From a virus: 32,987 nucleotides of DNA. The notes under the pieces are model-generated. The model searched no databases. It was not told the DNA's origin and saw only the letters and a list, made by a program, of their open reading frames with translations. Made by a program: the position numbers and the translations under genes. Positions 1 to 32,987 of the stretch are shown in pieces (position 1 is the first letter of the stretch; every line of letters starts with the position of its first letter). Location: positions 1-32,987 of IMG/VR virus record IMGVR_UViG_3300025407_000074, one strand, 5' to 3'.

Positions 1-172
1 GCGTTGCTTCCTCAATAGCCTCTGGCTCACTCTGCGGCGCTTCCTCTGTCGGCTCGGGAGTTTGCTCAACCGCCTCGACAGGTGCTTCCACAGCTAAACC
101 AAGTTTTTGACTATAAAAGTCGGCTGCGTTCTCGCTAGTCAATAAATTGCCAGCTTCTTTATCACTTGACAT
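1..172 (-). CDS. Scaffold-like acidic protein, N-terminal part (runs off the window)
   Basis: An open frame starts at the ATG at 172 and reads without a stop to the window edge. It gives about 57 residues beginning MSSDKEAGNLLTSENAADF. The visible part is hydrophilic and becomes rich in Glu, Pro and Ala (VEAPVEAVEQTPEPTEEAP), as is usual for the start of a phage scaffolding protein. It lies directly downstream of the portal gene, where P22-like phages carry scaffold and then coat. A weak AGGGAAA ribosome site precedes the ATG. The function is inferred from position and composition; an unrelated structural protein is possible. Confidence 0.6.
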   Translation of the reverse strand, partial: MSSDKEAGNLLTSENAADFYSQKLGLAVEAPVEAVEQTPEPTEEAPQSEPEAIEEAT

Positions 173-192
173 AGGTTTCCCTAAGAATTAAC

Positions 193-209
193 CCAGTTAA
201 CCTAACTGG
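193..209. other. Perfect 7-bp stem-loop between portal and scaffold genes
   Basis: CCAGTTA and TAACTGG pair around a 3-base loop in the 58-base gap between the portal stop and the scaffold start. No T-run follows on the minus strand, so it is not a clear terminator. It could be an mRNA processing or stability element, or chance. Confidence 0.3.
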
Positions 210-230
210 TAAGGTTTGTGTAAATATACA

Positions 231-2354
231 CTAAATAGCTCTGTCTGTGGCGTTGGATAATGCCTCACGTTCAGATCGTTTATCTATATCAGCCAGCATC
301 AAAGCTAACTGTGCACGCATTTCTTCAATTTGAAGCTGCGTTTGTGTCTTGATAATGGTGTCGTGCGCTTGCGTATCAGTCCGCATTTGCACATCGTGGC
401 GGCGTTCAGCATCACGCATTTCAATATCATGAGCTTTAGCGGTCTGTTTCAACAGTTCACGCTTAGTTTCATTATCTTGCTTAACCTGCTCAATATCTTG
501 ACGCTGTTTAACCATCAATTGCATGGCTTGTAGCTGCTGAGTAAGCTGCTGAACTTGCTGTTGTGAAACCGCCAATTGCATTTGAACTTGTGGCGGCACG
601 TCAGATTTGTCATCAATATGCGCCAGCGGATTATTAGCAGCCAAGCGATCAGCAATAATGTCAGCGCCAGGAAAGTCCATGTTTCGGAACACCAAATCAC
701 CGATGGTCTGGAACAATTGCTCATTACCGCCAATCAGCGGCATCATGGCATCAACTGCTTCTTGGCGTTTGGAGTTATAGCCTGGGCCAGTATCCATAAC
801 CACGTCATATTGACCAACCGACATATCGTGCAGCACACGGTAAACGCCAGCTTCATCGCTTGTTGGTTGGTTAATAGCGACCAGATCAGGCTTGCCATCA
901 TCCCCAATAATACGCATAACTCGATGTGTATCATAAATGCTTGGAATCATGCCCAAAATGATCTTAGCGGTGTGGGCAATTGACTTTGTAAGGTTGTCGT
1001 AAAAGTCAAAGTTAGACAGATCGACTTGTTGCTGCTGACCGTTCAGAGCTTTGCCGGACATATTGCCTGGCAGTTGCTGTGAAGGGTCAAAGATGCCCAT
1101 CAAGGTCGTAATATCTTGATTGATAGCGCCCAAAGCGGTCATTACGCCAGTTGGAGGCGGCTCGGGCTGGAGGCGTTGCGGTGCTGGCGCTGGATTGCCA
1201 TCAATGTCGGTCTGCTTGTATCGCAACAGCGGGAACGACTTAATGTTAGCCGCTGCCCATTCGCTTTCGTGGCCTTCATCTTGGCCTTCAGCAAGCAGCC
1301 ATTTTGCCTTTGGAGCCAGCGCCACCGATTCGGTAAGGGTAGTCTGCCAGAAGTTATACATACGCTGTGCATCTTTAGCATGGCGCACCATGCCGAACTT
1401 CTTGCGCTTATCACCAATAACAACGTGGCGACCATAAACAGGCACGACAGGGATGTAATCGCCTGGAATGTCACGTTCTTCAATGATGTCGTAAGCGGTG
1501 ATTTTCTTCCACTTGATCTGCTTTTTGATGGTTTTGCGCTCTTTAATCACTTCCAAGCCAGAAGCCTCAATGCGCTCAAAGAAGTTCTCGCCATCATCAA
1601 AGCGGCTTGACCCATCGCTCAACAAATAAAGAGTAGCTGGCTTGCGCTCAACGTAGAAATACTCAGCAATGCGAATATCCTCTTTAGTAATCCACTCAGA
1701 TTGCGTATCGCCTGTGCCACGTTGGGTGAAGCTGGAGCCATCGTCTAAATCAGGATACATATCCCGAAACTTCTCTTTGCTCATCATGCTGGTAATCAAC
1801 ACTTTTTCAGCGTCAGAACCGTCTATGCGCTCAGAGTTAGGGTCAAAGTAGACCGTGAATGGATTAGGGATAGCATCGATGTAGATTTCTTGGTCAAAGC
1901 TATCATCTTTGCAGTATTTGGTGATGATTCGCCAGAAGCCCCAACCCATACGCACAGCGTGGTCAAAGGCGGTGTCATAGGCATTGTCAGCATTGGATTG
2001 CGTTTCAATGTGGCGAATGATGCCTTCTACGACTTGTGCGGTCTTAAAGTCTGCTTCAGAGTTGCAAGCGTGAACTTTAGCTCTTGGGCGTTGCTGGCGC
2101 TGTTGATTAGTGACTTGGCGACAATAACCATCCAGCTTATTAATGGTAAGAACAGGGCGAGATTCAAGATTGCGGGAGTTTTGTAAGTCTACGGGCCATT
2201 GGTCTCCGCCGGAGACAAACTTTAGGTCTTCCAAGGCTTCCTGGCGGTTCATGGTGTCAGATTCATTGCACCACTTGAGGAATTGTTTAGCCTCAGTAAT
2301 GATTTCGGGTTCTTGACCGCCGTAAGGAATATCTTGTGCCATTAGTTCATCCAT
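231..2354 (-). CDS. P22-type portal protein
   Basis: The portal is the dodecameric ring at the head vertex through which DNA is packaged and ejected. This 707-residue protein matches the P22_portal family in length (P22 gp1 is 725 aa) and in its N-terminal body (INKLDGYCRQVTNQQRQQRP at about 70-90, followed by an FDHAVRMGWGFWRI helix region). Residues from about 590 to 690 form a long Gln/Lys/Arg-rich coiled coil, as in the P22 portal barrel. Its start overlaps the end of the large terminase by 13 bp. A second in-frame ATG at 2342, in a TAATG overlap with the terL stop, is an alternative start. The order terS-terL-portal-scaffold supports the call. Confidence 0.95.
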   Translation of the reverse strand: MDELMAQDIPYGGQEPEIITEAKQFLKWCNESDTMNRQEALEDLKFVSGGDQWPVDLQNSRNLESRPVLTINKLDGYCRQVTNQQRQQRPRAKVHACNSEADFKTAQVVEGIIRHIETQSNADNAYDTAFDHAVRMGWGFWRIITKYCKDDSFDQEIYIDAIPNPFTVYFDPNSERIDGSDAEKVLITSMMSKEKFRDMYPDLDDGSSFTQRGTGDTQSEWITKEDIRIAEYFYVERKPATLYLLSDGSSRFDDGENFFERIEASGLEVIKERKTIKKQIKWKKITAYDIIEERDIPGDYIPVVPVYGRHVVIGDKRKKFGMVRHAKDAQRMYNFWQTTLTESVALAPKAKWLLAEGQDEGHESEWAAANIKSFPLLRYKQTDIDGNPAPAPQRLQPEPPPTGVMTALGAINQDITTLMGIFDPSQQLPGNMSGKALNGQQQQVDLSNFDFYDNLTKSIAHTAKIILGMIPSIYDTHRVMRIIGDDGKPDLVAINQPTSDEAGVYRVLHDMSVGQYDVVMDTGPGYNSKRQEAVDAMMPLIGGNEQLFQTIGDLVFRNMDFPGADIIADRLAANNPLAHIDDKSDVPPQVQMQLAVSQQQVQQLTQQLQAMQLMVKQRQDIEQVKQDNETKRELLKQTAKAHDIEMRDAERRHDVQMRTDTQAHDTIIKTQTQLQIEEMRAQLALMLADIDKRSEREALSNATDRAI

Positions 2355-3619
2355 CCTAAAGGTTGACCGTAGCCCTGTGGCTGCGTTCTAACTGGTTTGC
2401 GCTGCCGAGGTTCATTAACCATCAAACCAAGCATCCGAAACGCATCAGCCCCGTGGCTGTATTGGTCGTGAACAGGCGTTTTGCTAAATGCTTTGGTATC
2501 TGGGTCAACTTCGTAACGGTAATGCCGTAAGCATTGTAGCCCATCGTAGCAATTTTCCCTATCAAACCAGCAGTTCCTGAATAGTGTACGGGCTGCGTTA
2601 ATGCTGTCAACTATGGGCGTTTTTGGGATGATTTTGGTCTTATATCCAGCCGCACGCACAATCTGCTCAATTGACCGTCCATTAGCTGCAAGCGTTCTAT
2701 TCTCAGCGTCATGTGGCAACCATAGCGTGTCATACACATAACCAAACGTCTGCATCTTTGCCAGATACTCAGAAATAGTCTTTTGGCTGTCCTCCACATA
2801 TCTGATAAGCCGAGTCTCCATGCCAATAAACTGCACAAACCAAATAGCAGTAGCGTCAGACCAACCCAAATCAAAGACAGCATGAACTGGTTTATTTGGG
2901 TCATAGTTAACCTTTGTTATCCGGCCTTCTAGGTCTGCCATCTGCATCTCACGGGCAAAGATAGCACCGTCCACAGTCTGGCGGCATAAACCTTCCCAAA
3001 CCGTGTTATACGCCTCAATATCCCTAGCCTTGAGTGCATCCTTTTCTAGCCGCAACGTCTCAGGAAACCAAGGATTGTCAGACCAGTTGATCTTAACAAC
3101 TTTGCTGTTGGGCGGAGGATTAAGCACAAACCGCTGGTAAGTCTCATCTGACTCCAATTCAGGGTTAAAACTTACCCAGATTTCAGACTTTTCCTTACGA
3201 ATGGTCGGGATTAGCGTGTTCCAGCTTCGTTGGCTAACGGTCTGCGCTTCTTCTACCCAACAAATGTCCACGCCTTCGTATGACTTTACGTTAGCCACGT
3301 TGTTTTTAAGGCCAACAAAAGCGAACTCAGAGCCGTTTTTAGCTCTTAGCGAGTTTTGAGTGATTTCATAGTAGTCCAACAGCCCAAGCGCAATGATTTG
3401 ATCGCATAGCAGCTTGTGAACAGAATCCTTCATGGACGTCATATATTCACGGGCGCAAAGGATGCGAAGCGGATTTTTAGCTGCCAGGATTAATAAAGCT
3501 CTAGCAATTCCCCATGACTTAGCACCGCCTCGTCCACCATAAGCCACCTTATAACGGCATGGCTCGAACAAAAAAGCCAGCTTTACAGGAAATTCAGCGT
3601 TCTGAAACTGCGGGGTCAT
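2342..3619 (-). CDS. terL: Terminase large subunit (PBSX-type ATPase/nuclease)
   Basis: This is the packaging motor: an N-terminal ATPase pumps DNA into the procapsid and a C-terminal RNase H-like nuclease cuts concatemers. A Walker A motif GGRGGAKS is at residues 28-35. A Walker B strand runs at 117-124 (VDICWVEE), ending in the catalytic Glu. The nuclease acidic residues are visible at D250 (VFDLGWSDA), D304 (LPHDAENR) and D392 (HGADAFRML). The length of 425 aa is normal for the PBSX/Terminase_3 family. The start overlaps the small terminase stop by 26 bp, and the stop overlaps the portal start. Confidence 0.97.
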   Translation of the reverse strand: MTPQFQNAEFPVKLAFLFEPCRYKVAYGGRGGAKSWGIARALLILAAKNPLRILCAREYMTSMKDSVHKLLCDQIIALGLLDYYEITQNSLRAKNGSEFAFVGLKNNVANVKSYEGVDICWVEEAQTVSQRSWNTLIPTIRKEKSEIWVSFNPELESDETYQRFVLNPPPNSKVVKINWSDNPWFPETLRLEKDALKARDIEAYNTVWEGLCRQTVDGAIFAREMQMADLEGRITKVNYDPNKPVHAVFDLGWSDATAIWFVQFIGMETRLIRYVEDSQKTISEYLAKMQTFGYVYDTLWLPHDAENRTLAANGRSIEQIVRAAGYKTKIIPKTPIVDSINAARTLFRNCWFDRENCYDGLQCLRHYRYEVDPDTKAFSKTPVHDQYSHGADAFRMLGLMVNEPRQRKPVRTQPQGYGQPLGWMN

Positions 3620-3947
3620 TTGGTTTTACAAACGTAACTTGGATGCCTTGCAATGGTTCACCATCAGCGCCAGTAACCTCTTGCTTAACAATTTCAGACC
3701 AACGCATTTGTGCTTTAGTCCACCAAATTAGGCTTGTCGTATCGCCTGCCGTAGCTTTTTGATAAAGCGTCTTGGCAATTTGACTATTAGCTTTGGCTTT
3801 GCCTATGTCTAATTCTTTGCGGTAATGCTTGCGCAACGTCTTGTCGTCTATCTCAACGAGCATTGCTATCTGTTCGTGCGGCAAGCCCAAACCGCTAGTC
3901 GATTCGACTAAACGACGCTGCTCATCGGTTGGAATGTGTTCTAGCAT
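3594..3947 (-). CDS. terS: Terminase small subunit (putative)
   Basis: This is a DNA-recognition subunit by position, immediately upstream of and overlapping terL. The 117-aa protein starts MLEHIPTDEQRRLVES. It has a helix-turn-helix-like segment (LGLPHEQIAMLVEIDDKTLRKHY) and a C-terminal half (IAKTLYQKATAGDTTSLIWW) of the type common in phage TerS homologues. The frame stays open upstream to a TTG at 4001, which would add 18 residues and overlap the glycosyltransferase gene. I prefer the ATG at 3947, although no strong ribosome site is present at either. Confidence 0.8.
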   Translation of the reverse strand: MLEHIPTDEQRRLVESTSGLGLPHEQIAMLVEIDDKTLRKHYRKELDIGKAKANSQIAKTLYQKATAGDTTSLIWWTKAQMRWSEIVKQEVTGADGEPLQGIQVTFVKPNDPAVSER

Positions 3948-3975
3948 CTTTATTAAGGGGAAATGCAAGGTTATG

Positions 3976-4839
3976 TTATTGCTTTTTGCAACTTTGATCA
4001 AGGATTTTCGGCACTGCGTGGTTCCAATTGATTTTGTGATGTAGCCTTTTGTTAGTTCTGCCCATTAGGTCAATCTTGCAGCAGCTTGGTGCAGCCATTA
4101 CACTATAAAACGACTTTACATAGGTTCCGTAGGCTTTATATGCCTCTGTATTGCCGCCAGAGTTAGATTGCGTTGTCAGTTGAACCAATGAAATGTTAGA
4201 TACTTGAAAGAATAGTTTGCCTATCTTGCCTTGTGTCAAATAAGTGTTCACATCATCGTTCATCCTTCCTACAAAAAGTGTGTCATCCTTAGAGTCGGCA
4301 TTTACTTTGAATACAAAACTATTCATGGCTTTGCGTTTAAAGGTATTGTTTTTAAACGAGCCAACCCCACCGATAAAGTCACCCCCTTGGGCAAAGGCTA
4401 TGGTGTTTGCCTTAGTGTTGTCTAGGCAATCAATCATGACGTCTAAGATTTGGTCTAGGTTCTTAACTTGTGTGCCTCGCAATAAATCCTTGTCTACATA
4501 CCTGTATTGAAACTGCGTATAGTCATCCTCGTATTCAAAAAAATAGTCTAGTCCTAGCTTTCTCGCAATGTCATAGCAGGCATTTCGGGCATAAACAATG
4601 ACTTTATTGCCATTAAAATTGTCCATGATGTCAAACTTGCCTTGGTAATCGCTTTTGCTAAAGACAATCACTTCTTTTCCGTACTTTTCTTTGTACTGGC
4701 CTAGCGTCTTGTCCTCATCGTCACAGATGATGTAGATTTTTCCCGTATAACCTTGCTTACGCAGGGTTTGATAGGTAATGACGTTATCTGGCCTTCCATG
4801 CGAAAGGATGAAAACAGCTAGTTTTTTACTTGCTTTCAT
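3976..4839 (-). CDS. TET-associated-type glycosyltransferase (TAGT), likely DNA-base glycosylating
   Basis: The 287-aa protein looks like the TAGT family, GT-A-fold glycosyltransferases of phages first noted beside TET/JBP base oxidases and proposed to glycosylate hydroxymethylated bases. Visible landmarks are SHGRPDN at residues 13-19, TGKIYIICDDEDKT at 32-45, the metal-binding EDD at 104-106 and GRMNDDVNTY at 191-200, in the order expected. Its start overlaps the end of the phosphatase-cytidylyltransferase gene by 14 bp, so the two are probably co-translated. The gene is richer in AT than terL or the portal. No TET or hydroxymethylase is visible in the window. The family call is from memory of motif patterns. 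Transfer to another acceptor is possible. Confidence 0.75.
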   Translation of the reverse strand: MKASKKLAVFILSHGRPDNVITYQTLRKQGYTGKIYIICDDEDKTLGQYKEKYGKEVIVFSKSDYQGKFDIMDNFNGNKVIVYARNACYDIARKLGLDYFFEYEDDYTQFQYRYVDKDLLRGTQVKNLDQILDVMIDCLDNTKANTIAFAQGGDFIGGVGSFKNNTFKRKAMNSFVFKVNADSKDDTLFVGRMNDDVNTYLTQGKIGKLFFQVSNISLVQLTTQSNSGGNTEAYKAYGTYVKSFYSVMAAPSCCKIDLMGRTNKRLHHKINWNHAVPKILDQSCKKQ

Positions 4840-5779
4840 TTTTAATCTTGCTGCTGCTGTAATTGTGCTTACGCTTTAAGTAAACGATTTCTTTTTCTAG
4901 TTCTTCAATCTTGTATTTAAGTTCCCAATCATCTGTCTTGTGATCTTCGCCAAGAAAGTAAACGTCATAGTCCAGGGAAACAAAAATGTCTTTGTCTTTT
5001 TCAATGTTTTCATACGGAATTACCTCATCAACCCACTTAACTGCTCGGAGTTGCATGTAACGCTCATAGATAGACTGCTGTGGGTTCTTATAGTTTGGCT
5101 TGCAATGTAAGCCTACGATAAGAAAGTCACAATGTTTCTTTGCTTCTTCCAAAGACAATACATGGCCAGAATGGAGAATGTCTGCAACCATAGGAAAAAA
5201 TCCAATCTTCATCTTTTCATCCTTTAAGTTGATTGAGTTTGGTTTGTATGCTTTGCAGTTTTTGATGTGCAAGTCATAGTAGGCTTTGTGTAATTGTGCT
5301 TTTGGAAAGTTAAACGAAAAAAACAACATCTTAATAGTGCCGCTATGAGCAACTATCAGAATTTTTTTGTTTTTGTACTTTTTCTCAGTTTCTTCTATGA
5401 ATTCTTTGACTCTTGCATAGAAATTCTTTTTGCTTTCGATGCTGAATTTTTTTAATAGATTTTGGTCTTCAGTTTTTAACAGCTTTTCACTATTTAAGTG
5501 CTTACCTTCTAACAAGCCTTTACTAAGCTCCATTAGCCTGTCGTCATAGGAAATCTTTGTATTCTTATGATACTGCAAAATGCTAAATGCCGTTGACTTT
5601 GCACGTTTAAGCGGCGAACACAAGCACAAGTCAAAATGCTCATGCTGTAACTCTTTTGCAACTTTTTTAGCTTGTTTAATACCCGTGTAGTTCAACGGAA
5701 TATCAAACTGACCATGCATGATTCCATTTTTGTTCCAAAACGTCTGACCGTGTCTAACAAATGTGTATTCGTTATTCAT
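4826..5779 (-). CDS. Fusion of histidine phosphatase and TagD-like cytidylyltransferase
   Basis: Residues 1-185 form a phosphoglycerate-mutase-like histidine phosphatase: FVRHGQT with His10, SPLKRAKST with Arg59, E84 and VAHSG with His145. Residues 190-317 form an HxGH nucleotidyltransferase: HSGH at 203-206, an FLGEDHKTDDW segment at about 275-284, and a C-terminal RKHNYSSSKIK that parallels the RTxGISTTxI signature of glycerol-3-phosphate cytidylyltransferases. The domain pairing suggests making or trimming a nucleotide-activated sugar or polyol, perhaps for the neighbouring glycosyltransferase (inference). The start at 5779 overlaps the ParB-like stop in ATGAATAA. An upstream ATG at 5785 and a longer frame to 5812 exist but are less likely. 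It is AT- and Lys-rich, which hints at transfer. Confidence 0.85.
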   Translation of the reverse strand: MNNEYTFVRHGQTFWNKNGIMHGQFDIPLNYTGIKQAKKVAKELQHEHFDLCLCSPLKRAKSTAFSILQYHKNTKISYDDRLMELSKGLLEGKHLNSEKLLKTEDQNLLKKFSIESKKNFYARVKEFIEETEKKYKNKKILIVAHSGTIKMLFFSFNFPKAQLHKAYYDLHIKNCKAYKPNSINLKDEKMKIGFFPMVADILHSGHVLSLEEAKKHCDFLIVGLHCKPNYKNPQQSIYERYMQLRAVKWVDEVIPYENIEKDKDIFVSLDYDVYFLGEDHKTDDWELKYKIEELEKEIVYLKRKHNYSSSKIKNESK

Positions 5780-6536
5780 CTTCATCAATGTCAAACATTT
5801 CGTTGATTTCATCAGTTAACTTAACAAATCCATTTGCTATGGCTTTATCAAAGTCAATAATCACTAACGCACTGTCTTCCATCAATTCTTGACATTCTTT
5901 TGACGAATGTGCATAAAAATTAGCTATTTTCTCGTAATTAAAAACAATATGACGTGAAGCTGCTGCCATTAAAAACTGTTTTTCTTTATCGCCTAACTTA
6001 CTTGTTTGGATTGTCGTTATCAAATCCATAGCCTTTTCGTCATCGTACAGTTCTTCTAGTGCAGGTTTTTCACCAGTTGGCTCGTAATTTGGCGTATTTA
6101 CATTAGTTGTATATGGATTGTCTTCCTTTAGTTCTATCTCTGGAATAAAAATTTCATCTAGTTCAGCCTGGTCAAAACCAAGAATATCTAAAGCAAACCC
6201 ATCGGCAAGCAAATCATTGAGCTCAATAGTTAGCAGTTCATTGTCCCAATCGGCATTCAGCGCCAGCTTGTTGTCGGCAATGATTAGTGCCTTGCGCTGC
6301 GTCTCAGTAAGGTGCGCCAGCTCAATCGTTGGCACTTTATCCATCTTGAGCTTACGAGCAGCCATTAAACGGCCATGACCAGCAATGATGCCTTTGTCCC
6401 CATCCACCAAGATAGGGTTAGTCCAGCCAAACTCTTTGATGCTTGCCGCTATTTGTGCAACTTGCTCATCAGAGTGTTTGCGTGAATTGTTGATATAAGG
6501 AATCAACTCATCGACTGACCGTTCAATGATTTCCAT
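5772..6536 (-). CDS. ParB/sulfiredoxin-fold protein with a distinct C-terminal domain
   Basis: Residues 1-130 are a ParB N-terminal domain, with the signature IAGHGRLMAARKL at 51-63 and the phage-typical stretch LTETQRKALIIADNKLAL at 76-93. In many phages this domain is fused to a DNA methyltransferase. Here residues 145-240 are a different helical domain (RHIVFNYEKIANFYAH, MEDSALVIIDFDKA). I recall this tail in ParB proteins near phage base-modification genes. It is co-transcribed with the cytidylyltransferase fusion and the glycosyltransferase downstream. The upstream gene stops at 6538 in a TGATATG junction. A role in DNA modification or phosphate chemistry is inferred; DNA partitioning is unlikely without a ParA. 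Confidence 0.85.
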   Translation of the reverse strand: MEIIERSVDELIPYINNSRKHSDEQVAQIAASIKEFGWTNPILVDGDKGIIAGHGRLMAARKLKMDKVPTIELAHLTETQRKALIIADNKLALNADWDNELLTIELNDLLADGFALDILGFDQAELDEIFIPEIELKEDNPYTTNVNTPNYEPTGEKPALEELYDDEKAMDLITTIQTSKLGDKEKQFLMAAASRHIVFNYEKIANFYAHSSKECQELMEDSALVIIDFDKAIANGFVKLTDEINEMFDIDEDE

Positions 6537-6537
6537 A

Positions 6538-6780
6538 TCAGCTTACAGCAATCGGCGCAGTCGGGTCAGAAGGTTGACTAGGTGCGGCTGGCGCAGCGGA
6601 TGGCTGGACAGCGGGCGCAACACTAGCTGGCGCTTCAGCTTTAGGAGCAGCCATAGCCACGGCTTGGGCATTAGCTTCAGCCAACAACTTTTGAAGGTGT
6701 TGCTGCAATGATGCAATGCGAGCTTCCAGAGCTTGGATAATGTCACGCATTTCATGCTCGGTGTGTAAAAAATTAAACAT
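6538..6780 (-). CDS. Small coiled-coil protein with Ala/Pro tail
   Basis: The 80-aa protein starts MFNFLHTEHEMRDIIQALEA. Residues 8-45 should form an amphipathic coiled coil (LEARIASLQQHLQKLLAEA). The rest is a flexible Ala/Pro/Ser-rich tail. Its ATG overlaps the stop of the upstream gene by one base (TAATG), and its stop abuts the ParB-like start, so it is tightly packed in the operon. I recognise no family and propose no function. Confidence 0.7.
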   Translation of the reverse strand: MFNFLHTEHEMRDIIQALEARIASLQQHLQKLLAEANAQAVAMAAPKAEAPASVAPAVQPSAAPAAPSQPSDPTAPIAVS

Positions 6781-6923
6781 TACTTCTTTCCTTTCTTGGC
6801 TTTTTCAGCCTCACGCTTTTCTGAATATGCAATTGCAACGGCCTGTTTAACAGGTTTCCCTGCTTTCACTTCCGTCTTGATGTTTTCTTTAAAAGCCTTG
6901 GGGCTAGTTGATTTCTTCAGCAT
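6780..6923 (-). CDS. Small Lys-rich phage protein (47 aa)
   Basis: The frame reads MLKKSTSPKAFKENIKTEVK and continues through GKPVKQAVAIAYSEKREAEK to a Lys-rich end. Similar short proteins are common in phage structural regions, but no function is known to me. The start has a good ribosome site (GGAG six bases before ATG) and overlaps the end of the GroES-like gene by 20 bp. Its stop overlaps the next ATG. The very basic composition would suit nucleic-acid binding (inference). Confidence 0.75.
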   Translation of the reverse strand: MLKKSTSPKAFKENIKTEVKAGKPVKQAVAIAYSEKREAEKAKKGKK

Positions 6924-7215
6924 CCATTACTCCACAAACATCTTGCCACGACATTAAAAGATAGCGTTCACCATCTTCCATCCATTCTTGAAAGTTCAAG
7001 TATTCGTCTTTGTAGTCTTTAGCCAATGTTCCAAAAGTAACACGCTCACCGCCCTTTAATGGGTTTTCTTCAAACGTGCCATCATCTAGCCAGCGGCCTG
7101 GCCCTGCCGCCACAACTGTGCCAATGGTATCAGCTTCGGCAGTTTTTACCCACAATACGGATTTAATGCGTGGCTCTGGCTTGACCAGAATTTTATCTTT
7201 AAGAGGTTTGAGCAT
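6904..7215 (-). CDS. GroES-like co-chaperonin
   Basis: The 103-aa protein starts MLKPLKDKILVKPEPRIKS. It shows the GroES layout: an N-terminal PLKDKILVKPE strand, a short mobile-loop region at about 19-33, GTVVAAGPGR at 34-43, and a C-terminal YLLMSWQDVCGVMD that matches the GroES end (VLIMSESDILAIV). Phage co-chaperonins such as T4 gp31 cap GroEL so that it can fold capsid proteins. The ATG at 7215 is preceded by GGGAGG at good spacing. A GTG 18 bases upstream overlaps that ribosome site and is not the start. The location beside head genes fits a capsid-folding role. Confidence 0.9.
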   Translation of the reverse strand: MLKPLKDKILVKPEPRIKSVLWVKTAEADTIGTVVAAGPGRWLDDGTFEENPLKGGERVTFGTLAKDYKDEYLNFQEWMEDGERYLLMSWQDVCGVMDAEEIN

Positions 7216-7483
7216 TTTTTGCTGGCCTCCCACGCTTTTTTGAAACTATGTCTTTAAAAAGTTCGTTGACTTGTTCGTCAGTCAACAATTTAACTTCTTC
7301 TGTAAAAATGACCTCTGCTGGAGAGGTCAAAGGGGCAACTGCGAATTTCCCCGAAAACTCACCACACCAATGGGTCTGGTATTTAACAATTGCTGTTGGA
7401 AATCTACGGCACTCACCTGCGTGACCCGTATATTCCCAAAATTTACAATGCTCGCAGATTTCTTTAGAATCTCGATCAGCCAT
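7199..7483 (-). CDS. Cys-rich small protein with AT-hook-like tail
   Basis: The 94-aa protein has four cysteines at 10, 13, 25 and 40, in the pattern CEHCKFW, GECRRFP, WCGEF. This is a widespread small metal-binding layout; the metal is unknown. The C-terminus SKKRGRPAKNA (81-91) contains RGRP flanked by lysines, as in AT-hooks that bind the minor groove of AT-rich DNA. It is the first gene after a putative terminator, so it may head its own transcript. Its stop overlaps the GroES-like start. Function is unknown; DNA binding is inferred. Confidence 0.8.
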   Translation of the reverse strand: MADRDSKEICEHCKFWEYTGHAGECRRFPTAIVKYQTHWCGEFSGKFAVAPLTSPAEVIFTEEVKLLTDEQVNELFKDIVSKKRGRPAKNAQTS

Positions 7484-7506
7484 AACAACTATCCTTGTTC
7501 TGGTTA

Positions 7507-7542
7507 GAAAGCCCCTCTGGTCTTCACACCTTTGGGGCTTTC
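7507..7542 (-). terminator. Perfect 9-bp inverted repeat, possible terminator
   Basis: GAAAGCCCC (7507-7515) and GGGGCTTTC (7534-7542) form a 9-bp stem with an 18-base loop in the 64-base gap between two minus-strand genes. The run after the stem on the minus strand (TAACC) is not T-rich, so termination would be weak or factor-dependent. A protein-binding palindrome is the alternative. Confidence 0.5.
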
Positions 7543-7547
7543 GCTAT

Positions 7548-7886
7548 TTACATTTTGTCTTGAACGTGATCCATACGTTTGTGTTCGTATGCAACGTGTT
7601 CACGGCTACCGCCCTTCATTTCACCTAAACGACCATCGTTTTTGCCCATGTGACCGTCAACACGGTCGCCAATGCTGTCAGCCTTGCCCATAGCAACACC
7701 GCCAACCAGCTTGGCTTTGCGCTCACCAGTCATGTCAGAGGCAGTAGCGCCAGCGGGAATTTTCTCGCCAGAAGCGCCAGGCATGAACTTGGTGCTATTT
7801 GGGCCTTTTTCACTACCCATCTTTTCGCCTGTGCGATCAGAAGCGGTAACACCCTTGGGTGCTTTTTCTTTACCGTAGTATCCCAT
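7548..7886 (-). CDS. Low-complexity Gly/Lys/Met-rich protein with internal repeat
   Basis: The 112-aa protein is rich in Gly, Lys, Met and Asp. It carries two copies of a unit, TASDRTGEKMG at about residues 14-24 and TASDMTGERKA at about 49-59, each after a Gly-rich stretch. No signal peptide or membrane segment is visible, and it is probably largely disordered. AAAGGAAAT precedes the ATG at 7886. It is separated from both neighbours by short gaps, the downstream one holding a hairpin. I recognise no function. Confidence 0.75.
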   Translation of the reverse strand: MGYYGKEKAPKGVTASDRTGEKMGSEKGPNSTKFMPGASGEKIPAGATASDMTGERKAKLVGGVAMGKADSIGDRVDGHMGKNDGRLGEMKGGSREHVAYEHKRMDHVQDKM

Positions 7887-7922
7887 TTTAATTTCCTTTA
7901 GGTTAATGGTTCAAACATCATA

Positions 7923-8168
7923 TCAAAAAGGTACGTCTTCGTCAAACGATTTGCTTAACTGTTTAAAACCTTCTTGCGGCTTTGGGTCGTTTAAGTAAGC
8001 CCAACCAGACCAGCCGCCCTCTACTACTGGGATGCTGTCAATTTTAAGCATTGGGCCATTTTTGGTTTCAATCATAGAGCCAATGCGCTGATAGCGTGAC
8101 TTTTCTTGACCGTCTTTGTTGGTGTATTTGCCGCTAACAATGGTAATTTCTTTGATGGTTCTGCTCAT
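7923..8168 (-). CDS. Small protein with SSB-type acidic C-terminal tip
   Basis: The 81-aa protein has a compact N-terminal region (TIKEITIVSGKYTNKDGQEK, YQRIGSMIE) and ends SKSFDEDVPF. This closely resembles the conserved acidic tip of single-stranded DNA-binding proteins (DFDDDIPF in E. coli), which docks replication and repair partners. It lies two bases after the stop of the upstream YqaJ exonuclease, in an operon with an ERF annealing protein. A role in recombination or in recruiting host factors is therefore likely. It is much shorter than true SSB, so it may be a minimal OB-like protein or only an SSB-tip mimic. Confidence 0.8.
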   Translation of the reverse strand: MSRTIKEITIVSGKYTNKDGQEKSRYQRIGSMIETKNGPMLKIDSIPVVEGGWSGWAYLNDPKPQEGFKQLSKSFDEDVPF

Positions 8169-8169
8169 T

Positions 8170-8781
8170 TTATGCTTTCAAGTTAAGTAATTGCGCCACT
8201 TTGTGCGCCGTTTCGGTCAAAAATTCTATGACTTCGGCTTCCAAGAGCTGAATGTATTTATCGTCTCTAGGAATACGCTTAATAAATAGCTGTAAGTCTG
8301 GAGGGAGGCGTGGGTCGTAAGATACAAAGTCACACCAATCACGATTAGTGCAAGCCATCTGCCAGAAAATTTGATCTGCATACTTTTTAGGTACTGTTTG
8401 GCTGAGTAACGTATCAATGTGCGTGGCTGTGTTGGGACACTTTATTTCAATAAGTCCGTCAGCACCCACAAGTCCATCAGGAGAAGCGCCGCTATTGACA
8501 ATACTTGGGTGATCGATGAACCCAACTTCGTCAACCAAAACATCCATTTTTGCTTCATACGCTGCCCTTGCTAGTGGTTCTGTTTCTGTACCCCATTGCA
8601 TAGCTGCATTGCTAAATGACTCGGATGGCTTTCCAGTAAGCCGTTCGCAGACCAGTTGCGCCATGTAGTTATCACGACTTGCTGAGTAGCCTGATTTTGT
8701 CTTTGCAACCACATCGGCAACTCGGCTGGCGGTGACTTTTCCAATTCTTGCGCTAAACCATTCATCAGTTCTTTGCTCCAT
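8170..8781 (-). CDS. YqaJ-type (lambda-exonuclease-like) recombination nuclease
   Basis: This is a PD-(D/E)XK 5'-3' exonuclease that resects DNA ends for single-strand annealing. The N-terminus MEQRTDEWFSARIGKVTAS is the classic family start. Catalytic positions are visible: GTETEP (64-69, Glu68), ASPDG (Asp102), and IEIKCP (Glu112, Lys114). The true start is the ATG at 8781, because GGAGG lies seven bases upstream; an ATG at 8799 would place that site inside the gene. It overlaps the upstream 70-aa gene by 17 bp. The partner annealing protein (ERF) is two genes upstream. Confidence 0.95.
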   Translation of the reverse strand: MEQRTDEWFSARIGKVTASRVADVVAKTKSGYSASRDNYMAQLVCERLTGKPSESFSNAAMQWGTETEPLARAAYEAKMDVLVDEVGFIDHPSIVNSGASPDGLVGADGLIEIKCPNTATHIDTLLSQTVPKKYADQIFWQMACTNRDWCDFVSYDPRLPPDLQLFIKRIPRDDKYIQLLEAEVIEFLTETAHKVAQLLNLKA

Positions 8782-8977
8782 TTTCGGCCTCCAATTCATT
8801 GTTTAAGGCTTTTGCTTCGTCATAAGCAATTACTTCAACTTCAGCACCAAATACCAAATCATCAATATCTTGTAAATCCATTGTGAACGTGGTTTCGATA
8901 GCGTGAAGGTTATGTTTTGCCATTAAATATGCCCAAATTGCATCTTTGATTTCTTCTTTTTCTAAAGTAAGTCTCAT
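8765..8977 (-). CDS. Small acidic protein in recombination operon
   Basis: The 70-aa protein starts MRLTLEKEEIKDAIWAYLMA. It is acidic and mostly helical by composition, with EVEVIAYDEAKALNNELEAE near its end. It lies between ERF and the exonuclease, with an ATGA overlap at its start and a 17-bp overlap at its end. This implies co-translation. No family is recognised. A helper role in recombination is only a guess from position. Confidence 0.75.
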   Translation of the reverse strand: MRLTLEKEEIKDAIWAYLMAKHNLHAIETTFTMDLQDIDDLVFGAEVEVIAYDEAKALNNELEAENGAKN

Positions 8978-9522
8978 AGTGCCGCCTTTCGTGCGTTTTT
9001 AGCCGCAATAATTTTCTTTTGAGCTTCTGCGTCTGACTGCGTATCTTTAAAAGCCTCGGTATAAACAGCTTTTAAAGCATCGGCATTAGGGGCTGCGCTG
9101 ATTTCTGCCAGCCAATCAGCTAGGCGGCCAGCATCATAAGCAGGGGCTTTGCGACTAGCTGCATTACCGTCATCGTCCTCTGGGGCAATGCCGCAAGCTG
9201 CCATAAGTGAATAGCGCCTTGCGTAAGTAAGAGCAGAACCATATCCTTGTGGGTCTTGTTTGCTAGCTGGAACGTGTAGTTTGCCGCACTCTAGGATTTC
9301 GCCAGATTCATGAATAAACATCGTTTCTACTGTTACGCCAGTAATGTCTTCGTAATTTCGTTGAATTAAAGCAATACCGTTATCGTTAAGCGCATCAATA
9401 ACAGCTTCCACACAAGCTGATAAATCAGCGTAGCGACTGCGAAAGTGCGGGTTAGTAGATGTTTTTAGGGCTGGTCCAAATGCTTTTTGCGCTTTTACCA
9501 AAGCTGTTGCTATGTTTTTCAT
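8974..9522 (-). CDS. erf: ERF-family single-strand annealing protein
   Basis: ERF proteins (named after P22 Erf) anneal complementary single strands and circularise or recombine phage DNA. The 182-aa protein shows FRSRYADLSACVEAV at 27-41, the family motif QGYGSALTYARRYSL at 92-106, and the following APEDDDGN at 113-120. The C-terminal third is Ala-rich and variable, as usual. It pairs functionally with the YqaJ nuclease downstream. Its start overlaps the previous gene by ATGA. Confidence 0.94.
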   Translation of the reverse strand: MKNIATALVKAQKAFGPALKTSTNPHFRSRYADLSACVEAVIDALNDNGIALIQRNYEDITGVTVETMFIHESGEILECGKLHVPASKQDPQGYGSALTYARRYSLMAACGIAPEDDDGNAASRKAPAYDAGRLADWLAEISAAPNADALKAVYTEAFKDTQSDAEAQKKIIAAKNARKAAL

Positions 9523-9710
9523 GCCGCCTCCAATGTTAATTGCAAAGCATCAATCAAAATTTGTGTTTCTTCACGATTCATTGCTGCACCAATGTGGCCA
9601 CCTGTGTAAAAAATAGACAAATAAGAACCATCATCAAACTTGTCAATCATTAATTTGTTGCCGTTATCTAATTTAATAGAAACAATGGTTTCATCTAAAG
9701 TGATTTTCAT
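9519..9710 (-). CDS. Small hypothetical protein (63 aa)
   Basis: It starts MKITLDETIVSIKLDNGNKL and looks like a small beta-rich fold followed by a helix (NREETQILIDALQLTLEA). It is joined by ATGA overlaps to the gene before it and to ERF after it, so it is part of the same translational chain. No family is recognised. Confidence 0.75.
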   Translation of the reverse strand: MKITLDETIVSIKLDNGNKLMIDKFDDGSYLSIFYTGGHIGAAMNREETQILIDALQLTLEAA

Positions 9711-9979
9711 TCGTCTACTCCTTCGTCATCTTGGTCAACAATCATGTTGTTGGCAATTTCATACCAATCAACATCACTTAAAAAAGCAAAAGCGTAATCA
9801 CGAACTAAACCTTCTGATGAAGTGTCGTGGATAAGCTGCTCTGCGTAATCTTTTAATTGTTTTGCTAACTCACTTGGGTAAGCTACCGTTTGACCTGTAA
9901 TTTCTTGGGCTGTAACGCCATCGAACATTTCCAGATTGACACGCCATGTGGCGTAATTTGACCAACCGTTGTATGACAT
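9707..9979 (-). CDS. Conserved small phage protein with NYATWRVNLE motif
   Basis: The 90-aa protein starts MSYNGWSNYATWRVNLEMFD. This Asn-Tyr-x-Thr-Trp start is shared by many phage and some archaeal proteins of unknown function (I believe DUF7249; the name is from memory). The middle is helical and the end very acidic (DQDDEGVDE). It is the first gene after the promoter at about 10,030, so it heads the recombination transcript. AGGAGAAACT precedes the ATG, a strong ribosome site. Confidence 0.8.
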   Translation of the reverse strand: MSYNGWSNYATWRVNLEMFDGVTAQEITGQTVAYPSELAKQLKDYAEQLIHDTSSEGLVRDYAFAFLSDVDWYEIANNMIVDQDDEGVDE

Positions 9980-9990
9980 AGTTTCTCCTA

Positions 9991-10013
9991 AAAAGACCCC
10001 AAGAAATTTGGGG
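9991..10013 (-). terminator. Short hairpin plus T-run at the 5' end of a transcript
   Basis: On the minus strand CCCCAA, a five-base loop and TTGGGG are followed by TCTTTTT, the form of an intrinsic terminator. It lies just downstream of the -10 box at 10023-10028, at or within a few bases of the expected transcription start. It may end the upstream replication transcript while the overlapping promoter restarts the next one. It may also cap and stabilise the new mRNA. Confidence 0.55.
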
Positions 10014-10022
10014 CATGGGAGA

Positions 10023-10066
10023 ATTATAGTTTAGATTTCTATACAAAAACACACTTTTGCAAAAAA
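10023..10066 (-). promoter_or_regulatory. Promoter for the DUF7249-ERF-exonuclease operon
   Basis: A perfect -10 box TATAAT is at 10028-10023 on the minus strand. About 18 bases upstream begins the element TTTTTTGCAAAAGTGTGTTT (10066-10047), which differs at one base from an element placed the same way before the rightward promoter at about 12,560. The DNA further upstream is an A/T tract, as in UP elements. The -35 hexamer itself is poor, so the shared element may bind an activator. Confidence 0.6.
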
Positions 10067-10078
10067 TTTTTATTTTTT

Positions 10079-10414
10079 TTATGTTGTAGCTCTGTCAATA
10101 AACCTGTTGTTTGCGTTTTCGCTTCTCCAGATGTCTACTCTTAGCTGTGCAGCCGTTAGTTGCCATTTCAAAGTTTCTTCTTCTTCTATGGCAGCAGCTA
10201 GACCTTGCAGTAATTGTTGGTATTCCAAATCGGCATAAGCGTCTCGCTCTTGAGCAGCGGTGGTGTTTACGCCTTTTAGTAACGCTTGCTGCATCAACAA
10301 CGCTTTTTTGCTTTTGCGAAATTCCTCAATGTATACACGGCTAGACTTTGCTTTTGCATACTTTGGTGCGTTTTTGAGGATGAAATCTACCGCTGCGTGT
10401 GGTGCATCATTCAT
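10079..10414 (-). CDS. Conserved helical phage protein next to RusA
   Basis: The 111-aa protein contains KSSRVYIEEFRKSKKALLMQ at about 23-42 and a Trp/Arg-rich end (LKWQLTAAQLRVDIWRSENA). It is almost entirely helical by composition. Proteins of this pattern are common next to replication and resolvase genes in phages of Burkholderiales, but the function is unknown to me. Its start overlaps the RusA stop by ATGA. It is the last gene before a 99-base gap with a promoter and hairpin. Confidence 0.8.
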   Translation of the reverse strand: MNDAPHAAVDFILKNAPKYAKAKSSRVYIEEFRKSKKALLMQQALLKGVNTTAAQERDAYADLEYQQLLQGLAAAIEEEETLKWQLTAAQLRVDIWRSENANNRFIDRATT

Positions 10415-10839
10415 TGCAGTTCCTCTTTAACCAAAACCTCTACCGCCGAATCTCGACCATAAACCTGTGTAGCGTGCAAAATAACAACTTGCTTATCATC
10501 TAAATAAACAATGTCGTTCATCGCATCTAAAAAACATTTGATGACGTTGTCTAAGTCTGGTTTTTTAGTTGGCAGCTCTAAACCTGCTAAACACGCTTCA
10601 AATCGTTTTTTGCTATATGAAGCTGGTATCCCTTTAGTAACGTAAATAAATACGCTTACAGGCGTTTTTAAAGGTTCTGAAGCGCCCATTGCCAACATAG
10701 CAGAGGCTTTTATCATGTTTTCATACGAAACTGTCGTTTGCGGTGTATAGGTGCGAACAAAGTTACCTTGTCTGCGAAACTTTGGCCTACCTTTGCCTTG
10801 CGGGTGACCTTCTACCCGATAAGTGACTATAAATGTCAT
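10411..10839 (-). CDS. rusA: RusA-like Holliday-junction resolvase
   Basis: RusA dimers cut four-way junctions, resolving recombination intermediates before packaging. The 142-aa protein carries GKGRPKFRR near the N-terminus and the family motif KKPDLDNVIKCFLDAMND at about 92-109, then VYLDDKQV. These give the conserved acidic residues D95, D97 and D114/D115. The length is normal for RusA (about 120-140 aa). ATGA overlaps join it to both neighbours. Confidence 0.94.
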   Translation of the reverse strand: MTFIVTYRVEGHPQGKGRPKFRRQGNFVRTYTPQTTVSYENMIKASAMLAMGASEPLKTPVSVFIYVTKGIPASYSKKRFEACLAGLELPTKKPDLDNVIKCFLDAMNDIVYLDDKQVVILHATQVYGRDSAVEVLVKEELQ

Positions 10840-11048
10840 GCTTTGCTCCTAATTTTGTTCATGCGCTGACGTAAGTTGTCAGCTTCTTTTTTGCCACGCT
10901 TTTTTTCTATTGTTGCGATTGTGTCAAACCACCAAGCATTGGCTTCGCCATGGCCTAGCTCTAAAACTTTCTTGCGATAACGCTCTAGCCATTCTCGTGC
11001 TTCGCTTTCACGCATAAATTCAAGGATGGTGTTAGTTTCCGACTGCAT
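10836..11048 (-). CDS. Small basic helical protein
   Basis: The 70-aa protein contains ESEAREWLERYRKKVLELG and WWFDTIATIEKKRGKKEA, a pattern I associate with small conserved proteins in phage replication operons. It is rich in Arg, Lys and Glu and ends with a basic helix. Its start overlaps the 44-aa gene upstream by 17 bp, and its stop overlaps rusA by ATGA. No function is assigned. Confidence 0.75.
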   Translation of the reverse strand: MQSETNTILEFMRESEAREWLERYRKKVLELGHGEANAWWFDTIATIEKKRGKKEADNLRQRMNKIRSKA

Positions 11049-11166
11049 CGCCTAACACCCATAAAGCCCACGTTATCGTTGTCCAGGGGACTGTGTTATC
11101 ACCCATTCGGACCAAATCCAAAATTCTTGCCGCTTCCAGCTCTTCATGGTTGTAGTTTTCACGCAT
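11032..11166 (-). CDS. Micro-gene of 44 aa in the replication operon
   Basis: The frame starts MRENYNHEELEAARILDLVR and ends ALWVLGDAVGN. GAGG lies six bases before the ATG, and the gene overlaps both neighbours (8 bp at its start, 17 bp at its end). This fills what would otherwise be a 110-base gap. Short proteins with the pattern ENYxxEEIEAARxLxL and LGDxVG are common in related phages, so I think it is real. Function is unknown. Confidence 0.7.
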   Translation of the reverse strand: MRENYNHEELEAARILDLVRMGDNTVPWTTITWALWVLGDAVGN

Positions 11167-11467
11167 GATGTCCTCGCATTAAGTTGCGCAAGTTAGTCAA
11201 AATTTGCCGCTTCTCAGCATCACTTACTTTTCTTGCTGGCTGTTTGTTTTCCATAAACTTTGCTTGATAGTTGTTACGCTCACCACGTTTACGGTATTCG
11301 TTCCACTCAATGCCTGTAATCCTGTCCCAGTCTTTTATGCTTGCCCATGCGTGAGCAGAGCAAAGTCTTTGGCCTTTATCAACGGTCCAACGATTAGGGC
11401 ATCCAGATGCTTGGCACATATGGCTGTTGTCTTCGTCTGCAATTTGTGATTTCTTTAAGTCGTACAT
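11159..11467 (-). CDS. Small zinc-finger-like protein
   Basis: The 102-aa protein has a likely metal site formed by C18, C23, C36 and H39 (CQASGCPNRW, RLCSAHAW). A basic C-terminal part follows (KQPARKVSDAEKRQILTNL). AAGGAATAACT precedes the ATG. It lies directly after the DUF1376 replication gene. A role in replication, perhaps DNA binding or helicase loading, is inferred from position. The zinc site is inferred from residues. Confidence 0.8.
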   Translation of the reverse strand: MYDLKKSQIADEDNSHMCQASGCPNRWTVDKGQRLCSAHAWASIKDWDRITGIEWNEYRKRGERNNYQAKFMENKQPARKVSDAEKRQILTNLRNLMRGHHA

Positions 11468-11469
11468 AG

Positions 11470-12219
11470 TTATTCCTTGTGATAAGCACCTTCAACGATG
11501 CGGGCAAATTTTGTGGGGGTAAAAATAAAGTCAATATCTGCTTTCCAATCTTTAACTTTGCCAGTTAAAAACTTAGAACCACGAATATGGTCAAAGAAAT
11601 CACCAAACCATTGCAGCCCTTGGTCTTTACTAAACTTTTGTTCAGATACGACTTCACGCCATCGAGCGGCGATAGTTCGTTTGCGAGAATCGTTTAGCAC
11701 TTCGCATCTAGGCAACTGCGGTAGCTTGGTATTAAATAGTTCAACAATCTCAGAAATTGGCGCTGCTGGCGTTCTTTCGACTTTAGGCGAGGGAACAAGA
11801 ACCGTAGGTTCTATAAATAATGGTTCTTGGTTAGTGGTTAGTGGTTCTTGGTTAGGTGACGGTTGCTCTACGACTTGTTCACGCTTCGTGCTTTTTTCTT
11901 TACGCTTCGTTTCACGTTCTATGGCAATTCGTTTATTTGTATCGGCATTTTTATGATACTGAAGCAACTCTTCCAAAATACGGTCTTGGACGTATTGACC
12001 ATCTTTGTCGAATGTAAAAAACCTATTTAGAACAAACTTTACCGCTTCAACTTCAACTTCTGTTGAAGCCCAAGTCCATTCGATTGCTTGTTCTAACGTA
12101 GGGAATACTTCACGGTCATAGCACGAATCAATAAGAAGCGTATACGCTCCGTGTTGAAGCATAGTAAGACGACCCGCCTTCTTGGCATAATCGCCAAGAT
12201 TTCTCTTGTAATAGTGCAT
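11470..12219 (-). CDS. DUF1376 (YdaU-like) replication initiation protein
   Basis: Residues 1-90 match DUF1376: MHYYKRNLGDYAKKAGRLTM, AYTLLIDSCYDRE, FFTFDKDGQYVQDRILEEL. This is a winged-helix-like domain found in phage replication proteins. A charged, Pro-rich linker with a short internal repeat spans about 100-150. The C-terminal region (NDSRKRTIAARWREVV, WFGDFFDHIRGSKFLTG) resembles the tail of phage O-like or DnaT-like proteins that load host helicase. GGAG lies nine bases before the ATG. It is the first replication gene after the Cro-like regulator. Confidence 0.88.
   Translation of the reverse strand: MHYYKRNLGDYAKKAGRLTMLQHGAYTLLIDSCYDREVFPTLEQAIEWTWASTEVEVEAVKFVLNRFFTFDKDGQYVQDRILEELLQYHKNADTNKRIAIERETKRKEKSTKREQVVEQPSPNQEPLTTNQEPLFIEPTVLVPSPKVERTPAAPISEIVELFNTKLPQLPRCEVLNDSRKRTIAARWREVVSEQKFSKDQGLQWFGDFFDHIRGSKFLTGKVKDWKADIDFIFTPTKFARIVEGAYHKE
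11821..11855 (-). repeat. 14-bp direct repeat in the replication-protein linker
   Basis: TGGTTCTTGGTTAG occurs at 11821-11834 and again at 11842-11855, separated by seven bases that repeat its end. It encodes the duplicated NQEPL in the flexible linker of the DUF1376 protein. A slippage-prone repeat of this kind can change linker length in frame. Confidence 0.85.
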
Positions 12220-12318
12220 TTAAGCATCTCCGCAAACTCCCAAAAAATGAAACTGCGGCAGGCGGGGAGTACGCTTTTCGGTCTGCTCATGACTTCAGAC
12301 CTAGCCGGTTTCAAAAAA

Positions 12319-12474
12319 TTATATAGCGAACCAATCAGGTCTCAACTCTTTAAGTTGGTAAATTCTTAATTTAGGAAGAACCACCCAATGGCTAACAGCG
12401 CCACGGGTAACGCCTAGCAACTTGGCTAACTTAGCTGCGTTGCCAGCTTTTTTTACTGCTTCTTCTTTGGTCAT
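12319..12474 (-). CDS. Cro-like helix-turn-helix regulator
   Basis: The 51-aa protein starts MTKEEAVKKAGNAAKLAKLL and has a helix-turn-helix at about 12-32 (AAKLAKLLGVTRGAVSHWV), then LPKLRIYQLKELRPDWF. This is the layout of the P22_Cro family. The ATG at 12474 lies only a few bases from the expected start of transcription from the TATACA box at 12488-12483, so the mRNA is probably nearly leaderless. A longer TTG frame to 12501 would run through the operator and is rejected. It is expected to bind the two operator-like sites upstream and regulate both promoters. No CI partner is visible. Confidence 0.85.
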   Translation of the reverse strand: MTKEEAVKKAGNAAKLAKLLGVTRGAVSHWVVLPKLRIYQLKELRPDWFAI

Positions 12475-12480
12475 CCTTCT

Positions 12481-12497
12481 ATTGTATACCAAAATAA
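12481..12497. promoter_or_regulatory. Operator-like site, left arm
   Basis: ATTGTATACCAAAATAA is the exact reverse complement of 12554-12570. It contains the -10 box (TATACA read on the minus strand) of the promoter for the Cro-like gene, so a protein bound here would block that promoter. Confidence 0.65.
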
Positions 12498-12510
12498 CCA
12501 AGAAAAAATT
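12483..12510 (-). promoter_or_regulatory. Leftward promoter of the Cro-like gene
   Basis: A TATACA -10 box is read at 12488-12483, about nine bases before the ATG at 12474. The -35 region is AT-rich with no good match. The start point would lie at about 12,476, giving a nearly leaderless message similar in principle to lambda cI from PRM. Confidence 0.5.
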
Positions 12511-12525
12511 AAAAATATTTTTATT

Positions 12526-12568
12526 TTTTTTGCGAAAGTGTGTTTACTTGTGTTTATTTTGGTATACA
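12526..12568 (+). promoter_or_regulatory. Rightward promoter with shared upstream element
   Basis: A TATACA -10 box at 12563-12568 lies 17 bases after the element TTTTTTGCGAAAGTGTGTTT (12526-12545), which is nearly identical to the one at 10047-10066 on the other strand. Two GTGTTTA copies ten bases apart (12540 and 12550) sit on one helix face in the -35 zone. It drives the operon that begins at 12618, whose leader would be about 43 bases. Confidence 0.6.
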
Positions 12569-12570
12569 AT
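12554..12570. promoter_or_regulatory. Operator-like site, right arm
   Basis: TTATTTTGGTATACAAT is the perfect 17-bp inverted partner of 12481-12497 and covers the -10 box of the rightward promoter. The right end extends to GGTATACAATACC, itself a 5-3-5 palindrome, which suits a dimeric repressor. Confidence 0.65.
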
Positions 12571-12617
12571 ACCACCATGCCCTAGCAATACCGCACAGGG
12601 TCTTTTAGGAGAAGCAA

Positions 12618-12851
12618 ATGTTAGTACCACAAGATATTCCCAACATCGACAACTTACAAATGGAGCATGACCAGCTATGCCAATTACTTTACTCACACGG
12701 GTACGCCGACAATTTGATCGACCTTATATCGACCGTCATATTGTCAGACACAACATTCGGTCTTGGGTCGCTTCTGTTCGACACCTTGGTGACAAATGGC
12801 TCCTCGCAACCCCAGTTCAACGAAAGGAACAGCAATGAACTCCCATTTTGA
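12618..12851 (+). CDS. First gene of the rightward operon, unknown function
   Basis: The 77-aa protein starts MLVPQDIPNIDNLQMEHDQL and is acidic. Its middle is hydrophobic (NLIDLISTVILSDTTFGLGS) but not a clear membrane helix. TAGGAGAAGCAA before the ATG is a strong ribosome site, and it is the first gene after the rightward promoter. The gene overlaps the start of the next micro-gene by 17 bp. No family is recognised. An early host-directed role is a guess from position. Confidence 0.7.
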   Translation: MLVPQDIPNIDNLQMEHDQLCQLLYSHGYADNLIDLISTVILSDTTFGLGSLLFDTLVTNGSSQPQFNERNSNELPF

Positions 12852-12927
12852 AACATTCTTGGATTACGCATTGGCTGTTGTTATTGCTTGTCTGTTGGCT
12901 TGGTTTTTGGCGGTGGCTTTAGTATGA
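12835..12927 (+). CDS. Micro membrane protein (30 aa)
   Basis: The frame reads MNSHFETFLDYALAVVIACL and continues LAWFLAVALV to a TGA. Residues 11-30 form one hydrophobic helix, so it should sit in the inner membrane. AAAGGAACAGCA precedes the ATG, and the stop overlaps the next ATG as ATGA, so translation would be coupled. Spacing, ribosome site and overlap all argue for a real gene. Confidence 0.65.
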   Translation: MNSHFETFLDYALAVVIACLLAWFLAVALV

Positions 12928-13151
12928 CTGACGAACAAATTGCAAAACTATATGACCAAGCCTTGGTTATTGAAAGCAATGGTGACTATGTTGCTGGCGA
13001 ATTAGACCCCGTAAAGTTTGCCAAACTAATAGCACAGCATGAACGAAAGGTGTGCGCTCAGTTAGCGGTGGATGCAATAGCGTTTAATGGCGGAACAGTA
13101 CAAATGGAATCCCATGTTCGACAAGCAATTGAAGCCAGAGGTGAAGAATGA
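12924..13151 (+). CDS. Small hypothetical protein (75 aa)
   Basis: It starts MTDEQIAKLYDQALVIESNG and contains KFAKLIAQHERKVCAQLAVD and VRQAIEARGEE. Short proteins with this 'KFAxLIAxHER' helix are frequent in phages of freshwater and Burkholderiales hosts and have no known function. I start it at the ATGA overlap at 12924. An upstream in-frame start at 12888 would lie inside the micro membrane gene and lacks a ribosome site. Confidence 0.75.
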   Translation: MTDEQIAKLYDQALVIESNGDYVAGELDPVKFAKLIAQHERKVCAQLAVDAIAFNGGTVQMESHVRQAIEARGEE

Positions 13152-13309
13152 CTGAAGAACAAATACTCGCTGAGATGGAAAAGATTAGAGAGGCACAGGC
13201 ACATTGGCAGAGCGCACAGGATGGCTCTTATGAGATGGCCCTGCACTACGCAGGCTACACACGCCTGAGAAATGAACTTAAAGCATTAAGAGAGGCTAAG
13301 CATGACTAA
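13148..13309 (+). CDS. Small helical protein (53 aa)
   Basis: The frame starts MTEEQILAEMEKIREAQAHW and ends LRNELKALREAKHD. It is probably a helical hairpin or coiled coil. It begins in an ATGA overlap with the previous gene and overlaps the next gene by 8 bp, filling the gap exactly. No family is recognised. Confidence 0.7.
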   Translation: MTEEQILAEMEKIREAQAHWQSAQDGSYEMALHYAGYTRLRNELKALREAKHD

Positions 13310-13784
13310 AGACGAAACTTTACGCATGGCGCTTGAGGCGCTGGATGCGTTGTGCATCAATGATTACAGCGGGTATGAACTTGGAAAACGAGATGCACAC
13401 CTTGTTGACAACGCCCTTACCGCCATCAAAAAAGCATTGGCACAATCAGAGCCTGAGCCTGTGGCATTCAAAATCTACAAGCCGACACCTCCACGAGGAG
13501 CCATTCCAAATGTCCGAGATGCGGAACTGCCTTGGGTGTATGACCAAGACCCATCGTCGGGCAATGTTGCATCCATGTGGGTAACGCCTGTCAAAGCCAC
13601 CCCATCACAGCATGAATGGGTAGGGCTGACGGATGAGGAAGCTCGTGTCAAGTTTGAAAGCTGGCACAAAGCTGAATATGTGCAGCCGCTTGAGCGCTAC
13701 GGACATACCTACAAAAATATGCACGTTCGTAACCGATGGCAGGGGTGGTTAGCCGCCAACGGCATAAAGGAGAAGAACACATAA
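13302..13784 (+). CDS. Conserved phage protein with LRMALEALDAL start
   Basis: The 160-aa protein starts MTKDETLRMALEALDALCIN and has NALTAIKKALAQSEPEPVAF at about 37-56. This pattern is very common in phages and prophages of Betaproteobacteria and has no known function. The rest is polar, with a C-terminal part (EARVKFESWHKAEY, RNRWQGWLAANGI) that looks folded and Trp-rich, similar to a common phage domain. It overlaps the gene before it by 8 bp. Confidence 0.8.
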   Translation: MTKDETLRMALEALDALCINDYSGYELGKRDAHLVDNALTAIKKALAQSEPEPVAFKIYKPTPPRGAIPNVRDAELPWVYDQDPSSGNVASMWVTPVKATPSQHEWVGLTDEEARVKFESWHKAEYVQPLERYGHTYKNMHVRNRWQGWLAANGIKEKNT

Positions 13785-13873
13785 ATACCTGGCCTTTTCC
13801 AACAAAATTACCACCAAGCAAACCTGGAGAGCCTAAATTTAACCCTGACAATTTTGAGGAAGCACCGTTTTGA
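13781..13873 (+). CDS. Possible micro-gene (30 aa) with a non-standard ATA start
   Basis: From 13781 an open frame codes for (I/M)NTWPFPTKLPPSKPGEP and ends NFEEAPF before TGA at 13871-13873. GGAG sits eight bases before the ATA, and the ATA overlaps the TAA of the previous gene by three bases (ATAA). The TGA overlaps the TTG start of the next gene. No ATG, GTG or TTG is available in frame. It is either a rare ATA start or a decayed start codon. Confidence 0.4.
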   Translation: MNTWPFPTKLPPSKPGEPKFNPDNFEEAPF

Positions 13874-13950
13874 AAGCACTAATTTACATCTTTTGGGCTG
13901 TCCTGTTTTGGATTGGCATTTACTTTGTTGTGTATGAATACTGGAAATAA
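13870..13950 (+). CDS. Micro membrane protein (26 aa), TTG start
   Basis: The frame from the TTG at 13870 reads (M)KALIYIFWAVLFWIGIYFVV and ends YEYWK. It is one strongly hydrophobic, aromatic-rich helix with a charged C-terminus. GAGGAA lies eight bases upstream. The start overlaps the previous stop as TTGA. It is the second single-helix micro-protein in this operon. Confidence 0.6.
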   Translation: MKALIYIFWAVLFWIGIYFVVYEYWK

Positions 13951-13952
13951 CC

Positions 13953-14078
13953 ATGACCAAGCGTGATATAGCCCGTTTAATGCGTGATTCGGGCTTGTCA
14001 GCGCCCTACGCATCAGTCAAAGAATTTGTCCGCCTTCTTGAGGCTAAATTAAAGGATAAAGATGTACCGAAACAATGA
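13953..14078 (+). CDS. Small basic protein (41 aa)
   Basis: The frame starts MTKRDIARLMRDSGLSAPYA and continues SVKEFVRLLEAKLKDKDVPK. It looks like one or two amphipathic helices with a basic face. It ends 17 bp inside the next gene. No ribosome site is obvious, so it may depend on coupling with the upstream micro-gene. Function is unknown. Confidence 0.65.
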   Translation: MTKRDIARLMRDSGLSAPYASVKEFVRLLEAKLKDKDVPKQ

Positions 14079-14325
14079 CCCCTTAACCAGCAAGCTGGCT
14101 GCTGACAAAGTAGACTACAAAGCCAAGCACTATGATCAAATCCTAGCGGTTCTTGTGCTTAATGGCCCGCAAGGGAAAGACGGTATAGCAGATCGTTCTA
14201 CACTTGACCCAAACCAAGTCGCTAGAAGGCTCAAAGAAATGATGCAGCTTGGGCTGGTCAGGCTGACAGGCAAAACAGTTAAATCAAAATCAAATCGTGA
14301 AGAACGAGAGTGGGAGTTAGCGTGA
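14062..14325 (+). CDS. Winged-helix-like small protein
   Basis: The 87-aa protein starts MYRNNDPLTSKLAADKVDYK. Residues 20-70 resemble a phage winged-helix domain: a helix (YDQILAVLVLNGPQG), a recognition-type helix (RSTLDPNQVARRLKEMMQLG) and a wing (LVRLTGKTVKSKS). It probably binds DNA and may regulate the operon or replication. AAGGATAAAG precedes the ATG. Function is inferred from pattern only. Confidence 0.75.
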   Translation: MYRNNDPLTSKLAADKVDYKAKHYDQILAVLVLNGPQGKDGIADRSTLDPNQVARRLKEMMQLGLVRLTGKTVKSKSNREEREWELA

Positions 14326-14525
14326 AAGAATTAACAATCAAACTTAAAATGCTGGTCAAAGAGCATGACCCAGACCTGCTAGACAAGATTGCAAGCCGCA
14401 TCTACACCATTGAAGGCGTAGAAGACGTATCAGCTAAATTAAAGAAGTCAGATGAACAACAAACTCAACAAGCAGGAACGAGCGTATTTAGCAAGAGTCA
14501 AGGAATTAGAGTGCAGCATTTGTGA
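14322..14525 (+). CDS. Small hypothetical protein (67 aa), GTG start
   Basis: The protein reads (M)KELTIKLKMLVKEHDPDLLD and continues with IYTIEGVEDVSAKLKKS, suggesting a small alpha/beta fold. I choose the GTG at 14322, because it overlaps the previous TGA (GTGA) and has GGGAG five bases upstream. A second GTG at 14310 would overlap that site. The C-terminal 25 residues overlap the next gene in another frame and look less structured. Confidence 0.65.
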   Translation: MKELTIKLKMLVKEHDPDLLDKIASRIYTIEGVEDVSAKLKKSDEQQTQQAGTSVFSKSQGIRVQHL

Positions 14526-14709
14526 CCAGCCTGGGCCAAGCGAAGCCCATCACATAAAACAAGGGCTTCAATACACTTGCGTTGCTTTGTGCCCAGACTG
14601 CCACCGTGGGTCAATGATGGGTTGGCATGGGCAGAAAAGGGCATGGCTTATTCGGAAAATGAACGAGCTAGATGCCCTTAACGTAACGATTCAGCGGTTA
14701 AACGCTTAG
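14452..14709 (+). CDS. Ref-like RecA-dependent HNH nuclease domain protein
   Basis: The 85-aa protein has CSIC (21-24), AHHIKQG (32-38), CPDCHRG (47-53) and GWHGQKRAWL (57-66). This is the metal-binding layout of the Ref family (phage P1 recombination enhancement function), which cuts DNA in RecA-coated displacement loops. P1 Ref has an extra N-terminal DNA-binding part that is absent here. Its stop overlaps the stop of the convergent gene at 14706. A plain HNH endonuclease is the alternative. Confidence 0.85.
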   Translation: MNNKLNKQERAYLARVKELECSICDQPGPSEAHHIKQGLQYTCVALCPDCHRGSMMGWHGQKRAWLIRKMNELDALNVTIQRLNA

Positions 14710-14909
14710 TATTTTCTCATATTAGGCAAAGGCGCCTTGCTCTGGTCTGTGCCAGGGTGATGCGCCTTTTCCATTGGCAAGTGCATATGCTTGTCCAGCT
14801 TTTGCTCCAAACGAGCAACCTTTTGTTCCAATGGGTGCTGATGGCTTTTCTCAACAACGTAATGGCCCTTAGGGGATTCTTTGCCCTTGCCTGTAATGGT
14901 GTATGCCAT
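14706..14909 (-). CDS. Small His/Lys-rich coiled-coil protein
   Basis: The 67-aa protein starts MAYTITGKGKESPKGHYVVE. A short coiled coil (LEQKVARLEQKLDKHMHLP) is followed by a polar tail (HHPGTDQSKAPLPNM). AAGGAATTATC precedes the ATG at 14909. It is the last gene of the lysis cluster. Its stop overlaps that of the convergent Ref-like gene by two bases, and its 3' end also carries a strong hairpin. No function is known to me. Confidence 0.75.
   Translation of the reverse strand: MAYTITGKGKESPKGHYVVEKSHQHPLEQKVARLEQKLDKHMHLPMEKAHHPGTDQSKAPLPNMRKY
14728..14770. terminator. Hairpin terminator inside coding sequence at the convergent junction
   Basis: AAAGGCGC (14728-14735) pairs with GCGCCTTT (14762-14769). 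An inner stem CTCTGG/CCAGGG closes the middle, and TTTT follows on the plus strand. It lies 19 bases after the stop of the rightward operon, so it probably ends that operon. It is embedded in the 3' part of the opposing gene. Confidence 0.55.
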
Positions 14910-14918
14910 GATAATTCC

Positions 14919-15356
14919 TTATGCTAAAAACAATTTTGATTCTTCTTCACGCCGAGTGACCAAGCCTTGCAGCACATGACCAGCCGCTTTAGTCCATTGG
15001 TTAAATTGCTCGGCAGCGCCAGCGTAGTCGCCTTCATTCAGTAAGCGCAACAGCGTAGAGCTTTTCAGATTGCCCATGCCCACGTTGTAAGCAAACGAAC
15101 ACAAAGCCGCTTTTTGATTGTCGTTGATTTCAACATGAACCACCGAATCAATGCGCTCACCAAGCGTGTTTAAACGGGCAGCAAGATCGTTATCAGCCTT
15201 TTCTTGTGTCCAAGTAGTGCCTTCTACGATTTCTGGGCCAGTTGCGCCGTAGCCAATAGTCCAAGGTGCGCCGCCAGTTCCAGGGTCTGGATAAGCCTCT
15301 AGCTTGCAGCCTTCGTGACGCTTAATTTCTTCAGTAGCAATTTCAAGCCAGTTCAT
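14919..15356 (-). CDS. Endolysin: GH24 lysozyme (muramidase)
   Basis: It cleaves peptidoglycan glycan strands at lysis. The 145-aa protein has the E-D-T catalytic triad of phage lysozymes: HEGCKLEAY (Glu15), PDPGTGG (Asp24) and WTIGYGAT (Thr33). The helical core motif NDNQKAALCSFAYNVG follows at about 78-93. No signal peptide or SAR helix is visible, so it needs a holin for export. The holin gene directly upstream overlaps it by ATGA. Confidence 0.96.
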   Translation of the reverse strand: MNWLEIATEEIKRHEGCKLEAYPDPGTGGAPWTIGYGATGPEIVEGTTWTQEKADNDLAARLNTLGERIDSVVHVEINDNQKAALCSFAYNVGMGNLKSSTLLRLLNEGDYAGAAEQFNQWTKAAGHVLQGLVTRREEESKLFLA

Positions 15357-15847
15357 GGTGTTGGTGTTGAGTTATGAATCATCTCTGTCTTGGCCATGCT
15401 TTCATGTGAGCTACCAAAGTAGAACCCAATGATGCCTGTCCAAGCTGTACCAAGGCTGCCCAACATAATGTCGATCTGTGGTGCGTGTTGAATTTGTCCA
15501 TACATCAACCCACCCAAGATGCCAAAAAAGCCGCCTGTGATCGTTATAGCAAGAATTGAGGGTATCCACGACTTGGTAGCCGCTTGCATATCACGGGCAG
15601 ATTTGCGATCTTCCACAGCCAGCTTCTCAAAGTCCAAGTTCATCGACTGAGCTTGTGCCTTGAGTTGGATTTCTGCTTGCTGGACAGCGGCAATTTGGTC
15701 AGCGTTTAGCTTGCCGTTTTGCAGCATCTTCTGTGCGTCATCTTGGCTAACGCCTAAGACTTTAGAAACGGCTTCATAAGCCAAGCCACCAAGAGGGCCA
15801 CCCAAGCAAGTGGCAATTGTTGGGGCAATTTGAGCTAACCAATCCAT
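15353..15847 (-). CDS. Holin with three membrane helices (GTA_holin_3TM type)
   Basis: The 164-aa protein starts MDWLAQIAPTIATCLGGPLG. Three membrane segments are visible at about 6-26, 95-117 and 126-146, with a charged helical region between the first and second (EIQLKAQAQSMNLDFEKL). The end of helix three has the family signature FYFGSSHES. This matches the 3-TM holin family first defined for gene transfer agent release. AGGAAG before the ATG at 15847 sets the start; a longer frame to 15901 would enter the upstream gene without a ribosome site. Confidence 0.9.
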   Translation of the reverse strand: MDWLAQIAPTIATCLGGPLGGLAYEAVSKVLGVSQDDAQKMLQNGKLNADQIAAVQQAEIQLKAQAQSMNLDFEKLAVEDRKSARDMQAATKSWIPSILAITITGGFFGILGGLMYGQIQHAPQIDIMLGSLGTAWTGIIGFYFGSSHESMAKTEMIHNSTPTP

Positions 15848-15848
15848 G

Positions 15849-16367
15849 TTAATGCTTCCTTTTATAGTTGCTGTGCTGTTCTTTTTTAGCTGTTTCCACA
15901 ATGTCAGTCACGACATAGTAGCCACCACCGAGCAAAAATACCAACAAAATAACAACAAGAGCAGCAAGTATGAATTCTTCTTGTTCTTCTTTTTGCTTCT
16001 TGGCTCGATCTTCCGCAGCTTGAGCAGCGTACTTGTCTGCCTTGTCCATCTGACCAGCACGCTCTTTGATTTTGTTCCAAACATCCACTTTGCCAGCTTG
16101 CATGAACAACATTTGAAGTTCAGATTCAAACTGGCGGGTCTGTTCCAAAGCCATCTCAATCTCGATGGCTGCGCCCATGTTGGAAGCATTACCCGACTTT
16201 TTAGCCTCTGTAACGGCTTTTACAGCCACATCCTTGGCTGTGAAATATCGACCCAATACAGGGCCAAGAGACGCAACATCGTCCACAGTTTGGCTGGCCT
16301 GTTTGACCATCTTGACTGCTTTTTGGATGCCCGAAAGGGCAAGGCCGATGCTTATTGGGTCAATCAT
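15849..16367 (-). CDS. Lysis-cluster membrane protein with C-terminal anchor
   Basis: The 172-aa protein starts MIDPISIGLALSGIQKAVKM. Residues 40-130 are helical and charged (IEIEMALEQTRQFESELQML). One membrane helix follows at about 132-154 (ILAALVVILLVFLL), then a basic tail. Similar proteins occur beside lysozyme and holin genes in many phages. A spanin-like, holin-regulating or structural role is possible, but no lipobox is visible. It starts in an ATGA overlap with the XhlA-like gene. Confidence 0.75.
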   Translation of the reverse strand: MIDPISIGLALSGIQKAVKMVKQASQTVDDVASLGPVLGRYFTAKDVAVKAVTEAKKSGNASNMGAAIEIEMALEQTRQFESELQMLFMQAGKVDVWNKIKERAGQMDKADKYAAQAAEDRAKKQKEEQEEFILAALVVILLVFLLGGGYYVVTDIVETAKKEQHSNYKRKH

Positions 16368-16576
16368 TTCATGTTCATGAAGTTATGAGTTAAATAACCA
16401 ACGACAGAGCTAATAGCCGAAACAATGGACATACCAACCCAAAATCCGCCTTTGGATTTGTTAGCCAACTCCAGCAATTGCTCCATGCCATCTTCTAGCT
16501 TATCCACCTTTTGTGTCAAATCTTCGACTTTTTGCCAGAGTTGACCGTATTTGACCAGATCGATTTCTGAACTCAT
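16364..16576 (-). CDS. XhlA-like small membrane protein (holin accessory)
   Basis: The 70-aa protein has a coiled coil at about 10-40 (LWQKVEDLTQKVDKLEDGME) followed by one membrane helix at 44-64. This is the layout of the haemolysin XhlA family, which assists holins. It is the first gene of the lysis cluster, and its start overlaps the stop of the ejection protein by ATGA. The family call rests on layout, not on residue identity. Confidence 0.75.
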   Translation of the reverse strand: MSSEIDLVKYGQLWQKVEDLTQKVDKLEDGMEQLLELANKSKGGFWVGMSIVSAISSVVGYLTHNFMNMK

Positions 16577-18858
16577 TTTTTGCCAATCTCCGAAAGTCGT
16601 GAACCAGCGCCAGGTTTTAAAGATTCTTTTGTGGCTTTCTTAGCCGCACTTGCAGCACGTTTTTCAGCTATTGTTGTGCCTAATTGCAAGCCAGGAACAG
16701 CAACATTCAACCCTTTTTCTGCCGCCATACCAATGCCTTCACGGACATTTTGAGCCAAAGCACCTGTCAATGTGTTGGATGTATTAACAAATGAGCCTTT
16801 AGGCTGCGCTTGGGTATACCGAGCCACATTGCCCAAAGTTTTTAATTGTTGCGCTGTTTCGCCACCAACGAGCTGTTGCATCTTGGGGCTGAGTTGCTCC
16901 AAAGCCCGATTAAATCCAGCCTGGCTAAAGTTGCCATTGTTGTCAACGATGCCAGCCTTGTTTTTTAGCCAGTTAATAGTTGCAGAACGGACGTTTTGAG
17001 CCGCTTCGGAATCTGTGCCAAGCTGTTGCAGCATTGCATCCAGATCACGCTTGTTGCCGCCGATAACATATTTGTTAATAAATTTGTCTGGGGCAACGTC
17101 ATTGATGGCTGCTTGATAGGCAGGGTCTTGCTCTAGCAATTGGAAGCGTTCCCGAGCCGCTTGCCGAGCAGAATCAGCCAAAGGTTTGAGGTCTGCCGCT
17201 TCTTTAGTCAAAGGCAATTGCTCTAAAGAATCACGCACAATGCTCAAAGAACGAACGGCGTTGCCATCCCCTGCACGTTCAGCCGTACGCATAGCAGCAG
17301 CCAAGTTAGACCGCATAGCTTCAAAATTCTCATACGTCATTGGTGCGCCTTCACGATAGGCGTTTAATTGACGTTCAAAAGCTGGAGGCAAAAAGTCGGT
17401 TTTAAGTTCCTTGCCAAGGGCTGCAAACGAATTGTTAGCAAACTGTTTGGCATCAATTGGAATATCACCGCCAGCAGCATCACGCAAGGCTTTGTATTTG
17501 TCAGAAATAGCAGCACTACGTTCAGCGTCTAGTTGCTTGTAAGCATTGATGATGTTTTCTGCGTTTTCCACATGGTTGGTCGCATAAACATCAGGGGCTG
17601 CTTTGTCACGAATAGCATTGATGTTTTCCATCAATTGACCATTTTGCTCATTAAAGCGTTGAGCCAACTCAGGGTTTTTACCACGATTGTTTTGCTCTTG
17701 AGACAAGATATTTACATCTTGCGAGGCTTGCCCCTTAGTCAAACGCACAGGAACAGGCAAAGAATCGGCTTCAACGTGACGGTTCAAAGCATCCAAATTG
17801 ATGTCGCTTGCTGGCACACCACGCAATGCAGCTTGGGTTTCTGGTGACGCTTGGGCAAGCGCAGATTTGACTTGGCCTTCTTGTGAAAGCTGCGCAGCGC
17901 CAATGCTTTGTGCGCCAAAGCCAGTTTGTGGATGCGTTACGGTGTCAACAATACGGGCAGCTTCTGGCACAGCCAAACGCTCAACAGCTTGATAGCCACG
18001 ACCAACAGCACGACCAGCAGGGCCAATCGCTTCAACCGCTGGGGCAGACAAAGTGCCAATTATGTTTTGGATGTCACCGACAGGCACACCCGTCTTTTGT
18101 GAAATCCATTGTGCGCCTTTGTTGATGTTTTGACCAACGAAATCCATGATCTGGCGACCAGCTTCTTGCTGATAGCCTGGGGTCTGGGTAACGCCAAAGG
18201 TCTTGCCAAATGGTTGACCAAGCTGCTGTTCAACTTGTTGTTGGGCTGCTGCCGCTTCTTCTGGCGTATGTTGCAAAGCACGTTGACCAGCATAAGTAAC
18301 TGCGCCAGCCACGCTAGGAATAATGCTGCCAACCGTAACGTCAGCCAAGGACGCTGCGCTTTGACCAAATCGTTTTAAGTATTGACCAGCCAAATCTTGC
18401 CCTTGCTGACGTTGTGCCAACATGGTTTGCATGGATTGCGGCACATTGCTAGTTGGCGCTGGTTGCTCTTGCGTAGTTCCAGTTTGTTCCCACAAATCAG
18501 CCAAAGTGCTAGGCTTTGCTTGGGGCATCAGCGTAGTGTGAACAGGGTCTTTGCTACCCAATGGTCGATGCAAACCGAATTGCTGCAAAAAGCTATCAGG
18601 CACAGACTTGTCAATATCAACAGCCAAACCTTTTTCGTGCAAGCTAGTGCCAGGCGCAGCTACTGGATATTTGTTGCCAGACTTTGCCAATGCAGCTTGC
18701 TGTTCAGTTGTGCGAAAGCCGCTGGTAATTGGAAGTTCTTTGCCGTATTTTTGACGATAAGCATCTTGAGCTTGTGACAAAGCACTAGCCAATTGTGGGT
18801 CAAGCCCTTGCGTATTGCTAGGGGTGTCCGCTGTCCAAAGATCGGCAAGTGTAGGCAT
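16573..18858 (-). CDS. Ejection (internal virion) protein with N-terminal M15-type peptidase
   Basis: The 761-aa protein is probably packed in the head and released into the host during infection. Residues 15-112 form an M15/VanY-like zinc peptidase that would cut peptide cross-links: SGFRTTEQQAAL at 46-57, SLHEKGLAVDID (His74, Asp81) and DPVHTTL (His107). The TLADLW hexapeptide flanks the domain at 3-8 and 118-123. The long remainder is Ala/Gln-rich and helical (for example about 350-620), ending with a basic tail. It follows two other ejection proteins, as P22 gp7/gp20/gp16 cluster together. The ATG overlaps the previous stop (TAATG). Confidence 0.85.
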   Translation of the reverse strand: MPTLADLWTADTPSNTQGLDPQLASALSQAQDAYRQKYGKELPITSGFRTTEQQAALAKSGNKYPVAAPGTSLHEKGLAVDIDKSVPDSFLQQFGLHRPLGSKDPVHTTLMPQAKPSTLADLWEQTGTTQEQPAPTSNVPQSMQTMLAQRQQGQDLAGQYLKRFGQSAASLADVTVGSIIPSVAGAVTYAGQRALQHTPEEAAAAQQQVEQQLGQPFGKTFGVTQTPGYQQEAGRQIMDFVGQNINKGAQWISQKTGVPVGDIQNIIGTLSAPAVEAIGPAGRAVGRGYQAVERLAVPEAARIVDTVTHPQTGFGAQSIGAAQLSQEGQVKSALAQASPETQAALRGVPASDINLDALNRHVEADSLPVPVRLTKGQASQDVNILSQEQNNRGKNPELAQRFNEQNGQLMENINAIRDKAAPDVYATNHVENAENIINAYKQLDAERSAAISDKYKALRDAAGGDIPIDAKQFANNSFAALGKELKTDFLPPAFERQLNAYREGAPMTYENFEAMRSNLAAAMRTAERAGDGNAVRSLSIVRDSLEQLPLTKEAADLKPLADSARQAARERFQLLEQDPAYQAAINDVAPDKFINKYVIGGNKRDLDAMLQQLGTDSEAAQNVRSATINWLKNKAGIVDNNGNFSQAGFNRALEQLSPKMQQLVGGETAQQLKTLGNVARYTQAQPKGSFVNTSNTLTGALAQNVREGIGMAAEKGLNVAVPGLQLGTTIAEKRAASAAKKATKESLKPGAGSRLSEIGKK

Positions 18859-20240
18859 TATTTAATCAATCCAAGTTGTCGAGCCAATTGAATTTGTTGA
18901 GCCATTCTTTGTTGCTCTGCTGGCGACATTGATTTCTTCAGATTTGCCACTTCTTGTGGTGTCATCTCTTGCATGACTTTGGGGTCAATAGAGTTAACTT
19001 GTTGAGCAACTTGCATATAGGTTTTGGGGTCATTGATGTATTGCGACAATACATTCATCTTTTGCTGCTTGAATGATTCACCAGCAATAAGTTGATTGAC
19101 CACACCCTTAATGGCTTGTGCGTTCATCTTTTTATTGGGATTTGCAGCTTCAGCCAAAGCTCGAGCAGCATCGGTATTTCCACCAGCCAATGCCAACAAT
19201 GTGCTGTTCTTAGCCAATTCATCAGTAGCAGTTTTCTCGGCTTCGTAGGCTGGAATACCGATAGCGTTAGCAATACCAGTTGCCAATTCTTTGCGTGAGC
19301 CGCCCACGCCAGTAAATGCCTTATCAGACAAGTTACGAATGTTTTGTAGTACGCCAACACGTTGTTGGGCATTGTTGGCTTCGGTTTGGGTGTTAGTCCA
19401 ATCTTTGGTAAAGAAGTCGGCAGGGGCTTGGTTAGCAGCCGCAGCCGAGGGATTTAACCCAGTAGTCAATGGCTGATTACCACGCTGAGACATAGGGCCA
19501 AGCAATTTGGTTTCGCCAGTTGGCGTGACCACTTGAGTGGTTGGCGGCACTTGCAATTCTGTTGCTGGCCCTGCAATCGTGCCTGGTTGTTGTGCTGCCA
19601 AAAATGGGCTTCCCATAGTCATAGGAACAACCGATGCGCCAAGATTTACCGCTTGGGCGCTTGGGAATAACTTTTCTATCTGAGCTTCTGCGCTTAATGA
19701 ATTGGCAGCGTGACGGGCAATAAATGCTCGCATTTCTTTATCTGTGCCTTTTGTAGGCAAGTTTTGCAATGCCTGATTGATTGCAGCCTCGCTAGCACCT
19801 GTGTTTTTCATGGTGTCAATCGTTTGTTGACGCAATGACTCAGGGGTGATTTGCTCAGAACTATTTAGCATCTTCAGCAAATTGCGTGAAGAATTGGCAG
19901 TTTGGCTTTTGAGGTTTTCAAGTTGTGCTGAATTTAATTGCGTTTCAGCAGTTCCAGCTTGTGCTTCGCTTTGACGCAATTGAAATGGCAATTGACCAGC
20001 AGCTAACTTTTCGCCTGTCTCAGCAGTTCCGGCTTGAGCCGCAGCAGTCCGAGCCAAATAAGGGTTAACTTTTTGCGCTTGCTGCAATGCCAATTGAGCA
20101 GACTGCAACTGAACTGGGTTTAATTGCTGCGCTTGTTGATACGCTTGTGCGCTTGATGCAATATTCATCAAGTCGCCAAGCGACATTTGCTGCTGTGGCT
20201 TGATGCCTGTGGAAACTGGTGTAACGCTTAAATCAGCCAT
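18858..20240 (-). CDS. Ejection protein, Gln/Ala-rich
   Basis: The 460-aa protein starts MADLSVTPVSTGIKPQQQMS. It is dominated by Ala, Gln, Leu and Thr, as is typical of DNA-ejection proteins. An AQAGTAET motif is repeated at about 67-74 and 93-100 within a helical region. No enzyme motif is seen. AAGGAT before the ATG is a good ribosome site. It lies between the two other ejection genes, which is the main support for its role. Confidence 0.75.
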   Translation of the reverse strand: MADLSVTPVSTGIKPQQQMSLGDLMNIASSAQAYQQAQQLNPVQLQSAQLALQQAQKVNPYLARTAAAQAGTAETGEKLAAGQLPFQLRQSEAQAGTAETQLNSAQLENLKSQTANSSRNLLKMLNSSEQITPESLRQQTIDTMKNTGASEAAINQALQNLPTKGTDKEMRAFIARHAANSLSAEAQIEKLFPSAQAVNLGASVVPMTMGSPFLAAQQPGTIAGPATELQVPPTTQVVTPTGETKLLGPMSQRGNQPLTTGLNPSAAAANQAPADFFTKDWTNTQTEANNAQQRVGVLQNIRNLSDKAFTGVGGSRKELATGIANAIGIPAYEAEKTATDELAKNSTLLALAGGNTDAARALAEAANPNKKMNAQAIKGVVNQLIAGESFKQQKMNVLSQYINDPKTYMQVAQQVNSIDPKVMQEMTPQEVANLKKSMSPAEQQRMAQQIQLARQLGLIK

Positions 20241-20249
20241 GTTTTATCC

Positions 20250-21050
20250 TTAGCCATTTGAACCAAAGGTTGGCCCAACAAAACCAGATGAGCCTGGCGT
20301 GTTTTGATTTATAAAGGCGGCAGATGGTGAACCGTAACCAGGTAGATAATTTTGATTCAACAACTGAGAAAGTTGATATTGATTTCCTAACCCTTGCAAA
20401 CCACCAGCCAAAGCATTTGCCGAGCCGACTTGACCAGCGCCAGCCGCAGTAGCTGCGCCAATACCTGCTTGACCAATGTTTCCAGCAGCGTTCATACCAG
20501 CTTGATTCGTTGCTGTTTGACCTGTTTGACCGATACCAGCAATGCTTGCCAAAGTGTTATAAATGTTCTGACGCTGGCCTTGAAAGTTATTAAAAGCGTT
20601 TTGATAAGCGTTAGAGGCGTAATTTTCGCCAAAAATTTGGTTAGACCGTTGCACGTTTGAGCCGCCACCACCGACATTTCCAGCTTGTGTTCCAGCGCCA
20701 ACCCCTTGGTTCAGCATAAACTGATAATTAGGAGCAAGATTAGATTTAAGGTCTTGAGGGCCAAACTGTTGAGTTAAATAACCAGAACCTTGTTGGTCTC
20801 CGATGTAGTTGCCATTTTGGTCATACTGAGGCTGTGCGCCTCCAAGCATAGAACCGATCTGATTCAAAGCACTATAACCAGACTGCCTATAAGGGGCTTG
20901 TTGCTGATTGATAGTGTTAAATTCCTGTTGCTGCAATGCAGCAGCATTGTTAGCAGCGTTGGCCTGAGTAGCGGCAGCACTTTTTGCAGCGTTTGACTGC
21001 AATACAGAACCAAGAATTGTTGCACCAGCAGAAATAAAAGCAAATGGCAT
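20250..21050 (-). CDS. DNA injection/ejection protein, Gly/Ala/Gln-rich
   Basis: The 266-aa protein starts MPFAFISAGATILGSVLQSN and has a hydrophobic N-terminal helix. The rest is an Asn/Gln/Gly/Ala-rich body with segments such as NYQFMLNQGVGAG and NAFNNFQGQRQNIYNTLASI. This resembles a family of podovirus DNA transfer proteins that insert into the host envelope. AAGGGG precedes the ATG. It is the first of the three ejection genes in transcription order. Confidence 0.8.
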   Translation of the reverse strand: MPFAFISAGATILGSVLQSNAAKSAAATQANAANNAAALQQQEFNTINQQQAPYRQSGYSALNQIGSMLGGAQPQYDQNGNYIGDQQGSGYLTQQFGPQDLKSNLAPNYQFMLNQGVGAGTQAGNVGGGGSNVQRSNQIFGENYASNAYQNAFNNFQGQRQNIYNTLASIAGIGQTGQTATNQAGMNAAGNIGQAGIGAATAAGAGQVGSANALAGGLQGLGNQYQLSQLLNQNYLPGYGSPSAAFINQNTPGSSGFVGPTFGSNG

Positions 21051-21051
21051 A

Positions 21052-21405
21052 TCAGACCCCTTTGTGGATTAAGACTTCATCCACTTTATTAACATCAGTT
21101 TCTTCAGTCGCATGGATGCAGAACCAAACAGCATCCTCTAACGCTTCAATCGAGTGCAAAATTTCCGCTTGCATATTGATACAAGCTGGTGCGGTATAGG
21201 TCTTTTCATCATTGTCTGTTCTGACAATAACCTTACCTTTGCCCAAAATGCTTAAATGCGAGTAATTGTGGGCGTGCATTCCTGCCATGTAACCTTTGGG
21301 CAAGTGCATTTGTTTTGCATAAAGCCCATCAGAAAAGTGGTGAATAACCCCTGGGTCAACATCAAAGTGACCTAGATTTGCGTTGAACATATCAGTTGGG
21401 GTCAT
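21052..21405 (-). CDS. Small single-domain cupin
   Basis: The 117-aa protein shows cupin motif 1, GMHAHNYSHLSILGKG (42-57), with His44, His46 and His50 as likely metal ligands. Motif 2 centres on EILHSIEALE, with His84. Small cupins appear in some podovirus tail regions with no known reaction. It lies between a fibre-like gene and the injection proteins, so it may be a virion or assembly component (inference). The start overlaps the fibre-like gene by 4 bp. An in-frame Met6 is an alternative start. Confidence 0.85.
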   Translation of the reverse strand: MTPTDMFNANLGHFDVDPGVIHHFSDGLYAKQMHLPKGYMAGMHAHNYSHLSILGKGKVIVRTDNDEKTYTAPACINMQAEILHSIEALEDAVWFCIHATEETDVNKVDEVLIHKGV

Positions 21406-22127
21406 GTATATAGCGGGATGTAATACGTTGTACCGTCACAAACAACTGGAAGCCACTTAGCAATCGTAGTATGAGTGCCAGTTGTTGCTATGTTATTAGC
21501 CGTGATTGTAGATGAGGTCGTTAGCGTTGTCACGCTTGCTGACACACCAGAAACAGAGCCGCCAGTTATGGCAACATTATTAGCATTTTGGGTCGCAATC
21601 GTGCCTAAACCAAGGTTAGTTCTAGCCCCTGCTGCGGTAGATGCCCCTGTGCCGCCATTGGTAAGGTTCAAAATCCCACCAAGGGTCACAGCCCCTGTGG
21701 TCGCAGATGATGGGGTAAACCCCGTAGTGCCAGCAGAAAACGATAAAACGCCTGTATTTGAGACAGTAACCGCACCAGTAGCAGAGCTAACCCCGATGCC
21801 CGTCCCTGCGACCAATGAGGTCACACCAAGGTTATTAAGGGTAATTGACCCTGTGCCGTTGGTCACGCCGATGGCTGTTCCGGCTGTCAAAGTGTTTAGC
21901 GTGTAGCCTTTGCTATTGCCAATCAGCAGTTGCCCATTGGTTGGAGTAGTGGCGACCCCTGTGCCGCCAGAGCTTGGTGCTAAAGCATTGGCAGAGCTAA
22001 ACGAATTGACAGAAGGGTTTTGCAGCCACAAAAGCCAAGGCAAGCTCGGCATCATGGTTTGCTGGTCAATAAACGGCGTTCTAGGCCAGTTTAGATTGCC
22101 ACCAGAGCCAGAAGAAGTGACGCTCAA
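21402..22127 (-). CDS. Short fibre-like tail protein
   Basis: The 241-aa protein has a unique N-terminus (WPRTPFIDQQTMMPSLPWLL) that may attach it to the tail hub. A Gly/Thr/Ser-rich fibre repeat region follows (NGGTGASTAAGARTNLGLG at about 157-175, FSAGTTGFTPSSATTGAVTL at 130-149). It ends IAKWLPVVCDGTTYYIPLYT, a common C-terminal cap of phage tail proteins. Its repeat block closely matches one in the partial fibre gene at the right edge. The start overlaps the gp10-like gene by 4 bp. Confidence 0.8.
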   Translation of the reverse strand: MSVTSSGSGGNLNWPRTPFIDQQTMMPSLPWLLWLQNPSVNSFSSANALAPSSGGTGVATTPTNGQLLIGNSKGYTLNTLTAGTAIGVTNGTGSITLNNLGVTSLVAGTGIGVSSATGAVTVSNTGVLSFSAGTTGFTPSSATTGAVTLGGILNLTNGGTGASTAAGARTNLGLGTIATQNANNVAITGGSVSGVSASVTTLTTSSTITANNIATTGTHTTIAKWLPVVCDGTTYYIPLYT

Positions 22128-24454
22128 TTTTCAGCCCCTTCAGCCTTTAAGTTGGCAGAAACAATGACGCAGTTTACAGGGTCAGAAATAGCAACTTCAA
22201 AGATACGGTCACGAGCCCAACCCAAACGCCGCCAAATAATCCGCTTCGTATATTGGCCCACTTTGCCCATAGAAGCCCAATGCTCATTAGACCAAGTAGA
22301 GCCGCCATCGCTAGACCAACGCAGCATAGCTTGCGGGTCTTTGCCTTGACCGTTTTGTAAGCCAACACCAGGCTGAAATTGGATTTGGAACTCAGCAAAA
22401 TACTGACGTTGGAAGTCAGTCACCAGATGCGGGGCGCGGCGCAACCTACGGATTGTCGCTCCATTGTCCGTATAAACTGCATTATCCAGTTGATAGATCA
22501 TACCATTCTGATAGTCACCAACTAAATAGACATTGTTGAACAATGCACCGCAATTAGACCGATGGCGTTGGTATTGCTCACCATCCCAAGCCAGCCACTT
22601 GTGCCACATCTGTGAACGCAAGTCATAAACCCATGTCAGATTCACAGTTGGAAAAGTAACAACGTAGAACTCATGTCCATCAAGCTGATAGGTGTAAGCC
22701 ACCGCATCGCCAACGTATTGGTTCATTAAGGTCTGCTCAACAGCATGGGTAGAAATGCGCTCAAATGAGTAGCCTTTCATAACGCCAATAACTGCTTGGC
22801 CTCGGGTATCTTGAGCCACCAAAGCAAACTGCTCACCGAATCGAGCAATCGAAAAAGGTGAAACAACACCGTGTTGAAGTGAAGTGCCAGGCACACGCTG
22901 GAAAGCAAACGAAATGAAGCCAGGCACGACTGCACCCACATCAGTCCACATTTCAGAGGTAAATTCACCCAATAGAAAGACTTGGCGGTGATCGCAAATT
23001 AAACCAACCAAGGGGTCTGGTGAGCCATCCTTGTTGCCATACAAAGCATTGGACGACCAAGGTGTAACCAAAGGAATATCCCCGTTGTTCACATCCGCTT
23101 GCAGGTCAGTAGAACCCCACGCCTGAGTGCCGCCTTGGTTGTAAACAATGTAGTTATCCACAACATCGCAAGTCACAGCGCCAGTAAATGCCCCATCAGT
23201 AGAGGGCAATTTCTGGAAAGCTGGCATGGTGTAAGTAGTAGAGCCGCCAGCATTTAAAGGCGTAACTGTGTAAGAACCCAAACCTCCCACGCCAGCGCCT
23301 TGAGTTTGCAAGAAAGCCCCAATAGTTACCGATGGCGAGCCAGTAAGCACAGCGCCTTCACCAACAGCAATTTCAGTCGCCGTGATATTAAATGTTAGAG
23401 TTGACAAAGTAGCAGTAGCAACCGCCCCTGCGCCGTTCAAGGAATCAGTAATTGTGACCGATGGCGCTGTGTAGTAACCCGAGCCAGCATCAGTAATTGT
23501 CAAAGCCTCAAGCTGACCAGCCGTAGAAACCAAATCAATTGACGCATTTGTTCCTGTGGAATCACTAATTACAAGGCTTGGAGGGCTGTTATAACCCGAG
23601 CCAAAACTGTTAACTGTAATGGCAGAAATAACACCAGATGCCAAAGTAGCAGATACTGAAGCTGGATAGCCAACCCACATCAAAGTTGCTGTGCCATCAG
23701 AGGCCGAACCGCTAGTAATGGTTGGGCCAGTAGAGCCAGAAGTGCCAGCAACCGTGTAAGTGTAAAGGTTGTTGTTATAAAAGACTTGCTGCCCAACAGT
23801 AACAGCCGTAGAAGCCGCCCAAGCAGTCCCAATTGTGATCGTTGGGTTTGTATACCCAGAACCACCAGCCGTTATAGTAATGGATGTAACTGAGTTATTC
23901 ACAGCAACAGTAGCAGTCGCCGTAGTGCCGCCCGACAGACTAGGCGCAGAAATTGTTACCGTTGGCACGTTATAGCCAGAGCCAACATTTGTCAAAGACA
24001 AAGAAGCTAAATAAGTCGAGACATTCGCCGTGACTGTATAAGTAGTCGCACTTCCAACAACCCAGTAGTATCGGTTTTCACCGTCTACGATAAAAGCTGT
24101 CAGCCCACCGTAAGTCATTATGTTGTCGGTGATTGAGACTTGCCCTGTGGAAGTGGTCAGCGTTCCGACTTGGGTTGATGTGTAAGCGCCATTAACGTAT
24201 TGGATAGCCCAAACAGCATTTCCAACCACAGCAACCAGCCATTGCCCGCCAGAGAGGGTTCGCATCCCACGAACAGGGGCATTGTTAAGCTGCAAGACTT
24301 CAGTAAGCCCTGGGGTTGGATACAAAGCCACCACGCCACGCTGACCAGGCTGCTTTAAAGGGTCAATTTCAGGGTAGAAATTGATGCACTCTTGAGCTTC
24401 CTGATAGATAGAAGCAGCTTCGTAAGAAGGCCCGACAAATCCAAAATCTGCCAT
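22124..24454 (-). CDS. P22 gp10-like tail hub (DNA stabilisation) protein with inserted repeat modules
   Basis: gp10 helps plug the portal after packaging and builds the tail hub. Residues 1-135 (GFVGPSYEAASIYQEAQECI, LYPTPGL, TAFIVDGENRYYWV) and 412-776 (LVGLICDHRQVFLLGEFTSE, VYDLRSQMWHKW) match the family. P22 gp10 is 472 aa; this protein is 776. The extra part, about residues 136-411, holds four GSGY-xx-P repeats (158, 198, 285 and 324). Between the second and third lies a module, AWAASTAVTVGQQVFYNNNL to WVG (211-262), of a type seen in carbohydrate-binding tail proteins. AAGGAT precedes the ATG. Confidence 0.9.
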   Translation of the reverse strand: MADFGFVGPSYEAASIYQEAQECINFYPEIDPLKQPGQRGVVALYPTPGLTEVLQLNNAPVRGMRTLSGGQWLVAVVGNAVWAIQYVNGAYTSTQVGTLTTSTGQVSITDNIMTYGGLTAFIVDGENRYYWVVGSATTYTVTANVSTYLASLSLTNVGSGYNVPTVTISAPSLSGGTTATATVAVNNSVTSITITAGGSGYTNPTITIGTAWAASTAVTVGQQVFYNNNLYTYTVAGTSGSTGPTITSGSASDGTATLMWVGYPASVSATLASGVISAITVNSFGSGYNSPPSLVISDSTGTNASIDLVSTAGQLEALTITDAGSGYYTAPSVTITDSLNGAGAVATATLSTLTFNITATEIAVGEGAVLTGSPSVTIGAFLQTQGAGVGGLGSYTVTPLNAGGSTTYTMPAFQKLPSTDGAFTGAVTCDVVDNYIVYNQGGTQAWGSTDLQADVNNGDIPLVTPWSSNALYGNKDGSPDPLVGLICDHRQVFLLGEFTSEMWTDVGAVVPGFISFAFQRVPGTSLQHGVVSPFSIARFGEQFALVAQDTRGQAVIGVMKGYSFERISTHAVEQTLMNQYVGDAVAYTYQLDGHEFYVVTFPTVNLTWVYDLRSQMWHKWLAWDGEQYQRHRSNCGALFNNVYLVGDYQNGMIYQLDNAVYTDNGATIRRLRRAPHLVTDFQRQYFAEFQIQFQPGVGLQNGQGKDPQAMLRWSSDGGSTWSNEHWASMGKVGQYTKRIIWRRLGWARDRIFEVAISDPVNCVIVSANLKAEGAEN

Positions 24455-24463
24455 TTTTTATCC

Positions 24464-25891
24464 TTAACGGAAGAAGCCGCCGCTCAAAATCCAACCCGCA
24501 TCCTTTTGCCGCCCAACCAGCAAAGCATCTGCATACCGAGCCACTTGAGGCGGTTTCATGTTTGTGCGCTTTACAGTAGCCTTGGCATCATTGGCGTTTT
24601 TGGTAATCATCGCAATCTGGGTTTGCGAGGCTTTGCCATACATAGGCATCAAGAAATAAGCCAAGTTCCACCGCAGCGCATTGATGTAGCCTTGTGGAAG
24701 CTGGATGGTGTCGTAAAGCGAGGTATAGCTGCTAAAGATGTTGTCGGTAAACATGTGCATCTCACCCTGTGCAGGGTTAGGCCATAAGTAAATGTTACCG
24801 AGCAATTCAGTTGGCTGATAGTAAAGCGCTTTGGGCCAAGGGCCGTTCAAGGTCTTTAGACCGATCATTTCGTATTCTTCCAACGACAGCACAGCTACTG
24901 GATAGTCCAAGCCGCCATTCTGGACAGGGATGCCGTTAGAGTTTGTGTTGATACGCACAAAGCAGCTTGAAATGGTCAGAGGGCGCTGATAGTAAGCCGT
25001 GATCGGGAAAGGCGTAACAGTCCCTGTCATTGAAGTGCTGCCCACCGACTGAGAAGCAGAAATCGTGTAAGTGCCAGCGCCACCAGAGCCAGTTAATACC
25101 GCCGTGATTTTTGTGCCGCTTGTAACGCCACTTCCACTAACCACGCAACCAACACCCAGATAACCCGCAGAAACAGCACTAACAGTAAGGGTAGTCCCAG
25201 AAATAGAACCCGTAAAAGCAGGATTAGGTGTTGTAACGTAATTGTTAAGCGTGTAAGTACCTGCTTCATTGATATTCCCACCAGCGCCCGTGTTAAACGC
25301 CACAATCTGCGTTCCTTGGGCCAAGTTCATGTTCACGCCGTAGCTAGTGGTCAGATATTGACCGTTGCTGATAGCGCCAGAAGTGATGATAGGCGCATTA
25401 GCCGTGATTGATTCTTGGTTAATGAACAGCGACTGCGAAATGGTGTAAGTGCCCACACCGCCATTACCCGTCCCAAACGACAGAATAGATGTGCCGCTAG
25501 GGATAGATGCGCCAGTAATAATGCTGCCAACCTGCAAAGCACCGCTAGAAACTGACAAAATAGTCAGAGTAGAGCTATTGATTGAGCCTGTGCCAGCAAA
25601 GTTGTTGACGTTGGTGTTAGCAACAGTTAGTTGATTGCCGCTGACGTAGCCAGTAAACCCTGCGCCGATTTCACCAGTTGGGCCAATGGTGTATTGGGTC
25701 TGACCTGGCACAACAGGAAAGATGATCTCATTCTTGTAATAGACCATCATGGATTCGTTAGACCATTGATCGATCATGCCGTTCAGCATATCGAAAGCAT
25801 CTTGGGCAGCGTCAGCCGTTGGCGTTTCCCCTGCTTCCAAAGCACCAATGTCTTTTAATGCTCGGCTAATGATGTCAATTGGTTTGGTCAT
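24464..25891 (-). CDS. P22 gp4-like head-to-tail adaptor with inserted repeat modules
   Basis: gp4 binds below the portal and starts the tail hub. Residues 1-72 ([49 protein letters not shown]) and 295-475 ([47 protein letters not shown]) match the P22_Tail-4 family. P22 gp4 is 166 aa, so this protein is far longer. About residues 75-293 are inserted phage-type repeats, such as [18 protein letters not shown] and [15 protein letters not shown]. The start overlaps the upstream gene by 17 bp. Confidence 0.9.
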
Positions 25892-26267
25892 GTTTAATCC
25901 AAGGCAGAGGAGGATTGGCAGAAATAGCAGCCAGTTGACGAGCTAATTGACCCGCTACTTGGGCTTCTGTGTCTGGTTGCAGATTAGTCGTAATTGTAGT
26001 TGTTTCATTAGTAATTGGGTCTGTAATGCTATACGTTACAGGCTCAAAGCACCAAGCCAAAACTTGAGATTCTTGCAGGTCGTTGTAAGGCGTAAATGGA
26101 TTAGCTGGCCCACCCAACTTAGCCGTTCCAGCAGCCGCTGCGGTCAGGTTGTTAACATCATCCGTACCGACACATAGCCAATCGGCGTAGATCACCACAT
26201 CGGTTTTTCCATCAACAGATGGGTTCACCGTCATCTTAGGAATTGACCATTTGTATGTTATAGCCAT
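25875..26267 (-). CDS. Short conserved tail-region protein, copy 1
   Basis: The 130-aa protein starts [20 protein letters not shown] and contains [32 protein letters not shown] and a helical C-terminus ([15 protein letters not shown]). It is the same family as the protein at 30778-31092 (I believe DUF7936; the name is from memory). Such proteins recur beside fibre genes in tailed phages and may be adaptors or assembly factors. It lies between the S74 fibre and the gp4-like gene. Confidence 0.78.
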
Positions 26268-26269
26268 GA

Positions 26270-28057
26270 TTACATCGCCGCAACAACAAAGGCCAATAAT
26301 TCTTCATAGCGCACACCGAGCTGAGTATGAATTGTCAAGTTTGGAATTTCTTTTCCATTTTCATCAATATTCTGTTCAAAAACTTTTCCAGTTGAATCAA
26401 TATACCAAGTGTCAGAACAAAACAAACTATATTTTGTAGCATCTAAGCCATTAGCAGTAAATGCCGCTTGCACATCTTGAGCCGATACTCCAATGTGTGT
26501 TCTGGCGTTTGCGCCTTTTTTAGCAACAGCATCGTTAAATTTAAAGGTCTTAATCAATCCTTTAATCGCTTTGGCTGTGTTTTGTTCAGCCGTAGTCAAA
26601 GCTGCAAACTGTTGCTTTTGATTAGCATCTGATGTGTTAATAGTGCCAGTACCTGCGTAAACAACAGACCATCGATTAGAAGCGCCCCCCAAAGATTGTG
26701 TGTTGTCAGATTGAGGAGCAAACATCCCTGTATACGAAAGGTTTGCTTGTGCTGACCCTGCAACCAACTGAAGTTGTTGCTGTGTGCCACCTGAACCTTG
26801 AACAGCATTGACAGCGCCGATTTGTGAACCCGCAACTTGCAATTGAAGTTGCGAACCGCTGATGGACAAAGAGCTATCGGTGTTATTAACAATAAGAGGT
26901 ACAAGCGCATTACCTGTATTATTCGCCGCTGAAATTTGTAAATACGGCAAAGTTGGTGTTGAACTCGTAAAAATCAAATTTGCGTCACGAATAGTGGTAG
27001 TTACTGCGACCCAAGGATTGTCGGCAAATGCTTGTGTTTTACCCGCAGGAGCACCACCAGCAGAGACAAAACTGACAACTGCATTTTGATAGCAATACGC
27101 TTCAAGATACCAATACAACAATTGTTTTGCAGCAAGTCCTGCGCTGGTATATGCGTCAAAATTTACAAATCCACGGCAGTTTGTTATTTTATTTTCTTGC
27201 GATCCACTTGTGCCAGAACCTGCTGCTAAATACCAGCACACGCCGCCGTTAGGAATACCATTAACAGTTGTCCAATTATTAAGCGAGTAATTTTGCTTAG
27301 TTGGACTATCAGCATAGCAAGACACAAAACTGTTGCGGTAAGAACCTTGCAAATAGAAATTTATGTATTGGTATTCGCCGGAATAACCACCCCAACAATG
27401 AATGTTTACAAATTCGTTATTGCCACCGCCCAACAAATAAACACCAATTGGACTAAAACGGCAAATGCCATTAGTAAACATCCCATCCGAGCCAGTTAAT
27501 TTTAAACCAGCAACAGAATTGCTTGCGGGAGTAAACGAACAACTTACAAAAAAGTTGTTAAATGAAAAATCTGCACCTGCTGTATAAGTGATGCCATCGT
27601 TTTGACAATTCAAAACAGTAATGTTACTCCAAACACATCCAGCGGCATTATTGATGTGCAAACCTTTAACATTGTTGTTATTTCCGTCAATAATCACATT
27701 TTGAACAGTGCCGCTTTGCCAGTTACCATCCATGTCAAGCATATAAGTGCCAGCACTAAATCCAGACAAAGCAAGAAGGCCACCGCCGTTACCAAAAATT
27801 GATACGCTGTTTTTAAGAATAATTGTCTTGGAAATGGCGTATTTAAATGGGCCAAATTGAATTGCCCTTGAATTTCCAAACAATGTAAAAAACGATTCAG
27901 TACCATCATGCGCTGGCCCAGTCAATGAGGCGGCGTAGTCAATTGCCGCTTGGATTGCATTTGAATCATCGGTTACACCATCGCCAACAGCGCCAAAATC
28001 AGCCACGCTGATAACAGCTTGGTTAATCATTGAGTAGGATGCTTTTGTAAGTGACAT
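26270..28057 (-). CDS. Tailspike/fibre with beta-helix and S74 self-cleaving chaperone
   Basis: The 595-aa receptor-binding protein has a pectate-lyase-3-like start of beta-helix, VADFGAVGDGVTDDSNAIQA (18-37). A beta-helix body follows (VIIDGNNNNVKGLHI, WSNITVLNCQNDG). The C-terminal 120 residues are an intramolecular S74 chaperone: TSDANQK with Ser476 and Lys481 as the likely dyad, then THIGVSAQDVQAAF, and VRYEELLAFVVAAM at the end. The chaperone drives trimer folding and then cleaves itself off. AAAGGACA precedes the ATG. The body may bind or cut host polysaccharide. Confidence 0.9.
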   Translation of the reverse strand: MSLTKASYSMINQAVISVADFGAVGDGVTDDSNAIQAAIDYAASLTGPAHDGTESFFTLFGNSRAIQFGPFKYAISKTIILKNSVSIFGNGGGLLALSGFSAGTYMLDMDGNWQSGTVQNVIIDGNNNNVKGLHINNAAGCVWSNITVLNCQNDGITYTAGADFSFNNFFVSCSFTPASNSVAGLKLTGSDGMFTNGICRFSPIGVYLLGGGNNEFVNIHCWGGYSGEYQYINFYLQGSYRNSFVSCYADSPTKQNYSLNNWTTVNGIPNGGVCWYLAAGSGTSGSQENKITNCRGFVNFDAYTSAGLAAKQLLYWYLEAYCYQNAVVSFVSAGGAPAGKTQAFADNPWVAVTTTIRDANLIFTSSTPTLPYLQISAANNTGNALVPLIVNNTDSSLSISGSQLQLQVAGSQIGAVNAVQGSGGTQQQLQLVAGSAQANLSYTGMFAPQSDNTQSLGGASNRWSVVYAGTGTINTSDANQKQQFAALTTAEQNTAKAIKGLIKTFKFNDAVAKKGANARTHIGVSAQDVQAAFTANGLDATKYSLFCSDTWYIDSTGKVFEQNIDENGKEIPNLTIHTQLGVRYEELLAFVVAAM

Positions 28058-28073
28058 TTATTGTCCTTTAAAT

Positions 28074-28886
28074 TTAAACAAACATTGTGTATTGGAAGCC
28101 AATTAAAGCACCCGATACAGCAGAATTAAGTGCGGGAGCGTTAGTAACAGTAACGCCTGTCATATTATTTGGAGCATTAGCCCTAAAAAATATCTGAAAT
28201 CCTGCGCTGTTGTAACAAGTAACGCCCATACCGTTGCTAGTATTTTTTGCAGAAAATGGGAAACCGCCTATAACAACATAAGCGCCGCTGGCATTGGTTG
28301 GATAGGTAACCCATCCAAAAAAAGTTATTTGGCGGCCTACTCTAGTGTAAGTTGCACTAGTAACTGTAAGAGTTAATCCTGCGCCGCTTGCATCAGTAGG
28401 AGACCAAGTGCCTTCTTCATACCAAGTCAAATTTTGGCTTGTCATCCCCGATGCGGGAGTATTGGCTGAAAAAAGAACACCATTGCCAGCACTACCAACA
28501 ACAAAGTTACCTTGATTGGCTGTTGTTCCGTTATAAGGATGAAAAGTTGTTGTTTCTAAAGTTGTATTGCTATCGTTTGTCGTAGATATAGACGCCCAAC
28601 TACGATTAGTATTTTGGTAAATGTTCCAAAAATTTAACGCAGTATTTGAACTGCCGTAAGTAAGACCACGTTCTTCTGTTGGCGTACCAGTTGAGCCAGC
28701 AGAAACAGTTGCTCTGTTAAACACCCCATTTGTAGCGTTCCAACCAAGCGCCGATGGAGTTCTACCAGCAGTCAAGTTTGTCACGCTTACGCTGTCAGTT
28801 GTCCCCGACTGATTCAGCGGCAAAATCTCACTACCCGATAATGGGGTAGATGCTGAACTTAAACCTGAGATTTTGGTATTAGCCAT
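28074..28886 (-). CDS. Tail fibre protein with conserved C-terminal head
   Basis: The 270-aa protein starts MANTKISGLSSASTPLSGSE and continues ILPLNQSGTTDSVSVTNLTA, a common attachment segment of tail appendages. The C-terminal part (WSPTDASGAGLTLTVTSATY, TRVGRQITFFGWVTYPTN, VVIGGFPF) is a known trimeric fibre-tip pattern. No enzyme motif is visible, so binding rather than cleavage is likely. It lies between two beta-helix spikes. Confidence 0.85.
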   Translation of the reverse strand: MANTKISGLSSASTPLSGSEILPLNQSGTTDSVSVTNLTAGRTPSALGWNATNGVFNRATVSAGSTGTPTEERGLTYGSSNTALNFWNIYQNTNRSWASISTTNDSNTTLETTTFHPYNGTTANQGNFVVGSAGNGVLFSANTPASGMTSQNLTWYEEGTWSPTDASGAGLTLTVTSATYTRVGRQITFFGWVTYPTNASGAYVVIGGFPFSAKNTSNGMGVTCYNSAGFQIFFRANAPNNMTGVTVTNAPALNSAVSGALIGFQYTMFV

Positions 28887-28888
28887 GT

Positions 28889-30769
28889 TTATTGCAAGCT
28901 AACTTGAATGTTAATAGACATTGCAGATGTGCTAGGGATAGCAACATAAAAGTTGTTATCAGGATATTGCACAGAAGTTACATAAGGAACTGAAGTTGCT
29001 GGATTGGCACAATTAACATTTAGCGTTGTGATTGAATATCCTGATGGGGGTGTCAATGTAAAAATGATACCGCCGCTTGTTGACGCAGGGACAAAGTTGT
29101 ATGTCAACTCATAAGTTTGCGTTAACGTAGAAATAAGAGTTGCGGTATTTAAAGTAAGTGTTCCTGTTGTGCCGGTTGTTTGCGCTAAAGTTGGCGCAGC
29201 AGGGACAGGGCCAGCACCAATCACTTGTTTTTGACCCGAACCGATTAGTGTCCAAGACCCAGGATTATTTATAAAAATGTTGTTTGTGCTATAAGCACTT
29301 GGAATATTTATCGAACCAGAAAAACCACTAAAGTAATTTCCAATAATTGTGTTAGAAGCTGGAGAAGTCCCGCCAGAAGTTACATTAACAAAAGTAATGG
29401 GAGTAACAGCAACATTTTCAATCCAGTTGCCAATAATTGTTCCATTAGTGCCAAGACTAATACCGTAATTGGCTGTTGATTCAATATGATTATTTATTAC
29501 TTCGTAATTTTCAATGTTTTGCAAATCAAACGCTTGGTTCATGTTTGAATTAGCATAAATCCAAGAATCACGAATTTGTAATATGTTTGTGTTAGTTAAA
29601 TAAGTTCCAGTATTTTGTCCTTGAACTACAAAGCCTGGGCCAACTTGTCCTGTAACTTGTATTCCTTCAAATACTTGTTGGTAAGTCAATTGAGGCGAAG
29701 CAGACGTTCTAAACATAATGCCGCATGACCCAGAGCCATTAGACAAAAATTGAATACGTTGCCAAAATGATTGGCAAAATCCAATAGTATCTATTGCGAT
29801 ATGGTTTAAATTGGAATAAGAACCAGAAGCATTAGCTTTAACGCTAAAGTCTGAAAATCTGTTGCCAATAGATGCGTTGTTAGCAATGGCTCTGCTAGAC
29901 ATAATAACAGGTTCAGTTGGGCTATTCATTAATAGAATAGTTGAACCCATACCGCTACCAATAAAGTTTATTACATTTTGTGGCACTCCACCACCATGCG
30001 TTGGGAAAATTAAACTGTCAACCAAATAAGTGCCAGGGGGCAAATTGATTGTTCCGCCAGATAAAGCAATTGCGTTAATAGCAGCTTGAATAGCCGCTGT
30101 GTCGTTGGTAGTTCCATTACCAGTAGCGCCAAAATCCATGACGCTAACAGACTGCTGCAACTTAGCTTGAACCGTAGTGGTTACTGCGCCTGTACCGCCT
30201 TCGTTGTAAGTAATTGCTGAGGCATTAGTGATTGTTGAGCCAGTAGCTGGCACAGCGGTAATAAAGTCAACAATTGCGCCAACATTCAAACCAGTAGTAA
30301 ATGTCACCACAGTTGCTGATGTTTCTACATAGTTTTGTCCAACGATCTGCTTCAATCCATTGACGTAAACAGCCAAGTTGTTAACGCCAGGGATGTATTG
30401 CATCGTGGTCAGCGTGAACACAGTCTGACCAGATGTAGCTACAAAGGTTTGCTCTTGCAGCGAGTAAGCTACATAGCCAGAATTGATGCCAAGGATGTTG
30501 TCCCATGAGCCAATCTGCACACCAGCAGAGGTTTGAAGCACAAACTTGTAAGACACGCCACCAGACAGCCAGATTTCGCCTGGCACACGACCAGAAGCGT
30601 CCAAAACGATTGGGTTTGGCTGTTGAATATTGCCGCTGGTGCTGGTAAACGTAGGCGCTTGAGTGGTCGTGCCAGCCAAGTAAGAATAAAGCAGACCGCC
30701 AGCTAAAGGATTGCCGTTATTGTCAAAGAATTGCCCTGCTACGCCGCCAATGGGTGATAAATAAACCAT
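28889..30769 (-). CDS. Tailspike with head-binding domain and pectate-lyase beta-helix
   Basis: The 626-aa protein has an N-terminal particle-binding domain (GQFFDNNGNPLAGGLLYSYL at 12-31, SGGVSYKFVLQT). A second small domain spans about 105-175 (FVATSGQTVFTLTTMQYIPG, VYVNGLKQ). From 208 a beta-helix starts with the pectate_lyase_3 motif VMDFGATGNGTTNDTAAIQA and contains many N-rich turns. There is no S74 domain. The C-terminus (about 520-626) looks like a beta-sandwich. It probably recognises and perhaps degrades surface polysaccharide. AGGAAG precedes the ATG. Confidence 0.9.
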   Translation of the reverse strand: MVYLSPIGGVAGQFFDNNGNPLAGGLLYSYLAGTTTQAPTFTSTSGNIQQPNPIVLDASGRVPGEIWLSGGVSYKFVLQTSAGVQIGSWDNILGINSGYVAYSLQEQTFVATSGQTVFTLTTMQYIPGVNNLAVYVNGLKQIVGQNYVETSATVVTFTTGLNVGAIVDFITAVPATGSTITNASAITYNEGGTGAVTTTVQAKLQQSVSVMDFGATGNGTTNDTAAIQAAINAIALSGGTINLPPGTYLVDSLIFPTHGGGVPQNVINFIGSGMGSTILLMNSPTEPVIMSSRAIANNASIGNRFSDFSVKANASGSYSNLNHIAIDTIGFCQSFWQRIQFLSNGSGSCGIMFRTSASPQLTYQQVFEGIQVTGQVGPGFVVQGQNTGTYLTNTNILQIRDSWIYANSNMNQAFDLQNIENYEVINNHIESTANYGISLGTNGTIIGNWIENVAVTPITFVNVTSGGTSPASNTIIGNYFSGFSGSINIPSAYSTNNIFINNPGSWTLIGSGQKQVIGAGPVPAAPTLAQTTGTTGTLTLNTATLISTLTQTYELTYNFVPASTSGGIIFTLTPPSGYSITTLNVNCANPATSVPYVTSVQYPDNNFYVAIPSTSAMSINIQVSLQ

Positions 30770-30777
30770 TTTTCTTC

Positions 30778-31092
30778 CTAAATGTTAGGGGTAAAAACTT
30801 GAGGCAACCAAGGAGCAACAACGGGTTTGTGTGCTTCTAATGCTTTAAGCTGTTCCTCTAGCCTAGATTTTATGTGGCAAACGCCATCTTTAACAGCCTC
30901 TTGCTCAATCCAACCAGCAACCATTTCCTCTGATACTTGCTCAAAAGGAACTTTGATCTTTGGCTCATTAAACCACCAGTTTCCTTCAGTTTCAACCGAC
31001 AAATTATCGTCAGTCAGCACACATTTGTAATGTGCATGGGTGATTAGCCCATCAGTAGCTGAAATCTTAGAAATAGACCATTTGTAGTTCAT
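30778..31092 (-). CDS. Short conserved tail-region protein, copy 2
   Basis: The 104-aa protein starts MNYKWSISKISATDGLITHA and has KVPFEQVSEEMVAGWIEQEA and a helical end (SRLEEQLKALEAHKP). It shares the YKWSI start and the FxQ-V-W pattern with the protein at 25875-26267, so the two are divergent paralogues. Both precede tail genes of different type in the transcript. It may help attach or assemble the appendage encoded next to it (inference). Confidence 0.8.
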   Translation of the reverse strand: MNYKWSISKISATDGLITHAHYKCVLTDDNLSVETEGNWWFNEPKIKVPFEQVSEEMVAGWIEQEAVKDGVCHIKSRLEEQLKALEAHKPVVAPWLPQVFTPNI

Positions 31093-31093
31093 G

Positions 31094-32987
31094 TTAGTTC
31101 AGCAAAAGGATGTTATTCGGGATGTATTCGACCAAAACCCAGTTTGTGCCATTAGAAACCAAGGTGCATTTGTCACCAGCAATAGCGTTCAAAATGGCTG
31201 TGCCAGCAGAGCCACCAGCAATCGGCACAACATTAGAAGATGCCGAAACCACCGTGTAGGCTTGGTAATTGATGATATTCAACACACGGCCCGAATAGCT
31301 GGATGCTGTGGGCAATGTCAGCGTCAGAGTGCCAGCATAGTTGTTGATAACCCAAATGTCAGTCGCCGCCACAGAATAAGTGCTTGCAGCCACCGTGACA
31401 GGGGCAGAGCCAACCAGTAACCCGCTGAACTGAGTTGCGGTCAATGTGCCAGTAGAAGGCACAAAAGACAGCTTGGTCGAGCTAGTCGTTGCGGGATTAT
31501 TGCCCGTAGATGCCGCCGACAGAACTGGATACCAAGTTGAGCTAGAACTGGTGTTGTCTGTGATCGCTACGTTGTTTGCATTAGTCGCCGTTGTCGCAGT
31601 CGTGGCAGTTGACGCATTGCCCGTCAAAGCGCCCACAAAAGTGGTCGATGTAACGCTGGTCAGCCCTGCAATCGTTGTAGCAGTTCCACCAAGGCTGATA
31701 GCCGTTGAACCAACGGTGATTGATGAGTTGTTAAGGGCAGAGTTAGGGATGCTGGTTAAAGATGCGCCAGAGCCGCTAAAAACCGTTGCTGTCAGCGTTC
31801 CAGTAGAAGGATTAAACTGATACTTGGTCGAGCTTGTATATTCAGTTGTCAGATTGCCGCTAGTGGTAGCCGCAAACAATGGATAACGGGTTGCGTTAGT
31901 GGTCGTATCGTCTGTGACCGTAGCGTAAGCCGTGGGCGTTGACCAAGTAGGCGCACCAGAGCCGTTAGAGGTCAGCACTTGGCCTGTCGTCCCCGCTGCC
32001 GAAATAGCCAAAGCAGAAGCGCCGGAATAGACCACGCCACCAGCAACAGCGGTCAAAGCTGCATTTGTGCCACCATAAAGCAAACCAACAGCGTTGCCGT
32101 TCCAAGTGCCGTTTGTATAAGAGCCAGCCCATGAAAGCGTATTGGTTGACCAAGAAGCATTGGAAGGAATAGCGTTGTGATAATCCCAAGTGCCAGCAGC
32201 AATTGAGTTGCTCAACAAAACAACCGTGGCATAAGCACCCGATTGAATCGTCACAACAGTCGTGGCCGAGTTGTTTTGAATAACAATCGTGCCGCTAGAT
32301 TGATTGTTATTAAACGTGAACGTAGCGCCATTTGGCAAAGTTGTGGCATCGGGCAGCTTAATCGTTTGACCGCCAGAGCCTGTAATAGCCCAATTCTGGA
32401 CAGAGGCCGCTGTCAACGTAATCAATGTGCCAGCGGCTTGGGTTGTGTAGCCCTCAAACAAGCAATTAGTAATCACGTTGCCGTTAGCGTCACGCAAAAC
32501 AACCGAATTAGCGCCGCTGGATGATGTGACCCCTGTACCGCCGTTAGCCACCGCCAGAGTGCCGGACAGCGTAATAGCGCCAGCAGTCGCAGAAGAAGGC
32601 GTTAAACCCGTTGTGCCGCCACTAAACGTAGAGACAAAGTTGCCAGTAAGGGCAGATGTAGGAATAGTCGTAGAGGCTGTCATAGCCCCTGTTCCATTGC
32701 CATATACATAGCCCGTCAGCGTAGTAGCACCTGTGCCGCCATTAGCCACGTTAAGTGTGCCGCCAAGCGTTACAGCGCCTGTCGTAGCCGTAGTAGGCGT
32801 AAACCCTGTTGTGCCAGCCGAGAAGCTAAGAACGCCAGTATTGGCAATCGTTACTGCGCTGGAGCCGTTAAAAGAGGAACCAGATAGTCCAGTACCAATA
32901 GTAAGGGCGTTGGGAGTTTGGGCAGTAATCGTTCCGCTGCCACCCAGAGAAACGCTAACACCATTGAACGTAACGCTAGAGTTCGCC
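31094..32987 (-). CDS. Long repetitive tail fibre (5' end outside the window)
   Basis: The frame is open from the window edge to the stop at 31094, giving more than 630 residues without the N-terminus. It is built of Gly/Thr/Ala/Ser-rich fibre repeats (VANGGTGATTL, SAGTTGFTPTTATTGAVTL, LTPSSATAGAITLSGTLAV). A different domain at about 32050-32480 (LPNGATFTFNNNQSSGTIVI) looks like a beta-structured tip or carbohydrate-type domain. The end (YNITLxLPTASSYSGRVL-like) resembles a common fibre C-terminus. GTG codons inside the frame are not the true start. Confidence 0.85.
   Translation of the reverse strand, partial: ANSSVTFNGVSVSLGGSGTITAQTPNALTIGTGLSGSSFNGSSAVTIANTGVLSFSAGTTGFTPTTATTGAVTLGGTLNVANGGTGATTLTGYVYGNGTGAMTASTTIPTSALTGNFVSTFSGGTTGLTPSSATAGAITLSGTLAVANGGTGVTSSSGANSVVLRDANGNVITNCLFEGYTTQAAGTLITLTAASVQNWAITGSGGQTIKLPDATTLPNGATFTFNNNQSSGTIVIQNNSATTVVTIQSGAYATVVLLSNSIAAGTWDYHNAIPSNASWSTNTLSWAGSYTNGTWNGNAVGLLYGGTNAALTAVAGGVVYSGASALAISAAGTTGQVLTSNGSGAPTWSTPTAYATVTDDTTTNATRYPLFAATTSGNLTTEYTSSTKYQFNPSTGTLTATVFSGSGASLTSIPNSALNNSSITVGSTAISLGGTATTIAGLTSVTSTTFVGALTGNASTATTATTATNANNVAITDNTSSSSTWYPVLSAASTGNNPATTSSTKLSFVPSTGTLTATQFSGLLVGSAPVTVAASTYSVAATDIWVINNYAGTLTLTLPTASSYSGRVLNIINYQAYTVVSASSNVVPIAGGSAGTAILNAIAGDKCTLVSNGTNWVLVEYIPNNILLLN

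Follow-up and report, generated by a model that had tools for sequence, protein, structure and literature searches.

Interchangeable module cassettes at one propeller loop of P22 gp10-type phage tail hubs

The long insert in the tail hub protein encoded by the stretch of phage DNA analysed here (32,987 nucleotides, positions 1 to 32,987 of IMG/VR virus record IMGVR_UViG_3300025407_000074; hereafter the window) really does belong to a set of several cassettes that related phages exchange at a single loop of this protein. The insert is not a one-off, since the same loop is filled in 75 of the 210 distinct hub proteins compared in this work (the window hub included), with inserts ranging from 69 to 404 amino acids (aa) in length. 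The whole of the evidence presented below is best explained by an exchangeable surface cassette on the hub, with a loop that faces outward and weak contacts with glycans, and we regard this explanation, taken in full, as reasonably probable.

The hub body and the boundaries of its insert

The hub gene (22124–24454, minus strand) encodes a 776 aa tail hub or head-closure protein of the P22 gp10 type, and the body of this protein is a member of the P22 gp10 family, which it resembles in its sequence profile (PHROG 578 and Pfam PF11134), in its predicted propeller and in the gp4-type adaptor gene that adjoins the hub gene. PHROG 578 (head closure Hc3) matches the hub at 1.6e-90, in pieces that skip the insert, and the Pfam model PF11134 (Phage_stabilise) scores 44.5 bits, against a cut-off of 25, on the part of the hub that follows the insert (its C-terminal half); a Pfam search with the full-length hub protein gave no report of Phage_stabilise. 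The AlphaFold2 (AF2) model of the hub contains a confident beta-propeller at residues ~50–132 and over much of residues 413–665, and its six best Foldseek matches are P22 gp10 (three entries), Sf6 gp8, and the counterparts of these proteins from Pan3 and Pam1 (E 5e-16 to 7e-10). The adaptor gene is located upstream of the hub gene and a gene for a DNA-ejection-type protein downstream, together with a needle-position gene which is placed by its position and N-terminal motif only. At the cassette loop the P22-type gp10 (472 aa, as read from phage ST104) lacks any insert, whereas the window hub adds 275 aa.

The hub body consists of an N-terminal part, residues 1–134 (24053–24454, minus strand), which was delimited by alignment, includes the first propeller strands and was modelled with pLDDT values of 71–95 in blocks 51–130, and of residues 412–776 (22124–23221, minus strand), on which the PF11134 match is found. 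The exchangeable cassette located between them (site II, residues 135–411; 23222–24052, minus strand) was delimited by the break in nucleotide identity to the nearest relatives of the window and by the survey of the 210 hubs. An initial annotation, made from the DNA letters and their open reading frames, had proposed that the gp10 body is split at about residue 135 and resumes at about residue 412 around a 275-residue insertion, and that this insertion carries four GSGY-x2/3-P repeats (at residues 158, 198, 285 and 324) interrupted by a WAAS-type module at residues 211–262. All of these features have been recovered: DNA identity with the closest relatives ends at window position 24054 and restarts at 23221, alignment with an insert-less relative gives the same extra length of 275 aa, the GSGY motifs start at precisely these four residues with a proline 2–3 residues after each, and the module (residues ~204–262, its WAAS motif starting at residue 212) is nested in the second of the repeat units. 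In the full-length model the propeller body was predicted confidently, but the GSGY arms were of low confidence. The alignment for this run contained fragments of the insert that were aligned to the hub body instead of the insert, and as a result no fold was obtained for residues 136–410 and the model of the body falls short of its potential quality.

A loop at which related phages swap cassettes

Our collection of hubs comprises 315 loci and 212 distinct proteins; the comparison covered those no shorter than 400 aa, which number 210 when the window hub is counted in. Of the 210 hubs, 116 are without any insert of at least 20 aa, and inserts of this size in the other hubs are confined to three loops (viz. 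core 117, core 130–141, and core 412–421), with none elsewhere in the 210 proteins. The core 130–141 loop is the one that is filled, with one cassette or another, in the window and in 74 other hubs; inserts of 20–47 aa are present at core 412–421 in 58 hubs, and core 117 carries an insert in 2 hubs. The nearest relatives of the window (loci L001–L006 and L080) share ~90–95% DNA identity with it up to both junctions and hold a different cassette of ~70 aa between them; hence, the loop at residues 135–411 represents a swap site. In other relatives that bear inserts, the main filler of the loop is a module of ~65 residues, referred to here as the FTGS module, which is present in 70 hubs.

A tree based on the C-terminal core places both the window and L001 within a largely insert-less clade, well apart from the clade in which long inserts are the rule. 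GSGY-type units were identified by profile in seven other hubs (the profile matched 1 of 1500 shuffled inserts), where they may sit within a module of another type, as in L120. The GSGY-bearing hubs that were placed on the tree (viz. L120, L048, L152, and L133) all belong to this long-insert clade, separate from that of the window. Separate gains of the GSGY units are therefore favoured, and they are the simplest reading of a tree which alone cannot tell gains from losses.

A further question concerns whether the insert could have arisen as an assembly chimera, in which a podovirus hub gene was joined to one from a different phage that lives in a similar type of water. A search for a second record with the exact window cassette in a hub found none, and the closest relative of the first half of the cassette is a T4-type neck protein (L085), to which it is ~50% identical; both of these observations are in keeping with a chimera. 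However, the reading frame is intact across both junctions, the junctions match the natural swap site, and at ~50% the protein identity with the donors that were found is not high enough for the two genes to have had assembly words in common. We consider a chimera unlikely, and would assign it only a very small share of the probability. In the BFVD, the model of the insert matches two more gp10-type proteins, A0A8S5REC6 (E 3.6e-4) and A0A6J5TA46 (E 9e-3), and the window is therefore probably not the sole hub of this sort.

Modules of the cassette and their relatives

The cassette contains four GSGY units, all on the minus strand, that are recognised by a unit profile: unit 1 at residues 141–183 (23906–24034; 3.2e-14), unit 2 at residues 182–208 (23831–23911; 1.6e-8), which is interrupted by the WAAS module, unit 3 at residues 268–309 (23528–23653; 4.7e-16), and unit 4 at residues 310–351 (23402–23527; 8.5e-17). 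The four units of the window are among the 11 seeds of this profile, and the recovery of four copies in the window hub (E 1.6e-8 to 8.5e-17) is for this reason a matter of consistency rather than of discovery. When the insert was shuffled 20,000 times, three or more GSGY motifs were obtained in none of the shuffles and two in 3 shuffles. No relevant publication on GSGY repeats in phages emerged from a literature search, and an NCBIfam search gave no match to the curated models. The remainder of the cassette is a C-terminal module (residues 352–411; 23222–23401, minus strand) that is alignable with the short cassette of L001–L006. To the eye this module looks like the FTGS module, but the FTGS profile does not recognise it and thus lends no support to its inclusion in that type.

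The WAAS module (residues 204–262; 23669–23845, minus strand) is a small predicted beta domain with a chitin-binding-domain-like fold, and in an AF2 run on the insert alone it was the sole part that was resolved (pLDDT mostly 89–95), the GSGY arms again being of low confidence. Foldseek aligns it with the receptor-binding domain of the Pam1 tailspike (7eea) at an rmsd of 1.4 over 55 columns with 42% identity (E 0.03), and with the chitin-binding domain 1ed7 at an rmsd of 0.7 over 29 columns (TMt 0.61), but in the latter case with an E value of 5.8. A profile of the module finds 7eea at 7.6e-10 and proteins bearing CBM5/12 domains at 7e-4 to 6e-3. The likeness to CBM5/12 (the ChBD of chitinase A1) comprises a putative common fold of ~30 residues and a weak profile match, whereas the score of 18.3 bits is below the Pfam cut-off of 26.2 and the chitin-binding Trp of CBM12, which we take to be Trp687 in chitinase A1, is absent, its position being a gap in the profile of the WAAS module. 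Of the earlier description of this module as carbohydrate-binding-like, the predicted fold and the distant sequence relationship stand and family membership does not; the WAAS module is a probable fold relative of CBM5/12 and not a member of that family. The Pam1 domain (7eea, residues ~491–566), to which the module is alike in sequence and in predicted fold, has been proposed to recognise the extracellular polysaccharide of the host (PMC9382816); it belongs to a tailspike in Pam1, whereas in the window its counterpart is nested in a GSGY unit of a hub.

The modules of the cassette are also found in other phage proteins. The insert alone is matched by 15 PHROG families, mostly of connector, baseplate, fibre and virion proteins, and the nesting of a WAAS module in a GSGY unit recurs in L081, which is a virion protein of marine origin, and in the T4-type neck protein of L085. 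In L085, two neighbouring genes (421–1716 and 1717–2781) encode T4-type neck proteins with GSGY units in both and the WAAS module in one, and a T4-type tail sheath protein (L086, 3638–4888) carries several GSGY units beyond the N-terminal region. The distribution of the modules may alternatively reflect spreading passengers, that is, glycine-rich beta modules which recombine into any tolerant surface loop and have little effect on the phage. Their occurrence over unrelated structural proteins, the nesting of modules in modules, and the variation of three loops of one protein are all consistent with passengers; however, the GSGY-x-P core and the WAAS fold are kept across distant phages, which suggests selection on the modules, and a whole clade retains long insertions. 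We hold passengers to be a less probable but serious account of the cassette.

In their presence in many structural proteins and their exchange between close relatives, the modules resemble the Ig-like accessory domains of phages, which have been described as promiscuous (Fraser et al., 2006, as cited in PMC10684548). Shuffling of domains among phage proteins is itself documented, neck passage structures being one of the examples (PMC10684548). The cassette modules differ from the Ig-like domains in that a Pfam search with the insert, read up to an E value of 1, brought up no Ig family, in that the set of modules is another one, and in that the swap site is a propeller loop of the hub. Neither the GSGY nor the WAAS module was matched above cut-off by a curated Pfam or NCBIfam model in this work, and both could be given names and profile models that apply to a wide range of phage structural proteins.

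Position of the loop and candidate role of the cassette

In the AF2 model the insert comes after strands 107–113, 117–124, and 127–132, which would correspond to blade 3 by counting only. Cryo-EM studies of T7 gp12, the SU10 nozzle, and the crAss001 muzzle protein gp44 have described extra domains that are set into propeller blades 2–3 and lead to distal parts of the tail (PMC6702177, PMC9509320, PMC10172136). The inserted domains of these hubs are of other kinds and their positional equivalence to the cassette is one of strand order and not of superposition; between T7 gp12 and the window hub no sequence alignment was detectable. The premise of the initial annotation that a hub is normally not involved in receptor binding is too strong in view of these three hubs, and the surprise attached to the insert is weakened because hubs with inserted distal domains were already known. 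Hubs that bear host-side domains have precedents, and the cassette is an unusual variant of a known phage decoration. The loop tolerates from 0 to 404 residues of unrelated sequence, which it could hardly do if it were buried, and an exposed position of the cassette is thus most likely, being the most economical reading.

P22 gp10 is a hexamer. By analogy, six copies of the cassette would ring the tail of the window phage near the needle and the tailspikes, each in a propeller-domain loop that relatives leave empty or fill with other cassettes and that probably faces the outside or the distal end of the hub. The window cassette is built of GSGY repeats and a chitin-binding-domain-like fold, both of which recur in many phage structural proteins. 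The cassettes may make weak, many-fold contacts with glycans of the cell surface and so help the tail to settle on its host. Swapping of cassettes would then tune the glycan contact, and the main receptor specificity would stay with the tailspikes. We infer this role in glycan contact tentatively, as the likeliest one for the cassette, and put its chances at slightly short of even. Among close relatives the loop is variously empty, short or long, which amounts to a natural experiment on what hub decorations do.

The cassette may instead be a structural part without a direct host ligand, one that braces the tailspikes, fibres or needle, or that extends the nozzle after attachment in the manner of the SU10 nozzle domains. 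In T7, a blade 3 loop is the point at which the nozzle tip emerges from the propeller (PMC6702177), fibre and tailspike genes are located near the hub gene in the window, and a purely structural role is kept in play by the occurrence of homologous modules in sheath and neck proteins that have no known receptor role. However, more than half of the relatives manage without any insert of 20 aa, the unrelated cassettes of 69–404 aa that occupy the same place are hard to fit to one fixed docking role, and the closest match of the WAAS module is a receptor-binding domain. A structural part is in our judgement a less likely but serious rival, and an exchangeable surface cassette is the reading that we prefer.

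The adaptor shows the same kind of modular variation as the adjoining hub. This gp4-type protein (475 aa; 24464–25891, minus strand; SU10_adaptor 28.7 bits, cut-off 27) has a variable loop of its own, in which a profile identifies three FTGS modules of ~65 residues (residues 101–163, 169–221, and 226–290; 25022–25591, minus strand). FTGS modules were found in 1–3 copies in all 78 of the gp4-type adaptors examined in relatives. A bolder and doubtful proposal is that neck and hub together constitute a second host-contact layer, independent of the spikes, in which one propeller loop of gp10 and one loop of gp4 are supplied from a common stock of small beta modules that also feeds the necks, sheaths and baseplates of T4-type phages, with cassettes being swapped to retune adsorption. 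If our preferred reading of the hub cassette is right, part of the variation in host contact among short-tailed freshwater phages would reside in the connector proteins, away from the spikes on which host-range prediction concentrates.

Several other features of this region were observed. A record from another sample (L053, 1–4806) is 100% identical to window positions 18127–22932 and has its start within the hub gene, on the downstream side of the cassette. The position of the P22 needle gene is taken by a gene (21402–22127, minus strand) for a 241 aa fibre-like protein with an N-terminal PFID..PSLPWLLWLQNP motif that is common to several relatives. The last ejection-protein position is occupied by a 761 aa protein (16573–18858, minus strand) with an N-terminal VanY/peptidase M15 domain, and on account of this domain and position the protein is predicted to be a likely virion-borne peptidoglycan enzyme. 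Upstream of the adaptor gene are two genes for spikes or fibres with a pectate-lyase fold (26270–28057 and 28889–30769, minus strand), one of which ends in an S74 intramolecular chaperone, and in this spike or fibre region the close relatives differ from the window.
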